This document shows, one piece after another, positions 1-64,000 of a DNA stretch of 64,000 nucleotides (positions are counted from its first letter, which is position 1; each line of letters begins with the position of its first letter). This DNA is from Lentimicrobium saccharophilum (lineage in GTDB: Bacteria; Bacteroidota; Bacteroidia; Bacteroidales; Lentimicrobiaceae), in assembly GCF_001192835.1 (NCBI RefSeq), contig NZ_DF968182.1, forward strand, positions 2,110,345 through 2,174,344. Reading direction: 5' to 3'. The notes under the pieces are model-generated. The model did no database searches. It saw only the letters and a program-made list of their open reading frames with translations, and was not told where the DNA came from. The translations under genes and the position numbers were made by a program.

Positions 1-390
1 CTCGAAAACAAGCAGTTTCTAATTATTGATTCCATCGGCATCCTTTCACAGTTATACAGGTTTGCAAGCATTGCTTACATTGGCGGTGGATTTGGCGCCG
101 GAATCCATAACATTCTTGAAGCCGCAGCTTATGGGAATCCGGTATTCTTCGGCCCGAACTACCACCGGTTCAGGGAGGCCCGCGAAATGACTGCAGAAGG
201 TACTGCATTCCCGGTGAGCCTGGCAACTGAGTTTTGCGACAAGGTCATTCAACTGCTTTCAGATCAGCACAAGCTGGAATTAACTGCGCACAATGCAGGG
301 GCTTATGTTTCTGAAAGGACAGGGGCCACCCGGACTATCATGGATGAACTCCGGAGGCACATCAGCAATACTGACATGCACCAGGCCTGA
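1..390 (+). CDS. waaA: 3-deoxy-D-manno-octulosonic acid (Kdo) transferase, C-terminal part
   Basis: The reading frame is open from base 1, so the gene begins upstream of the window; only the last 129 residues are present. The visible part carries the GT-B donor-binding signature of WaaA/KdtA: IGGGFGAGIHN, then ILEAAAYGNPV, FFGPNY and FREA. This enzyme adds Kdo from CMP-Kdo to lipid A precursors at the cytoplasmic face of the inner membrane. The chain ends in an ordinary short helical tail. The next gene is convergent, 45 bp away. The family call is firm; nothing can be said about the N-terminal half or the start. Confidence 0.9.
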   Translation, partial: LENKQFLIIDSIGILSQLYRFASIAYIGGGFGAGIHNILEAAAYGNPVFFGPNYHRFREAREMTAEGTAFPVSLATEFCDKVIQLLSDQHKLELTAHNAGAYVSERTGATRTIMDELRRHISNTDMHQA

Positions 391-435
391 AAACCTGAAA
401 ATCAGCAATGGTTTTTTATTCCGCCGGCCGGACCT

Positions 436-1980
436 CTACTCCGTGAAATATCCTTCCCGCGGCAGCAGGCGTTTCAGATCGGCGATGCCATAGACTACCA
501 CGGCAGTTACTACAGCCGCATGCTCCTGATATTCCGGAATGCTTTTATTATAGGTATCCCTTTCGGTGTGCCAGATCTCCCGGTAGTTAAAATTATACCC
601 CTTTACATCCTCAAGGCCGAAACTCATCACAGGCACCCCTTCAACGGCAAACGGTCCGCTGTCGGTTCCCCAGGGTTTCAACGGACGCGCTGAAGGATCC
701 CGCTTTTTCATCTCAAAAGGAAAATCCGGATTGATATCAGTAACGGGAGCGCAGACCTTTTCCATTTCGGACCACATCGCTTCGGAAACACTGATACTTA
801 CCGGCGCCAATGGCCCTGAATCGCGGTTAAACATGTTTGAGATGTAAGGAAGTTTCTCCCGGTTCCTGTCAACCCAGCTTTGTGATCCAAGCAGCCCGAA
901 CTCTTCTGCGGCCCAGAGGCACACCAGAATGGTACGTTTCGGTTTACCGCCGGCTTTCATTATCAGCCGGGCCGCTTCCATGGTGGGCGAAACGCCCGAT
1001 CCGTCGTCAACACCACCGGTAGCCACATCATAGGCGTCAAGATGACCTCCCATGATTACGTACTCCTCAGGATACTGAGTTCCGGGAATGATTCCGATTA
1101 CATTGTGATATTTCACCGGGCCCGGCTTGAAATGGTTGCGGATATCAAACTCAAGCAACACCGTTCTCCGCTCTTTAACCATCTGTTCTATCACGGCAAA
1201 CTGATGCTCATCCAGCTTGATATCAGGCACTGTCGGCAGATTTTCAAATGTCATGCTGTTGATGTTCTTCCGGTCGTAGAGGGCTACCAGGGGCACCGGA
1301 GCCGACTGTATGATCCCGAGTATACCAGCCTCACGCATCTCCCTGTAGAAAAGTGCAGGTTCATCCTTCAGTTCAGGGAGTTGCTTTTTGCTTTCCGATT
1401 TCTCATTCTCCCTTGAAATTTCACGAATCTGTTTTCTGATTTCCACATTTTCCTGAATCATGCTGTCGCGGCGGGCATCTGCTTCTGCCGAAAAATCTAT
1501 GGGGAAACCGTTGCTTCTGCCTGTGATCAAAACCCAGGCACCATTGAGGGCCCCTTTCATTCTTTCAAACTCTTCAGGGGTTTTGGGCTCCAACAGCACA
1601 TGACCGGTCTGAACCCCCTTGGTACCTGATGTATACGATGGTGTTACAAAATGGAGTGTCATGGACTGTTCGCCCATCATACGCCCAAACCATGGGCCAC
1701 GGTTAAAACCTACCGGAACGCTTCCGGCCTCATCCATCTCCACCTGCATCCCCCATTCCCTGAATCTGGATGCAGCCCATTCCGCGGCATTTTCATAGGC
1801 ATCAGACCCCACAAGCCGGCCGCCAAAGCGGTTACACAGGATATCCAGGTGCTGCATAGTCTTGTTATTGGTTTTTCCCTCAGCGATAATCCGGTCAACC
1901 ACAGCATTGTGCTGCGCCCTGACATGATCGCAAAAAACCAATGTGAGCAGTACAAGAGGAAGTAATGATATTCTTTTCAT
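436..1980 (-). CDS. Secreted M28 family metallopeptidase with PA-like insert
   Basis: A 514-residue exported zinc aminopeptidase/carboxypeptidase-like protein. I start at the ATG at 1980 because it opens directly into a signal peptide (MKRISLLPLVLLTLVF... ending near AQ); the two codons further upstream begin with TTG. Metal ligands of the M28 fold are visible in order: His-Asp in GGHLDAYD, Asp in GVDDGSGVS, the Glu pair in WAAEEFGLLGS, Asp in NRDSG and His in EIWHTERDTY. The stretch before the catalytic core (about residues 110-260) resembles a protease-associated insert. It is the third gene of a leftward operon behind the phosphoesterase (44 bp gap). The natural substrate cannot be read from the sequence. 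Confidence 0.9.
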   Translation of the reverse strand: MKRISLLPLVLLTLVFCDHVRAQHNAVVDRIIAEGKTNNKTMQHLDILCNRFGGRLVGSDAYENAAEWAASRFREWGMQVEMDEAGSVPVGFNRGPWFGRMMGEQSMTLHFVTPSYTSGTKGVQTGHVLLEPKTPEEFERMKGALNGAWVLITGRSNGFPIDFSAEADARRDSMIQENVEIRKQIREISRENEKSESKKQLPELKDEPALFYREMREAGILGIIQSAPVPLVALYDRKNINSMTFENLPTVPDIKLDEHQFAVIEQMVKERRTVLLEFDIRNHFKPGPVKYHNVIGIIPGTQYPEEYVIMGGHLDAYDVATGGVDDGSGVSPTMEAARLIMKAGGKPKRTILVCLWAAEEFGLLGSQSWVDRNREKLPYISNMFNRDSGPLAPVSISVSEAMWSEMEKVCAPVTDINPDFPFEMKKRDPSARPLKPWGTDSGPFAVEGVPVMSFGLEDVKGYNFNYREIWHTERDTYNKSIPEYQEHAAVVTAVVVYGIADLKRLLPREGYFTE

Positions 1981-2024
1981 AAACAAGGTTTTAACAGTTC
2001 TGTGGATTTGATTACTGGTTTAGT

Positions 2025-2891
2025 TCAGGGCAGGAGCAATTTTCGCTCAGAATCACACGGATTGTCGATTTCAAACCTGACCACCGCCAGTTCCGGACCG
2101 TTGTGTGCTGCCGTAAAAGCACAGGTGCGGCCGAACTTCTGTTCCCAGTGGCCGGTGATCGCTGCCGACTCGTGAATATGGCCGTGAAGGGTGATATAAG
2201 GCTGCCGCGCTTCAATAAACCGCTTGATGGCAATGCTTCCTACATGCAGATCGAGCGGGACATGTTCAATCTTCTGTCCGTCAAGGGCCGCCCTGTCAAA
2301 ATGGGTCTGATAGGGCGGGGAGTGGAACAGAAAAATGGCCTTATCCATATCATCATCACCGGTAAGTTCCTTCAGGTCCTTTTCGATGGTATCGTACTCA
2401 GTGTCATAATCAGGATCTACGGTGCGGTATCCTTCGGTGGGGGGAACACAACCCGGGTCGGTAAACCGCGAAACGTCGTATTTCTCCCAGTCTTTCAGCA
2501 GAAAGGGGGTTGGCGGGACAAAAGGATATCCGTAAATCATGTATGGCCCGAACCTGAATTTCTCCCTGTTAAGGTACTTCCACAACTCCATCGATTCACC
2601 TTCCAGAAAAGCCTGCTCCTCTACCCTGTGATCATCATTGCCCATAATGATGAAAACCTCAGGATAATTGCATCCCAACTGCCGGCGTAAGTTTTTAAAA
2701 CCCGGGATAATAAAATCGCGCACAAAATCCGGCACCAACCTGCCGCTTTGCCTTACTGAACGGTGAATGTGAGGCAATAAATCCCCGCCGATAAATAAAA
2801 ACGAAGGTTTATTCCTGATGACCTCGGCGAAAAGCAGTTCATATTTCCGCGTATTCCCGTGAAGATCACTGACAAAGTAGCAGGTAGTCAT
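2025..2891 (-). CDS. Calcineurin-like metallophosphoesterase
   Basis: A 288-residue cytoplasmic protein with no signal peptide. All the metallophosphoesterase motifs are present in order: D-x-H in VSDLHGN near the N-terminus, GGDLLPH, GNDDH, the isolated His of LFHSPPY, and GHIH in LHGHIHES. These coordinate a two-metal centre that hydrolyses phosphomonoesters or phosphodiesters. Twenty bp separate it from the upstream GAF/nucleotidyltransferase gene, so the two are probably co-transcribed. The pairing suggests a nucleotide or nucleic-acid substrate, but that is inference; the sequence alone does not set the substrate. Confidence 0.88.
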   Translation of the reverse strand: MTTCYFVSDLHGNTRKYELLFAEVIRNKPSFLFIGGDLLPHIHRSVRQSGRLVPDFVRDFIIPGFKNLRRQLGCNYPEVFIIMGNDDHRVEEQAFLEGESMELWKYLNREKFRFGPYMIYGYPFVPPTPFLLKDWEKYDVSRFTDPGCVPPTEGYRTVDPDYDTEYDTIEKDLKELTGDDDMDKAIFLFHSPPYQTHFDRAALDGQKIEHVPLDLHVGSIAIKRFIEARQPYITLHGHIHESAAITGHWEQKFGRTCAFTAAHNGPELAVVRFEIDNPCDSERKLLLP

Positions 2892-2911
2892 AGGCAGCTT
2901 TACTGATAAAA

Positions 2912-3754
2912 TTAATCCGCCTTCCGCAGCAGCCTGGCAGGATCATTTACTGCCCCGATCATTACAGCATAGCTGTTACCTTCATGGATATCCTTATCTG
3001 TAATAAGGTGGAGGTCAATAAGTCCGCCGGTCTGGTATCCGGTCCGCTGCAGGTTTTCTTCTGACAGGCATAAACTCCATCCGTCGAACCATGATCTCAG
3101 GCAATTGAGTTGCTGTTCGTCGGATTGATGATAAACAAGCAGGTCAAGATCGCTGGCCGGGCCTGCAGTGGCGTTTTTTGTACTGCCAATCAGGTAAATG
3201 GCCTTCACTCCGAAACGTTCCATATCCATCAGTTCACTGATGCGTTCAGCCATCCTGTAACGCCATTTCCAGTGCTGGTCCGGATCGGGTTTCAACAATA
3301 CCTTGCCATTCCCGTTGCCATTTTCATTACCGGTCTCGAGCAGCTTAAGCGAATTCTTCAACCGTTGCTGAAAAAAATAATCCCCTATCCTTTCTGCAAT
3401 CGTATTCAGCAGTTTCTGTTCCTCCGGCAGAAACTGGCTTCCGTGCTGCATCTCAATCAACTGGGTATAAGCTACCCTGATCTCACCCGAAGTATTGTTG
3501 TCCACAAGTATGTCAGAAACCAACAGCCAGGGCGTCTCCCGGTAATCGTCACTTTCCCACGTTTTCCCTTCAAAAGTTATCCTCGATTCACATATGGTTG
3601 TATACTGAAACCCGAGTGGAATAAACCGGATCAGTTCCCCGAATATGGCTTTGGGATTCAGATCCGGATCCGACAACAGGCTACTCAGGCGGTAAAGGGT
3701 GTTTAACTCCTTTTCCCGCTCCTTCAAACGCTGCAAAACAATACTGTTTATCAT
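2912..3754 (-). CDS. GAF-like domain fused to a nucleotidyltransferase domain
   Basis: A 280-residue protein. Residues 1-140 look like a GAF-type sensory domain (N-terminal helix LKEREKELNTLYRLSSLL, then a mixed alpha/beta segment). After a low-complexity linker of repeated Asn-Gly, residues 165-280 hold a polymerase-beta-superfamily nucleotidyltransferase: the GST of YLIGSTKNA, the D-x-D of SDLDLLVYH and a third acidic residue in LIDLHLITD. All catalytic acidic residues appear intact, so it should be active. It is the first gene of the operon with the phosphoesterase and M28 peptidase. The transferred nucleotide and the acceptor (antibiotic, protein or RNA) are unknown. Confidence 0.75.
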   Translation of the reverse strand: MINSIVLQRLKEREKELNTLYRLSSLLSDPDLNPKAIFGELIRFIPLGFQYTTICESRITFEGKTWESDDYRETPWLLVSDILVDNNTSGEIRVAYTQLIEMQHGSQFLPEEQKLLNTIAERIGDYFFQQRLKNSLKLLETGNENGNGNGKVLLKPDPDQHWKWRYRMAERISELMDMERFGVKAIYLIGSTKNATAGPASDLDLLVYHQSDEQQLNCLRSWFDGWSLCLSEENLQRTGYQTGGLIDLHLITDKDIHEGNSYAVMIGAVNDPARLLRKAD

Positions 3755-3822
3755 GCCTGAAAAGTTATGGTCCGGTCAGCGAATTAACTGTGACGCATCA
3801 CACTGCTAAATTAGCAAAATCT

Positions 3823-3830
3823 TATCTTTG
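3823..3830 (+). promoter_or_regulatory. Promoter -7 element of pdxA
   Basis: TATCTTTG matches the Bacteroidota sigma-ABfr -7 consensus TAnnTTTG exactly and lies 30 bp before the pdxA ATG, which would give a leader of about 20 nt. No convincing -33 TTTG is seen. Confidence 0.55.
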
Positions 3831-3859
3831 CGGATAATTATTGACAAACAATCCGAAAA

Positions 3860-4921
3860 ATGTCCGAAAATGATAAAAGACCCGTCGTGGGGATTACCCA
3901 TGGCGATATCAACAGCATCAGTTACGAGATCATCATAAAATCATTTGTTGATAACAGGATATTTGAACTGATTACCCCTGTTGTTTACGGATCTTCGAAG
4001 ATCGCTTCATATCACCGGAAAATGCTGAATGTAAGCGATTTCAGCTTCAACCTGATCAAAAAGGCCGATATGGCGAATCCCAAGCGGGCCAATATCGTCA
4101 ATATTCACGACCAGGAAGTAAAAATTGAAATGGGTAAATCCACGCAGATAGCCGGTGAGCTGGCCCTGCTGGCCCTCGAAAACGCCACCGAGGACCTGAA
4201 GAAAGGGCTGATAGATGTTTTGGTCACCGCGCCCATCAACAAGCAGAATATTCAGTCAAAAGATTTTCATTTCCCCGGCCACACAGAATATCTGGCCAAT
4301 AAATTCGGCGCTACGGATTACCTGATGCTGATGGTAAGCAATAAACTACGGATTGGTGTTGTCACAGGTCATATGCCGCTGCGTGAAGTTCCGGGCCATT
4401 TAACCGAAGAATTGCTGCTTCATAAAATCAGGATATTACATCAGTCGCTGGTACAGGATTTTGCCATACAGAGCCCGCGCATTGCCTTGCTGGGCATTAA
4501 TCCGCATGCCGGGGATAGCGGTCTCTTAGGTTCGGAAGAAACGAATGTAATCACGCCGGCCATTCAAAAAGCTTTCGGATCGGGCATGATGGTTTTCGGA
4601 CCATTCCCTGCCGACGGTTTCTTTGGCTCTTCAAATTATACCCAATTTGATGGTATTCTTGCCATGTACCATGACCAGGGTATGCTGCCTTTTAAAACAC
4701 TTTCGTTCGACTCGGGGGTGAACTTCACGGCGGGGCTGCCCGTTATACGCACTTCACCTGCCCATGGAACTGCTTATGAAATCGCCGGAAAGGACATGGC
4801 TTCTCCTGATTCCTTCAGGGCTGCACTTTATCTGGCTGCTGACATTTACTATAACCGCCGTCAATACAAAGAGATTACAGCAAACCCGCTTCAGCTGAGT
4901 AAACAGGAAACGGAGAAATAA
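3860..4921 (+). CDS. pdxA: 4-hydroxythreonine-4-phosphate dehydrogenase PdxA
   Basis: A 353-residue enzyme of the DXP-dependent pyridoxal phosphate pathway, oxidising 4-phosphohydroxy-L-threonine with NAD. Family motifs run the full length: GITHGDINSISYE at the N-terminus, VTAPINKQNI, the metal/substrate histidines in FPGHTEYL, VTGHMPLREV, GINPHAGDSGLLG, MYHDQGM and the C-terminal RTSPAHGTAYEIAG. Length is normal. The start is supported by the -7 element just upstream. murF-alr follows 23 bp downstream on the same strand; since alanine racemase uses PLP, co-expression with a PLP-pathway enzyme makes sense, although this is inference. Confidence 0.95.
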   Translation: MSENDKRPVVGITHGDINSISYEIIIKSFVDNRIFELITPVVYGSSKIASYHRKMLNVSDFSFNLIKKADMANPKRANIVNIHDQEVKIEMGKSTQIAGELALLALENATEDLKKGLIDVLVTAPINKQNIQSKDFHFPGHTEYLANKFGATDYLMLMVSNKLRIGVVTGHMPLREVPGHLTEELLLHKIRILHQSLVQDFAIQSPRIALLGINPHAGDSGLLGSEETNVITPAIQKAFGSGMMVFGPFPADGFFGSSNYTQFDGILAMYHDQGMLPFKTLSFDSGVNFTAGLPVIRTSPAHGTAYEIAGKDMASPDSFRAALYLAADIYYNRRQYKEITANPLQLSKQETEK

Positions 4922-4944
4922 CCCTGTGATGGTTTGCCTAAATT

Positions 4945-7425
4945 ATGGGAAAAACAGGATACTTTTTCAGTGAAATCATTAATCTGCTGGGTGGCGAATG
5001 TACCGGTGCCGGTGGAAACGGGCTGATTAAAGAATTGCTGACCGATAGCCGTAAACTCTCCAGCCCCCTGCATACCCTCTTCTTTGCCCTTACTACTGCA
5101 CGCAACGACGGGCACCGCTACATCAGGGAACTTTACGAAAAAGGTGTAAGGTATTTTGTTGTCTCCGCTGTGCCTGATGGCAATTTTTCCGAAGCAAACT
5201 TCCTTGTTATCAATGACCCGCTCGAAGCACTGCAAAAACTGGCAGCGCACCACAGGTCAGGGTTTGACTTTCCGGTTATCGGAATTACGGGCAGCAATGG
5301 CAAGACCATTGTCAAGGAATGGTTATGGCAATTGATTTCGCAGGAAAAAACCATCGTTCGCAGTCCTAAAAGCTATAATTCGCAGATCGGTGTCCCGCTT
5401 TCGGTGTGGCAGATGAACAACTGGCATAATCTGGCCATCTTTGAAGCCGGCATCTCAGAGCCGGGCGAGATGGAGCAGCTTGAGCACATCATACGCCCTG
5501 ATATCGGGATATTCACCAATATCGGCCATGCGCATGATCAGTATTTCCTGTCAAAGCAACAAAAAGCTGAAGAGAAATTAAAACTTTTCCGCGATTGCAA
5601 AACCCTGGTTTATTGCAGTGATCACAAAGAAATCGGGTACGCTTTAAGAAACAGTCCTTACGGCATTCCGGATCTTTTCGACTGGGGAAGTACCGGGAAT
5701 GCCCGGCTGAGGATTATCCAGACGCAGACAGGAAAATCGAATACGCGTATAACGGCGGTTTATCAACACCGCACCATGGAGATTTCCATCCCTTTTTCCG
5801 ATACTGCCTCCTTCGAAAATGCCATGCATTGCTGGGCTGTCATGCTGCTGATGGGCTATGGCCCTGATGTTACGGCCAGCCGGATGCTCAGACTGCAACC
5901 GGTAGCCATGCGCCTCGAGATGAAGGAAGGAATCAACGGGTGCTCCGTTATCAATGATGCTTACAGCTCCGATCCCGAATCACTGGCCATCGCGCTTGAT
6001 TTTCTTGTTCAGCAGAACCAGCATGAACGGCGCACGGTGATCCTCAGCGATATGCTTCAAAACGCCGGCAATGAAGAAGAGCTTTACGGACAGATCGCCC
6101 GCATGCTTATCAACAAAGGCATTACGCGGCTTATCGGCATCGGTCCTGCCCTCTGCAAACATAAAAAGCTGTTTGAAATTCCCGGCGGATTTTACCCCGG
6201 CACCGATGAATTTCTGAAAAGCTTTCACCCGGGCGATTTCCACGATGAAAGCATACTGATCAAAGGGGCCAGGATTTTCGGTTTTGAAAGGATTAACAAA
6301 CTCCTTCAGCAGCGTTCACATGAAACGGTACTTGAAGTCAATCTGAACGCCCTGGTGCATAACCTTAACTACTTCAGATCCAGGCTTAACCCCGGCACAA
6401 AACTGATGGCGATGGTAAAGGCTTTTTCATATGGGAGCGGGAGCTTTGAAATTGCCAATACCCTTGAGTGGCACCGGGCCGACTACCTGGCCGTAGCCTA
6501 TGCAGATGAAGGCGTCGAATTGAGAAAAGCCGGCATCAGTTTACCCATCATGGTCATGAATCCGGAGGAGAACGGGATGGATGCCATGCTCCGCTATAAT
6601 CTTGAGCCTGAAATTTATAATTTCAGAACCCTGAGCATGCTTGCGAGGGCAATCAAACGGAAATCCGACAGCCAGACCGCCGCCGTAAAGATCCACCTGA
6701 AACTGGACACCGGCATGCACCGCCTTGGGTTTGAAAATAATGACATTAAACCCCTCGCTGATCAGCTTTGCACCCTGAAAGAAATCACCGTGCAATCGGT
6801 TTTTTCTCACCTTGCCGGCAGCGAAGATCCTGAAATGGATGCATTTACCCGGCAGCAGATTGACTGCTTCCGCAGGATGGCAGAAGAACTTACCAGGCGA
6901 CTGGGATATCCTGTAATAAGGCACATACTTAATTCGGCCGGGATCAACCGTTTCCCCGACAGCCAGTTCGAGATGGTCAGGCTTGGCATCTCACTTTATG
7001 GCATTTCAACAGACCCCGGAGAACAAAAATCGCTTGAAACCGTAAGCAGCCTGAAAACCAGCATTTCCCAGATTAAAGTAATCAGAGCCGGAGATACCGT
7101 GGGCTACAACAGAAGCTGGAAGGCAGAAAAAGAATCAGTGATTGCCACCATTCCCGTTGGTTACGCCGATGGCCTCAGCCGCAGACTGGGTAACGGCCGT
7201 GGAAAGATGATGGTCAACGGACATATCGTACCGGTTGCCGGAAACATCTGTATGGACATGACCATGCTCGACATTACGGGCGTTTCCGCCAATGAAGGCG
7301 ATGAAGTGGTGGTTTTTGGCAGCGATATGCCCATCACCCGGCTGGCAGAAGCCATGGACACCATTCCTTACGAAATCCTGACAGGTATTTCGCGCAGGGT
7401 AAAACGCATTTATTTCCAGGAGTAA
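4945..7425 (+). CDS. murF-alr: Bifunctional MurF / alanine racemase fusion
   Basis: An 826-residue fusion typical of Bacteroidota. The N-terminal half (about 1-450) is UDP-MurNAc-tripeptide:D-Ala-D-Ala ligase, with the ATP loop ITGSNGKT, the EAGISEPGEM segment and NDAYSSDPESL. The C-terminal half (about 455-826) is a PLP-dependent alanine racemase: the PLP lysine lies in MVKAFSYGSG, with HRLGFE, SGI-type and IPVGYADGLSRRLGN segments and GNICMDMTMLDIT near the end. The fusion makes D-Ala and adds D-Ala-D-Ala to the cytoplasmic peptidoglycan precursor. The ATP loop has Ile where Thr often follows GKT, a tolerated change. The ligase that joins the two D-Ala residues is not in this window. Confidence 0.95.
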   Translation: MGKTGYFFSEIINLLGGECTGAGGNGLIKELLTDSRKLSSPLHTLFFALTTARNDGHRYIRELYEKGVRYFVVSAVPDGNFSEANFLVINDPLEALQKLAAHHRSGFDFPVIGITGSNGKTIVKEWLWQLISQEKTIVRSPKSYNSQIGVPLSVWQMNNWHNLAIFEAGISEPGEMEQLEHIIRPDIGIFTNIGHAHDQYFLSKQQKAEEKLKLFRDCKTLVYCSDHKEIGYALRNSPYGIPDLFDWGSTGNARLRIIQTQTGKSNTRITAVYQHRTMEISIPFSDTASFENAMHCWAVMLLMGYGPDVTASRMLRLQPVAMRLEMKEGINGCSVINDAYSSDPESLAIALDFLVQQNQHERRTVILSDMLQNAGNEEELYGQIARMLINKGITRLIGIGPALCKHKKLFEIPGGFYPGTDEFLKSFHPGDFHDESILIKGARIFGFERINKLLQQRSHETVLEVNLNALVHNLNYFRSRLNPGTKLMAMVKAFSYGSGSFEIANTLEWHRADYLAVAYADEGVELRKAGISLPIMVMNPEENGMDAMLRYNLEPEIYNFRTLSMLARAIKRKSDSQTAAVKIHLKLDTGMHRLGFENNDIKPLADQLCTLKEITVQSVFSHLAGSEDPEMDAFTRQQIDCFRRMAEELTRRLGYPVIRHILNSAGINRFPDSQFEMVRLGISLYGISTDPGEQKSLETVSSLKTSISQIKVIRAGDTVGYNRSWKAEKESVIATIPVGYADGLSRRLGNGRGKMMVNGHIVPVAGNICMDMTMLDITGVSANEGDEVVVFGSDMPITRLAEAMDTIPYEILTGISRRVKRIYFQE

Positions 7426-7561
7426 CCGAACGACAAGCTTATCCTTGCGTAAAATCTTTGTTTTGCATACTTTTACACCCGATCGGCCAATCAAAGAAAA
7501 TCAGCACAAAGCTTACCTGTAAGCATAATAATCTTTGAATCCCTGAATTCCATTCTTATCC

Positions 7562-8296
7562 ATGAAACGTCTCTCCATCGTCATTCCCGCCTATAACGAA
7601 GCCAAAACCATTCATCTTATCCTCAACAAGATCAGGGAGACCAGGCTTGACTACGATATTGAAAAAGAGCTGATTGTGGTCAACGACTGTTCCACCGACC
7701 AGACAGCAGAAGTACTGGCCGGATATTCAGCCGCCCATCCTGAAGCCGGAATGGTACTTTTCAATCAGCCGGTCAACAAAGGGAAGGGTGCCGCCATCCA
7801 TAAGGGGATTGAAATGGCTACCGGAGATTTCGTTGTGATTCAGGATGCCGACCTCGAATACGACCCTGCCGACTATAACCTTTTGCTGAAACCCCTGATG
7901 GCGGATGTTGCCGATGTGGTTTACGGATCGCGCTTTATGGGTATAGGGCCGCACAGAATTCTCTTTTTCTGGCACTCCATCGGCAATCAGTTCCTTACCT
8001 TCCTTTCAAATATGTTTACCAATCTGAACCTTACCGATATGGAAACCTGCTACAAAATGTTCAGGGCCGAAATTATCAAAAAGGTAAGGCTGAAAGAGAA
8101 CCGTTTTGGATTTGAACCAGAGGTCACCGCCCGCATTTCGCGTATTCCCGGTATCCGGATCTATGAAGTCGGCATCTCGTATTATGGCAGGACCTACGAA
8201 GAAGGAAAAAAAATCGGTGCAAAAGATGGTTTCAGGGCCATATACTGCATCCTGAAATACAATATTTTCAGCAGGAGAGTATTCAAAGACAAATGA
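7562..8296 (+). CDS. Family 2 glycosyltransferase, DPM1-like (no membrane segment)
   Basis: A 244-residue GT-A transferase resembling dolichol/polyprenyl-phosphate mannose synthases. Seen: [14 protein letters not shown] at the N-terminus, [25 protein letters not shown], and the metal-binding DADLEYDP. There are no transmembrane helices, unlike the GtrB-type enzyme at 11582. It probably loads a sugar from an NDP or GDP donor onto a polyprenyl phosphate at the cytoplasmic face. It opens the glycan block that reaches 18089 and faces the polytopic gene at 8414-11482 convergently. The sugar cannot be determined. Confidence 0.88.
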
Positions 8297-8413
8297 AAAT
8301 CTGATCTTTGGCACAGTGCCGGTCATAGCCGCTTAATTCAATAAAACCGCTCTGCAAAGCATCACAGGCCATCCTGAAAAAGCAACAGATTTAACAGTAT
8401 TCATCAGCCGGCC

Positions 8414-11400
8414 CTATTTCCTGCAGAATTCTCCGGAGATAATTTCAAGGCTGAAATCATCAGCATAGAGTTTCGTTTTTTCAGACCCCCAGATATATGC
8501 GATCAGCTCATCATCCGGCATAAAATCGTTACTGAATGTTCCGGCCTTCGCTACCTGAACCCAGCCATCAGTTTGTTTGGTCAATCCGGCGAGGGGAAGC
8601 GGGAATGTTTCCACAGCCAGATTCCCGCGACGCTTTTGGATAATCAGTGACGCACCCTCAGCGTTGCCTTTGACCCTCACCCTTGCCAGGACAGTGATCC
8701 TTCCTTCCGGCAACCCGGGCACAGTCCCTTCACCGAACTTCAGCCTGCAGGCATAACTTCCCGGTGAATCGCCGTCTATCCTGTTTGAGAATCTACCGCT
8801 GAACGGATTCAGGCTGTCGAGTGCCTCAACATGACCATTCCACCCCGGAACCGCTTGTTCAAAGTCGTTTAATGTCTCATAAAAACGACGATCACCACCT
8901 TTGTTCAGAAGGCCCACATTTCCGAAATCATTCAGGTTATCTTCAGAAATACAATCCCAGGAGGAAAGCACACAGGCTTCTTCGAATGAGAACGGAGTGA
9001 ACAGGCTGACCCTGGCAAGATTTTCAACCCCCTGTTTATCAATTGAATCCAAATAATCCAGCATCAGACTGATGTCTGTCCTCCGGGTAAGATTGTAGAA
9101 ATAGCCTTCCCCTTTAAAGCCGGCTTCACCGAGGTATTTTCGCATGAGCAACTCGTTGTCGGTATTGAAGACAGCGTGTTTTACCCCGGAGCCGGCAACT
9201 TTTTGTGCCGCATCCCGGTAAGCTTTTTCCTTTTTGACGGAATATGGTTCTGATGGATTAAAGCGTATCAGAAAAACAGCAACAGGCATAATCCAGAGGA
9301 ATGCAATTGCTGCAACAGCCAGTTTCTTCCTCCCTCTGAAAGCAACGGCAATCAACCTTGACAATATCAACAGAATTGCAATTACTGATACAAGAAATGC
9401 CGCAATGATCAGGTTGTTGCTGTATACGAATTCGACGCGGTGGTTACCCGGACCGCAAAGTACACTCATAAACATCCGGTCAGAAACAAATATCTCCGCT
9501 TCGTTACCGTCAATCAGCACCATCCATCCGGGATACCAGGCCTGCAACAAGGTTATTGCAACCGGATTCTTCAGGCTTACTTCAGCGCTGGCAAACCCCG
9601 GATAGAAATCAGTAAGCCTTATTGAATCATCCGCGGATTTCTGCAACTGACCGGGGATAGTCTTCAGCACATGCCCTTCTGTATAAAGTATTGAGTTGTT
9701 GCCGGAAGCCGCAAAATCAATTTCCGGAGAAAATGGCTTAAGGCTATCGGAAAGAAAAATAACCGGATTCCGCAATACCTTCTCAGCCAGTTGCGGGAAT
9801 GAATCGGCAAGACTCACACAACCCTCCAACCTGAACGAATTAAACCCGCCGAATGAAACCGCCTTGCTGTATATCGTCGTATTGCGCCACAAAACGGAGT
9901 AAGAAGTACTTGCATCTGTATGCTCCGAAACCGGAATATCTGCCTGAGGCAGCGGAAAAGCCGGGGCCCGTTGTTTAAGGTTTGCTGCCAGATCCATCGG
10001 ACGCACCCCGGCTGAAACGACCGTATAATAGGTATTCAGCTGGACAGCCAATGTCATTTCAAGAATTATCAGCAGCATAAGTGCCGGATATATTCTCCGT
10101 TTGCATTTTGAAATAAGTATTGCGAAGAGGGAAAGCAGAAAAATCTGAATCGTTGCATGTATCACAACATGCTCATAGCGCGTTGGTTGCATCAGCCATT
10201 CCCGAAAACTGACAATCTTACCCAAAAACAGAAAAGGTCCCGGTCCGGCATTCATTAGCCCATAAATGAAGAGTATCAGCAGGCCGGCGCCTGTCACCAG
10301 AGAAATACGGAACAGTAAACGGCGGCCTTCATGGGGATGTTTAAGAAAACTGTTGAATCCGGCCGCTGCCGACAATATTATGGCCAATAATGCAAAATAA
10401 CTGAAGAAGCTGGAATGCCTGAACAAATCCATCATCGGAAGGGTGTGAAACAGCATTGACCTGACAGGGGTATACCTCCCGAAAGAGGCCAGCAATGCAA
10501 TCAATCCAAAAACCAGAAAAGTATTGAGCAGGGAGCTTCGCTTTCTGAACAGGCTGAAAACGAAGAAAACCAATACGATCAGCCCTGCATAGGCGTTGTT
10601 CATCGAAAGGTCGGTATCATACCATGCGGCATCTTTAACCGTAGCAAAAGGAATAAGAAACGACAAAGCCGATCGTGGAGAGAATGGCATAAACCATGCA
10701 TCTTCCATTGACAGGCCCGACAACCTCCCGAGATGAGGGGCGACCTGAAAATAGCTGACGGCAATTACTGTCAGGCTTAAAACTGATATCAGTAAAAGTA
10801 AAACGTTAAGCTTCAAAAGCTGAACAGCTTCCCGGGCCTGTCGCAACCTGAGCAGGCGAATCATCCTGACAATAAAAACAGCAAGGAGGAGATAAAAAAG
10901 AATTGCCCACAAAGCCTGGTAGCCTCCCGTAACAAGCAGAAACACAAAAACCGAGGTTCTCAGCACATCGTCGAACTGCCGGTATTTCAATAGCCTGATG
11001 TAATAATACAGGACAAAGGGAATCCATGTGGCTGCTATGATCCCGAACATCTCCTGACCATGACCGGTAAAAAATCCCGAAAGCAGGTAGGCACAACCCG
11101 CCATAAAGGATGCCCTCCAGTCACGCACAAAGTGGGTACTTAACAGGTACATCCCCAGCCCGGCCAGCGAAAGATAAAACACAAATAAAAAGTGAAGATG
11201 CAGATTGGTGTACCCGGTAGATAATCCGATCACAAAAGCTTCGGGATACCATACAGACCGAAGGTCGGCATGAATCGGGTAACCGCAGTGGGTATATGGA
11301 TTCCAGAAGGGGAATATGCCGTTTTGCAGACATTCGCCCACATGATACCGCCATGGAAGATAACAATCCATTACATCCCATTTGAGGCTGTTCTGCAGCA

Positions 11401-11482
11401 GGGCTACCTGCCAGTATGCCAATGCAGTGACTGCAAGAAAGACCAGATATACCCGGTATGTGGACGGGCGGTTTCGCATCAT
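8414..11482 (-). CDS. YfhO-family polytopic membrane protein with soluble C-terminal domain
   Basis: A 1022-residue protein. The first 450 or so residues contain about a dozen hydrophobic segments, with the early periplasmic-loop motif LKWDVMDCYLPWRY typical of YfhO/GT-C proteins (acidic pair in the first loop). A large loop domain follows, then two more hydrophobic segments near residues 690-740, and a soluble C-terminal region of about 270 residues. The final 150 residues look like a beta-sandwich ending in IAYIWGSEK...ADDFSLEII, resembling the tails of the proteins at 12678 and 16005. GT-C relatives use polyprenyl-phosphate sugars as donors outside the membrane. The precise reaction is unknown. 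Two adjacent ATG codons are possible starts. Confidence 0.82.
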   Translation of the reverse strand: MMRNRPSTYRVYLVFLAVTALAYWQVALLQNSLKWDVMDCYLPWRYHVGECLQNGIFPFWNPYTHCGYPIHADLRSVWYPEAFVIGLSTGYTNLHLHFLFVFYLSLAGLGMYLLSTHFVRDWRASFMAGCAYLLSGFFTGHGQEMFGIIAATWIPFVLYYYIRLLKYRQFDDVLRTSVFVFLLVTGGYQALWAILFYLLLAVFIVRMIRLLRLRQAREAVQLLKLNVLLLLISVLSLTVIAVSYFQVAPHLGRLSGLSMEDAWFMPFSPRSALSFLIPFATVKDAAWYDTDLSMNNAYAGLIVLVFFVFSLFRKRSSLLNTFLVFGLIALLASFGRYTPVRSMLFHTLPMMDLFRHSSFFSYFALLAIILSAAAGFNSFLKHPHEGRRLLFRISLVTGAGLLILFIYGLMNAGPGPFLFLGKIVSFREWLMQPTRYEHVVIHATIQIFLLSLFAILISKCKRRIYPALMLLIILEMTLAVQLNTYYTVVSAGVRPMDLAANLKQRAPAFPLPQADIPVSEHTDASTSYSVLWRNTTIYSKAVSFGGFNSFRLEGCVSLADSFPQLAEKVLRNPVIFLSDSLKPFSPEIDFAASGNNSILYTEGHVLKTIPGQLQKSADDSIRLTDFYPGFASAEVSLKNPVAITLLQAWYPGWMVLIDGNEAEIFVSDRMFMSVLCGPGNHRVEFVYSNNLIIAAFLVSVIAILLILSRLIAVAFRGRKKLAVAAIAFLWIMPVAVFLIRFNPSEPYSVKKEKAYRDAAQKVAGSGVKHAVFNTDNELLMRKYLGEAGFKGEGYFYNLTRRTDISLMLDYLDSIDKQGVENLARVSLFTPFSFEEACVLSSWDCISEDNLNDFGNVGLLNKGGDRRFYETLNDFEQAVPGWNGHVEALDSLNPFSGRFSNRIDGDSPGSYACRLKFGEGTVPGLPEGRITVLARVRVKGNAEGASLIIQKRRGNLAVETFPLPLAGLTKQTDGWVQVAKAGTFSNDFMPDDELIAYIWGSEKTKLYADDFSLEIISGEFCRK

Positions 11483-11581
11483 CTTATCCGAAAGGCTTTA
11501 TGCAACGAAAATAAGGAGAAAATAAGCAGATTCCGAACAATTAAAATATTGCTAACTTAGCCACTGATTAACAAATCCGCT

Positions 11582-12505
11582 ATGTCGTTCTCCGTTTCGG
11601 TCGTAATCCCCTGCTATAATGAGCAGGACAATATCGGCAGCATTTACAGCAAACTTACAGAAGTATTGGCATCTTATGAGCAATATGAACTTCTGTTTGT
11701 GGATGACGGCAGCAGTGACCTCACCCTGCAGAAGATAATTTCGCTGGCTGAAACCGACATAAGGATTCATTATATTGCCCTGTCGCGCAATTTCGGCCAT
11801 CAGCAGGCACTTAAAGCCGGTCTCGACCACGCTTCCGGCGACTGCGTCATCAGCCTTGATGCCGATCTTCAGCATCCGCCGTCACTGATCCCTGAACTTA
11901 TTGAAAAATGGCAACAGGGCTATGACGTTGTGAATACCATCAGGGGCGAATTAAAATCACTTCCCCTTTTAAAAAGGATTACTTCACGACTGTTTTACAA
12001 AAGCATCAACAGACTCTCATCGGTCGAAATCAATGCCGGAATGGCTGATTTCAGGCTGCTCGACCGTAAAGTAGTGGATGCCCTGAAGCATTTCAACGAA
12101 AATTACCTGTTTCTGAGAGGTTTGATTCCATGGCTTGGATTTAATCAGACAGCCGTAAATTTCCAGCCGGCGGAAAGAAATTCCGGCTCTACAAAATACC
12201 GTTTCTCACGCATGCTTAAACTCGGACTGGACGGGGTTACTTCGTTCAGCAACAAACCATTATATCTTTCAATCTTCATAGGATCAATGATTGCCGCGGT
12301 TGCCTTTCTGTATGGACTGTACGCCGTTTATATTCACTTTTTCACGGAAAGTGCCTTGCCGGGATGGACATCAATCACTGCAAGTGTTTTGTTTATCGGT
12401 GGCATTCAGCTTATTATGCTGGGAATCATCGGCATATACCTTGGCAAATTGTTTATTGAAAATAAAAGAAGGCCCAACTACCTTATCCGCCGGAAGAATT
12501 TCTGA
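11582..12505 (+). CDS. Polyprenyl-phosphate glycosyltransferase (GtrB/DPMS-like GT2) with two C-terminal TM helices
   Basis: A 307-residue enzyme with an N-terminal GT-A domain (VSVVIPCYNEQDNI, LFVDDGSSD, LSRNFGHQQALKAGLDHA, metal-binding SLDADLQHPP) and two transmembrane helices at about residues 230-255 and 265-290, followed by a basic tail. This is the architecture of GtrB/ArnC-type enzymes that make undecaprenyl-phosphate-hexose or aminosugar. It is divergent from the YfhO gene, with 99 bp between the two starts. It is the natural donor-maker for the GT-C-like proteins around it, which is inference from context. Confidence 0.9.
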   Translation: MSFSVSVVIPCYNEQDNIGSIYSKLTEVLASYEQYELLFVDDGSSDLTLQKIISLAETDIRIHYIALSRNFGHQQALKAGLDHASGDCVISLDADLQHPPSLIPELIEKWQQGYDVVNTIRGELKSLPLLKRITSRLFYKSINRLSSVEINAGMADFRLLDRKVVDALKHFNENYLFLRGLIPWLGFNQTAVNFQPAERNSGSTKYRFSRMLKLGLDGVTSFSNKPLYLSIFIGSMIAAVAFLYGLYAVYIHFFTESALPGWTSITASVLFIGGIQLIMLGIIGIYLGKLFIENKRRPNYLIRRKNF

Positions 12506-12677
12506 TATCTCCGGGCGGCTGGCACATCCTGCAAGTGGCCATGAAGTTCCTCACTCTTCGGCAAGTCCAGAATCAGAGGATTGACTGTATCAGGGAAACC
12601 ATCCGTTTCCGGCCTTTCATGCAAATATTATTGCGAAATACAGCCTTTTATGCGTTATTTTGTAAAAAAATCAAAAA

Positions 12678-14525
12678 ATGAGCCGCCTTATCCTTCCGAA
12701 ACAACACCGGTACTCTTTTTTCGCTGTTCTGTTTTTAGCAGCCGTCATCATCGTGCTCAGGATTATCATCCTGAATGATAACGAACTGAGTTGGGATGTG
12801 CTGGGCTATTATATCCATCTGCCGGCAATGTTCATCTATAAGGACTACGGATTAAGCGATCTGGGGTGGATTCACCGCCTGCTTGAGTTGTATCCGCTCA
12901 CGGGCTCTCTCTATCAGATCAGCACCGGGCCTGAAGGAAACCCCATTTTCTTCTTTCTGATGGGGATGTCATTTTTCTACCTCCCCTGGTTTCTGCTGGC
13001 ACACCTGCTTGCTTCATTCTCAGGATATCCTGCCGACGGATTCAGCCTGCCCTATCAGTACACCATGGCTGTCGGAGTAATTACCTACACCATCATCGGA
13101 CTGATTTACCTTAGGAAAATACTGCTGAACTTCTTCAGCGATAAAATTACCACCATTGTGATGCTGATCGTGGTGCTGGGCACCAACTACCTGCACTTTA
13201 TGACCGTGAAGAACCTCGAAACGGCCAATATCCTGTTTATGATGGTAACCCTGATAACCTGGAACACCATCCGGTGGCACAAGCATTATAAACTGATCAA
13301 CCTGGCGGCTGTCGGCGCATTCACTGTTCTGACCGCCCTCGCCAAGCCCAGCGAGGTGCTGGTTGCGCTGATCCCGTTCTTCTGGGGTGTATACAACCGC
13401 GAAACCCTGCTGGCAAAACTTCAGCTCTTCTGGGACAAACGAAGCCAGGTGCTGACAGCCATTGCTGCCGGGGTTGTGGTTGCGCTTCCGCAGATGATTT
13501 ACTGGTATTCCGAGACAGGCCATATTCTGTTTGACAGTTACAAAAATCCGGGGGTCGGACTCGACTTCGCTTCTCCCCATATCCTGAATGTGCTCTTCAG
13601 CTTTAAGAAAGGGTGGTTTATCTATACCCCGGTAATGATTTTCTCGGTGATCGGCTTTGTGCAGCTTTACCGGAGGGATAAGGCGGTTTTCGCCCCGGTC
13701 CTGATCTATTGCCTTGTGGCATTCTACCTGCTTTCCAGCTGGACCGAATGGTGGTACGGCGCATCCTTCAGCATCCGGCCGATGATTACATTATACCCGT
13801 TACTGGCCATCACCCTGGGCAGCTTTCTCTCTGCCATCAGCACAAAAAAATGGCCGGCCCGGACCGGCATATCCATTCTTGTGATATTCTTCGTCCTGCT
13901 TAACCTTTTTCAGACGTGGCAGATGAATAATTACATCATCGAGCCTTACCGCATGACGAAAAAATACTATTTTGCCGTATTCGGGAAAACAAAAGTCACG
14001 GAAGAAGACCGGAAACTTCTGGCGCCTGATCTTACGTTTAACCAGGGAGCCAAACTGACGGATGAGGCAGGATACCACCGGAGGAACTTTGGTTTCTATG
14101 ATTTTGAGGTGAAGGATGTCAACTACCTGGATCACTACTATACAGACTCCACCGGCAATACCATGCTGAAGATGGATAGTACCCTGAGGTTCTCGCCCGA
14201 AATCCGTAATACTTACAGGGGGCTGACAACCAAGGATCATTTCTGGGTAAGGGCCAGTGCCGATGTGTTTATCCCCAAAGATTACCGCGATGAGCTCCCC
14301 CTGCTGGTGTTATCCTTTGACCGCAAAGGCGGAGGGTATTTCTACCATTCCTTCGCGGTAGATACCAATACCTATAAACCGGGAACCTGGGGCACTATCA
14401 GTGTCGACCTTATGAGCCCCCACGTCAGGAGCACCAGCGATTTCTTCAAAATTTACGTGTGGCACCGCGGCAATCAGGCTGCCCTGATCGACAACATCAG
14501 GGCTGATGTTTTTGAACCGAAATAA
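12678..14525 (+). CDS. GT-C-like polytopic membrane protein with C-terminal beta domain
   Basis: A 615-residue protein. Around ten hydrophobic helices fill residues 10-430; the first loop has an acidic motif (NDNELSWDVLGYYIHLP) comparable with the catalytic loop of GT-C glycosyltransferases. Residues 450-615 are soluble, predicted periplasmic, and beta-rich, ending in FFKIYVWHRG...LIDNIRADVF, a tail like those of the polytopic proteins at 8414 and 16005. It lies 172 bp downstream of the GtrB-like gene on the same strand. I do not recognise a named family; a polyprenyl-phosphate-sugar-dependent transferase is the best guess. Confidence 0.78.
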   Translation: MSRLILPKQHRYSFFAVLFLAAVIIVLRIIILNDNELSWDVLGYYIHLPAMFIYKDYGLSDLGWIHRLLELYPLTGSLYQISTGPEGNPIFFFLMGMSFFYLPWFLLAHLLASFSGYPADGFSLPYQYTMAVGVITYTIIGLIYLRKILLNFFSDKITTIVMLIVVLGTNYLHFMTVKNLETANILFMMVTLITWNTIRWHKHYKLINLAAVGAFTVLTALAKPSEVLVALIPFFWGVYNRETLLAKLQLFWDKRSQVLTAIAAGVVVALPQMIYWYSETGHILFDSYKNPGVGLDFASPHILNVLFSFKKGWFIYTPVMIFSVIGFVQLYRRDKAVFAPVLIYCLVAFYLLSSWTEWWYGASFSIRPMITLYPLLAITLGSFLSAISTKKWPARTGISILVIFFVLLNLFQTWQMNNYIIEPYRMTKKYYFAVFGKTKVTEEDRKLLAPDLTFNQGAKLTDEAGYHRRNFGFYDFEVKDVNYLDHYYTDSTGNTMLKMDSTLRFSPEIRNTYRGLTTKDHFWVRASADVFIPKDYRDELPLLVLSFDRKGGGYFYHSFAVDTNTYKPGTWGTISVDLMSPHVRSTSDFFKIYVWHRGNQAALIDNIRADVFEPK

Positions 14526-14562
14526 AATAATTCAATTCTCAGCCACTGCTGCAGGCAAGGGG

Positions 14563-15996
14563 TTAATTCAGAAATTTGATCTTATTCATGGCGTAAAACA
14601 CCATTTTCAGCAGCAGCCATCCATGCCTGAAACGTGAAATATTGGTTTCTCCGTATTTTCTGGCGCGATATCGTATGGGCACCTCTATCAGCTTCAGATT
14701 CAGCTTGGCTGAACCAAAGATAAGGTCAAAATCGCCAAAAGGATCAAAGTTACCAAAGTATGAACGGTTGGTGGCCAGTTTGCGGTAGTTGGCGGCGCTC
14801 AGCACCTTGGTTCCGCAAAGGGTATCCTTAATACGCTGACCCAGCAGCCATGAAAACATTACCGAGAAGAATTTATTTCCCATCATATTAAGGGTGCGCA
14901 TGGCTTCCTGCTCCATCGGATATACCAGCCGGGTTCCGTTAATGTACTCTCCCCTGCCGCTGGCAATGGCATCGTAGAACTTGGGCAGGTCTTCAGGCGG
15001 GACCGTGAGATCGGCATCCAGGATCATCAGGATATCACCCGAGGCATGCTCAAAACCCTTTCTCACGGCATCTCCCTTGCCTTTGCCATCCTGAACCAGC
15101 CATTTTATATCCCGCTGATCTTTATACGCTCCGGCCACCCGCCCGATCTCCTCAAGGGTATTATCCGTTGAATTACCCTCTACAAAAATAATCTCCGTAT
15201 GGCTGCCCATATCCGGCACACGCCTGACTGCATCTTCGATGTTGCCCTGCTCGTTCCGGGCCGGGATGATCACACTCACGCTCATCTCTCTGCCAGATTC
15301 AGCATGCTTTACCGGCTGACGGGCAACGATATATCCGGTCAGGCACAAGGCGTTAAACAGCGGCAGATGCGCCAGGTATTTATTGAGCAGCCAGGATAAT
15401 ACCGGGATATAAACGGGGAAAAGAAACCTCCGGCCCGACTTAACCACATCATATCCTTCAAGCTGAAGCAGGTTAATCAGGTCACCGCGCCCCAGCCAGT
15501 TGAGCCTGCGGTGAGGCATCTTCAGCCCGGCCTTCTGTACCAGCCACAACAGAGGTTCCCAGAGAAAACTGTGGTAGGTGATCAGCACCCGGGTTCCGGG
15601 ATGGACTATTTTCTTTATTTCACTGAAGGCTTTCTGAATATCTTCAAGATAACCAAGGGTATCAGAAATAATGACAAAATCGAATTTCTCATCAAGGCTG
15701 AGCTGTTCCGCGTCCATAACCTCAAAACGCAGGTGGGGATATTTATTCCGGGCTATGGCAATCATTTCGGGCGATATATCAATCCCCAGCCCTTCGGAAG
15801 GCTTGAGGGCGTTCAGCAGATATCCGGTCCCGCAGCCGATTTCAGCTATCCTGGCGTTGACGGGAATTGCAAACCTGAAATAATTGATCAGGTTCCGGTA
15901 ATAATACCGGTTTCGCTTTATATAAGAATCGCGCTTAGCAGCGATGCGGTCCATCGCCTCCAGCACTTTTGCCTTATTTTCTGAATACTCTCCCAT
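14563..15996 (-). CDS. Fusion of SAM-dependent methyltransferase and family 2 glycosyltransferase
   Basis: A 477-residue two-domain protein. Residues 1-230 are a class I methyltransferase: SAM loop IAEIGCGTGYLLNAL, acidic GLGIDISPEMIAIA, then EVMDAEQLSL and FVIISDTLGYLED. Residues 235-477 are a GT2 domain: SVSVIIPARNEQGN, VEGNSTDNT, GKGKGDAVRKGFEHA, metal-binding LDADLTVPP, and a C-terminal basic region ending in MNKIKFLN. I start at the ATG at 15996; a GTG at 16005 in the same frame would overlap the stop of the upstream gene. It follows the 694-residue GT-C-like gene directly, so the two are surely co-transcribed. The fusion suggests that methylation and sugar transfer act on one lipid-linked glycan. 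Confidence 0.88.
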   Translation of the reverse strand: MGEYSENKAKVLEAMDRIAAKRDSYIKRNRYYYRNLINYFRFAIPVNARIAEIGCGTGYLLNALKPSEGLGIDISPEMIAIARNKYPHLRFEVMDAEQLSLDEKFDFVIISDTLGYLEDIQKAFSEIKKIVHPGTRVLITYHSFLWEPLLWLVQKAGLKMPHRRLNWLGRGDLINLLQLEGYDVVKSGRRFLFPVYIPVLSWLLNKYLAHLPLFNALCLTGYIVARQPVKHAESGREMSVSVIIPARNEQGNIEDAVRRVPDMGSHTEIIFVEGNSTDNTLEEIGRVAGAYKDQRDIKWLVQDGKGKGDAVRKGFEHASGDILMILDADLTVPPEDLPKFYDAIASGRGEYINGTRLVYPMEQEAMRTLNMMGNKFFSVMFSWLLGQRIKDTLCGTKVLSAANYRKLATNRSYFGNFDPFGDFDLIFGSAKLNLKLIEVPIRYRARKYGETNISRFRHGWLLLKMVFYAMNKIKFLN

Positions 15997-16004
15997 CGCA
16001 ACCA

Positions 16005-18089
16005 CTAATTTTTATTTCTCCGCTCAATCTCCACCGAAAAATAATCGAACCAAACTTTACCTTCGCCACTGTTCCAGCCATAGACAATCACCCTTTTTCG
16101 GCTGGTTTCCCTGTTGCCAAAACCCGTTTGAATCTCAATCATGTGCTCACTCCACGCGGTCTTTTCCGGAGGAGACTTCATCACTAATACATCGCCGGAA
16201 TCAGCATCGGCAACTACCAGCCTGGCATCGTTCAGCATCCCCGTAGCTAAAACCCTGACAGATAAACTGTCACCGGAATCCAGGATAAGCGGAATAGTCG
16301 TAAAGGCAAACGGCGAAGCCGGATCAGCCTGGATACAACCATAGCCAATCTTAGATATAGATTTAGCATGATCGGGCATGCCATGGCGGCTGATTCCTTC
16401 AGCCACAGGTTCATCACCTGCCACTCCCTGATGGGTTTCGGCCGAGCTGAAAATCATGGTACGCGTTGCCTCATTTATAATATCCGGGTTTCCTGCCAGC
16501 AGAATCATCTGCTTTTCGTCTTTATAGTAAAAGGATTCCTGAACAGCAACACCCTGTGCAGTCAGTGCTTCCCTGATCTGCTGCGCTGATTCGAGCGGGC
16601 CGGAAACATATAGTTTTCTGTGCCTCTTCAGGAGTTCCTGAACAGATATTGAAACGCTGTCCATTTGTGTAATTCTGTTTGATGCCAGATTATACACATA
16701 GGTGTCCGGATACAATTCGCGCAACTTTGCGGTGTAATTCCAGCGGCTGTATGCATTTCCGAAATACAAGGCTGCCACCTGAGATGAGGACGGATGTGCA
16801 AAAACCAGCCCGCCTTCCATACTTGAAGCAGCCTGCGAAAAGGTTTCCCAGAGGGGATTCTTGTCGGAAGAATAAAGCGCTGTTTTCCTGGCTATCCCGT
16901 TTGGAATAAGGACCAGCGACAAGCCGGCTGCCGCTGTGAGAGCAAGCATTCCGGCCTTTCCATGGAATAATTTTATTGTTGTGACCTGCTTCAATAAAAT
17001 GACTGCCATCACAGGTGTCAGCATTTCATAAGGAAGCAGGTATGATTCTTTCGGCGACTTGGCAACAATAAGATAGCCGGCCACTATAGTAGCAATCACA
17101 GCCAGCATCAACCGGAATTCAGATTTGGGGAAATCCTGCTTTTTAATAAAGCGGAGATATGCACCGGATATAAGGTAAATCAGACCCAAAACCAGTAAGC
17201 CAGCCAAAAGCGGATTGGATTGAATGATCCAGATAAGATTTTGAGGGTAGGTCGCGGCATCAATAACCCCTGCCGGTCCGGTTCCGTATTGACCCGAGAA
17301 AACCAACAGTTTAATGATCCAATAAGCCATGCGTGGATAAAGCAAAATTACCGGGAGAGTGAAAAGCAGAAAAGAAACCGCCGAATAAAGGAGAAAACGC
17401 TTCCTGAGCTGGTTGTTCTGAGCGATCATCAGCGGGATAATCATCAGGGGGGCGAACAGGATTTTCGAAGCCAATCCAAAGCCGGCTATCCACCCCAGCA
17501 GCTTGAAGTCACGCGCATCATCAGTGGCTGCTCCGGCGGTAACGCGGACGATGAGGGTTGAGGCGAAACCGAGCGAGGCAATCATCAGCATCGCTTCCTG
17601 CGTGAATCTGGTAAAACCGTTGAAAAGCACGAAGCCAGAGACAAAAGGAGCTAACTGCACGATCAGCGCATAACCGGGATTTCCGGTCCTTTTTAAAACA
17701 ATGAATCCAAAAAATAAAACCATCAGTGCCGTCAGCACCGCAATCGCAACATTAAGAATCCTGAGGTAGTGCTCCGGAATTACCAAAACAGCATATTCCG
17801 GATTTTCGCCGGCGGGTTCAACCAGCCAGGTTGCCCTGAGCACAAGGGCCCCGAAAACCTGCATGGGTGTGCCCGGATGATCGAAATGGCCCACCAGCCT
17901 GAAGTTTGCCATATTCATGGAATTAAGGAGGTAGGCATACTCCGGGTCATACCCTCCGCCATACCATACTTTATCCCTTTCATAAATGGTGCGCTGTGAA
18001 GAGAAAAACAAAATAAGCGGGACAGCCAGCACCATAAGCTTCTGGCCAACAGTAAAAAAATAAGAAACAGGCTTATTGCTGATAAACAT
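16005..18089 (-). CDS. GT39/PMT-like polytopic glycosyltransferase with C-terminal beta domain
   Basis: I start at the ATG at 18089 (MFISNKPVSYFF), giving 694 residues; an upstream in-frame ATG at 18170 is less likely because a perfect -7 element lies between the two. The first loop holds the acidic GGGYDPEYAYLLNSM segment followed by HFDHPGTPMQVF, which matches the catalytic loop of dolichyl-phosphate-mannose-type transferases. About eleven helices follow to residue 420. The rest is soluble, and the last 110 residues form a beta-rich tail ending in VIVYGWNSGEG...WFDYFSVEIE. It is the first gene of an operon with the methyltransferase-GT2 fusion. Confidence 0.85.
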   Translation of the reverse strand: MFISNKPVSYFFTVGQKLMVLAVPLILFFSSQRTIYERDKVWYGGGYDPEYAYLLNSMNMANFRLVGHFDHPGTPMQVFGALVLRATWLVEPAGENPEYAVLVIPEHYLRILNVAIAVLTALMVLFFGFIVLKRTGNPGYALIVQLAPFVSGFVLFNGFTRFTQEAMLMIASLGFASTLIVRVTAGAATDDARDFKLLGWIAGFGLASKILFAPLMIIPLMIAQNNQLRKRFLLYSAVSFLLFTLPVILLYPRMAYWIIKLLVFSGQYGTGPAGVIDAATYPQNLIWIIQSNPLLAGLLVLGLIYLISGAYLRFIKKQDFPKSEFRLMLAVIATIVAGYLIVAKSPKESYLLPYEMLTPVMAVILLKQVTTIKLFHGKAGMLALTAAAGLSLVLIPNGIARKTALYSSDKNPLWETFSQAASSMEGGLVFAHPSSSQVAALYFGNAYSRWNYTAKLRELYPDTYVYNLASNRITQMDSVSISVQELLKRHRKLYVSGPLESAQQIREALTAQGVAVQESFYYKDEKQMILLAGNPDIINEATRTMIFSSAETHQGVAGDEPVAEGISRHGMPDHAKSISKIGYGCIQADPASPFAFTTIPLILDSGDSLSVRVLATGMLNDARLVVADADSGDVLVMKSPPEKTAWSEHMIEIQTGFGNRETSRKRVIVYGWNSGEGKVWFDYFSVEIERRNKN

Positions 18090-18110
18090 GTACGGAGCTA
18101 AAAACTTCTC

Positions 18111-18118
18111 CAAAGATA
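18111..18118 (-). promoter_or_regulatory. Promoter -7 element of the GT39-like gene
   Basis: Read on the minus strand this is TATCTTTG, an exact TAnnTTTG match 22 bp before the ATG at 18089. It lies downstream of the longer alternative ATG at 18170 and is the main reason for choosing the shorter start. Confidence 0.55.
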
Positions 18119-18254
18119 GTAAAACAGTAGTTATGCATCCGCAAAGGCCTGACGGATGAATGCGCGCCATCTCCTTCAGGTGGTCAGGGTTTTCTGATTT
18201 CTCAATTTCAGAAATAAATTACCGGCCCACCACTCTCCTCCGGCGAAAAACCGT

Positions 18255-19247
18255 TTACCTGAGGATATCATCTATCATCCGGAGTTCATCCTCTGAGAAT
18301 AAGCGATTTTCGAGGCTGCTGATATTATCGTCCATCTGTTCCACACTGCTGGCCCCAATCAGAACAGAAGTAATCCGTTTATCGCGGAGCACCCATGCCA
18401 ATGCCATCTGCGCCAGTTTCTGTCCCCTGGATAAGGCAATCTCGTTAAGGCGTCTGACTTTCTCAACTTTTTCGGGCGTAATCTGGCTTACCTGAAGAAA
18501 CCCATGCTCTTTTGCAGCCCTGGAGCCGGCCGGAATGCCTTCCAGGTATTTATCGGTAAGCAACCCCTGGGCCAATGGTGAAAAAGCGATACAGCCCATC
18601 CCTTCCTCTTCAAGTACATTGAGCAGACCATCTTCAACCCAGCGATTGAACATGGAATAACTGGGCTGATGAATAAGACAACGGATTCCCAGGCTCTTTA
18701 GAATTTCAACCGCTTCGCGGGTTTGCTTGGCGGAGTAGTTTGAAAGCCCTACATACAGCGCTTTTCCCTGCCTCACAACCTGTTCCAGCGCACCCATTGT
18801 TTCTTCCATGGGAGTGTCAGGGTCGGGACGGTGGGAATAAAAGATATCTACATAATCAAGTCCCATCCGCTTCAGGCTTTGGTCGAGGCTGGCGATCAGG
18901 TATTTCTTTGAACCAAACTCACCATAAGGGCCGGGCCACATGTAATAACCGGCTTTGGTCGAAATAATCAGTTCGTCGCGGTAACGGCCAAGATCGGTCC
19001 GCATCACCTGACCCATGGTTTCTTCGGCTGAACCTGCCGGCGGACCGTAGTTGTTGGCCAGATCAAAATGGGTGATGCCCCTGTCGAAAGCATGCAGCAG
19101 CATACTCCGGCTTACCTGCAGAATATCCACACCACCGAAATTATGCCACAGGCCCAGCGATACAGCTGGCAGCTTCAGACCGCTCTTCCCGCAACGGTTA
19201 TAACACATGGTATCGTAACGTGACTGGTTTGCATTAAATGTTATCAT
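18255..19247 (-). CDS. Aldo/keto reductase, YghZ-like
   Basis: A 330-residue NADPH-dependent oxidoreductase of the AKR superfamily, closest in motif pattern to E. coli YghZ (L-glyceraldehyde 3-phosphate reductase). The catalytic tetrad is visible: Asp and Tyr in HFDLANNYGPP, Lys in STKAGYYMWPGPYG, His in FYSHRPDPDTP. GLSNYSAKQT and the C-terminal cofactor segment SVLIGASSVEQ are also present. There is no signal peptide. A weak TAnnTTTA-like element lies about 47 bp upstream. The likely role is detoxification of small aldehydes; the substrate is inferred from similarity only. Confidence 0.9.
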   Translation of the reverse strand: MITFNANQSRYDTMCYNRCGKSGLKLPAVSLGLWHNFGGVDILQVSRSMLLHAFDRGITHFDLANNYGPPAGSAEETMGQVMRTDLGRYRDELIISTKAGYYMWPGPYGEFGSKKYLIASLDQSLKRMGLDYVDIFYSHRPDPDTPMEETMGALEQVVRQGKALYVGLSNYSAKQTREAVEILKSLGIRCLIHQPSYSMFNRWVEDGLLNVLEEEGMGCIAFSPLAQGLLTDKYLEGIPAGSRAAKEHGFLQVSQITPEKVEKVRRLNEIALSRGQKLAQMALAWVLRDKRITSVLIGASSVEQMDDNISSLENRLFSEDELRMIDDILR

Positions 19248-19386
19248 AACACAGGGCTTAAATCCGTAAAAACAGTAATTCTCTGATAAAAGATAAAGAT
19301 AGTGAAATCTCCGGCTTCATTACAATTTATTACTCCGTTTTACGCAGAATCGTGAAAAATACAACACCCAAGTGATACAATAAAAA

Positions 19387-19413
19387 ACGGGCATTCCTTT
19401 TAAGAACGCCCGT
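19387..19413 (-). terminator. Rho-independent terminator after the HIT gene
   Basis: On the minus strand, a 10-bp stem (ACGGGCGTTC / GAATGCCCGT, one G-U pair) is followed directly by TTTTTTA, 20-odd bp past the stop of the HIT gene. The G-U pair forms only in minus-strand RNA, which supports this orientation. Confidence 0.8.
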
Positions 19414-19434
19414 CTGAAAAATTTTCATCAATAA

Positions 19435-19833
19435 TTAAACTTCAATCTGCGCGGCGATTGCATCGGCGGTGTGCTTAAACTGTTCCGGAGAAAATTTCAG
19501 TTTGGGTCTGCTGAAATCGATATCATAGATTGAATTAATAGGGATCAGGTGGATATGGGCATGGGCAACTTCGAGGCCGATCACCGCAATACCAACCTTG
19601 GTGCAGGGGATAACCGACCTGATGCCCTTAGCCACTTTTTTGGCAAAAGTAAAGTATTCTGCATACAGGGGATCTTCAATATCAAAGATGTAATCCACTT
19701 CCTGCTTCGGTATTACCAGGGTGTGTCCTTCAGCCAAAGGATTGATGTCAAGAAAGGCCAGGAATTTGTCGTTTTCGGCTACTTTCCAGGCCGGAATTTC
19801 ACCATTCACAATACGGGAAAATATACTTGCCAT
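19435..19833 (-). CDS. HIT family nucleotide hydrolase
   Basis: A 132-residue histidine-triad protein. The active-site motif is present as AHAHIHLIPI (H-x-H-x-H) near residue 100, preceded by GHTLVIPKQEVDYIFDI and an N-terminal FSRIVNGEIPAWKVAEN segment typical of HinT-like proteins. These hydrolyse nucleoside phosphoramidates or dinucleoside polyphosphates in the cytosol. It follows greA by 15 bp and the pair is closed by the terminator at 19387, so they form a two-gene operon. Confidence 0.93.
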   Translation of the reverse strand: MASIFSRIVNGEIPAWKVAENDKFLAFLDINPLAEGHTLVIPKQEVDYIFDIEDPLYAEYFTFAKKVAKGIRSVIPCTKVGIAVIGLEVAHAHIHLIPINSIYDIDFSRPKLKFSPEQFKHTADAIAAQIEV

Positions 19834-19848
19834 AGTTCTGATATTTTT

Positions 19849-20310
19849 TTACCTGACGATTTCAACAATTTCAAAATTCATTTTACCAGCCGGAACCTGT
19901 ATCTCAACAGTTTCACCTACCGATTTGCCCAGCAGGCCTTTAGCGATCGGAGAGTTGACAGAAATCTTTCCTGCCTTGAGATCGGCTTCGTTCTCAGGAA
20001 CAAGGGTATAGGTCATGGATGCATTGTTCTTCGTATTTTTAATCCTTACGGTAGAAAGAATCAGCACCTTGGAATTATCCAGTTTACTTTCGTCAATAAT
20101 TTTGGCATTCCGGATAACTTCCTGCAGTTTTGATATTTTCAGTTCAAGCATTCCCTGTGCATTTTTGGCTGCATCGTATTCTGCATTCTCAGAAAGGTCA
20201 CCCTTGTCACGGGCCTCCGCAATCTGCTGTGAAATGGCCGGCCGCTCGACGGAAACCAACTGATCGAGCTCGGCCTTTAATTTATTCAGTCCTTCCAAAG
20301 TGTAATACAT
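19849..20310 (-). CDS. greA: Transcription elongation factor GreA
   Basis: A 153-residue protein of normal GreA length. The N-terminal coiled coil (LNKLKAELDQLVSVERPAISQQIAEARDKG in outline) carries the acidic tip DKGDLSENAEYDAAK, which reaches into the RNA polymerase secondary channel. The C-terminal FKBP-like domain shows NSPIAKGLLGKSVGETVEI. It stimulates cleavage of backtracked transcripts. It is the first gene of a short operon with the HIT protein. Confidence 0.96.
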   Translation of the reverse strand: MYYTLEGLNKLKAELDQLVSVERPAISQQIAEARDKGDLSENAEYDAAKNAQGMLELKISKLQEVIRNAKIIDESKLDNSKVLILSTVRIKNTKNNASMTYTLVPENEADLKAGKISVNSPIAKGLLGKSVGETVEIQVPAGKMNFEIVEIVR

Positions 20311-20352
20311 AACGAAAATCTTAAATTTTTATCCGGGATAATAAGAAGAAAA

Positions 20353-20370
20353 GACCCTTATACAAGGGTC
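20353..20370 (-). terminator. Terminator of the surface-protein operon
   Basis: Minus-strand hairpin GACCCTT-GTAT-AAGGGTC followed by TTTTCTTCTT, about 45 bp beyond the stop of the PorV/PorQ-like gene. It closes the leftward three-gene operon 20415-29566 before greA. Confidence 0.75.
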
Positions 20371-20414
20371 CTTTCAGTTTATGGGATCAGGCCGGATTGA
20401 ACCGTGCCTGAAGA

Positions 20415-21473
20415 TCAGAGGTTAATTCGTGCGCCTATGCTATGGGTTCCGCTAAAGGGATCAGTAGCCCTGTAAGAATAGTCAATAGCAATTGAGGAAC
20501 CTTTCTCTTTGTCAAGCGGAACTGCAACGGTAAAGCCTGCACTTGGCCCTGTAAAGGCAGTAGTGCGCTCGGTTTTTTCAGTAATTCCTTCTTCGTAGGT
20601 ATATCCGCCACGAAGCATTAGATATGATTTCAACTCATACTCTGCCCCCACGATGAACTGGTCTTTGTTGAAGGAGTTGGAAACAAAGTTACCAGCCAGA
20701 CTCAGGCGATGCATTTCGGCGATATAAAAATCGTAGGATGCACCTATTGCAAGCTGCGTAGGCAATTCAAAATCGGCAGAACGCTGTTCCAGTGTGAAAT
20801 AGCTCTCCTGTCCCGGCAACAGGCTCCGGATTGATAAACCGTCACCGCTGAAACTCATGGTAGGGCCGACATTGCGCAATGTAATACCAAAGCGTACGTT
20901 TTCACGGGGACCGGTTACATATTGAATACCGGCATCAATACCAATTCCCTGTGCACTTACGTCGGAGATCACCTCAGAAATAATTTTAATGTTAATACCT
21001 CCGTAAATACTGCTTGAAAAAGCTTTGGCGTAAGAGATATTAATATTCATGTAACTGGGTGAATAATTACCGATTCCGCCTTCAGGCAGGTCTTCGGTTC
21101 TGATGGGGATGTCACCGAAATTCATCGACATAATCCCCAGACCGATGACCCCTGATTGTCCGATTTTCTGGGTTAAACCAAAAGCATTGATATTTACTTC
21201 ACTGCCTTTGAGCCATTGCGTATTGGTAAAAATCAGCTCTGTCCCTTTGGTGTGGGCAGTACCGGCCACATTCCCGAAAAGACCTTCGAGCCCTTTAACG
21301 CTGGCAATATTTGCCCCTCCCCAACCTGAGCTGCGTGCCCAGGGATTGATGAGAAGTTCGGATGCTCCAGCCTGACCTGACCTGTCCTTATTACCGGCAG
21401 ACAATTGTGCAAAAGGAGTCAGCAATGCCCCTGTCAGCAAAATAGCAGCGAAGTATTTATAGATCTTGTTCAT
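20415..21473 (-). CDS. PorV/PorQ-family outer membrane beta-barrel
   Basis: A 352-residue exported barrel. I use the ATG at 21473, which opens a clean signal peptide (MNKIYKYFAAILLTGALL... cut near LSAG); the codon two positions upstream is TTG. After the signal, the ASELLINPWARSSGWGGANIASVKG segment is the hallmark of PorV/PorQ proteins, followed by amphipathic strands and a C-terminal strand ending in GARINL. PorV is the shuttle protein of T9SS that receives secreted cargo at the outer membrane. It is the last gene of the operon with the receptor at 25859 and the giant protein at 21526, suggesting it serves that specific cargo (inference). Confidence 0.88.
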   Translation of the reverse strand: MNKIYKYFAAILLTGALLTPFAQLSAGNKDRSGQAGASELLINPWARSSGWGGANIASVKGLEGLFGNVAGTAHTKGTELIFTNTQWLKGSEVNINAFGLTQKIGQSGVIGLGIMSMNFGDIPIRTEDLPEGGIGNYSPSYMNINISYAKAFSSSIYGGINIKIISEVISDVSAQGIGIDAGIQYVTGPRENVRFGITLRNVGPTMSFSGDGLSIRSLLPGQESYFTLEQRSADFELPTQLAIGASYDFYIAEMHRLSLAGNFVSNSFNKDQFIVGAEYELKSYLMLRGGYTYEEGITEKTERTTAFTGPSAGFTVAVPLDKEKGSSIAIDYSYRATDPFSGTHSIGARINL

Positions 21474-21525
21474 AATCAATATTTTGAGAGTTTTTCGTTA
21501 TTTCAGATTCTTACTTTCAGGAATA

Positions 21526-24500
21526 TCAGAAGGCATTAAGGTCAACCGGCCGCAGAGCACCGAACCACTTAACGATCTTCTCACCGATTCCATCAGCTTT
21601 CACATGCACCAGATAAACGCCGCCGGAGATCGGAATACCGGCAAAGTTTTTCAGATCCCACTGAATCGAAGTTCCTTCTTCATCCTTTGTAAACTGCCTG
21701 ATAAGCATACCGTTGGTGGTATAGATTGTAACCGTACATTTTCTGGGCAAATTAACAATCTTCACCCTGTTATCAAGCTGGTTAGTCTCATACGTTGAGT
21801 AAGCGTAATAAGGATTAGGTACCACGGCAATCAGATCCAGTTCGGACTCTGCCTTTGCGATGTTGTTTGTGGTGGTTGCTACACTCTCCGTTGAGAATTT
21901 ATATTTCGGGAAGTTCCGGTTATCGGCGTGATCAGCCAGGTAAGTGCTGTCCAATTCAGCGGAACTGTAATAACGGCGGTACGGCTTGGCAATGCGGATA
22001 CGCACCTTGGCTTCATTTGAGAGCCACTCCTGACCAGGAACGGCAATGGGAATATTCACCCACATTGCGCTGGAATATACATACGCGAGAAACTGATTGT
22101 TCAGATTCTGGATGCTGTTCCTCAATTTCCGGCCGGCATCATAAGCAGGAATATCAGCTCCGGCAATTAGCTTGCCTGTTGTATGAGAAAATACATAAAC
22201 GTAATGCATACCTCCAAAAACAAATTCACTGCCCGCCTGAAGATTCGGACTGGGGTTAAACAGCATATCCCTTCCGTTTTCACCAACCAGCCAGGAGTTC
22301 TCGCCGAATACGATATTCAGACGTTCACCTGTTTCAATATTAATCGCATATCCGGGGAACCAACCCATACCAGTTTCTGAAATATAGTTGGGGTCATCAG
22401 GATTATCGCTGGCGCCACTGCCTATAGGAGCAGGATTACCATCCTTATCAACAGACTGACCTGCCCTGATCTTAAATCTTTCCACATTGCCTTCCGAAAG
22501 TGTCTTGTCAGCACACATCTCTATCACCGGACAACGGGTCCACTTACTTTTATCAGCTGTGTAAACAAAATCAATGCTTGCCACATCTGAAAAATTAGCG
22601 CCGGTCTTGGAGAGATTGCGGAATGCAGGGGCAAAGGTTGCATCCTGCTCACTGGAGGCCGTCATAATATAAGGAGCCCAGGTTGCATTCACCACTTTTT
22701 CGTAATTCGCATTCGGATCGTAAGGCTTTGATGGCATGTAATAGTCATTGTTGCCAGGTGTGGTAGCGTCATTCACTACGCCCGACCTGATCCAGTTAAA
22801 GGCAGGGATACCATCAATATCAGGTAAGCCGGTGATCCATATCTTTGAACTGTCGGCAAACGTGAATGTGGACTCGAGCAATCCGTTATTCTCAGAAATA
22901 ATACCCCAGATGGCTTCATTGTCGGCATTAGTTCCAATCCGGTATGGTCCCGGGTCAAGAATCTGACCGATGGTAATCGAAAATCCTAATTCAGGGAACA
23001 ATTGCTCGCTCTTGAATGCAATGGTTGTATCTGACCTGTACGTCCTGTTGGTGCTTAAGTCAGTCAGCATCCAGGCTGCCCTGAAGCTTGCGGCACTATC
23101 AGCACCTGTTATAATGGAATAGGGCTGCAGTGAGTCAAATGTCAGAAGATATTCCGCGTTTTTGACATTTAAAGGATCAATAACTCTAATATCAATAGGG
23201 CCACGGCCAGCCTGATATTTAGCCTGATAAGCAATGGGATAATCAGGATTTCCAAGTTGGTTGGTTGAATCAACTGGTTTCCTGGAAAGGATTTCAGCAA
23301 TCGTTTCATCCTGCAGATCCAGGATGTTTCCACCATTCCCCTGTCCCTGAATACGGGTAATCTCAACACCGGCGCCATATTCGGCATTTGCCTGAATGGT
23401 ACCCACAGGAATGTGAGGAATACCGGTATAAACCTTAATGTTTTTACGTCCGGCAAGATAGGTACGCTTCTGACCAGACAGTCCGATAATGCCTTCCTCC
23501 TGAGATCCCGGATCAGCGCTGTACTTCATATACTCATTGTGTCCGTATGCCAGTGCCAGGTAATAATACTGTTTGTGGTTCACCAGGCGCTGCCCGCTGA
23601 AAGCATCTTCACGCAGTCTGAAAGTATGTGATATCCCCAGATCAGCACCATAAACTTCCTCAACAGGCACATTGGCGTTGACCGATTGATCAAAATTATG
23701 ATTCACCAGCTGTGCTATGCCGTTTTTAATGTCACACTGATACACAAGGCGGGCCAGTGACTGGTCGTGAATATCGGCAACGGAAACATTGGCATCCTTT
23801 AACTGGAAGACCTGATATCCTTCAAAACGGTAGTAAGGATCAAAGTCGTATCCGGTACTGTTGGCTACTGCAAGAATTGCGGGATCCAGCTCAGTATAGG
23901 ATTCGTTGAAGTTATTACCGGCATCATTGGTTTTGCGGTTTGAAATATAGAATATAAACTCTTTGTCAAGCTCACGGATACTGAGGTCAGGGGCATTTGG
24001 TCCGCTGACAACTGCAAAACAGTTATCAAACAGCAACTGACATTTGTCATCAACAACCTGCAACAGTTTAACTGAAGCCCAGGGGCCTCCTGAAGCAGCA
24101 CGTGCCCAGGGAATACCAACAGTAATATAGTTCACTGCACCCGGCTCAAGAACAAAAGGCCCTGCTGATTGCATAAACCTGCGGTCGTGCGGCTGGTTCT
24201 GGGCAATTTCTTCTGTCCAGTTCTTCGGACCTGAGGGCGGAATTCCACCGGTACCCCAGTCACATTCGTCGGTATCTCCGGGGAACATAAAGTCACAGGC
24301 AGGACCATAAGCGCCGGATGAGGTGTGGGCATTACCACCATACATCATCTTGGTGTTGTCTTTCCAGATACCGCGCAGCAGGTTGTAATATTCCGGAGCA
24401 TAATCCGGGTCAGTCATATAATCAGGAACACCACTGTTGTTGTGATAAACAAAACGGCGCATTCCGAAACGCTCATCGTCAACGATTCCGTTACCGAAGT

Positions 24501-25800
24501 TTACACCATTGATGGCCTCAGAACGAACGAGGAAACTTCCGCTCTGGATGTTGCCCTCCTCACCGTAATTCATATCAAGATAGGAACCATTCAGGCTGAC
24601 GATACTGCAGTCCCCGTTGAATGAAGGACCCAGTTTGCCGTCACCTTTAAATGAAGGGTTATCAGAACCATCGGGATCCATATAAGGTCCCTGGAAGAAG
24701 TCGACACCGATTGCGGGAGGCTGATCACCGTAAGCCCAGAACTGTCCGTCGCCGTCTTTGGGTTTACCATTGTATGAATATCCGAGTCCCCTGTCTACAT
24801 CACAACCCACGTAGTCGTCGGTAGCAAAACCAAGGTCGGTATCCACCCACTGGCTGAAATATGTTCCGGTAAGGCGGTATGTTGAACGGTTGATGATTTC
24901 ATAACTGTAAAAAGTCATATTATTGATCTCATCGTTGGTAGCAAATCCGAATGCCTGGGCACGGATTTCAAGACCAATCGGGGTACCTTCCGTTTCAGTG
25001 TGGATATTTCCCTTATCGTTGAACACCCACCACAATGTTGCATCACCCTTGATTACCTGGTCGGCCAGCAATCCGCCTTTTACAATACCTTCCTCACCTT
25101 CTTTGGTCTGAACCGTTGAATGGCAGAGTTCGTTGGAAAGGTCATAATACGGATAGTCACCATCTTCGGGATCGTAAGTGCCGTCACCTGATCTGTCGAA
25201 GAATGGAGCAAGATAATAGCTCTGCTTTTTGGAAACATCGCCATGGGCAGGCCAGTCCAGAATTGTCTGAGGAATCTGGTATCCCGGGAAAGCGGCGCGG
25301 TTGTCCCACCATGCCAGGTATTCATCAATTTCGGCACGGGTGATCGGGAATAATTTATCATATTGTGCACAGGTTTCTTCACTGATCGCAGCAGTACCAT
25401 CAATGGTAAGCGGACCAGGCCAGAAATCATTACCTGTACCGGGACTTCCTGAACTGGGACCCTGGCGGAAACGCAAAGCAGCCAGTTTCAGCTGGTCGTT
25501 CACGTCAATACCCCCGATCCACAAAGCAGCGGAAAACATGGAAGTCTTCCTGGAGCCTTTGGGAATCTCATACTGGGCAACTTCAAAGTCCCACCACATA
25601 TCGCCCCCGGTATTGATACGGGTACGGACATTATTAATCTCAAGGTATTTAAACCCTGCTCCCGGGAGACAGCCTGCCGCAGTGGCCTTCACATCAGCCC
25701 TCCCGGACTTCCTGGCTTGCTTGTTGTAATCTGCGTAACCCGGCATGGCCAGGAGTGCACAGATTAAAGTTACAAGAGACAAACGGACAATATTTTTCAT
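21526..25800 (-). CDS. Giant exported protein with T9SS-like C-terminal domain, function unknown
   Basis: A 1424-residue protein with a signal peptide (MKNIVRLSLVTLICALLAMPGYA). The mature N-terminal third is rich in aromatic and acidic segments (MFSAALWIGGIDV, FFDRSGDGTYDPEDGDYP, FYSYEIINRS, QWVDTDLGFATDDY) that I associate with a large, uncharacterised Bacteroidota/Ignavibacteria family. The Asp-rich DRSGDGTYDPEDGD could bind calcium. The last 100 residues form an Ig-like sorting-type fold (VVPNPYYAYS, RKCTVTIYTTNGMLIRQF, GGVYLVHVKADGIGEKIVKWFG), then a tail LRPVDLNAF. Its position between a TonB receptor and a PorV-like barrel points to surface display. No enzymatic motif is evident. Confidence 0.85.
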   Translation of the reverse strand: MKNIVRLSLVTLICALLAMPGYADYNKQARKSGRADVKATAAGCLPGAGFKYLEINNVRTRINTGGDMWWDFEVAQYEIPKGSRKTSMFSAALWIGGIDVNDQLKLAALRFRQGPSSGSPGTGNDFWPGPLTIDGTAAISEETCAQYDKLFPITRAEIDEYLAWWDNRAAFPGYQIPQTILDWPAHGDVSKKQSYYLAPFFDRSGDGTYDPEDGDYPYYDLSNELCHSTVQTKEGEEGIVKGGLLADQVIKGDATLWWVFNDKGNIHTETEGTPIGLEIRAQAFGFATNDEINNMTFYSYEIINRSTYRLTGTYFSQWVDTDLGFATDDYVGCDVDRGLGYSYNGKPKDGDGQFWAYGDQPPAIGVDFFQGPYMDPDGSDNPSFKGDGKLGPSFNGDCSIVSLNGSYLDMNYGEEGNIQSGSFLVRSEAINGVNFGNGIVDDERFGMRRFVYHNNSGVPDYMTDPDYAPEYYNLLRGIWKDNTKMMYGGNAHTSSGAYGPACDFMFPGDTDECDWGTGGIPPSGPKNWTEEIAQNQPHDRRFMQSAGPFVLEPGAVNYITVGIPWARAASGGPWASVKLLQVVDDKCQLLFDNCFAVVSGPNAPDLSIRELDKEFIFYISNRKTNDAGNNFNESYTELDPAILAVANSTGYDFDPYYRFEGYQVFQLKDANVSVADIHDQSLARLVYQCDIKNGIAQLVNHNFDQSVNANVPVEEVYGADLGISHTFRLREDAFSGQRLVNHKQYYYLALAYGHNEYMKYSADPGSQEEGIIGLSGQKRTYLAGRKNIKVYTGIPHIPVGTIQANAEYGAGVEITRIQGQGNGGNILDLQDETIAEILSRKPVDSTNQLGNPDYPIAYQAKYQAGRGPIDIRVIDPLNVKNAEYLLTFDSLQPYSIITGADSAASFRAAWMLTDLSTNRTYRSDTTIAFKSEQLFPELGFSITIGQILDPGPYRIGTNADNEAIWGIISENNGLLESTFTFADSSKIWITGLPDIDGIPAFNWIRSGVVNDATTPGNNDYYMPSKPYDPNANYEKVVNATWAPYIMTASSEQDATFAPAFRNLSKTGANFSDVASIDFVYTADKSKWTRCPVIEMCADKTLSEGNVERFKIRAGQSVDKDGNPAPIGSGASDNPDDPNYISETGMGWFPGYAINIETGERLNIVFGENSWLVGENGRDMLFNPSPNLQAGSEFVFGGMHYVYVFSHTTGKLIAGADIPAYDAGRKLRNSIQNLNNQFLAYVYSSAMWVNIPIAVPGQEWLSNEAKVRIRIAKPYRRYYSSAELDSTYLADHADNRNFPKYKFSTESVATTTNNIAKAESELDLIAVVPNPYYAYSTYETNQLDNRVKIVNLPRKCTVTIYTTNGMLIRQFTKDEEGTSIQWDLKNFAGIPISGGVYLVHVKADGIGEKIVKWFGALRPVDLNAF

Positions 25801-25858
25801 AATCGGAAATTTTATAGTATGTGCGTTTCTTTTCGTATTAGGGATTTTTCAGTGTGGC

Positions 25859-28800
25859 TTAGAAGTTGAAGATCAATCCCAGGCGGATCTGGCGCGGTGA
25901 ACTGTAGTTTCCGGGGCTGTTGATCCGGAGGCTGTAAAGTTCACGGTAGGCATCAGGATCCAGTTGAGAATTTATCTGGGTCTGGTATTCTGCAGCAGCA
26001 AGATAACCGTCATCATCGGGATTGCCGGTAGCAGCATATACACTCATGATATTCTTGGAATCAAGAATATTTAACACCTGCAGGTAAACATTCAGATACG
26101 ACTGGCGTTTGCCCTCACCCCAGCTGACATTGATATCCTTATCAACGCGGCCATCAATCCTGAACTGCCAGGGCAACCTGGATCCGTTCACAGAACCGTC
26201 AATAATACCGGACTGTCCGAGTTGAACAATCTTGCTTGATTTAGTGTATGGGGTACCGGAGCCACCGAAAATGGTAAAGTTCACCCCGGTGTTTTTAAGC
26301 AGCTGGGTGGTTTTAACCACTTCCGCTCCGGCGGCGTCAGTTTTCTTGCGGCGGATAACGGGTCCGTTGTATTCCTTACCTTCAGCAAAACGATAGTCAA
26401 GCATAAGGTTAAGTGCATGGCGGCGGTCGAAACTCAACGGGAACAGTGTACGCAGGTTAGGCTGTCCTGTCTGGATCAATCCCTTTGCGAATTCGGGATC
26501 CGAACCGGTACCGTTGGCAAACTGCAGGGTATAGCTGGCCCTGACCCTGGCGTTGGATGTACGGCGCAGGTCATAAGTCACGGTAAGTCCCTTTACAGTT
26601 GAAAAGTCAATATTGTTGTATGAATAATATGTCTTTGGATAAGCAGCCGTATAACGGTAAGCCTGGATCTGATCCCTGATTTCACGGTAATATGCTGACA
26701 ATGTGAGCGAAGAACTGTTGGTCAGACGCTGCTGGAATCCGAGTTCATAGTCAATGGTCTTCTCAGGTTTCAGGTTTGGATTGTTGATGGTCGGACTTCC
26801 CAGAACCGGAAGGAAGAAATAATCCAGGGGATTCATGCGCAACGCGTAAGTGGGACGCTGGGTGAGCACGTCGTAATGTGCAAAAAACAGCGCCTCATCC
26901 GAAATCGGGAAAGAGAAAGATATACGGGGCATTACTGAGATCTGAGGCTCATAATCGCTGAAAGCCTTAGAGGAAACCGTAACATTATTTCTGTCAGCAA
27001 GATAAGGTGTAACACCGTTTCCGGCATCCAGTGAGATGGAAGGATCGGTTACAACAAGTCCATCGGCATTATACCACGTGTCACCATTGCGGTATCCCAT
27101 GATGGTGGTAGGGTTGCGCATATTGTCAACATAAACCACGTAATCGTTACCCATATTCTGCGGATGCTGACCCAGATCGTTCACTTCATTCACGGTAAGC
27201 GCCGGATAAATGGTGTAAGGATCGGTAAGCACCTGCTGGTTAGCGTCAAAGCGGTCAACCCTGACACCGATATTGAAGATAAGGTCATCAAAAGCAAACT
27301 TATCCTGAATAAAACCTGCCATATAGATAGGTGAGAATGGAGCGATTTCCCTGGTAAAGTTTCCATCAGCATCCCGCTTGGTAAAGAAATCATCGAAACT
27401 GGGACTGTCTTTCAACTTAACCCGTTCACCGGTATATGTATACCCGCTGTAGCTGGCAAGATTCTCGCCATTGTTTAAAAGTTCATCGGGTGAGAACATA
27501 TCGATGGACAAGGCATTGGCCAGACTGGCAGTATGCCTCTTACCATTGGCATCGTAATAATTGATGGTCAGTGCATTCACATCATAGGAATCGATGTCAA
27601 TCCAGTCGGTACCATCTGCCGGCAGTCCGATGCTGCTGCGCAGGCTCTTATCGAAGTAACGCTGCGAAAGGGCATCGTATTTGCGGTCGTAATAGATGGT
27701 GTCCATAAATACGCCATCCAGATAAACCAGTTTCGGATTTGTAACATCAAGCTGCTCAATATGCGCATTGGTCAAACCGCGCATCAGGCTCCACAATCCG
27801 ATTGGAGTGTAATTATAGTATCTGTCAACCCGTTGTTCGTAAATAAACCCGAATTGAAGGGCGTGGTTGCCGATATCGGCAGAAGCATTGGCATTGATGG
27901 CATACTGCTCATTATCGATTCGCTGATAGCCTGCTTGATTACCAACAACTGCCTGACTGGCCCCAGGTGAGCCCCATAAACCGTATATAGCCGGCGCTGT
28001 CATTCCGTTGAGCAATCCACCACCTGAAATAATGTTGTTCAGGTTGTTGTGATAAAAATCTTCCGGATACAGTTCATAATACTGCCTGGTATAATTTGAA
28101 ATAATCGGGTTGGCAGTACCTGGGGTGAAGTCAACGGCGATATCCTGGAAACCATTATGGATAAAGGCTGTCTTCTGGGTAATGGTATCAAAACCGAATT
28201 CATAAGACCGTATCTTATTGGTTTCATATTTCCCGAGATATCCATAATTAAAGAGCTGATCTTTATGGTCAGCATCCTGAACCGTTTGATCATATTTTGT
28301 ATAGTCGGCCTGGATGGTATAGAATACATTCTTGATCAGCGATTTGCTTTCCTTATCGGCGGGGAAACGCTGGGTAAAACGGGCAAAAACCCTCCAGGTA
28401 TTGTCAATTACCTGAATGTTTTTGTCATAGTTGAACATTGACTGGGCATAGTTAAAGTTCCGGCCATCGCTGAAATTGATAGAGCCTCCGAGTGAAAGGT
28501 TGATATTCGGACCGGTTTTCACATCTATTTTACCGGAAGCATTGATATCGATATTTGCCGTGTTAGGGGTGGCTTTTACGAATTCCAGGTCGCTCTGACG
28601 GACAAAATTGGTATTATAATAAGTACCGAACCCGGTTCCTGAAAGACGGAGCGGGGTTGCTTCGAGTTGCCGTAAAACATCATCTTTCACCTTATAAATT
28701 CCGGTAGCGGTAGGTCTGCTATCCTGGTTGTACACCACTTCACCGGCAACAAAATAGCCCAACAGCGAACTGGTTTTATCTTTATTCCATAAAAGGGGAC

Positions 28801-29566
28801 CCTGCATATTCAAACCGGCCCTGTTGTAACCGAATGCATCCAGATACTGAGATGTCTGCAACTCGATACCGGCACCGAATTCCCGGCTGGGACCCTTTGT
28901 GGTAACGTTGATAATACCCCCGGTAGCATCCCCGTACTGGGCGGGAACTCCCGAAAGGATTACCGACACCTGCTCAATGGCTGACTCAGGGAGGGATGAC
29001 GAGCCGCGAACCCTGATACCGTCAATATACATAACGGTACCTTCAGAACGCTGTCCACGCACACTGCCGCGCTCACCGTCGGCCGAGAATACACCACCTA
29101 CTGTTGTTGCGATGGCATTGGCTGACCTGTTGGGCATCTTGGCGATTTCCTCAGAAGTAACCGTTGCACCAACCGAAGTTTTGTCTTTATCGATGAGCGG
29201 AACAGCATATTCAACAATCTCAAAGGTCTCTATCTCAATCATGGTCGATTCCATCTCCACATTCTGGAAGGTAATCTGGTCCGACTTGATAATCAGCCCG
29301 GTAATCATCACCGGTTTAAAACCAACAAACGTTGCTTTCAGGTTATACCTTCCCGGAGTGATCGGCTTAATCGTGTAGTTCCCATCAAAGTCAGAGGTTG
29401 TGCCGCCAGCCTGTGTTCCTCCAAGTTCCACGATAATATTGACAAAGGGGATGGGTTCCTTTGTGGTTTTATCGATCACTTTTCCCCTGAGGGTTCCCGA
29501 CTGGGAGAATACAAGCGCGGATGTCGCGAGCACTAACCCAATAGTTAACAGTAGATTTCTGATCAT
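25859..29566 (-). CDS. TonB-dependent receptor with carboxypeptidase-like regulatory domain
   Basis: A 1235-residue outer membrane receptor. Signal peptide at residues 1-22 (ending VFSQ); residues 23-110 are a carboxypeptidase-regulatory-like beta domain (GTLRGKVIDKTTKEPIPFVNI); the plug follows (MPNRSANAIATTVGGV, SVRGQRSEGTVMYIDGIRVRG); the remainder is a 22-strand-type barrel with TonB-receptor segments such as NPNLKPEKTIDYELGFQQ and a C-terminal RLGLIFNF strand. It is the promoter-proximal gene of an operon with the giant T9SS protein and the PorV-like barrel. No SusD partner is adjacent, so it is not a standard SusCD pair. The transported ligand is unknown. Confidence 0.93.
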   Translation of the reverse strand: MIRNLLLTIGLVLATSALVFSQSGTLRGKVIDKTTKEPIPFVNIIVELGGTQAGGTTSDFDGNYTIKPITPGRYNLKATFVGFKPVMITGLIIKSDQITFQNVEMESTMIEIETFEIVEYAVPLIDKDKTSVGATVTSEEIAKMPNRSANAIATTVGGVFSADGERGSVRGQRSEGTVMYIDGIRVRGSSSLPESAIEQVSVILSGVPAQYGDATGGIINVTTKGPSREFGAGIELQTSQYLDAFGYNRAGLNMQGPLLWNKDKTSSLLGYFVAGEVVYNQDSRPTATGIYKVKDDVLRQLEATPLRLSGTGFGTYYNTNFVRQSDLEFVKATPNTANIDINASGKIDVKTGPNINLSLGGSINFSDGRNFNYAQSMFNYDKNIQVIDNTWRVFARFTQRFPADKESKSLIKNVFYTIQADYTKYDQTVQDADHKDQLFNYGYLGKYETNKIRSYEFGFDTITQKTAFIHNGFQDIAVDFTPGTANPIISNYTRQYYELYPEDFYHNNLNNIISGGGLLNGMTAPAIYGLWGSPGASQAVVGNQAGYQRIDNEQYAINANASADIGNHALQFGFIYEQRVDRYYNYTPIGLWSLMRGLTNAHIEQLDVTNPKLVYLDGVFMDTIYYDRKYDALSQRYFDKSLRSSIGLPADGTDWIDIDSYDVNALTINYYDANGKRHTASLANALSIDMFSPDELLNNGENLASYSGYTYTGERVKLKDSPSFDDFFTKRDADGNFTREIAPFSPIYMAGFIQDKFAFDDLIFNIGVRVDRFDANQQVLTDPYTIYPALTVNEVNDLGQHPQNMGNDYVVYVDNMRNPTTIMGYRNGDTWYNADGLVVTDPSISLDAGNGVTPYLADRNNVTVSSKAFSDYEPQISVMPRISFSFPISDEALFFAHYDVLTQRPTYALRMNPLDYFFLPVLGSPTINNPNLKPEKTIDYELGFQQRLTNSSSLTLSAYYREIRDQIQAYRYTAAYPKTYYSYNNIDFSTVKGLTVTYDLRRTSNARVRASYTLQFANGTGSDPEFAKGLIQTGQPNLRTLFPLSFDRRHALNLMLDYRFAEGKEYNGPVIRRKKTDAAGAEVVKTTQLLKNTGVNFTIFGGSGTPYTKSSKIVQLGQSGIIDGSVNGSRLPWQFRIDGRVDKDINVSWGEGKRQSYLNVYLQVLNILDSKNIMSVYAATGNPDDDGYLAAAEYQTQINSQLDPDAYRELYSLRINSPGNYSSPRQIRLGLIFNF

Positions 29567-29624
29567 ACCATTGAAATTTTATGTTAGATTTTCTGTGTGT
29601 GTTGCGTGTGCCGTTAAAAGCGGG

Positions 29625-29658
29625 TAAAGGTAATAATAAAATATTTTATGCTCCAAAA
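29625..29658 (-). promoter_or_regulatory. Promoter of the TonB receptor-giant protein-PorV operon
   Basis: On the minus strand, TTTTG (-33) is followed by 21 bp and then TACCTTTA, one base from TAnnTTTG. It lies about 60 bp before the receptor ATG. It is one of the few sites in the window where both boxes are recognisable. Confidence 0.5.
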
Positions 29659-29694
29659 CTTTTTAGAACACCGGTGAACAAAATTTGATTTCGC

Positions 29695-30177
29695 TTAAAT
29701 GTAGCGCGGATTCAGGACTTCGGAATAGATCACCGCTTTTCGCAGGTCAAAATCCTCATCAAAATCTGCCATCTGTTCATCCTCTTCCGAAAATGCAGGA
29801 TGCACGCGATCCGGCTTAACTGTATCAACCCTGGCCCTGAGATTGTATTGTTGCTCAAAATAAGAAGCAGAAACCTCTTCCTCAATTTTCTCAAGGGATT
29901 CGTTCTCCGGAACAATTTTCTCAGCGCTCCAGGCTTCTACGGTATTGTTGTACTCCGGCTCATATTGTTCTTCTTCCGCTTCAACAATAAGTTCGGGCAA
30001 CTTTACCTCAGCATCGAGCAATTCCTCAAGCAGTGAACGGCGCGGCGCAGCCTCGGGAACTTCGACCTGCCTGCGTTGTTCCTCCATCATACGCTTCTTC
30101 TGCTGTTTCTGCTTGTTGGTATACAGAGAGTAAACCACCCAGAGTATACCTATTATAATATAAAGAAAATCATCCAT
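29695..30177 (-). CDS. Small single-pass membrane protein, function unknown
   Basis: A 160-residue protein. Residues 4-20 are a transmembrane helix (FLYIIIGILWVVYSLY), followed by a very basic stretch (NKQKQQKKRMMEEQRRQ) and a long acidic, low-complexity cytoplasmic region; the extreme C-terminus (FDLRKAVIYSEVLNPRYI) is more ordered. The charge pattern implies N-terminus out, C-terminus in. I recognise the general type as a conserved hypothetical protein of Bacteroidota, without a function. It is divergent from the Rieske-like lipoprotein gene. Confidence 0.72.
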   Translation of the reverse strand: MDDFLYIIIGILWVVYSLYTNKQKQQKKRMMEEQRRQVEVPEAAPRRSLLEELLDAEVKLPELIVEAEEEQYEPEYNNTVEAWSAEKIVPENESLEKIEEEVSASYFEQQYNLRARVDTVKPDRVHPAFSEEDEQMADFDEDFDLRKAVIYSEVLNPRYI

Positions 30178-30369
30178 AGCAAATCGGTTTAATGCTTTAT
30201 AACCTGTAAAAATAGGTAAAAAATCATAAGTTTTCAGGATTGATGAAATTTAGATTCAAAAATCTGATGATGGCCAAAAAGCGGAAATTATATGGCATCA
30301 TCCTTAAAACGGGTTCTGCAAAATATTAACTTTACTGCCCCGTTATTACAATATGCTAACTCCTCTGAA

Positions 30370-30789
30370 GTGAAAAAAGTACTGATTATCTCTGCCATGC
30401 TTACGGCAACTTTGCTGCTGGGCTCATGTGACAAAGAAAATGAAAGGGATGAAATTCCCTATGTTTACGTTAATTTTGTGGTTTACCCCAATACACTGGA
30501 CTTTATCCCTGTAGGAGATTATGCATACTTCAGCGGAGGGTATAAAGGGATAATCATCTACCGCCAGCTCAGCGACGATTTCAAAGTTTATGAAAGAGCC
30601 TGTCCACACGATCCGCTGGTCGAGAATGCCCGGGTATTTGTTGAAGAATCGGGGATCATAGCTATTGACACTGTTTGCGGTTCCAGGTTCCTGCTTACCG
30701 ATGGGTCTCCCGTTGAAGGTCCGGCAACCATCGGGCTGAAACAGTACCGGACACGCTATGATGGTTTCTCCCTGCAGGTAATGAATTAG
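30370..30789 (+). CDS. Lipoprotein with degenerate Rieske-like domain
   Basis: I choose the GTG at 30370, which gives a 139-residue lipoprotein with a textbook signal (KKVLIISAMLTATLLLGSC, Cys at residue 20). An in-frame ATG at 30292 would add 26 residues in front of the signal and is less likely; a TAnnTTTG-like box (TAACTTTA, 30327-30334) also lies between the two. Residues 45-139 resemble a Rieske fold: ERACPHDP, then VCGSRFLLTDGSPVEGPA, then LKQYRTRYDG. Normal Rieske proteins have C-x-H and C-x2-H; here the first pair is C-P-H, but the second site keeps only one Cys before GSRF and has no His. The iron-sulfur cluster is therefore doubtful. Confidence 0.75.
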   Translation: MKKVLIISAMLTATLLLGSCDKENERDEIPYVYVNFVVYPNTLDFIPVGDYAYFSGGYKGIIIYRQLSDDFKVYERACPHDPLVENARVFVEESGIIAIDTVCGSRFLLTDGSPVEGPATIGLKQYRTRYDGFSLQVMN

Positions 30790-30814
30790 CACACCATCAG
30801 CCGGCATCATCATT

Positions 30815-30851
30815 AAAAAAAGGTTGCATGCCAGGCATGCAACCTTTTTTT
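30815..30851. terminator. Bidirectional terminator between the Rieske-like gene and ahcY
   Basis: A perfect 10-bp stem (GGTTGCATGC / GCATGCAACC, loop CAG) is flanked by an A-run at 30815-30821 and a T-run at 30845-30851, so it can stop transcription from both convergent genes. Confidence 0.88.
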
Positions 30852-30869
30852 ATTGTAAATATGTTGTTC

Positions 30870-32288
30870 TTAATACCGGTAATGCTCCGGCTTGAATGGT
30901 CCTTCAACAGGTACGCCGATGTAAGCCGCCTGGGCCGGGGTCATTTTCGTAAGTTTCACGCCCAGCTGCTCCAGATGCAACCTGGCAACTTCCTCATCCA
31001 GTTTTTTCGGCAGACGGTAAACGCCGGTTTCATAATTGTTTTTCCACAGATCAAGTTGAGCCAGGGTCTGGTTGGAGAAAGAATTGCTCATTACAAATGA
31101 AGGATGCCCGGTGGCGCAGCCGAGGTTTACCAGGCGGCCTTCGGCCAGCAGAAAGATAGCGTTACCTGCAGCGAAAGTATATTTATCCACCTGGGGTTTG
31201 ATGTTGGTGTGTACCACTCCGGGAGTGATGTTTAACCGGTCAACCTGAATTTCGTTGTCAAAATGTCCGATATTGCAGACAATGCTCTGATCCTTCATCT
31301 GCTGCATGTGGTCAAAGGTGATCACATCGCGGTTGCCGGTGGCAGTCACATAAATATTACCCTCCTTCAGTGCATCTTCAAGGGTTGAGACCTCAAACCC
31401 TTCCATGGCTGCCTGCAGGGCACAGATGGGATCGATTTCGGTAACAATCACCCTGGCGCCGTAAGAGCGCATAGAGCGGGCGCAACCTTTGCCTACATCG
31501 CCAAAACCCAAAACTACAACTACCTTTCCGGCAATCATAACATCAGTCGCCCGCTTGATACCGTCGGCCAGGGACTCGTGACAGCCATAAAGATTGTCGA
31601 ACTTCGATTTGGTAACTGAATCATTTACATTGATGGCCGGAAAGAGCAGCTCTCCGGCTTCCATCATCTGGTAAAGCCGGTGAACACCGGTAGTTGTTTC
31701 TTCAGATACCCCTTTCAATTCAGGTACAATCCTGTGCCAGCGCTGGTTGTCCTCTACATAAGCTTCCCTTAAAATCTTAAGAATCGCAGCTTCTTCTGCA
31801 TTTGAGGTTTCTGCTTCAAGCAGCGAAGGATTTTTCTCGGCAGCAAAACCTTTATGAACCATCAGGGTGGCATCTCCGCCGTCATCCACTATCAGGTGAG
31901 GGCCTTTGCCATCAGGGAATGACAAAGCCTGCAGCGTACACCACCAGTATTCTTCAAGGGTTTCGCCCTTCCAGGCAAAAACAGGAATACCTATACTTGC
32001 AATGGCTGCAGCCGCATGATCCTGGGTAGAGAATATATTGCAGCTAGCCCAGCGCACGTCAGCGCCCAGTTCAACCAGGGTTTCAATCAGTACGGCAGTT
32101 TGTATGGTCATATGCAGGGAGCCGGTGATACGGGCACCCTTCAGAGGTTTCTCAACTGCATATTTCCTCCGGATCGTCATCAGACCGGGCATTTCTTTCT
32201 CGGCTATCTCTATTTCCTTGCGGCCAAATCCGGCAAGAGATATATCTTTTACTTTATAGGGAATGATCTCGGCAGTAATTTCTTTCAT
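30870..32288 (-). CDS. ahcY: Adenosylhomocysteinase
   Basis: A 472-residue S-adenosylhomocysteine hydrolase, producing homocysteine and adenosine in the methyl cycle. The NAD loop [21 protein letters not shown], the adenosine/substrate segments [43 protein letters not shown] and the C-terminal PFKPEHYRY are all present. Length and the extra segment around residues 150-200 match the bacterial form. The terminal Lys and Tyr that reach into the neighbouring subunit are intact. It is expressed alone, between a good promoter and a bidirectional terminator. Confidence 0.97.
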
Positions 32289-32316
32289 AACGGAACATGT
32301 TTGTTTTAAAGGGCAG

Positions 32317-32324
32317 CAAAGTTA
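32317..32324 (-). promoter_or_regulatory. Promoter -7 element of ahcY
   Basis: TAACTTTG on the minus strand, an exact TAnnTTTG match 29 bp before the ahcY ATG. A TTTTG lies 15 bp further upstream, rather close for a -33 box. Confidence 0.6.
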
Positions 32325-32442
32325 AGCATTCTTTTCATTCAAAATGAACTGCATAAACATCAATTTCATCTTAATTAGAGCCTCCGAACCCGTTGATCTA
32401 AGATATTTGCGTATCATTGTATGCCATTTTTGATAGCATGTT

Positions 32443-33177
32443 ATGACAGTCTATGAAAGAATAAATGAAAAGATGTTGCAGGGCAAAAAACAGCTTGCCG
32501 TGCTGATCGACCCAGATAAATCCGACAACAAAACACTTGAAGAAATTACGGCCAGATCAGCTGAAGGGGGTGTGGACTATTTCTTTGTCGGCGGAAGTTT
32601 ACTCATCAGCAACAGAATGGATGAGTGTATCAAAATTCTGAAACAGGCCGGTAATATTCCGGTGGTTCTGTTTCCCGGAAACACCCTCCAGATGAGTAAC
32701 AAGGCAGATGCCATATTGTTTTTATCGCTCATTTCAGGTCGAAACGCCGAAATGCTGATCGGCAGGCATGTCATTGCCGCACCTTATCTCAAGCTTAGTA
32801 ACCTGGAGGTCATTCCCACGGGCTATATGCTGATAGAAAGCGGCCGCCCCACCGCGGTTTCCTATATGAGCAATTCGGATCCCATCCCTGCCGACAAAAA
32901 CGACATCGCCATCTGCACTGCCATGGCCGGCGAAATGCTGGGGCTGAAACTGATCTTTATGGATGCCGGCAGCGGGGCCCTGAATGCCGTTTCAGAAAGT
33001 ATGATCAGCCAGGTTAAACAAAGCCTATCTATCCCCCTGCTTGTCGGGGGCGGTATCCGGACTCCCGAAAAAGCAGCAGCCAGCGCCGATGCCGGCGCCG
33101 ACCTCCTGATTATCGGCAATGCCACCGAACACAATCCATCACTTATTGCCGAAATGTGCAGCGCTATAGGTAAATAA
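32443..33177 (+). CDS. Geranylgeranylglyceryl/heptaprenylglyceryl phosphate synthase (GGGPS/PcrB family)
   Basis: A 244-residue TIM-barrel prenyltransferase that joins sn-glycerol-1-phosphate to a long prenyl diphosphate by an ether bond. Seen: AVLIDPDKSD at the first strand, VDYFFVGGSLL, PVVLFPGNTLQMS, the substrate segments PTGYMLIESGRPTAVSYMS, KLIFMDAGSGA and phosphate-binding LLVGGGIRTPEKA and LLIIGNATEHN. The family is known from archaea and from several bacterial groups including Bacteroidota. Chain length of the product cannot be read by eye. The DPP IV gene follows 29 bp downstream. Confidence 0.92.
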   Translation: MTVYERINEKMLQGKKQLAVLIDPDKSDNKTLEEITARSAEGGVDYFFVGGSLLISNRMDECIKILKQAGNIPVVLFPGNTLQMSNKADAILFLSLISGRNAEMLIGRHVIAAPYLKLSNLEVIPTGYMLIESGRPTAVSYMSNSDPIPADKNDIAICTAMAGEMLGLKLIFMDAGSGALNAVSESMISQVKQSLSIPLLVGGGIRTPEKAAASADAGADLLIIGNATEHNPSLIAEMCSAIGK

Positions 33178-33206
33178 AAAATCCGTCACTCAAATTTTTC
33201 AATCCC

Positions 33207-35339
33207 ATGCTTTTTAAAAAACTACCCCTCATCTCACTTCTGCTCCTGAGTTCACTTCTTTTTGCTCAGGATAAAATGCTTGTCCCCGAAGAGATCATGT
33301 CGAACCGCAGCCTTTACCCTGGCGGCCTCTCAAACCTGCAATGGAAAGGTAATTCAGAATTTTATACCTGGCAGGAAGGAAACAACCTCCTGCAGGGCAA
33401 CCTGAAAAACGAAACGACCGACACCCTCCTGAAGACCAGTGAACTTAACGAAATTCTGGAAAAAGCCGGATTAAAAACAGTAAAAAGATTGCCATTCTTC
33501 ACATGGAAAGATGAAACCTCCCTCAGCTTCACCCATAACAATCAGTGGTTAGAATACCAAACCACCGGAAGGCTGTTGAAGGTGGTAAATGCTGTGGATT
33601 CCCTCGCCGAAAATACCGATCAGGCCCCCGACACCCGTTATATCGCCTATACCATCGGAAATAACCTTTACATAGCCACCGGGACTACTCAGGTTGCCGT
33701 AACTGCAGACACGGATAAGGGCATCGTAAACGGGCAGTCGGTGCACCGCAACGAATTCGGCATCAGCAAAGGCACCTTCTGGTCGCCGGGCGGCAGATTG
33801 CTGGCATTCTACAGAATGGATGAAACCATGGTAACAGAGTATCCCCTTGTGGATATCACCGCAAGGGTGGCCGAAGCAGACAATATCCGTTACCCGATGG
33901 CCGGCATGAAAAGTCATCATGTAACCCTGGGTATTTTCAATACCGGAACAGGTAAAACCATTTTTGTAAAAACCGGCACACCTGAAGAACAATACCTAAC
34001 CAATATCGCATGGAGTCCCGACGAGAAAACCATTTATATCGCCGTGCTCAACCGCGACCAGAACCATATGTGGCTGAACCAATACGATGCCGGCACAGGC
34101 GATTTCATTAGAACGCTGTTTGAAGAGAAAAACGACCGCTATGTCGAGCCGCTAAACCCAATGACCTTTCTTCCTGACAATCCCGGACAGTTTATCTGGC
34201 AGAGTCAGCGTGACGGCTACAACCATCTTTATCTGTATAATACAGATGGGAAGCTGGTCAGACAATTGACCAAAGGCCCCTGGGTGGTCACCGGTCTGGA
34301 GGGTTTCGACGCTTCCGGCAAGGGGCTTTTTTACACTTCAACGGCCGCCAGTCCGCTCGAAAACCGCCTTTACTATCTGGAAATCTCTTCTGGAAAAACC
34401 GCCCTGCTCACCGGGCAGAAAGGCACGCACAACGTCAACATCCGACCCGATGGCAGGTTCTTCATCAGCCGGTACAGCAACCTGGATACTCCTGCCCGCA
34501 TCTTTGCCGGCGACCTGAAAGGCAAAGAAGTAAAAACCCTGTTCACTTCCTCCGATCCGCTGAAAGATTACCTTCTGGGCGAAACCAGCCTTTTTACGCT
34601 GAAAGCTGACGATGGCACCGACCTCTGGTGCAGAATGATCAAACCCGCCGCCTTTGATCCGGCAAAGAAATACCCGGTCTTTATCTACGTTTACGGAGGT
34701 CCGCATGCCCAGCTGGTTACCGAAAGCTGGCTGGGTGGCGCCGGTCACTTCCTCAACTATATGGCGCAGCAGGGGTATGTGGTGTTTACACTCGATAACC
34801 GCGGCTCGGCCAACCGGGGATTTGAATTTGAAAGTGCCATCCACCGCCGCCTCGGGGTGCTTGAAATGGCCGATCAGATGAAAGGGGTTGAATACCTGAA
34901 ATCACTGTCATTCGTCGATTCCACACGCATAGGCGTCGACGGCTGGAGCTACGGCGGCTTTATGGCCATCACCCTCAAACTGAAAAACCCTCAAGTATTC
35001 AGGGTTGCCACTGCCGGCGGACCCGTTACCGACTGGAAATACTACGAAGTAATGTACGGGGAAAGATACATGGACACCCCTGAACAGAACCCTGACGGCT
35101 ACAACGAAGCCTGCCTGATGAACCATATCGGAAAGCTGGATGGCAAACTGATGATCATTCACGGCGCACTCGACAACACTGTGGTTTGGCAGCAGAGCCT
35201 CCAATTCCTGAAAACAGCCGTGGAAAAGCAGAAACAGGTGGATTATTTTGTCTATCCCACACATGAACACAACGTAAGAGGCATTGACCGGGCACACCTG
35301 TTCAGGAAACTGGCCAACTACTACAACGAAAATCTCTGA
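33207..35339 (+). CDS. Prolyl dipeptidyl peptidase IV-like S9 serine protease
   Basis: A 710-residue exported enzyme with signal peptide (MLFKKLPLISLLLLSSLLFAQ). Residues 90-470 are the DPP IV N-terminal beta-propeller, including the ISKGTFWSPGGRLLAFYRMDE region; residues 480-710 are the alpha/beta hydrolase domain. The catalytic Ser is in GWSYGGFMA (about residue 581), Asp in HGALDNTV (about 656) and His in THEHNVRG (about 688). The N-terminal RMDE plausibly corresponds to the substrate-amino-binding Glu region. It releases X-Pro dipeptides, as expected for a peptide-degrading member of this phylum. Confidence 0.95.
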   Translation: MLFKKLPLISLLLLSSLLFAQDKMLVPEEIMSNRSLYPGGLSNLQWKGNSEFYTWQEGNNLLQGNLKNETTDTLLKTSELNEILEKAGLKTVKRLPFFTWKDETSLSFTHNNQWLEYQTTGRLLKVVNAVDSLAENTDQAPDTRYIAYTIGNNLYIATGTTQVAVTADTDKGIVNGQSVHRNEFGISKGTFWSPGGRLLAFYRMDETMVTEYPLVDITARVAEADNIRYPMAGMKSHHVTLGIFNTGTGKTIFVKTGTPEEQYLTNIAWSPDEKTIYIAVLNRDQNHMWLNQYDAGTGDFIRTLFEEKNDRYVEPLNPMTFLPDNPGQFIWQSQRDGYNHLYLYNTDGKLVRQLTKGPWVVTGLEGFDASGKGLFYTSTAASPLENRLYYLEISSGKTALLTGQKGTHNVNIRPDGRFFISRYSNLDTPARIFAGDLKGKEVKTLFTSSDPLKDYLLGETSLFTLKADDGTDLWCRMIKPAAFDPAKKYPVFIYVYGGPHAQLVTESWLGGAGHFLNYMAQQGYVVFTLDNRGSANRGFEFESAIHRRLGVLEMADQMKGVEYLKSLSFVDSTRIGVDGWSYGGFMAITLKLKNPQVFRVATAGGPVTDWKYYEVMYGERYMDTPEQNPDGYNEACLMNHIGKLDGKLMIIHGALDNTVVWQQSLQFLKTAVEKQKQVDYFVYPTHEHNVRGIDRAHLFRKLANYYNENL

Positions 35340-35356
35340 TATACTATAAATATACG

Positions 35357-35397
35357 AAAAGGCCTGCAGTATAATAAACGTAAGCTGCAGGCCTTTT
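35357..35397. terminator. Bidirectional terminator between DPP IV and meaB
   Basis: A 9-bp stem GGCCTGCAG / CTGCAGGCC with a 15-base loop, preceded by AAAA and followed by TTTTT. It lies between the convergent stops of the peptidase and meaB. Confidence 0.85.
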
Positions 35398-35415
35398 TAT
35401 TAAAGCTCACTCTGT

Positions 35416-36564
35416 TCACTTACCCATTGCCCTGAAATACAGTTCGAGCAGTTGCGCTGCCGCCTGATAGGGTGTCACCTGATCGGCCAGCATTTTGTGT
35501 TCTATCTGCCGGAGGGCGGTTTTTATTTCCGGATTAAGGTAAAAATGATCATGCAACCGTTGGTCTATGCTGTCTATCATAATCTGCTTTGACTGCTGTT
35601 GGCGCTTGAGGCGGAAATAGCCGTTGGTCTGGGTAAAGCGGATATATTCCGTAATGGTATCCCAGACCCCCGGTATACCATCGCCCATAAGGGATGAACA
35701 GGTTATGGCCGGAGGAGACCAGCCCGATTCAGGCAGAGGGAACAGGTGGAGTGCATTTTTGATTTGTGTACAGGCAATCTGCGCCCTGCTTTTATTGTCG
35801 CCGTCGGCTTTATTTACGGCAATGGCATCGGCCATTTCCATAATCCCGCGTTTGATGCCCTGCAGTTCGTCGCCGGCACCGGAAATCATCAGCAGCAGAA
35901 AGAAATCAACCATGGAGTGCACGGCAATTTCTGACTGGCCGACTCCGACAGTTTCAACGATGATGGTGTCAAACCCGGCAGCTTCACAGATAATAATGGT
36001 TTCCCGGGTTTTGCGTGCCACGCCGCCCAGCGAGCCGGCCGAGGGCGAAGGCCGGATAAATGCGTTGGGGTGGGTCGAAAGCCCTTCCATTCGGGTTTTA
36101 TCGCCCAAAATGCTGCCTTTGGAACGCGAACTGCTGGGATCAATGGCCAGTACCGCCAGCTTGTGACCGTTACCGGTCAGATAAGTACCGAGGGCTTCAA
36201 TAAACGTACTCTTTCCCGCTCCCGGCACCCCGGTTACCCCCAGGCGCACCGATTTACCGGCATGCGGCAGGCAGCGGGCGATAATCTCCTGGGCCAGCGC
36301 CTGATGCTCAGGCAAAGCGCTTTCTACAAGGGTGATCGCCTGACTGAAAAGGGTACGGTTAAAGTTCAGGATCCCTTCCATAAACGCTTCCACAGAAGGC
36401 AGTTGTTTGCGGGTCCTTTTAAACCTGGTTACAGCAGTTTCATTCAGTACCGGCGGCTGTGGAATCCCTTCCTGAACCTTGAGGGCAGAATCGAAAGACT
36501 CCTTTTCATGCTTTTTTTTCATTTCCATGACGCAATATTCTGATAAACCGGCCATGCAACACAT
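35416..36564 (-). CDS. meaB: MeaB/ArgK-type G-protein chaperone of methylmalonyl-CoA mutase
   Basis: A SIMIBI-class GTPase of up to 382 residues. The P-loop is GVTGVPGAGKSTF; AIDPSSSRSKGSILGDKTRM, ETVGVGQSE (switch II) and AVNKADGDN (base recognition) follow. It loads and protects the B12 cofactor of methylmalonyl-CoA mutase, which implies a propionate/succinate interconversion pathway in this organism; the mutase genes are not in the window. In-frame ATGs at 36528 or 36522 (MEMKKKHEK) are equally plausible starts, since the first 12 residues are unlike the family. Confidence 0.93.
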   Translation of the reverse strand: MCCMAGLSEYCVMEMKKKHEKESFDSALKVQEGIPQPPVLNETAVTRFKRTRKQLPSVEAFMEGILNFNRTLFSQAITLVESALPEHQALAQEIIARCLPHAGKSVRLGVTGVPGAGKSTFIEALGTYLTGNGHKLAVLAIDPSSSRSKGSILGDKTRMEGLSTHPNAFIRPSPSAGSLGGVARKTRETIIICEAAGFDTIIVETVGVGQSEIAVHSMVDFFLLLMISGAGDELQGIKRGIMEMADAIAVNKADGDNKSRAQIACTQIKNALHLFPLPESGWSPPAITCSSLMGDGIPGVWDTITEYIRFTQTNGYFRLKRQQQSKQIMIDSIDQRLHDHFYLNPEIKTALRQIEHKMLADQVTPYQAAAQLLELYFRAMGK

Positions 36565-36635
36565 ACCCGGCCGTTGCTAACATCAAACAACCGAAGCCCG
36601 GAAGTGTTCCTGAAAACACCGGTTTTTGGACATGA

Positions 36636-36643
36636 CAAAGTTA
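36636..36643 (-). promoter_or_regulatory. Promoter of meaB
   Basis: TAACTTTG on the minus strand matches the -7 consensus exactly. A TTTG lies 22 bp further upstream (36666-36669 on the plus strand as CAAA), so both boxes are present about 72 bp before the first ATG. Confidence 0.55.
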
Positions 36644-36950
36644 GGTAATTCAGAAGCCTTAATTCCAAACGCGACCCCGGAGTTATCACCGCAAAATCAA
36701 CAAACCGGCTAACCAGTCCATTATAGTCAACCTTCATATTGAAGTACAGATAACTAAGTGATCGCCTGATTACAATAAACAGCTTCGCAAGTTGATACTT
36801 TGGGTTATTTGATAAATACTATGCAGGTTTCATGCCACCACGAATGCCATCAGGAAATAAAAACCAAATATTTGTAAGAGATAAAGTATATAGTCGGGTT
36901 AAAGGTTTGTCCCTCAAAATGTGACTCGTTGGATCTATGTAAAAAAAACA
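36644..36950. other. Intergenic stretch without a recognisable gene
   Basis: About 300 AT-rich bases upstream of the dyad element and the tRNA cluster. I see the meaB -33 box at the left end and nothing else: no long open frame, no tRNA and no strong hairpin. Confidence 0.6.
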
Positions 36951-37081
36951 GTTTCACAGAGCTTGCTGAGGTATCACTGTGAAGAATACTATACTCTGTG
37001 AGCCTCTGTGACTATTCCGTGAATCTCTGTGAAACAATCATTTACACGGAGGTCACCGAGGCATCACAGAGCAACACAGAG
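36951..37081. repeat. Phased CTCTGTG / CACAGAG dyad element
   Basis: GTTTCACAGAG at 36951-36961 is the exact inverse of CTCTGTGAAAC at 37025-37035. Within the element, CTCTGTG or a one-base variant recurs at 36994, 37004, 37015 and 37025, and the reverse complement CACAGAG or a variant recurs at 37045, 37054, 37065 and 37075. Spacing is 9-12 bp throughout, and the whole forms an imperfect palindrome centred near 37038. I associate CTCTGTG-type arrays with dispersed intergenic repeats in Bacteroidota; that is memory, not a search. No credible protein is encoded. Confidence 0.7.
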
Positions 37082-37245
37082 AAGATTATTAAACACTGTG
37101 ACCCCATTAGTGAAAATCTTTCACAATTACACTACGGAATACAAAGTTCATCTTTAACTCCGGTACTTCAAATAACGAATGACCCAATATTATCCGGCCG
37201 GGCACAAAAAAACAGGAAAATTTATCGATTTATTTAAAAACATCG

Positions 37246-37253
37246 TAAATTTG
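37246..37253 (+). promoter_or_regulatory. Promoter -7 element of tRNA-Lys
   Basis: TAAATTTG, an exact TAnnTTTG match, ends 17 bp before the mature 5' end of tRNA-Lys. Confidence 0.6.
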
Positions 37254-37270
37254 CAGCCCCGAACAAAAAA

Positions 37271-37343
37271 CTCTCCGTAGCTCAGTTGGTAGAGCAAATG
37301 ACTCTTAATCATTGGGTCGAAGGTTCGAGTCCTTCCGGGGAGA
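37271..37343 (+). tRNA. tRNA-Lys (anticodon CTT)
   Basis: All four arms fold. Acceptor CTCTCCG pairs with CGGGGAG (one wobble), D arm GCTC/GAGC with the AGTTGGTA loop, anticodon stem AATGA/TCATT with loop CTCTTAA (anticodon at 37304-37306), T arm GAAGG/CCTTC with TTCGAGT. Discriminator A; CCA is not encoded. It has its own promoter and terminator. Confidence 0.95.
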
Positions 37344-37350
37344 CACAAAT

Positions 37351-37387
37351 GAACGCCCGTTTCTTCACTGAAACGGGCGTTCGGATT
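37351..37387 (+). terminator. Terminator of tRNA-Lys
   Basis: A perfect 13-bp stem, GAACGCCCGTTTC / GAAACGGGCGTTC with a 6-base loop, is followed by GGATTTTT seven bases after the tRNA. Confidence 0.88.
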
Positions 37388-37527
37388 TTTATCAGCGACT
37401 CAGGATTCAACAATCAATCAGGAATGGCAAACATTTTTCATACAGTTCCAGGCATCACAGTTTTAGCAAACAAGTAAGACTGCAAAAAATAATCATAAAA
37501 TTTTAGCTTGTAAACCAGGGAAATTAT

Positions 37528-37535
37528 TACTTTTG
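37528..37535 (+). promoter_or_regulatory. Promoter -7 element of the tRNA-Pro/tRNA-Thr unit
   Basis: TACTTTTG matches TAnnTTTG exactly, 25 bp before tRNA-Pro. TTG at 37508-37510 could be the -33 box (17 bp gap). No comparable element is seen between tRNA-Pro and tRNA-Thr. Confidence 0.6.
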
Positions 37536-37560
37536 CAGCCCTGAATCATAAAAGTTCCCT

Positions 37561-37637
37561 CGGGATGTAGCGCAGCCCGGTAGCGCGCTTCGTTCGGGAC
37601 GAAGAGGCCGCAGGTTCGAATCCTGTCATCCCGACCA
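37561..37637 (+). tRNA. tRNA-Pro (anticodon CGG)
   Basis: Acceptor CGGGATG/CATCCCG, D arm GCGC/GCGC with loop AGCCCGGTA, anticodon stem CTTCG/CGAAG with loop TTCGGGA (anticodon at 37595-37597), T arm GCAGG/CCTGT with TTCGAAT. The 3' CCA is encoded (37635-37637), unlike in the neighbouring tRNA-Lys and tRNA-Thr genes. Confidence 0.95.
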
Positions 37638-37643
37638 ACGACC

Positions 37644-37675
37644 AAGCCTGCTTGTTATTTCCAGGCAGGCTTTTT
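37644..37675 (+). terminator. Terminator-like hairpin between tRNA-Pro and tRNA-Thr
   Basis: AAGCCTGC / GCAGGCTT (8 bp, 13-base loop) is followed by a T-run that ends at the base directly before the mature 5' end of tRNA-Thr. It has intrinsic-terminator form, yet tRNA-Thr has no visible promoter of its own, so it must be leaky or act in processing. Confidence 0.6.
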
Positions 37676-37748
37676 GCCACTTTAGCTCAGTCGGTAGAGC
37701 AGCTCATTCGTAATGAGCGGGTCGGGGGTTCGAGTCCCCTGAGTGGCT
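37676..37748 (+). tRNA. tRNA-Thr (anticodon CGT)
   Basis: Acceptor GCCACTT/GAGTGGC (one wobble), D arm GCTC/GAGC with loop AGTCGGTA, anticodon stem GCTCA/TGAGC with loop TTCGTAA (anticodon at 37709-37711), T arm GGGGG/CCCCT with TTCGAGT. Discriminator T; CCA not encoded. Its 3' end from 37718 onward is the first member of the 126-bp tandem array. Confidence 0.95.
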
Positions 37749-38284
37749 CACAAGCCGGATAACTTTCCGGCTTTTTTATTCCCCATAAACGGATTTAAGA
37801 AAAATAATGGCAGAGCAGTCTCGTCGCGCAAAGCGTGACGAGACGGGTCGGGGGTTCGAGTCCCCTGAGTGGCTCACAAGCCGGATAACTTTCCGGCTTT
37901 TTTATTCCCCATAAACGGATTTAAGAAAAATAATGGCAGAGCAGTCTCGTCGCGCAAAGCGTGACGAGACGGGTCGGGGGTTCGAGTCCCCTGAGTGGCT
38001 CACAAGCCGGATAACTTTCCGGCTTTTTTATTCCCCATAAACGAATTTAAGAAAAATAATGGCAGAGCAGTCTCGTCGCGCAAAGCGTGACGAGATTGGT
38101 CGGGGGTTCGAGTCCCCTGAGTGGCTCACAAGCCGGATAACTTTCCGGCTTTTTTATTCCCCATAAACGAATTTAAGAAAAATAATGGCAGAGCAGTCTC
38201 GTCGCGCAAAGCGTGACGAGACGGGTCGGGGGTTCGAGTCCCCTGAGTGGCTCACAAGCCGGATAACTTTCCGGCTTTTTTATT
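37718..38284 (+). repeat. 126-bp tandem array of tRNA-Thr 3' ends with terminators and tRNA-like hairpins
   Basis: Starting inside tRNA-Thr, a 126-bp unit is repeated about 4.5 times. The tRNA tail GAGTGGCTCA recurs at 37741, 37867, 37993, 38119 and 38245, exactly 126 bp apart. Each unit holds the T arm and acceptor 3' strand, then a terminator (stem AAGCCGG/CCGGCTT plus T6), an AT-rich spacer, then GGCAGAGCAG (like the D-arm end of the tRNA) and a 12-bp hairpin with AAA loop where the anticodon arm should be. The four tRNA-like remnants are 37809-37874, 37935-38000, 38061-38126 and 38187-38252; none has a 5' acceptor strand or full D arm, so none is a functional tRNA. Copies differ at only a few bases (GGATTT versus GAATTT; GAGACGG versus GAGATTG in the third remnant). 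Confidence 0.95.
37752..37777 (+). terminator. Terminator of tRNA-Thr (first of five copies)
   Basis: Stem AAGCCGG/CCGGCTT with an 8-base loop and a T-run of six, directly after the tRNA. Identical copies follow each of the four repeated tRNA tails at 126-bp steps, so any readthrough RNA meets up to five terminators. Confidence 0.85.
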
Positions 38285-38376
38285 TCTCAGTGCGGCTTAG
38301 TCTGTGACTGCGTCGAAAATCAAAGAATCAAATATTTCACCGTTCACCGCGGTCTTCAACTATGTCGTCCAGATCA

Positions 38377-39432
38377 TCAGGCCGCCTTTTTCTCCGGAAA
38401 GAGCAGTGAAGCGCCAATACTTACGCCGAGAATTATCAGAATGATATACAACGAGTGTGCGGTGGAAAAGCCGATTTCTTTCAGCCAGTGGTGCGTCAGC
38501 ATTTTAACGCCGATGAATACCAGCAATACAGAGAGACCGGTTTTCAGGTAACGGAAAATATCAATGATGTTGACCACCATAAAAAACAAAGCCCTGAGAC
38601 CAAGAATGGCAAAAACATTGGAAAAGAAAACAATATAGGGGTCTTTGGTTACAGCAAAGATTGCCGGGATGGAATCCACCGCAAAAATCAGGTCAGTGAA
38701 TTCAATAACCATCAAAACTATAAACAGGGGTGTAATATATCTTTTGCCACTCTTCCTGATAAAAAAATGATGCCTCACGAATACCGGGTATACAGGAAGA
38801 TACTTCGAAGCGAATCTGACCACCGGATGGGTGGCGGCATCTATTTTCTCTTTCTGGTTGCGTGTGATAAACATCTTTACCCCGGTAAAAATCAATAAAG
38901 CGCCAAAAAGATAAAGTACCCAGGCAAACTGCTGTATAATGGCAGAGGCAGAGAATATAAAGGCAAACCTGAGCACAATGGCGGCCAGAATTCCCCAGAA
39001 CAAAACGCGGCGGTAATACCGTGGCTCGACGCCAAACGCATAGAAAACCATGACCATGACAAAAATATTGTCTACCGATAAGGCTTTCTCAATCAGGTAG
39101 CCGGTAAGAAATTCCAGGGCAAGATTATTCTTGTAAATCTTAAGTGCTTCCGGGTATGCCAATCCGTCAATTTTTACCGGATGTCCGTATTTGGAGACCA
39201 GAAGCTGCAGGTCCTGAACCGCACCTTTATTGCCCAGGTGTATCCACTCCCCATGGGTAATCAGCAGTACATAGAATCCCAGCGAAAAAGCGATCCAGAG
39301 CAAAGTCCAGAAAAGAGCTTCCCGGAAAGGGATCACATGGTTTCTTCTGTCAAAAACACCAAGGTCCAGGAGCAGGACCCCTGTAATAACAGTGATAAAG
39401 ACCGAGAAGAAGATTATCTCACTCTGATTCAT
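38377..39432 (-). CDS. TerC family integral membrane protein
   Basis: A 351-residue protein of the TerC/Alx family with about nine transmembrane helices. Family features: VLLLDLGVFDRRNHVIPFREAL near the N-terminus, the conserved acidic TGYLIEKALSVDNIFV in mid-protein and VIEFTDLIFAVDSIPAIFAVTKDP, whose acidic residues lie within membrane helices and are thought to bind metal. Relatives are linked to manganese export, tellurite resistance or assisting secreted metalloproteins. It is transcribed alone from a perfect -7 element towards the tRNA array. Confidence 0.93.
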   Translation of the reverse strand: MNQSEIIFFSVFITVITGVLLLDLGVFDRRNHVIPFREALFWTLLWIAFSLGFYVLLITHGEWIHLGNKGAVQDLQLLVSKYGHPVKIDGLAYPEALKIYKNNLALEFLTGYLIEKALSVDNIFVMVMVFYAFGVEPRYYRRVLFWGILAAIVLRFAFIFSASAIIQQFAWVLYLFGALLIFTGVKMFITRNQKEKIDAATHPVVRFASKYLPVYPVFVRHHFFIRKSGKRYITPLFIVLMVIEFTDLIFAVDSIPAIFAVTKDPYIVFFSNVFAILGLRALFFMVVNIIDIFRYLKTGLSVLLVFIGVKMLTHHWLKEIGFSTAHSLYIILIILGVSIGASLLFPEKKAA

Positions 39433-39452
39433 TACAAGAAAAATTAGATGCG

Positions 39453-39460
39453 CAAAAGTA
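39453..39460 (-). promoter_or_regulatory. Promoter -7 element of the TerC gene
   Basis: TACTTTTG on the minus strand, an exact TAnnTTTG match 21 bp before the ATG, implying a very short leader. Confidence 0.55.
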
Positions 39461-39550
39461 CCATTTAGCTTTTTCTGGTCATTGAAAAACTGTCGAATAT
39501 TTCACCTGGTGTAAAAAACAGTCAGGATGTGCTTTGTAATAAAAACTTTC

Positions 39551-39558
39551 TAATTTTG
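39551..39558 (+). promoter_or_regulatory. Promoter -7 element of the glutamine synthetase gene
   Basis: TAATTTTG, an exact TAnnTTTG match 86 bp before the ATG. TTTG at 39533-39536 is only 14 bp upstream, shorter than the usual spacing. The leader of about 80 nt is longer than for other genes here. Confidence 0.5.
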
Positions 39559-39643
39559 AGCACTTTTTCAACTGAGCCTGGTCAAAGAAAAAACCTGAAT
39601 ATGCTTTGCAGACTGCCGGAATAACTCATAAAACTTCAATAAT

Positions 39644-41146
39644 ATGACTGTTTTCACAGAATTAAACCCGAATCCGCTTGTACAATATCTGAACAAATCC
39701 GCGGAAGAATTTACAAAAGCCGACATCATTAAATACATTGAAGACCATAACATTGAGATGGTCAACTTCAGGTACACCGGAGGCGATGGCAGGCTGAAGA
39801 CCCTCAATTTTGTAATCAGTTCACGCGATCACCTTAACTCCATCCTGACTACAGGTGAAAGGGTTGACGGGTCAAGCCTGTTCCCGTTTATACAGGCAGG
39901 GTCGAGCGACCTTTACGTTGTTCCGCGTTACAGGACTGCTTTTGTGAATCCGTTTTCGGATGTGCCCGCGCTTGACATCCTCTGCTCATATTACAACAAA
40001 GACGGCGAGCCACTCGAAAGCTCCCCTGAATACATCCTGCGCAAGGCCCATAAGGCACTGAAAGAAAAAACCGGGTATACTTTCAATGTAATGGGTGAAC
40101 TGGAGTACTACGTAATCAGCGAAGAAGAAGACCTTTTCAGGGCAGTGGACCAGAAAGGGTACCATGAATCCTTCCCATTTGCCAAGTGGGAGCAACTGCG
40201 CACCGAAGCCATGACTGCCATGGCCAAAGCCGGCTGTTTGATAAAATACGGTCATTCCGAAGTCGGGAATTTCTCTCAGGACGGGAAATTATACGAGCAG
40301 AACGAGATTGAATTTATGCCAACTAATCTTGAAGAAGCCGCAGACCAGCTGGTTATAGCCAAATGGATTCTCCGCTCACTGGCTTATAAATATGGTGTTA
40401 CCGTGACTTTTGCCCCAAAAATCACGGTTGGCAAAGCCGGAAGCGGATTACACATTCACACCAAGCTTGTGAAGGACGGCAAAAACCAGATGGTAGCAAA
40501 CGGAAAGCTGAGCGATACTGCGCGCAAGGCCATCGCCGGTTACCTTGAGCTTGCCCCTTCACTTACGGCATTTGGTAATTCCAACCCCACCTCCTATTTC
40601 AGGCTGGTCCCGCATCAGGAAGCACCCACCAACATCTGCTGGGGCGACCGCAACCGCAGCGTACTGGTAAGGGTTCCCCTGGGCTGGACAGGGGGTAACT
40701 CCATGATTTATCATGCCAACCCTCTTGAAAAACCCACCGATGATGATCTGTCACAACTCCAGACTGTTGAATTCCGCTGCCCCGACGGCTCCGCAGATAT
40801 TTACCTGTTGCTGGCCGGACTGACCGTTGCCGCAAGACACGGTCTGGAAATGAAAGACGCCCTTCAGAAAGCCGAAAAAACCTATGTGGATGTAAATATC
40901 TTCGATGAGAAAAATAAAGAAAGGCTGGCTGAACTCAACAAACTTCCTGTTTCATGCTGGGAATCGGCTGCAATGCTTGAGCAGCAGGCAGAAATTTATC
41001 TGAAATACGGCGTATTTTCACAAGGAGTGATCGACGGGGTAGCCCGGAAATTAAGGAGTTATAAGGACGAACACCTTCGTGAAGAAATCAGCTGTAAAAA
41101 GGAAAAAATCATGTCTTTGGTGGAGCAATATTTCCACTGCGGATAA
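39644..41146 (+). CDS. glnA: Glutamine synthetase (type I-like, 500 residues)
   Basis: A 500-residue GS-family enzyme for ATP-dependent glutamine formation. N-terminal beta-grasp VNFRYTGGDGRLKTLNF and VDGSSLFPFIQAGSSDLYVVPR; catalytic-domain motifs MGELEYYV (metal Glu), NEIEFMP, GKAGSGLHIH (metal His), TSYFRLVPHQEAPTNICWGDRNRS and the Arg/Glu segment VEFRCPDGSADIYLLLAG. The family assignment is firm. The C-terminal region lacks the NLY-D-LP-type adenylylation loop of enterobacterial GlnA, so control is probably by feedback or expression. A more distant glutamine synthetase-like ligase remains possible. Confidence 0.88.
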   Translation: MTVFTELNPNPLVQYLNKSAEEFTKADIIKYIEDHNIEMVNFRYTGGDGRLKTLNFVISSRDHLNSILTTGERVDGSSLFPFIQAGSSDLYVVPRYRTAFVNPFSDVPALDILCSYYNKDGEPLESSPEYILRKAHKALKEKTGYTFNVMGELEYYVISEEEDLFRAVDQKGYHESFPFAKWEQLRTEAMTAMAKAGCLIKYGHSEVGNFSQDGKLYEQNEIEFMPTNLEEAADQLVIAKWILRSLAYKYGVTVTFAPKITVGKAGSGLHIHTKLVKDGKNQMVANGKLSDTARKAIAGYLELAPSLTAFGNSNPTSYFRLVPHQEAPTNICWGDRNRSVLVRVPLGWTGGNSMIYHANPLEKPTDDDLSQLQTVEFRCPDGSADIYLLLAGLTVAARHGLEMKDALQKAEKTYVDVNIFDEKNKERLAELNKLPVSCWESAAMLEQQAEIYLKYGVFSQGVIDGVARKLRSYKDEHLREEISCKKEKIMSLVEQYFHCG

Positions 41147-41171
41147 GAAGTCTTAATAAAACCAACCGAAC

Positions 41172-41208
41172 AGGCCCTTTCTGCATTTCATTGCTGAGGG
41201 GCCTTTTT
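41172..41208 (+). terminator. Probable terminator of the glutamine synthetase gene
   Basis: Stem AGGCCC/GGGCCT with a long loop and five T residues, 26 bp after the stop. It extends into the 3' end of the convergent membrane-protein gene. Confidence 0.5.
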
Positions 41209-42297
41209 CATTTTCCTGAACCGGATCAGCTTCCGTCCCAGGTACACCCGCCTGAGCCACAATGGTAAAACAATTGCACCAATGATCAGGTAGGGATAAT
41301 AACTGATCAGCCGCCACGACAAAGCTACCAGTGTGGTAAGGTCGCCGGCCGGTCCTGCAATGAATTCCCGGAGGAATACCGGGAAAAAATATTCTGCAAT
41401 TCCGCTTCCGCCCGGAGTAGGACTTATCAGCATAATTACCCACATCATCAGTTGGCGGGCATAAATCAGCATATTCTCCGAAAAAGCGATAGAACCGGTA
41501 AACGCCATAATCAGGAAATTCACAACCCAGAAACGGGCTGTCCAGGAAAAGATCGTCGCTCCGAATGCCTTTAGCCAGAAAATGGAATTTTTGTCTCGCA
41601 GCTCACGGGAGGTAATGATTACCTGATCACCCGTAACTTCGGCACCTTCCCTGAACTTCCGGAAAAGTTTCAATGAGGTAATCCGCATCAGCAACCATTT
41701 GAATCCGCCGGGATTAAATAAAATGCCGTATGCAAGCAATAAGGTCAGAATTACGATCAGTGTGAATCCGATAAAGAAAATGCCCATTGGGCTGAAATCG
41801 GCACCAAGCATGGTAAAAACTTTGCCGGTTACGGAAAGCCTTTCGTACCCGGCCAATATAAAAATAACCGGCACCATTACTATGTAAAACATCTCGTCCA
41901 GCATCGCAGTAACCACCACAATGGCTGTAGATCTGCCTGTTCCGAGTTTCTCCTTACTTAAGATAAAAACAGCAATGGCCGACCCTCCGACCACCGAGGG
42001 GGTAACACTGGAAGCAAACTCCCACAGCATGATCACTTCGAAGGATTTTCTCCAGTTGAGTACCTCCCCTGTAAGGAGGCGGATCCTGTACATATAGGCA
42101 AGATCCCGGATCACCATCATCAGGAAGGCAAGCATAAAAAAATATACCGAATGCCATCGCCAGTTAATGGAAGCCAGATCGCTATGGGTAAGGTCACCGG
42201 CAATCATGTAAATAATTACACCCAGTCCGAGAATTACCGGAATGATGATTCTCCGGAAAGCAAAAAGATTCAGAATACGTCGTTGCTGGCTGGGCAT
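41188..42297 (-). CDS. Flippase-like / lysylphosphatidylglycerol-synthase TM-domain protein
   Basis: A 369-residue polytopic protein related to the membrane half of MprF and to AglD/UPF0104 proteins. About eight helices are seen, with family segments FEVIMLWEFASSVTPSVVGGSAIAVFIL and, near the C-terminus, LMMWVIMLISPTPGGSGIAEYFFPVFL followed by LSWRLISYYPYLIIGAI. There is no aminoacyl-transfer domain, so it is probably a lipid or lipid-linked-glycan flippase rather than an LPG synthase. It has its own promoter. Confidence 0.88.
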   Translation of the reverse strand: MPSQQRRILNLFAFRRIIIPVILGLGVIIYMIAGDLTHSDLASINWRWHSVYFFMLAFLMMVIRDLAYMYRIRLLTGEVLNWRKSFEVIMLWEFASSVTPSVVGGSAIAVFILSKEKLGTGRSTAIVVVTAMLDEMFYIVMVPVIFILAGYERLSVTGKVFTMLGADFSPMGIFFIGFTLIVILTLLLAYGILFNPGGFKWLLMRITSLKLFRKFREGAEVTGDQVIITSRELRDKNSIFWLKAFGATIFSWTARFWVVNFLIMAFTGSIAFSENMLIYARQLMMWVIMLISPTPGGSGIAEYFFPVFLREFIAGPAGDLTTLVALSWRLISYYPYLIIGAIVLPLWLRRVYLGRKLIRFRKMKKAPQQ

Positions 42298-42316
42298 AAG
42301 CGTAAATTTCGAAAAG

Positions 42317-42324
42317 CAAAGTTA
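42317..42324 (-). promoter_or_regulatory. Promoter -7 element of the flippase-like gene
   Basis: TAACTTTG on the minus strand, an exact TAnnTTTG match 20 bp before the ATG. Confidence 0.55.
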
Positions 42325-42438
42325 AGGTCTGCAGCTATTGATTAAACAAACAAAAAAGAAAATCTGCTCAACGCCTAATGATTCCTTCTGATTCAGCAAA
42401 GTACGGGCAGGGAAAAAACAGCCCCTAATGCGCCATAT

Positions 42439-42475
42439 TGTCATTATATACCAAGCCAAATATGTCATTTTGTCG
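42439..42475 (+). promoter_or_regulatory. Direct repeats upstream of hsp20, possible activator site
   Basis: TGTCATT occurs at 42439-42445 and again at 42463-42469, with a further TGTC at 42471. They sit about 60-95 bp before the transcription start predicted from the sigma-54-like element, the distance usual for enhancer-binding proteins. The pattern is seen; the role is inference. Confidence 0.35.
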
Positions 42476-42507
42476 CTTTTTCTTGTACCATCATTGCTGT
42501 TTTCCGG

Positions 42508-42524
42508 CTGGCACGGTAGTTGAA
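42508..42524 (+). promoter_or_regulatory. Sigma-54-like (-24/-12) promoter of hsp20
   Basis: CTGGCACGGTAGTTGAA fits the RpoN consensus YTGGCACGrNNNTTGCW at every defined position except the -12 C, which is A. The GG-to-GA spacing (10 bp) is correct. No TAnnTTTG element is seen between it and the hsp20 ATG. Confidence 0.5.
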
Positions 42525-42581
42525 AAACCGGGAATAAACACATTAAAAAAATAAAAAACCAACATCAAGGAGGACCAACCC

Positions 42582-42989
42582 ATGACACTTATCCGCTTTC
42601 ATAACCATCCGGCCATGAACAATACATATGGCCAGTTTTTCAGCAATCCCTCGCGCAACTGCAACAGCTGCAATCCACCGGCCAATATTTACGAACAGGA
42701 TAATGCTTTTTTCATTGAACTGGCTGTTCCCGGTTATATGAAGGAAGACTTTAATATTAACCTGGAGCAGCAGGTACTCAATATATCGGCTGCAGAAAAA
42801 AACAAGGAACCTGAGAATGAAAAATACCTTCGCCGGGAATTCGGTGCCGGAGAAATCAGCAAACGCTTTGTACTTCCCAAAACCGTAGATACCGACAACA
42901 TCAAAGCCGACTATCAGAATGGCATCCTGAAAATTCACATTCCGGTAAAGAAAGAAGTGAAACTCAGCAGGGAAATCGCAATCTCATAA
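42582..42989 (+). CDS. Hsp20/alpha-crystallin small heat-shock protein
   Basis: A 135-residue chaperone that holds unfolding proteins in the cytoplasm. The alpha-crystallin domain covers residues 30-130: PPANIYEQDNAFFIELAVPGY, EDFNINLEQQVLNISA, FGAGEISKRFVLPKTVD, the strand DYQNGILKIHIP, then a short tail. The C-terminal I-x-I anchoring motif may be the REIAIS end. The gene is unusual in two ways: the start is preceded by a full Shine-Dalgarno AAGGAGGA (42567-42574), rare in this phylum, and its promoter looks sigma-54-type. Confidence 0.95.
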   Translation: MTLIRFHNHPAMNNTYGQFFSNPSRNCNSCNPPANIYEQDNAFFIELAVPGYMKEDFNINLEQQVLNISAAEKNKEPENEKYLRREFGAGEISKRFVLPKTVDTDNIKADYQNGILKIHIPVKKEVKLSREIAIS

Positions 42990-43010
42990 ACTCAATATAC
43001 TCACCCAAAA

Positions 43011-43042
43011 AAGCCGCAGTTACATGAAAACTGCGGCTTTTT
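43011..43042 (+). terminator. Terminator of hsp20
   Basis: An 11-bp stem AAGCCGCAGTT / AACTGCGGCTT with a 7-base loop, followed by TTTTTC. Confidence 0.88.
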
Positions 43043-43089
43043 CATTTCGCCGATATTATCACGACCTTTGCCGCAGTTAGATTGATTGC

Positions 43090-43998
43090 ATGGAAAAGAT
43101 AAAAATAAAAGCCCACGCTGCGCTGTTCGGTTCCGGATTGTTGTTCGGCGCCAACTACTGGATTGCCAAAGGGCTGATGCCGGGCACCATGCAACCGATG
43201 CAGATTATATTTGTACGTGGTTTTGCGGCCATGATCCTATTCTGGTTGTTATCTGCAAGTATGCAACCGTTAAAAATTTACCGCTCCGACCATATTAAAC
43301 TGATCATTTGCAGCCTCCTGGGCATCGCCATAAACCAGATTTGCTTTTTTACAGGCCTCAACTACACCAGCCCGGTCGACACTTCCCTGATTCATGCCGG
43401 CAGCCCTCTCATGGTAATCGCGTTTTCTGCCGTCATAGCAGGTGAAAAAGTGACCACTCCGAAAATTGCCGGCATCCTGGCAGGTGGTGCAGGGGCAATT
43501 CTATTGATTTTACAGGGATCTGGTCCGGCAGCAGCAGAAAATCAGCTTCTCGGCAATACACTTATCCTGATAAACATCACCGCATATAGCCTCTACCTTG
43601 TGCTGGTAAAGCCGCTGATGATGAAATACAACGCTGTTACTGTGATGAAGTGGGTTTTTCTCTACGGCTTTCTGATGGTAATCCCTTTCAGTGCAAAAGA
43701 CGCCTTCAGCATAAACTGGCAGGGCTTCACCCCTTCTGCATGGCTTTCGCTGGGCTATATCGTTGTGGGAACAACCTTCCTGGCTTATCTGCTCACGACT
43801 TTTTCGCTGAAGGCCTTAAGCGCCGGGGTGGCAGGATATTACATTTACATGCAACCGGTGATAGCGGCCGCAATTGGGATTTTCATGTTCAGTGAAGCGT
43901 TGAGCACGGCCAAAATAGTTGCCGGAATATTGATTTTTGCGGGCGTTTACCTTGTAAACCGCCCGGCCGGCATTAAAACAAATGCCGGAAAGGAATAA
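43090..43998 (+). CDS. EamA/DMT-superfamily transporter
   Basis: A 302-residue protein with ten hydrophobic helices arranged as two EamA repeats: the first from FGSGLLFGANYWIAKGLMPG to LAGGAGAILLILQGS, the second from NTLILINITAYSLYLVLVKPL to IVAGILIFAGVYLVN. Relatives export amino acids, metabolites or drugs; the substrate is unknown. The start ATG is supported by a near -7 element (GACCTTTG, 43063-43070). The 3' end overlaps the convergent cardiolipin synthase gene by 26 bp. Confidence 0.9.
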   Translation: MEKIKIKAHAALFGSGLLFGANYWIAKGLMPGTMQPMQIIFVRGFAAMILFWLLSASMQPLKIYRSDHIKLIICSLLGIAINQICFFTGLNYTSPVDTSLIHAGSPLMVIAFSAVIAGEKVTTPKIAGILAGGAGAILLILQGSGPAAAENQLLGNTLILINITAYSLYLVLVKPLMMKYNAVTVMKWVFLYGFLMVIPFSAKDAFSINWQGFTPSAWLSLGYIVVGTTFLAYLLTTFSLKALSAGVAGYYIYMQPVIAAAIGIFMFSEALSTAKIVAGILIFAGVYLVNRPAGIKTNAGKE

Positions 43999-45049
43999 GC
44001 ATCCAGCCGAAAACTTTTTCGAGCACCGGCCGGCGAAGCCAGGCTTCATAGTCAAAATCAATGCAGTCTGTCAGCGTTTTTTCGATATGGCCCTTCAGCA
44101 AACTCACTATTTCGCGGTCCTTTCCAAATAACATAATCTCGTGCTGATACCTGAAGCTGCGATAATCGAAATTTGCCGAACCAATGGCAAAGGTTTCATC
44201 ATCCACCAGAACACATTTAGCATGCAGGTTTCCCGGAGTATAAAATCTGATCCGGATTTTGCTGTTATAGTAAAAACCCATGTATTTGCTGCGGAGAAGA
44301 TCAACTGATCTTACATCGGAATGCAGGGGGATAATAACATTCACTTCAACTCCCCGCCGGGCGGCCTGCATCATGTAGCGCCGGAGTTTATATCCCGGAA
44401 GAAAATAAGGTGTTTCAATATAAACCGATTTTCTGGCTTTCTGAAGCAACTTCTCGTAACGCTTTTTTATCTGCTGCCTGTATATGGATGGAAGATCCTG
44501 AACAATTTCAAACCCACGGTAAAAAATAGTACGCTTGTATGCAAACTTATTGAAGATATACTTTTTGTAAATCTTCGCACTGTCGTTGAATGTTTTTCGG
44601 AAAACCTGCGCCAGCGGACCTTCCACCCGTAGCATCAACTCTCTCCATTTCATGGAATAGGCCGTCAGATTTGCCGAACCAATGTAACAGATCTGATCAT
44701 CAATGATTAAAAGCTTCCGGTGGTTCCTGCGGTGGTTCTTTGTAAAAAAGTCAATAAAGAATTTGATTTTCTTAAAATAACGTACCTCGCCTCCAAATTG
44801 CCTGAACTGCTCAAAGAATGATTCCGGCAGACTGGTCCCCCATGAGTCGAGCAGAAGCTTAACCTTTACCCCTTCCTTACATTTTCGTACCAGCAAATCC
44901 CTGAAACGTTCCCCTACCGAATCATCCCCGATACGGTAAAACTCCAGGAATATATAACTCCTGGCTCCGGCAATGTCGTTTAGCATAGCTTGCTGGAACA
45001 TGGCCGGGTCATCAAAAAGCATTGAAGCATGCTGACCGCGGGGCTTCAT
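43973..45049 (-). CDS. cls: Cardiolipin synthase-like phospholipase D family protein
   Basis: A 358-residue protein with two PLD domains. The first HKD motif is NHRKLLIIDDQICYIGSANL (His-x-Lys-x4-Asp), the second LHAKCVLVDDETFAIGSANF. Cardiolipin synthases condense phosphatidylglycerol or related lipids at the inner membrane. This version lacks the two N-terminal transmembrane helices of ClsA and is closer to ClsB/ClsC in length, so membrane attachment would be peripheral. The C-terminal end (VFGWMLIPFRHLF) is hydrophobic. A perfect -7 element precedes the start. Confidence 0.92.
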   Translation of the reverse strand: MKPRGQHASMLFDDPAMFQQAMLNDIAGARSYIFLEFYRIGDDSVGERFRDLLVRKCKEGVKVKLLLDSWGTSLPESFFEQFRQFGGEVRYFKKIKFFIDFFTKNHRRNHRKLLIIDDQICYIGSANLTAYSMKWRELMLRVEGPLAQVFRKTFNDSAKIYKKYIFNKFAYKRTIFYRGFEIVQDLPSIYRQQIKKRYEKLLQKARKSVYIETPYFLPGYKLRRYMMQAARRGVEVNVIIPLHSDVRSVDLLRSKYMGFYYNSKIRIRFYTPGNLHAKCVLVDDETFAIGSANFDYRSFRYQHEIMLFGKDREIVSLLKGHIEKTLTDCIDFDYEAWLRRPVLEKVFGWMLIPFRHLF

Positions 45050-45080
45050 CTGATCGTTGCTATATTGTTTCCCTGAAAGG

Positions 45081-45088
45081 CAAAGTTA
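45081..45088 (-). promoter_or_regulatory. Promoter -7 element of cls
   Basis: TAACTTTG on the minus strand, an exact TAnnTTTG match 32 bp before the ATG. Confidence 0.55.
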
Positions 45089-45178
45089 TGAAATCAAAGG
45101 TATCTATGCAAAACAAGGGATAGTGCCCTGTTAAAAAAGGACTACAAAAAGGAACCTGGCCGGGCTGACAAGTTTTAT

Positions 45179-45493
45179 TTATCTGCACCTTGGTGCATAT
45201 TCCCGTAATAAGCGTTCTATCTTCCGGGCGGCGGAAGGCGAAAAACCCCTGCCCTCGATCTGGCGTTTGGCGAAGGATTCAATTAAAATATCAGCCCCGG
45301 TGGCTTTTGGACTTACCTCAACATTGATAACATTCAGAATGGGAATTGATATTGATTTCATCCCTGAAAAAGGGCCTCTTTTCTTTCTTAAGGTAACAAA
45401 TGTTTCATCTATTTCAATCGATTCGGGATGCAGCAAGCTTCCTCCGTTTATCACACTTGATTTGAATCTGACAAAATGAAATGGCGCAAGCAT
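45179..45493 (-). CDS. Small PH-like protein, function unknown
   Basis: A 104-residue cytoplasmic protein. The run of short strands (ESIEIDETFVTLRKKRGPF, SISIPILNVINVEVS, ADILIESFAKRQIEG) followed by a C-terminal helix (SAARKIERLLREYA) resembles a bacterial PH-type fold that reads out an expression or membrane signal. I recognise no named family. The small Cys/His-rich frame at 45502-45750 ends only 8 bp upstream on the same strand. Confidence 0.6.
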   Translation of the reverse strand: MLAPFHFVRFKSSVINGGSLLHPESIEIDETFVTLRKKRGPFSGMKSISIPILNVINVEVSPKATGADILIESFAKRQIEGRGFSPSAARKIERLLREYAPRCR

Positions 45494-45501
45494 ATATATA
45501 T

Positions 45502-45750
45502 TTAATTATTGATAATATATTTTTGTTTCGCGTTTCCGGCAAGACTGCTTTCTCCCTGCCCCAAACATGCCTGATGCTGCTGAAGCAGCATTGATAAAAA
45601 TTTGTCATCCATGGCCTGCAAACAGGTATATGCTTCGTGAAGGCCAAAATGCCTTACAGCACCCCGGCAAACACAACCTTTAGAACGATGCGCCGCAGGG
45701 CATTTCCGCAATAATCCCAATAAACTAAGAATCATAATATTCCTTTCCAT
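45502..45750 (-). CDS. Possible small Cys/His-rich protein
   Basis: An 82-residue open frame from the ATG at 45750. The segment CPAAHRSKGCVCRGAVRHFG followed by LHEAYTC holds four Cys and several His residues in a spacing that could bind zinc. A hydrophobic N-terminus (MILSLLGLL) precedes it. Against it: the C-terminal third is low in information and I see no family match. It might be the first gene of a pair with the PH-like protein, or a chance frame. Confidence 0.35.
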   Translation of the reverse strand: MERNIMILSLLGLLRKCPAAHRSKGCVCRGAVRHFGLHEAYTCLQAMDDKFLSMLLQQHQACLGQGESSLAGNAKQKYIINN

Positions 45751-45913
45751 AATATATACATCAATTGAATAAATGCTCAACCGGTTTTAATAAGTCCATT
45801 GCGTTGTATTTTGCAATAATATTCAAATAAGAAGTACGAATGTTACCAAATGAATATCCGTAAAGCTTTTTTTATCATGCGTAGGGTAAAATGCCGGAAT
45901 CCGCTTAAAAAGG

Positions 45914-46663
45914 CTAAAGATTGCGTAGCACTTTCAGCAGATCGTCCCGTTTACGGTATGCAACCGGAATTTCCGAGTTATCTTTCAGAACACAGATTAA
46001 TTCATCCTTTTTGAATTTTCGTAAATGCGCGAGGTTAATGATGTGCGATTGATGAATCCTGCAAAAATTGTTTTCTTCCAGAACCGTCTCATACTCCTTG
46101 ATAGATTTGGAAACCATGATACGCTCACCATTTTCGAGAATAAATACCGTATAATTACGATCCGACTCACACCTCAGGATGTCATCAAATTCCAGCACAT
46201 GAATGGTATCAGCGGTTTTCAGAATGATCTTTTTGTTATCCTGCGGCGCAGGTTTTCCAAAACCATCCATCATCTTCTGAAGCTGGTTATTGATGTTGCC
46301 GGTTTCAATGATTTTTGAAACGCGATCAATCGCTACCTGAAGCTCAATAGGATCTACCGGTTTGGTAATGTAATCCACCGCATTGAATTTGAACGCCTTG
46401 ATTGCATACTCTTCAAAAGCGGTGACAAAAATCACCCGGAAATCTACCGGCATGATCTGCCTCAGCAGATCAAACCCTGAACCGTCAGGCATCTTAATAT
46501 CCAGGATCACAAGGTCGGGTTTTTGAGCCCTTATAACAGATATCCCGGACCTCACATCCTCGGCTTCGGCAACAACCTCAGCATTTGAGCAATAAAGCCT
46601 TATCATTTCCCGGATCGTTTCTCTTGACCGGGCTTCATCATCAATAATTACAGTGCGTATCAT
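45914..46663 (-). CDS. LytTR-family response regulator (orphan)
   Basis: A 249-residue two-component regulator. Residues 1-120 are a receiver domain with the acidic pocket IIDDEA, the phospho-acceptor Asp in LVILDIKMPDGSG, Thr in FVTAFEEYA and Lys in TKPVDP. Residues 150-249 are a LytTR DNA-binding domain (HVLEFDDILRCESDRNYT, FCRIHQSHIINLAHL). LytTR regulators bind direct repeats ahead of their targets. No sensor kinase gene is adjacent, so its partner is elsewhere. A purine-rich AGAGGAAATT precedes the start. Confidence 0.93.
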   Translation of the reverse strand: MIRTVIIDDEARSRETIREMIRLYCSNAEVVAEAEDVRSGISVIRAQKPDLVILDIKMPDGSGFDLLRQIMPVDFRVIFVTAFEEYAIKAFKFNAVDYITKPVDPIELQVAIDRVSKIIETGNINNQLQKMMDGFGKPAPQDNKKIILKTADTIHVLEFDDILRCESDRNYTVFILENGERIMVSKSIKEYETVLEENNFCRIHQSHIINLAHLRKFKKDELICVLKDNSEIPVAYRKRDDLLKVLRNL

Positions 46664-47074
46664 AATTTCCTCTGGTTATAGCGTCTGGCATTAACAGACA
46701 TTTGCTACCTGCCGTCAATCTTTACAGAACAACAGAAAAATGTAAATTTATACAAATGTATTGATAACTGCTTAATTGAAGTGCCATTTTTATCAAACGG
46801 ATAAACCCGGAATCCCTTTTGACACCTCACTGAATCCCATCCGGCAGGTTTCACAATAACTGTAAAGTCAGGGGATCAATCCGTGAAGGATTCTTTCAGA
46901 GTCAAAAGCATATTGTTTTGATGCAGAATTCATGTCAGCCAGCTGGCTAACCCGGCCCCCTTTTCTGCTATCCCTCAGAAACTGAAATAAAAAATTCAGA
47001 TACACGCTAAGGGTGCAGGAAGCGGCTGTTCTGATAAATAATGCAAAGGCATGACTGCTCAAAAAGAATAGTAG
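46664..47074. other. Intergenic stretch without a recognisable gene
   Basis: About 410 bp between the divergent LytTR regulator and yicC. No credible open frame, tRNA or strong hairpin is seen; only the yicC promoter at its right end is recognisable. Confidence 0.6.
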
Positions 47075-47082
47075 TACCTTTG
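47075..47082 (+). promoter_or_regulatory. Promoter -7 element of the yicC-gmk-cyclase-nadD operon
   Basis: TACCTTTG, an exact TAnnTTTG match 17 bp before the ATG at 47099, so the transcript should be nearly leaderless (about 10 nt). Confidence 0.6.
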
Positions 47083-47098
47083 TAATAAAAATGTGCCA

Positions 47099-47971
47099 AT
47101 GCTAAGGTCAATGACTGGTTACGGCAAAGCTGTTGCCAAACTCAACGGAAAGTCGGTAACCCTTGAAATCAGATCGCTTAACAGCAAGCAACTTGACATG
47201 AACCTGAGGCTGCACCCTGCGCTGCGGGACAATGAGCCGGAGATCAGGGCAGTTGTAAACCGGATGCTTGAAAGAGGCAAGGTAGAACTTACCGGAAACA
47301 TTGATTTTACAGGCACCGATCTGCCGGCCGTCATCAACAGGCCGGTTGCCGTTTCATATTACAATGAACTGAGTTCATTAGCCAGGGAACTGGGCGCAAG
47401 TGAAGAAAATCTGCTGTCAGTTGTAATGAAGATGCCTGAAGTAACCAGACTTTCGAAGGAGGAAATAACCGTGGAGGAATGGAATTCGATATTCACTTCG
47501 CTGAATGAAGCATTGCAGCAACTGGACGAATTCAGAAAACATGAAGGTGAGCTCCTGGAAAGAGATTTTATTCTCAGGATTAAAACCATACAATCCCTGC
47601 TGGCTGAGGTTGAGCCTTTCGAACAAAACCGGAACCTGCAACTCCGTGAAAAACTCCGCAACAGTTTTGCTGATTTTATTGATAATAACAATTTCGATAC
47701 CAACCGGTTTGAGCAGGAGATTATATATTATCTTGAAAAACTGGATATCACCGAGGAAAAAGTCAGGCTTGCCAAGCATTGCAAATATTTTCTCGAGACC
47801 CTTATTGAGGATGCCTCCAATGGAAGAAAACTCTCTTTTGTGTCGCAGGAAATAGGAAGAGAGATCAACACCATGGGGTCAAAGGCCAATGATGCCGACA
47901 TTCAGAAGCTGGTAGTAAGGATGAAGGATGAACTGGAAAAAATCAAGGAACAACTTGCCAACATTCTCTGA
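47099..47971 (+). CDS. yicC: YicC family endoribonuclease
   Basis: A 290-residue protein of the YicC/YloC family. I start at the ATG at 47099 (MLRSMTGYGKA), the family's standard opening; an in-frame GTG six bases upstream is less likely. The N-terminal YicC domain (LEIRSLNSKQLDMNLRLHP) and the C-terminal DUF1732-like domain (LEKLDITEEKVRLAKHC, GRKLSFVSQEIGREINTMGSKAND) are both complete. Relatives are metal-dependent endoribonucleases that influence small-RNA decay. The yicC-gmk pair is a common bacterial arrangement; the gap here is 2 bp. Confidence 0.94.
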   Translation: MLRSMTGYGKAVAKLNGKSVTLEIRSLNSKQLDMNLRLHPALRDNEPEIRAVVNRMLERGKVELTGNIDFTGTDLPAVINRPVAVSYYNELSSLARELGASEENLLSVVMKMPEVTRLSKEEITVEEWNSIFTSLNEALQQLDEFRKHEGELLERDFILRIKTIQSLLAEVEPFEQNRNLQLREKLRNSFADFIDNNNFDTNRFEQEIIYYLEKLDITEEKVRLAKHCKYFLETLIEDASNGRKLSFVSQEIGREINTMGSKANDADIQKLVVRMKDELEKIKEQLANIL

Positions 47972-47973
47972 TC

Positions 47974-48564
47974 GTGAATAAACCAAAAGAATCGGAAGGG
48001 AAATTAATCATTGTATCGGCACCTTCGGGGGCAGGTAAAACCACCATCGTGAAATACCTGCTGGCTTCCGGACTTAATCTTGGATTTTCCGTTTCTGCCA
48101 CAAGCAGGCAGATAAGGCCCAATGAAGTTGATGGGAAAGACTATTTTTTTATCACATCCGAAGCATTCCGAAAAAAAATCGAAGAGGGTGATCTGCTTGA
48201 GTGGCAGGAAGTATATGAAGGAAATTTTTACGGTACATTAAAATCGCAGGTAAAAATTTTGCTGGATCAGGGAAAAAACATTATATTTGATGTTGATGTC
48301 GTTGGCGGATTGAATATAAAAAATTATTTCGGCGACCGGGCTTTATCGGTGTTTGTTTCGCCACCTTCACTCGAAGAACTGGAGAATCGCCTCAGATTCA
48401 GAAAAACAGATTCGGAAGAGACGATAAACAGGCGGATGGAAAAGGCCCGCTGGGAGCTTGGTTTTGCACCCCGCTTCGATTACATCCTGGTGAACAATGA
48501 TCTTGAAACTGCAAAAAAAGAAGCCCACAAGGTGGTCACAGAATTTCTGAAGCCAAAATATTGA
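47974..48564 (+). CDS. gmk: Guanylate kinase
   Basis: A 196-residue P-loop kinase converting GMP to GDP. It starts with GTG, two bases after the yicC stop. The P-loop is VSAPSGAGKTT; the GMP-binding segment (TSRQIRPNEVDGKDYFFI), LLEWQEVYEGNFYGTLKSQV, FDVDVVGGLNIK and the lid region (RLRFRKTDSEETINRRMEKA) are all present. Length is normal. It supplies GDP to the operon's downstream nucleotide enzymes only in a general sense. Confidence 0.96.
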   Translation: MNKPKESEGKLIIVSAPSGAGKTTIVKYLLASGLNLGFSVSATSRQIRPNEVDGKDYFFITSEAFRKKIEEGDLLEWQEVYEGNFYGTLKSQVKILLDQGKNIIFDVDVVGGLNIKNYFGDRALSVFVSPPSLEELENRLRFRKTDSEETINRRMEKARWELGFAPRFDYILVNNDLETAKKEAHKVVTEFLKPKY

Positions 48565-48571
48565 TTTACTA

Positions 48572-49639
48572 ATGCAAAAAGCAGAAGTGGCATTAATGTT
48601 TTCTGACATTCGCGGTTATTCAAGGCTTCTTGAGCTTGATGAGCAAGAGGCCCTTGAGTTGCTGGCCAGACATAATGAAATTTCACAGCAGGTCATCACC
48701 GAGTACAACGGGCATCTGGTAAAGAGGCTTGACGACTCAGTACTCGCCTCCTTTGTGTCGGTTAACGATGCCTATCTGTGTGCAGTTGACTTTCTTGAGC
48801 GGCTCAAAGCGTTTAACCGGAATAAGGAAAAACCCAGGCGGCTTCTGGTAAGTATAGGATTGCACAAAGGTAAAGCGGAAGTCCGTAATTCCGTGGTGAT
48901 CGGCGAGCAGGTGAATGTGGTTGCCAGGCTGCAGGCCATGGCAGAACCGGGATGTATCTGCATGTCGAATGCCATGTATTCGGCCATCAGCAAGATGATT
49001 GATCTTAAGGTAGTTGAATACCGGGATGTTGAGATTGAAAACCTTCCGGGAAGTCATAACGTATATAAAACCCTCTCCATTTACCGCGATGAATTCAAAA
49101 TCGGCAGACCGGCAGTTCATCAGAAATCAGATTTCCGTTATAAAATAAAAGAGATTGAGCACCTTCCGGGCAGGGGCACTTCCTTTGCTTCCACAACTTT
49201 TGCTGCACTTATTTTCTTTTCAGTGCTTCTGGTCATGGGTGCAGGCATTCAGGCACAACGAACCAGCACCGGGCTCTCCGACATCCTCTCCATGTGGCTG
49301 AATTCTCCTGTATTATACTTTTCTGTAATTCCGGCTTCACTGTTCTTTGCCGCCCTGTATGCCAGGAGAAAAATGCGCGCAGTGTTTGATGATGTGCGGG
49401 AAGTTGATCGCATCCTGTCTTACATTATGTCACAATTGGGCTATCGCCAGCCCGTGCATGCCAAAGGCTTTATGCTTTTCAGACCGGAGCCGGGAAATTT
49501 CCTGATCCTCGGAATGCGCAAATTCAGGGCACGGGTTGATGGAAATACCATCCTGCTGCAGGGACCATATCTTTACATGTCCCGGTTGATAAAGATGCTT
49601 AAACATTATGAACAAACCGGGAAAACCGACTCCATCTAA
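48572..49639 (+). CDS. Class III adenylate/guanylate cyclase with C-terminal membrane helices
   Basis: A 355-residue protein with the cyclase domain first (residues 1-170) and two transmembrane helices after it (about 207-230 and 247-268), then a 90-residue cytoplasmic tail. Catalytic residues are recognisable: metal Asp in MFSDIRGYSRLL, Lys and second Asp in VKRLDDSVLASF, and the VIGEQVNVVARLQ segment with Asn and Arg. So it may be active, but the more usual GD of the second metal motif is DD. The domain order is unusual. It sits in an operon between gmk and nadD. Confidence 0.85.
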   Translation: MQKAEVALMFSDIRGYSRLLELDEQEALELLARHNEISQQVITEYNGHLVKRLDDSVLASFVSVNDAYLCAVDFLERLKAFNRNKEKPRRLLVSIGLHKGKAEVRNSVVIGEQVNVVARLQAMAEPGCICMSNAMYSAISKMIDLKVVEYRDVEIENLPGSHNVYKTLSIYRDEFKIGRPAVHQKSDFRYKIKEIEHLPGRGTSFASTTFAALIFFSVLLVMGAGIQAQRTSTGLSDILSMWLNSPVLYFSVIPASLFFAALYARRKMRAVFDDVREVDRILSYIMSQLGYRQPVHAKGFMLFRPEPGNFLILGMRKFRARVDGNTILLQGPYLYMSRLIKMLKHYEQTGKTDSI

Positions 49640-50213
49640 GCTAACCGGACTGTTTTTCGGATCCTTTAACCCCATTCACTTCGGGCATCTGTGTATCGCT
49701 GAATTTATGGTTGAATTCGGCGGATTGAAAGAAGTATGGTTTATTGTGTCACCTCACAATCCGCTGAAAGACAAGGCAACCCTTCTTTCGGACCAGTACC
49801 GCCTCGAAATGGTGGAAGCAGCCATTGAAAATGATGAGCGTTTCAGGGTCTCGGATATCGAATTCCGGATGCCCAGGCCATCCTACACCATTGATACCCT
49901 TGCCAGATTGAGCGAGCAACACCCCGACCGGCAGTTCGTGCTGATTGCAGGGACAGATGTCCTGCCTTCATTTCATAAGTGGAAAAATTACGAACAGCTG
50001 CTCGATCAATACCGCCTGATGATTTATCCCAGGCATGGAGATGAGGACCACCCCCTGCTCAGCCACCCTTCGATAACAGTGGTGAACGCTCCCCGCATCG
50101 AAATATCGGCAAGTTTTATCCGCGAAGCAATCAAAAACGGTAAAAACATCCGGTATTTCCTCCCGGATAAGGTTATGAAAATCATTGAGAAAATGGGATT
50201 CTATCTTCGTTAG
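49608..50213 (+). CDS. nadD: Nicotinate-nucleotide adenylyltransferase
   Basis: A 201-residue NaMN adenylyltransferase of the NAD pathway. The nucleotidyltransferase loop TGLFFGSFNPIHFGHL is followed by SPHNPLKDKATLL, RPSYTIDTLARL, IAGTDVLPSFHKWK and the C-terminal IEISASFIREAIKNGKNIRYFLPDKV with its S-x-x-x-R motif. The ATG lies 32 bp inside the end of the cyclase gene; it is the only Met before the loop. Its 3' end overlaps the convergent hydrolase gene by 4 bp. Confidence 0.95.
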   Translation: MNKPGKPTPSKLTGLFFGSFNPIHFGHLCIAEFMVEFGGLKEVWFIVSPHNPLKDKATLLSDQYRLEMVEAAIENDERFRVSDIEFRMPRPSYTIDTLARLSEQHPDRQFVLIAGTDVLPSFHKWKNYEQLLDQYRLMIYPRHGDEDHPLLSHPSITVVNAPRIEISASFIREAIKNGKNIRYFLPDKVMKIIEKMGFYLR

Positions 50214-51010
50214 CTTTCGCAGCAACGCCTGATGAAATCATGCAGGGCGGGAAACACCTTTTCAGGGGCTTCAAGAAAGCCCATGTGGCCAACATTATCA
50301 AGTAACATAACCTGAACATTTCGTCCCAGCATTGCCTGGGCCATCACCTTATTGTAAGGCATCCGGCTGTCGTTTTTACCAATTACAAAGTAAAGGGGCA
50401 TTTCTGTCTGAATCAGGAAATCGAGGCTGCCTGTCCGGAGTTTCATCCCCTCGAGCGATGCGATAATCGACCTGGGAGGGGTGGCAGCCGCGCGGTTCGT
50501 TAGAATTTCTATTTCCCCTGAGAGTCTTTCCCTGTTTTCATTGGCGAAAAGGTCCGGTATAAACTGGTGGATGAATCCGGTATGATTTAGTTTAACTATA
50601 TTTATAGTCCGGCTGCGGTTTTCCTTTGCCACTTCATCGTCGGGTGCAAGATGCGAATGTAACAGTACCATTCCTTTAACATGATTTCCAGAAGTGGCAG
50701 CCAGCTCTGCAGCAACATAACCGCCCATACTGTGTCCGCAGAGTACAAAATCGTCAACGCCTTCGTATCTGAGAATTGCCGATACCGCGGCCGCCATATC
50801 CGGCATGGTGTGTACCTCGCCCAGCATACCACTCCGGCCATGTCCCGGCAGGTCAATCATCAATACACTGAATTCCTTTTCAAGTACCGCAGCAAGCCCG
50901 CTCCAGATCTCCGCCGATTCCATAAAACCGTGCAACAGCACAACCCAAGGCCCTTTCCCGGTTTTCCGGTAAAATAACGGGGTGTTTCGATAAGTAATTG
51001 ATTCCGACAT
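50210..51010 (-). CDS. Alpha/beta hydrolase
   Basis: A 266-residue cytoplasmic hydrolase. Oxyanion-hole motif LLHGFMESAEIW, nucleophile elbow CGHSMGGYVAAE (Ser), Asp near IGKNDSRMP and His in DNVGHMGFLEAPE make a full triad. It resembles the BioH/MhpC-like esterase group. There is no signal peptide. Substrate unknown. No operon partner: the aminopeptidase P gene upstream is separated by 99 bp. Confidence 0.9.
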   Translation of the reverse strand: MSESITYRNTPLFYRKTGKGPWVVLLHGFMESAEIWSGLAAVLEKEFSVLMIDLPGHGRSGMLGEVHTMPDMAAAVSAILRYEGVDDFVLCGHSMGGYVAAELAATSGNHVKGMVLLHSHLAPDDEVAKENRSRTINIVKLNHTGFIHQFIPDLFANENRERLSGEIEILTNRAAATPPRSIIASLEGMKLRTGSLDFLIQTEMPLYFVIGKNDSRMPYNKVMAQAMLGRNVQVMLLDNVGHMGFLEAPEKVFPALHDFIRRCCES

Positions 51011-51036
51011 TTTAATTTTTGAAGATTATAAGATGG

Positions 51037-51079
51037 CAGTCCCGGCCGGTTGAAATTTCCCGCCTTCAGGCCGGGACTG
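51037..51079. repeat. Perfect 11-bp inverted repeat
   Basis: CAGTCCCGGCC (51037-51047) and GGCCGGGACTG (51069-51079) flank a 21-base loop, between the aminopeptidase P stop and the hydrolase start. There is no T-run on either strand, so it is not a standard terminator. Confidence 0.6.
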
Positions 51080-51109
51080 AATAAATGAAAAATGTTTGAA
51101 ACAGGTCTT

Positions 51110-52501
51110 TTACTTTTTCATAATGGCTTCAATTTCGGCAACCGTTTTAGGTATCGGCCTGCCGAGCACCCGGTTACCGGTTTCAGTCACCAGCACATCG
51201 TCTTCGATACGGATGCCACCAAAGTCCTTATATGTTTCAACCTTTTCGTAGTTGATAAATTCCGTGAACTTACCTTCGGCTTTCCACTGGTCAATCAGGG
51301 CAGGGATAAAGTAGATGCCCGGCTCCACGGTAAGCACAAAGCCCGGTTGCAGGCGGCGGCCAAGGCGGAGGAATGCCGTACCGAACTGGGATGCGCGGGT
51401 AATCTCTTCGTCATATCCCACATAATTTTCACCCAGATTTTCCATATCGTGCACATCCATACCCATCATATGGCCGAGACCGTGGGGAAAAAAGAGGGCA
51501 TGAGCGCCGGCTTCAACCGCTGCCTGGGTATCACCCTTCATCAATCCAAGGGCTTTCAGGCCATCAGCAATGGTTTTCGCGGCCAGCAGATGAACTTCAC
51601 GATAGGGAATACCGGGTTTTATGGCGGCAATGGCCTTCAGGTTCGCATTCAGCACAATTTCATAAATTCCGCGCTGCCGCTCGTTGAATTTCCCTCCTAC
51701 GGGAACCGTACGGGTGATGTCGCTTGAGTATAGGCTTTCCTCTGATTCGCAACCGGCATCCACCACCATCATGCGTCCTTCGGAAAGGGTATTGCCATGA
51801 TAGTGATTATGCAGGGTCTGCCCGTTGACACTCAGAATAACCGGGAATGATACCGGACCGGCATTCGCCAGGGCGATCCCCTCGATGGTACCCGCAATTT
51901 CCTGCTCTACAATCCCGGGGTGCGCCATTTTCATGGCGGTGGTGTGCATCAGATAAGCCACATCGACCATTTTTTCAATTTCGGCAATCTCTTCGGCCGA
52001 CTTGATGCTGCGCAGTTTAACGACCGCCTTGATCAGTTCAACGGAGGCAGCCGCTTTCTGCTCTGCCACAGGGATGCCCAGCAACGTCCAAAGCTGTATC
52101 CTGGTTTCGCCGCGGTACGGGGGAAGAAAATGCACTTTGCGCCCTTTATTAAGCGCTTCAGCGATGTAATCGCCAAATCCCTGAAGGGGGGCAGTACGAT
52201 CGATACCAACAAGTTTCCCTCTGTCGGCCATCGAAGGCTGTGGACCCATCCAGATGATGTCGTCCATATCCACATCGTTACCGAAGAGCAGTTCGGCCCC
52301 GCTGTCGAAGTCGATGATACCTGCCAGATCAGGCTGATTCAGGCCAAAGAAATAGCTGAATGTACTGTCCTGCCTGAAATGGTAAGTATTGGCCGGATAA
52401 TTGAAAGCGGCTTCGGTGTTGCCTGGAAAAACAGCAATTCCTGATTTGATTTCCCTGCGAAGGGCTTCGCGCCTGCCGGCGTATGTTCCTGGAGCAAACA
52501 T
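51110..52501 (-). CDS. Aminopeptidase P family (M24B) metallopeptidase, paralogue 1
   Basis: A 463-residue Xaa-Pro aminopeptidase-like enzyme. An N-terminal creatinase-type domain (residues 1-170) is followed by the pita-bread catalytic domain. Metal ligands: Asp in VVDAGCESEE, Asp in SSDITRTVPVGGKF, His in FPHGLGHMMGMDVHD, Glu in LTVEPGIYFIP and Glu in GGIRIEDDVLV. There is no signal peptide. A perfect -7 element precedes it. The neighbouring gene upstream is a second, distinct M24B enzyme. Confidence 0.94.
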   Translation of the reverse strand: MFAPGTYAGRREALRREIKSGIAVFPGNTEAAFNYPANTYHFRQDSTFSYFFGLNQPDLAGIIDFDSGAELLFGNDVDMDDIIWMGPQPSMADRGKLVGIDRTAPLQGFGDYIAEALNKGRKVHFLPPYRGETRIQLWTLLGIPVAEQKAAASVELIKAVVKLRSIKSAEEIAEIEKMVDVAYLMHTTAMKMAHPGIVEQEIAGTIEGIALANAGPVSFPVILSVNGQTLHNHYHGNTLSEGRMMVVDAGCESEESLYSSDITRTVPVGGKFNERQRGIYEIVLNANLKAIAAIKPGIPYREVHLLAAKTIADGLKALGLMKGDTQAAVEAGAHALFFPHGLGHMMGMDVHDMENLGENYVGYDEEITRASQFGTAFLRLGRRLQPGFVLTVEPGIYFIPALIDQWKAEGKFTEFINYEKVETYKDFGGIRIEDDVLVTETGNRVLGRPIPKTVAEIEAIMKK

Positions 52502-52542
52502 ATATTAAGTTTTAAAGATTTAAAAATCAGTGTTCAGTCTGA

Positions 52543-52550
52543 CAAAAATA
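52543..52550 (-). promoter_or_regulatory. Promoter -7 element of the first aminopeptidase P gene
   Basis: TATTTTTG on the minus strand, an exact TAnnTTTG match 42 bp before the ATG at 52501. Confidence 0.5.
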
Positions 52551-52703
52551 GCATTTTCAGCCGGAATGCCGGCAATATTTACTATCAAACCTGGAATCAG
52601 GGCTTTCCATTCCTGCGGAATATCATACCCAGAAGGCCCCTATCCTGTCACAACCCGGGTATGGACGGGCAACTATAATAAGCAGTGTTTGAAAAAACCA
52701 ATA

Positions 52704-53990
52704 CTAACGGGCCATCAGGGCCTCAATGTCATCCGGCTCAATGGGGATGTGGGCCATCAGGTCAACAGGTTCTTCATCAACAAGAATATCATTTTCCAGG
52801 CGTATGCCAAAACCTTCTTCCGGAATATAGATGGCCGGTTCGCAACTCAGCACCATCCCCTTGCGCAAAGGATGCTGCTTGCTTCCGACGTCGTGCACAT
52901 CCAGGCCCATAAAATGTGAAGTCCCGTGCATATAATATCTGAAGAACAACGGGTTTTCAGGATCCTGCTTTTCCACATCCTCACGGCTGAACAACCCCAG
53001 ACCAATCAATTCGCTTTCAACAATCTTGCAGATTTCGGCGTGGTACTTATCGATGGTGGTCCCGGGAACCAGCATTCTGGATGCCTTGCGCAACACCCTC
53101 AATACCGCTTCGTACACCTGACGTTGCCGGGGAGAGAATTTTCCGTTAACCGGAATGGTCCGCGAACAGTCACCGGCATAATTGCCGTATTCAGCCCCGA
53201 AATCCAGCAACAGCAGTTCGCCGTCTTTGCAAACCTGATCGTTCTGATTATAATGCAGAATGCAATTATTTACCCCGGATGCAATGATGGGCGGATAGGC
53301 ATGTCCCGATGCCCCGTTGCGCAGAAACTCATGGGTAATTTCCGCTTCGACTTCATATTCCATAACCCCTGGTTTCACAAAGTTCAATACCCTTCCAAAA
53401 GCATCCCCCGTAATCTCGCAGGCCCGGTTGATCATCTCAATTTCTTCGGATTCCTTTATCATCCGCAGGTCGGTAAGCAGGGGGGCCAGCCGTTCAAATG
53501 CGTGCAAAGGATAATCATGTCTGAGTTGCTGCATAAACCTCAGGTCCCGCGAAGGCACCTCGGTGGTAAAACGGGGGTTTTCATTCTGATTAAGATATAC
53601 AAATTCTGCACGGGCCATCAGATCACGGAAAGTATCTTCGAAATCATCAAGCCATCGCACGTTTTTCACACCCGAGATCTCCGTCACCTGCTCAAGTGTG
53701 TACTTATGACCATACCAGGTAACCATCCGGTCATTTGTTCTGACTGTAAAAACAATTTCGCGCATGGCTTCAACCGGATGGTTAGGAAAAAGGGTAAGTA
53801 TGCATTTTTCCTGATCGAGACCGGTCAGGTAAAACAAATCGCTGTTCTGCCTGTAAACAAAACACTGGTCGCCATTGCGGGGCATTTCATCATTTGCATG
53901 TATTACAGCCAGGGCATTGGGTTTAAGCTTTTTCTCAAGTTTTTCACGGTTTTTCCTGAACAGATCAGGATCTATGGATTTGTATCGCAT
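52704..53990 (-). CDS. Aminopeptidase P family (M24B) metallopeptidase, paralogue 2
   Basis: A 428-residue enzyme removing N-terminal residues before proline. The N-terminal domain has NGDQCFVYRQNSDLFYLTG, typical of E. coli PepP-type enzymes. Metal ligands: Asp in LLLDFGAEYGNYAGD, Asp in GDCSRTIPVNGKF, His in MHGTSHFMGLDVHD, Glu in LSCEPAIYIPEEG and Glu in GIRLENDILV. It lies 202 bp from paralogue 1 and the two differ clearly in motif detail, so they are old paralogues rather than a recent duplication. Confidence 0.94.
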   Translation of the reverse strand: MRYKSIDPDLFRKNREKLEKKLKPNALAVIHANDEMPRNGDQCFVYRQNSDLFYLTGLDQEKCILTLFPNHPVEAMREIVFTVRTNDRMVTWYGHKYTLEQVTEISGVKNVRWLDDFEDTFRDLMARAEFVYLNQNENPRFTTEVPSRDLRFMQQLRHDYPLHAFERLAPLLTDLRMIKESEEIEMINRACEITGDAFGRVLNFVKPGVMEYEVEAEITHEFLRNGASGHAYPPIIASGVNNCILHYNQNDQVCKDGELLLLDFGAEYGNYAGDCSRTIPVNGKFSPRQRQVYEAVLRVLRKASRMLVPGTTIDKYHAEICKIVESELIGLGLFSREDVEKQDPENPLFFRYYMHGTSHFMGLDVHDVGSKQHPLRKGMVLSCEPAIYIPEEGFGIRLENDILVDEEPVDLMAHIPIEPDDIEALMAR

Positions 53991-54093
53991 GGATGAAGTA
54001 ATTTAGATTTATTTTAATTTAAGCCGCGGGCTTGGATTTACGCTGTTAATGGTTAAATTTGTTAACCCAAGTATTGACAGGTTTCAATATGTA

Positions 54094-54132
54094 GGGTCAG
54101 AGCAAATGTAAGAACATATTTTTTGCTGACCC
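54094..54132. repeat. Nested hairpin between the aminopeptidase P and sdhC genes
   Basis: GGGTCAG pairs with CTGACCC, with CAAA/TTTG continuing after a 2-base bulge and an inner ATGT-AAGA-ACAT hairpin. It lies 46 bp before sdhC, on the promoter side of both divergent genes, and has no T-run after it, so it is more likely a regulatory site than a terminator. Confidence 0.5.
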
Positions 54133-54177
54133 GGTAAAAACATTTAATTTTCTGTTAACAATAATCAATTATCGCTC

Positions 54178-54840
54178 ATGGTATTAAAGTACTCTTCCAT
54201 CACCAAAAAGATCATTATGGCGCTGGCAGGATTGTTCCTGATCAGCTTTCTGATCGTTCATCTGAGCATCAACCTGCTGATTCTGAAAAACGACGGCAGG
54301 GAAGCGTTCAACCTGGCCGCCCATTTCATGGTCACAAACCCCTTGATACAAACCATGCAATGGGTGCTGTTCGGAGGTTTTATCATTCATATCCTTGTAG
54401 GGGTCGTGCTTCAGATACAGAACTGGATGGCCCGTCCAACCCGGTATAAGGTTGAAGGATATTCACATACTTCATTCTTCTCGAAGTTCATGATCCATAC
54501 AGGAGCAATCATCCTGGCGTTTCTGATACTGCACCTGATCAACTTTTTCTTCAGGGCTAAATTCGGAGAAATGCCCGGAGTTATGATCGGTGATAAACAT
54601 TATGAAGATATGGGTCTGCTGGTGATCGAGAAATTCAAGAATTTACCTTATGTGTTGATGTATATTTTCTGGCTGCTGTTCCTGGGATTTCATCTGGATC
54701 ACGCCTTTCATTCGGCGATTCAGTCGCTGGGATTAAACCACAACAAATATACGCCGGTGGTTTTCGGCATCAGCCGGGCGCTGGCCATCCTGATCGCAGG
54801 CGGTTTTATCCTTATCCCGTTGATCATATACATAAGTTAA
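54178..54840 (+). CDS. sdhC: Succinate dehydrogenase/fumarate reductase cytochrome b subunit
   Basis: A 220-residue membrane anchor with five hydrophobic helices, the layout of type-B (di-heme, single-anchor) enzymes such as Wolinella fumarate reductase. Candidate heme histidines fall in FLIVHLSINL, GGFIIHILVG, FMIHTGAIILAFLILHLINFF and FLGFHLDHAFHSAIQSLGLNH. It binds quinone and passes electrons between quinone and the iron-sulfur subunit. First gene of sdhCAB; the flavoprotein begins 29 bp downstream. Confidence 0.95.
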   Translation: MVLKYSSITKKIIMALAGLFLISFLIVHLSINLLILKNDGREAFNLAAHFMVTNPLIQTMQWVLFGGFIIHILVGVVLQIQNWMARPTRYKVEGYSHTSFFSKFMIHTGAIILAFLILHLINFFFRAKFGEMPGVMIGDKHYEDMGLLVIEKFKNLPYVLMYIFWLLFLGFHLDHAFHSAIQSLGLNHNKYTPVVFGISRALAILIAGGFILIPLIIYIS

Positions 54841-54869
54841 TCATTCACTGACAAAAAAGCACTTCAGAT

Positions 54870-56810
54870 ATGGCTGAACTTAATTCAAAGATACCCAAAG
54901 GACAGTTGGCCGAGAAATGGACCAATTTCAAGGCAAATACAAACCTGGTAAATCCGGCAAACAAGCGCAGACTGGAAATTATTGTTGTAGGAACCGGTCT
55001 GGCCGGAGCGTCCGCTGCTGCCAGCCTTGCCGAACTGGGCTTTAAGGTTAAAAATTTCTGTTACCAGGACAGCCCGCGCAGGGCGCACAGTATTGCAGCC
55101 CAGGGCGGTATCAATGCAGCAAAGAATTACCAGAACGACGGAGACAGCGTTTACCGCCTGTTTTACGACACCATCAAGGGGGGCGACTATCGTGCCCGCG
55201 AAGCCAACGTCTACCGGCTGGCCGAAGTGAGCAACGCCATCATCGATCAGTGCGTGGCCCAGGGGGTTCCGTTTGCCCGCGAATATGGCGGATTGCTCGA
55301 CAACCGTTCTTTCGGGGGAGCACAGGTTTCACGTACTTTTTACGCGCGTGGACAAACCGGACAACAGTTGCTGCTCGGAGCCTACAGCGCCCTCAGCCGT
55401 CAGGTAAAAAAGGGCAATGTTGAGCTTTATACCCGACACGAAATGCTCGACGTAGTGCTTGTCGAAGGTCGTGCCAGGGGTATCATCGTTCGTGACATGG
55501 TTACAGGGGCCATCGAAAGATATGCCGCCCATGCGGTAGTGCTGGCCACCGGTGGTTATGGCAATGTTTTTTTCCTGTCGACCAATGCCATGGGCTCAAA
55601 TGCCACTGCGATCTGGAAAGCATTTAAACGCGGAGCTTTTTTCGGAAACCCGAGTTTTACACAGATTCATCCCACCTGTATCCCGGTTCACGGCGACTTC
55701 CAGTCGAAACTCACCCTGATGAGTGAGAGCCTCCGCAACGATGGCCGCATCTGGGTGCCCAAAAACAAGGAAGATGCCGAAAAAATCAGGCAGGGCAAGC
55801 TGCAGCCCACGCAAATAAAAGAAGAAGACCGTGACTATTACCTCGAGCGCCGTTATCCGGCCTTTGGCAACCTGGTGCCCCGCGACGTGGCCTCACGTGC
55901 AGCTAAAGAACGATGCGACGCCGGTTACGGAGTGGGAGATACGGGTCTGGCTGTTTACCTCGACTTCAGCGACGCCATCAACCGTCTGGGCAAGAAAGTG
56001 ATTGAAGCTCGCTATGGAAACCTCTTCCAGATGTATGAAAAAATCGTGGATGAGAACCCTTATGAAACGCCGATGATGATTTACCCGGCTGTTCACTATA
56101 CCATGGGCGGACTATGGGTTGATTACGAACTGATGACTACCATTCCGGGCCTTTATGCAATCGGGGAAGCCAACTTCAGCGACCACGGCGCCAACCGTCT
56201 GGGCGCATCGGCACTGATGCAGGGCCTGGCCGACGGATACTTCGTACTTCCTTACACCATTCAGAATTATCTCTCCGATCAGATCAGGGTTCCTAAATTC
56301 TCCACCGACCTGCCTGAATTCAAACAAACTGAAGAAGAGGCAGCAGACAGGCTCAGGAAACTGATGGAAGTAAAGGGAAAACAAACCGTTGACAGCTTCC
56401 ATAAACGGCTGGGTCATATCATGTGGGAATATGTAGGTATGGGCCGCAATGAAGCCGGGCTTAAAAAAGCAATTGTTGAAATAGCAAAACTGAGGGAAGA
56501 ATTCTGGAAGGATGTGAAAATCACCGGCGGGATGAATGAGATCAATCCTGAACTGGAAAAGGCCGGCCGTGTTGCCGACTTCCTGGAACTTGGCGAACTG
56601 ATGGCCCGTGACGCGCTGATCCGGAACGAGTCGTGCGGCGGCCACTTCCGTGAGGAATACCAGACCCCCGAAGGAGAAGCACTGCGCGACGATCAGAACC
56701 TGATGTACGTGGCGGCCTGGGAATTTACCGGTGACAATACCGAACCCCGGCTCAACAAGGAAGCGCTTGACTACGAATTTGTGGAAGTAAAACAGAGGAA
56801 TTACAAGTAA
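54870..56810 (+). CDS. sdhA: Succinate dehydrogenase/fumarate reductase flavoprotein subunit
   Basis: A 646-residue catalytic subunit. Seen: FAD dinucleotide loop [20 protein letters not shown], the covalent-FAD His in [29 protein letters not shown], catalytic Arg region [22 protein letters not shown] and [23 protein letters not shown]. The C-terminal domain has [19 protein letters not shown]. The enzyme can work in either direction; the sequence does not show which dominates. With sdhC and sdhB it forms a complete three-subunit complex. Confidence 0.96.
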
Positions 56811-56822
56811 AAACTACCGAAC

Positions 56823-57599
56823 ATGGACCTTACACTCAAGATATGGCGTCAGAAAAATGCCACCAGTAAAGGAAAATTCGTCACCTATAAGGTAAACGGC
56901 ATTTCGCCAAACAGCTCCTTCCTCGAAATGATGGATATACTGAACGAATCGCTGGTTGTAAAAGGTGAAGACCCGGTTGCCTTCGACCACGACTGCCGTG
57001 AAGGGATCTGCGGAGCCTGCAGCATGTACATCAATGGAAGACCCCATGGCCCTGACAAAGCCATCACTACCTGCCAGTTGCATATGCGCAGGTTCAAAGA
57101 TGGCGACACCATCGTGATCGAGCCATGGAGGGCCAGACCATTCCCGGTGCTGAAAGACCTGATTGTTGACCGCACTGCCTTCGACAAAATCATCCAGGCC
57201 GGGGGATATATCTCAGTGAATACCGGTGGAATTCCAGACGCCAATGCTATTCCCATTCCAAGGGCCAATGCCGAGCTTTCGATGGATGCCGCCGCATGTA
57301 TCGGCTGTGGCGCCTGCGTAGCCGCATGTAAAAATGCTTCAGCCATGTTGTTTGTTTCAGCCAAAGTATCGCAGTTTGCATTACTGCCCCAGGGTAAACC
57401 CGAAGCGGCAGAGCGCGTTCAGGCCATGGTGGCCGAAATGGACCGGCTGGGATTCGGAAACTGCACCAATACAGGCGCCTGCGAAGCCGAATGTCCCAAA
57501 GAGATTTCCATCAGCAACATCGCCAGGATGAACCGTGAGTTTCTTTCGGCTAAAATCGGATCCCAGATACCAAAAGAACAGGCCGGAGGAGGAGTGTAA
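56823..57599 (+). CDS. sdhB: Succinate dehydrogenase/fumarate reductase iron-sulfur subunit
   Basis: A 258-residue subunit with the N-terminal 2Fe-2S domain ([14 protein letters not shown], then a distal Cys in [10 protein letters not shown]) and C-terminal clusters in [15 protein letters not shown] and [15 protein letters not shown], suited to the 4Fe-4S and 3Fe-4S centres. It links the flavin to the heme anchor. The gene begins 12 bp after sdhA. The next gene downstream is an unrelated exported protease. Confidence 0.96.
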
Positions 57600-57646
57600 C
57601 CTAATCAACCCTGTTGCTGCTAAATGTTATAATTAAGTCATCCGGT

Positions 57647-60600
57647 ATGAAATTCCTGATTACCCTGCTGCTTACTGCAAGCACTGCAGTAAGCAGTTTT
57701 TGTCAGCAGGCCACTCTGCGGAATCGGGCCGCACTATATGAAAGCAACGGAATACACCGTTCCTTTCAGCCAGGATCAGCATTTCCGGATTATCCCAGAC
57801 TGAAACTTCCTGAACAGGCAAAGCACACAAGCCTTCCCCCGGTGGCCGACAACTCGGGCCAGCCCTACCTCAGGCCGGTTTTCAGGCAGGCAGGCGCTTC
57901 ATGCGGACAAGCCTCAACCGTTGGTTATAATTTCTGCTACGAAATAAACAGACTCAGGCAACTGCCATCCGACACCTCGCTGAATACTTATCCCGACCAC
58001 TTTACCTATAATTTCATGAATGCCACCGAACCCTATTACGGGGAGGGGGTCAGCTATTTCCACACTTTTGACATCCTGTACGATGCCGGTAATCCTACTG
58101 AAGCTGTTTACGGGCCGATCACGCTTGAAGATAATTATTACTGGATGAGTGGTTACGAAAAGTACTACAATGCGATGAAAAACCGCCTTGGGTCGGTACG
58201 GTCGATACATGCCGGAACCCCCGAAGGCCTGGAAATATTAAAACACTGGATTCACAATCACATAGAGGGATCGGCCATCGGTGGAGTTGCAAGCTTTTAT
58301 GCCGGGATGAATTACGTCGCCCACCTCCCCCCCGCTTCACCGGAGGCAGGCAAGTCGGTAATCACCACCTGGCTTCCGACTGCCTCCCACGCCATGACCA
58401 TTGTCGGCTACAACGATTCCATCAGGTTCGACCGCAACGGGGATAACATGTTTACCAATCATCTGGATATCAACAACGATGGCATTGCCGACATGAAAGA
58501 CTGGGAAATCGGCGGACTGAAGTTTGTCAACTCTTACGGCCCGGACTGGGAAAACAACGGCTTCTGCTATATGCTCTATTCTACACTGGCTGCGGATTAC
58601 GGACAGGGGGGCATCTGGAACAATTCGGTGCATGTGTTGTTCCCGGATACTGCCTATACTCCCGGGCTGACCATTTCAGCAAAAGTTAAATACAATAAAA
58701 GGGGCCGGATCAGGATTACAGCCGGGGTAAGTACCGACACTTCAGTATTTTATCCAGAAAAAGAGTTGCAGTTTACCGTCTTTAATTATCAGGGCGGCGA
58801 TTACTATATGACCGGAAGCAGGCTACCCGACGGAAAAACGCTGGAACTGGGCCTTGATGTCACTCCTTTGCTCAGTTACATCCATCCGGGCCAGCCCGCC
58901 AGAATTTTTCTGATCATCGATGAAGCGGATCCTGATCAGGGCGGAGAAGGATTGATCCTGGAATTCAGCGCCATCAGCTACCTCACAGGCAGCCCGGTAA
59001 CCTTTTCAGGTGATGAAACCCCGGTAGCCATCGCCGACAACGGCAGAACACTGGTCTCAGCCATCATTCAGGTTCAGTCCGACCCTCCGGTAATTCATTC
59101 GGATGACATCATCTATATACCTGAGAATACAGAAGATTTCTCATTTACGCCTGTTATCACCGGCGGAACAAATCCTGTTGAACTTACGACCGGCCATGTT
59201 TATTTTCAGGGCGACAGCACAGGCATCTATCCCCAGCACCCGGGAGAAGATCTGCAGCCATCCAGCCGGACCAATGGGTTTGCAATGGTAGCTATGCCAT
59301 TTTCGTTTCCTTTTTTTGGTGAAACATTCGACACCCTCTACATGCATGTAAACGGATACCTTATGTTTACCGGAGAGGATATGCCCTATTACTACCAGTT
59401 ATATGACGAACAATACCTGTGTCAGATCAAAGCCATCGCCCCGTTTCTCAACAGAAACCTCCGGCAAAACATAAACGGCGACTATCTGAAAGTAAGCCTC
59501 TCTCCCGACAAGGCAGTTTTTTCCTGGAAACTGACTTTTGGCACAATTCCCGGATCTGCTGAATTCGCAGCAATACTTTTTCCCGACGGAACCATTGAAT
59601 TTCAGTATGGAAATTCAGAAGGAGGCGATAAAACTTTACCGGTATCCGGTATCAGCAAGGGAAATCATGAAGCCTGCCTGCTTACCGTATCCAATGTAAA
59701 AAGGCCGGCTTCCGGTAAATTTTTCCGTTTTGCACCTTCAGCCCTGCCGGGAGATGTTTCAATTACCAATGAAGGAATCGTCAGGGTTCAGAACATTGTA
59801 CGGCCGGCAGCAGGCAGTATGCTGCTTAAAGCCAGGGACCGGAACAGGCTTACCTGCCACAAGCAGATCACCCTGACGACAGGGCCGTCTGTGAAAATCA
59901 GTTTATCCGATCCCGGCACGTTACCACTTCCGGGCAGTGTAAACAACCTGATGATCAGCCTGAGCAATCATGGTACGATTCCAGTCAGTCAGGCCATTTT
60001 CAGTCTTAAGACGGCGTCCTCAAATGTTACCGTTGCCGGCGATCCCGTTACAGGCATAAATATTCAGCCCGGCCAGACGATTCAGATCCGGGACCGGTTC
60101 AGCGTAATTATCCCTGACACCATTCAGGAAGAACAGCCATTTTTATTAAAGGGCATGCTGGACACCGGCTCCGGAAAAATAGAAGTTTACGGTGAATTCA
60201 CCATTGCAGGGATTCAGATAGTGATTACCCCGCCAGCGGTTCTGGATAACGGAAACAACATTGCTGAACCCGGTGAGGTATTATCATTGGCCTTCAACCT
60301 TTATAATTATGGTAATTCACCAGCAGGGAATATCACTGCATCGCTTGAGCTTGCAACACCCTATGCGGCGGTAAATGGGAACAACTCTTTTGAAGCCGGA
60401 TTCCTGGGCGGGCATGACCGGATTAAGCTGACATTTCCGGTAAAAATCAACGAAGCTGTTCCCGCCGGCAGCTATATGCAGGCTACCCTCAATCTTTTAA
60501 CAGAATATGGGGAACAATACAATGAAACATTTGGCATTCAGATCGGTAACTCAGCAATAGCCGTTATCGATAAGGACAAGAACTACAATTCGGCTGTCCA

Positions 60601-61684
60601 TATCATCGCTGCCATCAATGAAATAGACCTGGCATGCGAAAAGCTGGATCAGATTGATTGGATACTGAACAAATTCAATACCGTTTTCCTGTCGCTGGGC
60701 TGTTTTCCTCAGAATCATAAACTCAGTGCATACGAGGACAGCCTTTTGGTAAGTTTTCTTGAAAACGGGGGCAATCTGTACCTTGAGGGTGGCTCATTCT
60801 TCCGGTTTGATCCCCCGACCGCGCTGCGTGAAAAATTCAGCGTAACGGGGCTCAGTCAGGCTTTTCAACATCCTGCCGACACCCTCACCGGAATGCCGGG
60901 CACCCCTGCCGAAGGGTTTACTTTTCATTACCGCGGTGACAAAACAAGAGGTGAAAACCTTCAGGTTGAAGGAATTGCCGTTCCCTGGTTCCAGGATAAA
61001 AATTCCGGTTATTGCTTTACAACAGGACTGGATTCGGCAAGGTACAATGCCATTGCATCAACGGTGGAATTTGGCGGCACTTTTATGTTTAACAGCCCCG
61101 GCAGGCCTCAGTTGATGCGCAACTACCTCGAATATCTCGGATTCAGCACATCGCCCCTGTGTGCAAGCTTTGTCGCCGATCACACACAAATATGCAGGTA
61201 TAATAAAATAAATTTTATGGCTTATGCCAGCGGAACAGTTAACCGGTTGCGCTGGTCCTTCCCTGGAGGCGAACCCCAGACATCAGACGAGGAAAATCCT
61301 CAGATCAGGTACGATACTCCCGGCATATACGACGTCAGCCTGACTGTTGAAGACGGGACATCCGGCAGCAACACATTTACACTGGAGAATTACATTCATG
61401 TGGAGAACTGCACCGGTATGGATGAACCTGCTGAAAGTAAATATGCTGTTTTTCCGAATCCCGCCGGGAGAATGGCCACCCTGATTTGTCCGGACAGATC
61501 GGAGTCGCTGAATATCAGAATGATTGACCTTTCAGGCAGGACAGTCTTTGAAACCAATGTTATTCATCCGGAAACAAGCATTCAGCTCAGGTTCCCGAAA
61601 CTCTCAGAAGGCCTGTATATGCTGATCATCAGAACCCGGGAGACACAGAGCGCAATAAAACTGATGATTCATCAGCCCGGTTGA
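57647..61684 (+). CDS. Large exported papain-like (C1A) cysteine protease with T9SS sorting domain
   Basis: A 1345-residue secreted protein. I start at the ATG at 57647 (MKFLITLLLTASTAVSSFCQQ), a clean signal peptide; an upstream TTG is in frame but unlikely. Residues 70-340 are the papain-like domain: Cys in RQAGASCGQASTVGYNF, His in TASHAMTIVGYND and Asn in KFVNSYGPDW. There is a beta-rich middle of about 800 residues with several Ig-like repeats. A PKD domain (LRWSFPGGEPQ, YDTPGIYDVSLTVEDG) follows, then a canonical T9SS type A sorting domain (YAVFPNPAG, SLNIRMIDLSGRTVF, LSEGLYMLIIRT). It is likely displayed on or released from the outer membrane; it is not an obvious part of the sdh operon. 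Confidence 0.9.
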   Translation: MKFLITLLLTASTAVSSFCQQATLRNRAALYESNGIHRSFQPGSAFPDYPRLKLPEQAKHTSLPPVADNSGQPYLRPVFRQAGASCGQASTVGYNFCYEINRLRQLPSDTSLNTYPDHFTYNFMNATEPYYGEGVSYFHTFDILYDAGNPTEAVYGPITLEDNYYWMSGYEKYYNAMKNRLGSVRSIHAGTPEGLEILKHWIHNHIEGSAIGGVASFYAGMNYVAHLPPASPEAGKSVITTWLPTASHAMTIVGYNDSIRFDRNGDNMFTNHLDINNDGIADMKDWEIGGLKFVNSYGPDWENNGFCYMLYSTLAADYGQGGIWNNSVHVLFPDTAYTPGLTISAKVKYNKRGRIRITAGVSTDTSVFYPEKELQFTVFNYQGGDYYMTGSRLPDGKTLELGLDVTPLLSYIHPGQPARIFLIIDEADPDQGGEGLILEFSAISYLTGSPVTFSGDETPVAIADNGRTLVSAIIQVQSDPPVIHSDDIIYIPENTEDFSFTPVITGGTNPVELTTGHVYFQGDSTGIYPQHPGEDLQPSSRTNGFAMVAMPFSFPFFGETFDTLYMHVNGYLMFTGEDMPYYYQLYDEQYLCQIKAIAPFLNRNLRQNINGDYLKVSLSPDKAVFSWKLTFGTIPGSAEFAAILFPDGTIEFQYGNSEGGDKTLPVSGISKGNHEACLLTVSNVKRPASGKFFRFAPSALPGDVSITNEGIVRVQNIVRPAAGSMLLKARDRNRLTCHKQITLTTGPSVKISLSDPGTLPLPGSVNNLMISLSNHGTIPVSQAIFSLKTASSNVTVAGDPVTGINIQPGQTIQIRDRFSVIIPDTIQEEQPFLLKGMLDTGSGKIEVYGEFTIAGIQIVITPPAVLDNGNNIAEPGEVLSLAFNLYNYGNSPAGNITASLELATPYAAVNGNNSFEAGFLGGHDRIKLTFPVKINEAVPAGSYMQATLNLLTEYGEQYNETFGIQIGNSAIAVIDKDKNYNSAVHIIAAINEIDLACEKLDQIDWILNKFNTVFLSLGCFPQNHKLSAYEDSLLVSFLENGGNLYLEGGSFFRFDPPTALREKFSVTGLSQAFQHPADTLTGMPGTPAEGFTFHYRGDKTRGENLQVEGIAVPWFQDKNSGYCFTTGLDSARYNAIASTVEFGGTFMFNSPGRPQLMRNYLEYLGFSTSPLCASFVADHTQICRYNKINFMAYASGTVNRLRWSFPGGEPQTSDEENPQIRYDTPGIYDVSLTVEDGTSGSNTFTLENYIHVENCTGMDEPAESKYAVFPNPAGRMATLICPDRSESLNIRMIDLSGRTVFETNVIHPETSIQLRFPKLSEGLYMLIIRTRETQSAIKLMIHQPG

Positions 61685-61724
61685 TCCAAATCGCCTAATT
61701 TAGCATCCAAAATTCACCGCCCGA

Positions 61725-62858
61725 ATGAAGTTCAGTGACATTGCAGGACAGGAAGAGATCAAATACAGGCTCAGAAGAACAGTCAGCGACAATCGTGTTA
61801 GCCATGCCCAGTTATTTCTTGGGCCGGAAGGCTCCGGCAAACTTGCCATGGCCCTTGCTTACGCACAATACATCAATTGCACTGCCCGCACTCCTGAAGA
61901 CTCGTGCGGATCATGCCCTTCGTGCATCAAATACGCGAAACTGGCCCACCCGGACCTGCATTTCATTTATCCTGTTGCCACAACCAAGGAAATTGACAAA
62001 GATCCGATCAGCAAAAAGTTCATTCATCACTGGCGCGCACTGGTCGAATCAACCGGAGGATATGTCAGCCTGGCCGACTGGTATCAGAAAATAGGACTGG
62101 AGAATAAACAAGGCATCATCAATACGGATGATTGCAACGAGATCATCAAGACGCTGAGCTATAAATCCTATGAGTCGGAGTATAAAGTAATGATCGTCTG
62201 GATGATCGAGAAACTTTATCACGCGGCTGCCCCGAAAATACTCAAAATCCTCGAAGAACCGCCTGACAAGACCCTGTTTCTGCTGATTTCAGAGCATAAC
62301 GACCTGATACTGCCTACAATTCTTTCAAGAACTCAATTGGTCAAATTCAGGGCCTTAAACGACGATGAGCTGATTTCCGCACTGACCTTGAACGAATCGG
62401 CAGATTCTTCAGCAGCCGGAAGGATCAGGTATGTAGCCAACGGCAATCTGAACCTTGCAAGAAAAATTTTACAGACAGGTGAATCGGATCAGTCAAACTT
62501 CGAACTTTTCAGAAACTGGATGCGCATTTGCTATAAAAAGGATGTCGCTGAAATTCACAAGCTGACTTCAGAATTTCATAGTCTTGGCAGGGAAAAGCAA
62601 AAGAAGTTCTTCAGTTACGCACTTAAAGCAACCAGATACTGCCTGATGAACAGCATCGGAAATGAAAACGCCATCAGGGCAGAAGGAGAAGAACTCAAAT
62701 TTATCAGGGATTTCACACCGTTTATCAATCAGGCCAACATCAACCTACTCAATGAGGCCTTTAATACAGCCTCTTATCATATCGAACGCAACGGATCCGC
62801 AAATATCATCTTTATGGATCTTTCGCTGAAAATGACAGGCTGGCTGAGGCTGAAGTAA
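61725..62858 (+). CDS. holB: DNA polymerase III delta-prime subunit
   Basis: A 377-residue clamp-loader subunit. N-terminal KFSDIAGQEEIKYRLRRTV, SHAQLFLGPEGSGKL (nucleotide-binding loop with Leu where Thr or Ser is usual, so ATP hydrolysis is doubtful, as in other delta-prime proteins), a zinc module with four Cys in CTARTPEDSCGSCPSC, then KVMIVWMIEKLYHAAAPKILKILEEPPDKTLFLLIS and ILSRTQLVKF (sensor region). The C-terminal collar domain is complete. It helps load the sliding clamp at replication forks. Confidence 0.93.
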   Translation: MKFSDIAGQEEIKYRLRRTVSDNRVSHAQLFLGPEGSGKLAMALAYAQYINCTARTPEDSCGSCPSCIKYAKLAHPDLHFIYPVATTKEIDKDPISKKFIHHWRALVESTGGYVSLADWYQKIGLENKQGIINTDDCNEIIKTLSYKSYESEYKVMIVWMIEKLYHAAAPKILKILEEPPDKTLFLLISEHNDLILPTILSRTQLVKFRALNDDELISALTLNESADSSAAGRIRYVANGNLNLARKILQTGESDQSNFELFRNWMRICYKKDVAEIHKLTSEFHSLGREKQKKFFSYALKATRYCLMNSIGNENAIRAEGEELKFIRDFTPFINQANINLLNEAFNTASYHIERNGSANIIFMDLSLKMTGWLRLK

Positions 62859-62961
62859 GCACCGTCAGAGCAATATCCGCCTTGATAGTAAGAATTACAC
62901 TGAAAGCCAATGGAAGAAGGTTCGTAAAAGATCCTTATAAGCAATCCCCGGGCAGAGAGTT

Positions 62962-63270
62962 TTAGTTCTCCTTATTGTCTTTATCCTTAACAATCAGATA
63001 GACATCTTCATTATTTTTTTTCATCAGGTATTTTTCCCGGGCAAATTTCTCCAGCGACAATGAATCTGTCATCAACTCATTCAGTGCAGTGCTGTCTTTC
63101 AGAATTTCACTTTTGTAAAATTCCATCTGCTGCCGCTGTTTGTTCAGGATACGTCCGTAACGGACCTGAGAAATAAAATTATTCCGGTCGAAAAAGGTCA
63201 ACCATACTATAAACATTAAAATCACAAGCAGGTACTTGTTTTTAAGAAAGGCCGGAATTTTATTCCACAT
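62962..63270 (-). CDS. Septum formation initiator family protein (DivIC/FtsL-like)
   Basis: A 102-residue bitopic protein: a short basic cytoplasmic start, one transmembrane helix (YLLVILMFIVWLTFF), then a periplasmic coiled coil (LNKQRQQMEFYKSEIL) and a conserved end, LEKFAREKYLMKKNNEDVYLI. This is the standard DivIC/FtsB pattern; such proteins link FtsQ and FtsL in the cell-division complex. It is leftward, 78 bp after the mazG stop, and probably co-transcribed with it. Confidence 0.9.
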   Translation of the reverse strand: MWNKIPAFLKNKYLLVILMFIVWLTFFDRNNFISQVRYGRILNKQRQQMEFYKSEILKDSTALNELMTDSLSLEKFAREKYLMKKNNEDVYLIVKDKDNKEN

Positions 63271-63348
63271 GTCAGCAGGTTTGCTTCACAAAAATAATGA
63301 GAATTCAAAATGGAAAACATGATCTGTCGGAAAAGACCGGCCATTTGC

Positions 63349-64000
63349 CTATTTTTTCCGGACTTCCGCAGCTTTGGCTTCATTCCAGAAAACATCCAGC
63401 TCAGCAAGACTCATATCGTGCATTGACTTCCCGGTTTCATTCACTTTTTGCTCGATGTAATTAAACCGCCTGATAAACTTCTTGTTGGTACGTTCCAGGG
63501 CATCCTCCGGATTTACATCGATAAACCGGGCGTAATTGATCAGGGCAAACAACAGGTCGCCAAATTCATCCTCAATTTTTTCGGGGGAACCATTTAGCTT
63601 TTCATATTGCAGTTCAGCAAGTTCCTCCTGCACCTTTTCCCATACCTGACCCACATGATCCCAGTCGAAACCAACGCCACGGGCCTTTTCCTGAATACGG
63701 TAAGCTTTGACCATGGCCGGAAGCGAAGCCGGAACACCACCAAGCACAGTCTTACGTTCACCTTCCTTCAGCTTGATCTTTTCCCAGTTGTTCTTAACTG
63801 CTTCCGCATCTTTTGCCATGACATCGCCGTAAATATGCGGATGACGGTGAATCAGCTTTTCACAAATTCCATTGAGCACATCCGTGATGGTAAACGCATT
63901 TTGTTCGGAAGCAATTTTAGAATAGAACACAAGGTGGAGCATCAGGTCACCCAGCTCCTTTTTTATTTCATCCATGTCTTTTTCAAGAATGGCATCACTC
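63349..64000 (-). CDS. mazG: Nucleoside triphosphate pyrophosphohydrolase MazG, C-terminal part
   Basis: The frame is open to the right edge, so the N-terminus lies outside the window. The visible part (about 216 residues) carries two MazG repeats: the first has MDEIKKELGDLMLHLVFYSKIASEQ (E-E-x-x-D type metal site) and RHPHIYGD, then VKNNWEKIKLKE; the second has GFDWDHVGQVWEKVQEELAEL and IEDEFGDLLFALINYARF. MazG hydrolyses (d)NTPs to monophosphates and removes aberrant nucleotides. The start cannot be placed. Confidence 0.94.
   Translation of the reverse strand, partial: SDAILEKDMDEIKKELGDLMLHLVFYSKIASEQNAFTITDVLNGICEKLIHRHPHIYGDVMAKDAEAVKNNWEKIKLKEGERKTVLGGVPASLPAMVKAYRIQEKARGVGFDWDHVGQVWEKVQEELAELQYEKLNGSPEKIEDEFGDLLFALINYARFIDVNPEDALERTNKKFIRRFNYIEQKVNETGKSMHDMSLAELDVFWNEAKAAEVRKK

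Follow-up and report, generated by a model that had tools for sequence, protein, structure and literature searches.

The tandem array behind the tRNA-Thr(CGT) gene of Lentimicrobium saccharophilum is one case of a widespread family of tRNA-gene repeats, often accompanied by a small GIY-YIG nuclease gene, of which we found no description in the literature searched. The array lies at 37718-38284 of the stretch of 64,000 nucleotides analysed here (the window). Its membership in this family of tRNA-linked palindromic elements appears very probable to us, and is well supported by the anatomy of the units, by ORF-bearing units at the same tRNA, by a shared palindrome and by the linkage of nuclease and tRNA genes. 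Our best explanation, to which we assign a probability of roughly 0.7, is that a tRNA-linked GIY-YIG element left this array behind as a relic, or has it as a satellite, in either case without an ORF, and that recombination provoked by a nuclease multiplied the units. The elements of the family may be mobile, and their putative nucleases may cut DNA.

The array behind tRNA-Thr(CGT)

Tandem Repeats Finder reported 37718-38284 as the sole array across the window, with a period of 126, 4.5 copies and 98% match. All features described here lie on the plus strand. The intact parent gene occupies 37676-37749 (ARAGORN; Rfam RF00005, 62.4 bits), and its 30-nt tail, GGTCGGGGGTTCGAGTCCCCTGAGTGGCTC, is found at 37720-37749 in the tRNA itself and again from 37846, 37972, 38098 and 38224, at a spacing of 126 bp. 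Thus the tandem repeats with an exact 126-bp period and four extra tRNA-Thr(CGT) tails with terminators, described in the initial annotation, were fully reproduced. The terminator-like hairpin of the tRNA gene, located by sequence and a terminator scan, is present in five copies, the first directly behind the gene (37752-37777), the others at 37878-37903, 38004-38029, 38130-38155 and, at the end of the array, 38256-38281.

Between the terminators lie four copies of the 3' part of tRNA-Thr, next to the intact parent and on the same strand. The first broken copy (37811-37877), delimited by sequence, comparison with the tRNA and folding, consists of a D-arm remnant (AGAGCA), a palindrome (37818-37844) in place of the anticodon arm, the variable loop, the T arm and the 3' acceptor strand, with the tail at 37846-37875. 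The second copy (37937-38003; palindrome from 37944, tail 37972-38001), the third (38063-38129; palindrome from 38070, tail 38098-38127) and the fourth (38189-38255; palindrome from 38196, tail 38224-38253) were read from the sequence. Every unit follows the same order: the AGAGCA remnant is followed by G-TCTCGTC-GCGCAAAGCGT-GACGAGA-C; behind it come the variable loop, the T arm and the 3' acceptor strand, and the unit closes with the terminator and some 40 bp of spacer. In all four units the palindrome TCTCGTC...GACGAGA occupies the position of the anticodon arm (GCTCATTCGTAATGAGC in tRNA-Thr) and forms a hairpin of 11-12 bp exactly at that site, and the remainder of the copy, from the variable loop through the T arm to the 3' acceptor strand, is the same as in tRNA-Thr. 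The 'tRNA-like block' of the initial annotation does exist, it is however the 3' part of the D arm plus the hairpin at the anticodon-arm site. The segment 37811-37876 folds with -38.4 kcal/mol (z -5.4). Among the four complete 126-bp units, counted from 37718, there are three variable columns, and the third unit has a two-base variant 3' of the hairpin.

The copies are 5'-truncated, they lack the 5' acceptor strand and the 5' D strand. A full tRNA duplication was considered and rejected, since the copies have neither the 5' acceptor strand nor the anticodon. In the array region ARAGORN and Rfam (gathering threshold) report only the gene at 37676-37749 and make no call in the broken copies, which agrees with the earlier statement that the extra tails cannot be tRNAs. 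There is no ORF of at least 60 aa within 37750-38284, and inspection by eye detected no ORF relic in the spacers of about 40 bp. A promoter scan, which does not cover Bacteroidota promoters and may thus miss those of the host, found no promoter-like site in the array.

Another terminator-like hairpin, found by sequence and terminator scan, lies at 37644-37675 in the interval between tRNA-Pro and tRNA-Thr. Because the T run of this tRNA-Pro terminator touches the first base of tRNA-Thr, the tRNA-Thr gene seems to depend on read-through or on a promoter in the hairpin region.

Broken copies of stable RNA genes in the genome and the genus

When the surroundings of all 43 tRNA genes of the window genome were searched for partial copies by a 12-base match, such copies were found at four genes: tRNA-Thr, tRNA-Pro(TGG), tRNA-Gly(CCC) and tRNA-Val(TAC). 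There is a single ORF-less copy at tRNA-Pro(TGG). Upstream of the intact tRNA-Gly(CCC) gene there are three 5'-half copies, about 72 bp apart and likewise ORF-less, with the palindrome TCTCGTCACCAATGACGAGA (L116 1616-1830). At tRNA-Val(TAC) we found two tandem 348-bp units, each combining a GIY-YIG gene with a broken, palindrome-bearing tRNA copy (L125 1770-2600), and at tRNA-Asp one GIY-YIG gene with a copy too degenerate for the 12-base search. An intact GIY-YIG gene, as expected of a free-standing homing endonuclease, is thus carried by the tRNA-Val and tRNA-Asp elements of this genome and is absent from the array. One more small GIY-YIG gene of the genome (L113) has no tRNA nearby.

The broken copies are not confined to tRNA genes. 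ORF-less 252-bp tandem units (3.7 copies, 98%) contain the 3' half of 5S rRNA with two palindromic insertions and a copy of the terminator; arrays of this type follow a 5S rRNA gene (L143 5162-6060) and fill a contig end (L142 4300-6126). The palindrome links these loci to the array: the pattern TCTYGTCN{2,30}GACRAGA has 14 sites in the 4.5 Mb of the window genome, as compared to two for the reversed-pattern control, and all 14 fall in broken copies (four of tRNA-Thr, three of tRNA-Gly, two of tRNA-Asp and five of 5S rRNA).

Conservation in relatives, a check proposed in the initial annotation, proved the deciding one: other species of the genus have the unit at the same position behind tRNA-Thr. 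We read the stretch behind tRNA-Thr(CGT) in 18 of 19 Lentimicrobium (Bacteroidales) genomes, the window genome (G000) included. Units of the window build are present in seven of the 18, G000 among them, and 11 have no unit. Tandem units occur in G000, G018 (12 units, the last one degenerate), G009 and G015, single units in G011, G003 and, degenerate, G013. The palindrome is TCTCGTC/GACGAGA in G000, G011 and G003, a variant of it in G013, TCTTGTC/GACGAGA with nested doubles in G018, and CCCCGCC/GGCGGGG in G009 and G015; the G009 units have a second palindrome within the T loop. The copied tail always matches the local tRNA, e.g. GTGGG/CCCAT in G015. The G009 array is split over two contigs and the G015 contig stops within the array, so that such arrays evidently break assemblies, and one could suspect that the window array is itself an assembly artefact. 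We consider this extremely improbable, as the window genome is in two contigs, its units carry private and shared variants, and the same build is found with other sequences in independent arrays or single units of the congeners.

Two observations on the G018 genome belong here. Two ARAGORN calls of tRNA-Leu(TAA) (L003, at 1901 and 3017) are palindromic units of its tRNA-Thr array, which makes such units a source of false tRNA annotation. In addition, a TCTCGTC palindrome lies at L231 1501-1520, apparently in a reading frame; a match to a group II intron domain precedes it by about 1.3 kb.

The hairpin is kept among relatives. Over nine aligned hairpins from five congeners 88.9% of the cells are paired, with the inner bases changing, as compared to at most 51% when the alignment was slid. 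The covariation score was 0.245, whereas shuffles gave 0.161 (sd 0.023) and in none of 500 was it as high. In the same nine hairpins the number of pairs changed on both sides (2 vs. 1.9 in shuffles) and the number of pair types (6 vs. 6.4) showed no excess; with two of five measures not above shuffles, the covariation is modest.

The conserved pairing, the good folding of the units and the terminator kept by each of them would suit an RNA function, in which short terminated mimics of the tRNA tail would engage RNase P, RNase Z or further partners of tRNA. We regard this as quite unlikely. The array has no promoter-like site in the scan without Bacteroidota promoters, a terminator precedes each unit, the units lack the 5' acceptor strand, the T loop is interrupted in relatives, and 11 of the 18 congeners have no unit at tRNA-Thr. 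Moreover, the palindrome is common to the 5'-half copies upstream of tRNA-Gly and to the 5S copies. The initial annotation had proposed that the tails matter as short decoy RNAs, a reading that finds no support in this analysis: the existence of 5'-half tRNA-Gly copies, 5S copies, T loops broken by palindromes and units with a nuclease ORF indicates that the shared theme is a broken copy of a stable RNA combined with a palindrome, not the tail.

The distribution of the units was compared with a terC tree of 15 genomes (G018, G015 and G005 were dropped because terC was outside the stretch, G008 was left out). Presence of units required three changes on the tree, the mean of shuffles was 4.4, and 57 of 500 shuffles were as low; hence the distribution is patchy and does not clearly cluster. 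G004, the nearest relative by terC identity, has no units at tRNA-Thr. Such patchiness, together with the near-identity of the units, could mean that the array is passive, a chance duplication of the tRNA-Thr tail that grew by slippage or unequal crossing over and to which palindrome and nuclease elements are irrelevant. Whatever the origin, recombination between copies must account for some of the units. However, a passive origin leaves unexplained the replacement of the anticodon arm by a palindrome otherwise found only in the broken Asp, Gly and 5S copies of this genome, the occurrence in other genomes of nuclease-bearing units of this build behind tRNA-Thr, and the recurrence at many tRNA isotypes (see below), and we judge it to be rather unlikely, though the most serious of the alternatives. 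The earlier suggestion that the array might be a by-product of slippage thus holds insofar as recombination between copies has surely shaped the copy number; slippage alone is too weak an explanation.

Nuclease-bearing units and their association with tRNA genes

We file the window array as the ORF-less form of a GIY-YIG element mainly because the same build, with a GIY-YIG gene, is found at tRNA-Thr(CGT) in two other genomes. In G261, which belongs to another family, three tandem units (period 336, 86% match) follow tRNA-Thr(CGT), each consisting of a GIY-YIG ORF, GGTAGAGCA, a palindrome, GGTC, the T arm and the tail (L193). In G029, of a family different from those of G261 and Lentimicrobium, there is one unit with a small GIY-YIG gene directly behind tRNA-Thr(CGT) (L020); 3' of the gene follows a broken tRNA-Thr with palindromes in both the anticodon arm and the T loop. 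Apart from the gene and the terminator, the order and the breakpoints of these units are those of the window units. Both forms are also seen at other tRNA genes. The tRNA-Pro(TGG) unit, ORF-less in the window genome, is ORF-bearing in G011, G005, G018 and G009. A single array at tRNA-Met in G013 contains two ORF-less copies, a GIY-YIG gene and two further copies, and at tRNA-Asp of Perlabentimonas ORF-less copies lie upstream and an ORF unit downstream, with the TCTCGTC palindrome.

An integrative element that targets tRNA genes by a tyrosine recombinase would duplicate the 3' end of the tRNA at each integration, and the array could consist of the remnants of such events: these elements leave a repeated tRNA 3' end at the far side of the insert (PMC9897764). 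This explanation seems highly improbable. The array has no ORF and hence no integrase gene, the GIY-YIG gene is the only ORF in the sister units in the stretches read, the arms are replaced by palindromes, and there are 5'-half forms.

All 14 aligned proteins had a GIY-YIG domain match, and six of the 14 also matched the group I intron endonuclease model TIGR01453. Residues Y, Y-x-G, R, H and E, which we take to be the catalytic ones, are invariant across the 14 sequences. The dN/dS ratio was low: five pairs gave 0.05-0.13 and a tandem pair 0.37, values to be read with the reservation that several dS values exceeded 2; a seventh pair was saturated.

The association with tRNA genes was counted in 19 genus genomes over Pfam GIY-YIG matches in frames shorter than 200 aa, a set drawn by Pfam family without selection for likeness. 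A same-strand tRNA lay within 600 bp of 26 of the 51 small GIY-YIG matches, while 0.6% would be expected by chance, given the tRNA density of the window genome (43 tRNAs). Since the 26 linked genes sit at 22 tRNA sites (isotypes Asn, Asp, Arg, Leu, Met, Pro and Val), they are not independent. No tRNA was found within 600 bp of the other 25 matches, several of which are of another, free-standing type. Two further sets of loci were chosen for their similarity to proteins already linked to tRNA genes, which biases their linkage upward: a same-strand tRNA was within 400 bp in 26 of the 38 loci of a named set, obtained by a scan with proteins of the tRNA-Asp type, and within 600 bp in 25 of 30 loci from the best-matching genomes of an order set. 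In the named set, which includes loci from isolates of Flavobacterium (F. hydrophilum among them), Pedobacter punctiformis and Perlabentimonas gracilis as well as from Neomarinimicrobiota and Moraniibacteriota MAGs, 21 of the 26 tRNA-linked loci contain a partial tRNA copy by 12-base match. As to the other five loci of the order set, one has a tRNA at 677 bp, one has it on the opposite strand, and three start less than 150 bp from a contig end. Relatives of the G029 protein, not all of them necessarily linked to a tRNA, were present in 113 of the 247 order genomes (E 0.001).

Palindromes are a general property of the partial tRNA copies. After 33 of 124 rows were dropped because they repeated the same insert, 81 of the 91 distinct inserts or replacements had a perfect stem of at least 5 bp, as compared to 22.5 (sd 3.7, highest 33) for random stretches of the same loci in 200 draws; three of the 91 rows (L003: one tRNA-Lys, two tRNA-Leu) were kept despite wrong or non-parent tRNA calls. 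In rough classes, 38 inserts lie in the anticodon arm, 26 in the T arm, 24 on the D side and three elsewhere. The recurring types are TCCCGA/TCGGGA, CCTGCC/GGCAGG, CCCCGCC/GGCGGGG and TCTCGTC/GACGAGA. The last of these is found at tRNA-Asp positions 39-50 in Lentimicrobium (L055, L082), Perlabentimonas (L149) and G136 (L210).

Palindrome type and nuclease type pair loosely within genomes. The pattern TCTCGTCA...TGACGAGA occurs in nine of the 247 order genomes, namely in three of the four with a close nuclease of the Asp type and in six of the 243 others (p 1.3e-4, with a threshold chosen afterwards); when weaker Asp-type matches are counted the numbers are 5/51 vs. 4/196 genomes (p 0.02). G196 has a close Asp-type nuclease and no TCTCGTC-type palindrome. 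The palindrome sites read in G138 lie, by eye, in broken tRNA-Asp copies. Those read in G182, G184 and G204 coincide with no tRNA and no RNA family, and those in G104 and G137 with no tRNA or RNA gene recognised by eye; lying outside recognisable RNA genes, the palindromes of these five genomes are not counted as evidence for the family. In two congeners the RNase P RNA carries a palindrome at one corresponding hairpin, TCTCGTC/GACGAGA in G136 (L266) and TCCCGAT/ATCGGGA in G233 (L265), and both RNase P RNA genes are above the Rfam cut-off. Under the two-part interpretation given below, two palindrome types at one hairpin suggest that intact, functional RNA genes may be hit as well.

Some individual loci deserve mention. 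Beside tRNA-Val of other Bacteroidales there are tandem GIY-YIG units about 378-394 bp apart (L195 in G211, L205 in G245), one of the genomes being a single contig. At tRNA-Arg(CCG) of G018 (L079 600-1560) broken copies with CCTGCCTGCC palindromes lie upstream and downstream, ahead of a GIY-YIG gene. By title and abstract we found no paper in open-licence PubMed Central that treats bacterial GIY-YIG genes together with broken copies of tRNAs, which does not by itself prove novelty.

Possible mechanism and comparison with known systems

A full unit of the family comprises a tRNA 3' half, a terminator, a small GIY-YIG gene, a stub of the tRNA 5' half, a palindrome in place of one arm and the next 3' half, with the intact tRNA at one end of the series. 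The window unit would be such a unit without the nuclease gene, shrunk to 126 bp. In the mechanism that we propose by analogy with the phage enzyme SegB (see below), the family nuclease would cut tRNA (or 5S) genes, and recombinational repair over the short tail repeats would lay down units and multiply them in tandem, while recombination with the tRNA gene would keep the copies identical to the local tRNA. The palindrome that replaces an arm in the copy may destroy the cleavage site of the nuclease or label the unit; as the T arm is intact in the window copies, protection by the palindrome would require a nuclease site that includes the anticodon arm. That nuclease-provoked recombination built this particular array is about an even bet, which leaves its much more probable membership in the family unaffected.

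If a nuclease made the window array, it may have been the array's own, now lost, or one linked to tRNA-Asp and acting in trans, and the shared palindrome leads us to favour the tRNA-Asp-type enzyme. As no remnant of an ORF is seen in the window units, we infer the loss of a gene rather than observe it, and the ORF-less form could be older than the ORF-bearing one. A further interpretation, on balance doubtful, is that a nuclease and its own palindrome make up a two-part mobile element of a new class, which would prey on genes of structured RNAs and have the ORF-less arrays as satellites. The nuclease would then open a tRNA, 5S or similar gene at a stem-loop, and repair would leave a truncated copy with the stem-loop swapped for the palindrome. 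The Thr, Gly and 5S arrays would, under such a two-part organisation, be driven in trans by the tRNA-Asp-linked nuclease with which they share the palindrome, much as REP sequences are by RAYT.

It is instructive to compare the array with palindromic and tandem repeats known from other bacteria. REP/BIME sequences with RAYT transposases and the Rickettsia palindromic elements are dispersed palindromic elements. They resemble the present case in that short palindromes of one type occupy several genome sites and are loosely paired with a nuclease type; unlike REP, the present palindromes hardly occur in the window genome outside copies of stable RNA genes, and it is a GIY-YIG nuclease, not a RAYT, that is linked to them. 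In E. coli, tandem repeats containing a tRNA 3' end lie directly behind the tyrT tRNA gene and give the rtT RNA. The formal parallel to these repeats, drawn already in the initial annotation, is right, since our array too consists of tandem tails behind a tRNA gene; what it adds is the palindrome in place of an arm and the nuclease-bearing sisters, and we know of neither an arm-replacing palindrome nor nuclease-bearing sisters for the tyrT repeats. A search of open-licence PubMed Central returned no paper with rtT as its subject by title. Genomic islands that integrate into tRNA genes share with the array a partial tRNA copy at the far end (PMC9897764), whereas the array has no integrase, a size of hundreds of bp, a tandem arrangement, palindromic arms and, among its relatives, both 5' and 3' halves.

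The closest mechanistic parallel is SegB. According to its description (PMC13096335), this GIY-YIG enzyme of phage T6 makes breaks in tRNA genes with a preference for RAWTSGAAC, its genes cluster with tRNA genes in phages, and the tandem amplification of a tRNA-Tyr/segB segment depends on SegB as well as on functions of homologous recombination. The T-even phages have in common with the family a small GIY-YIG gene beside tRNA genes and the tandem amplification of tRNA-containing segments (PMC13096335), and in our reading the motif RAWTSGAAC resembles the tRNA T arm on the other strand. In contrast to segB, the family genes are chromosomal, in Bacteroidota and relatives, the units consist of broken tRNA or 5S copies with palindromic arms, and the window array is ORF-less. 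A tblastn search for phage relatives with one family protein gave no match at 1e-5, and for this reason we limit the link to SegB to mechanism.

If our interpretation is correct, broken tRNA and rRNA copies of this kind would be the footprint of a nuclease-linked selfish element and not random debris, and the family would be a chromosomal counterpart to the SegB-driven amplification of phages. It would also account readily for broken assemblies and spurious tRNA calls at loci of this type. Finally, it would raise the question of how an element that targets an essential tRNA gene keeps that gene intact, for which the exchange of an arm for a palindrome may be a key.
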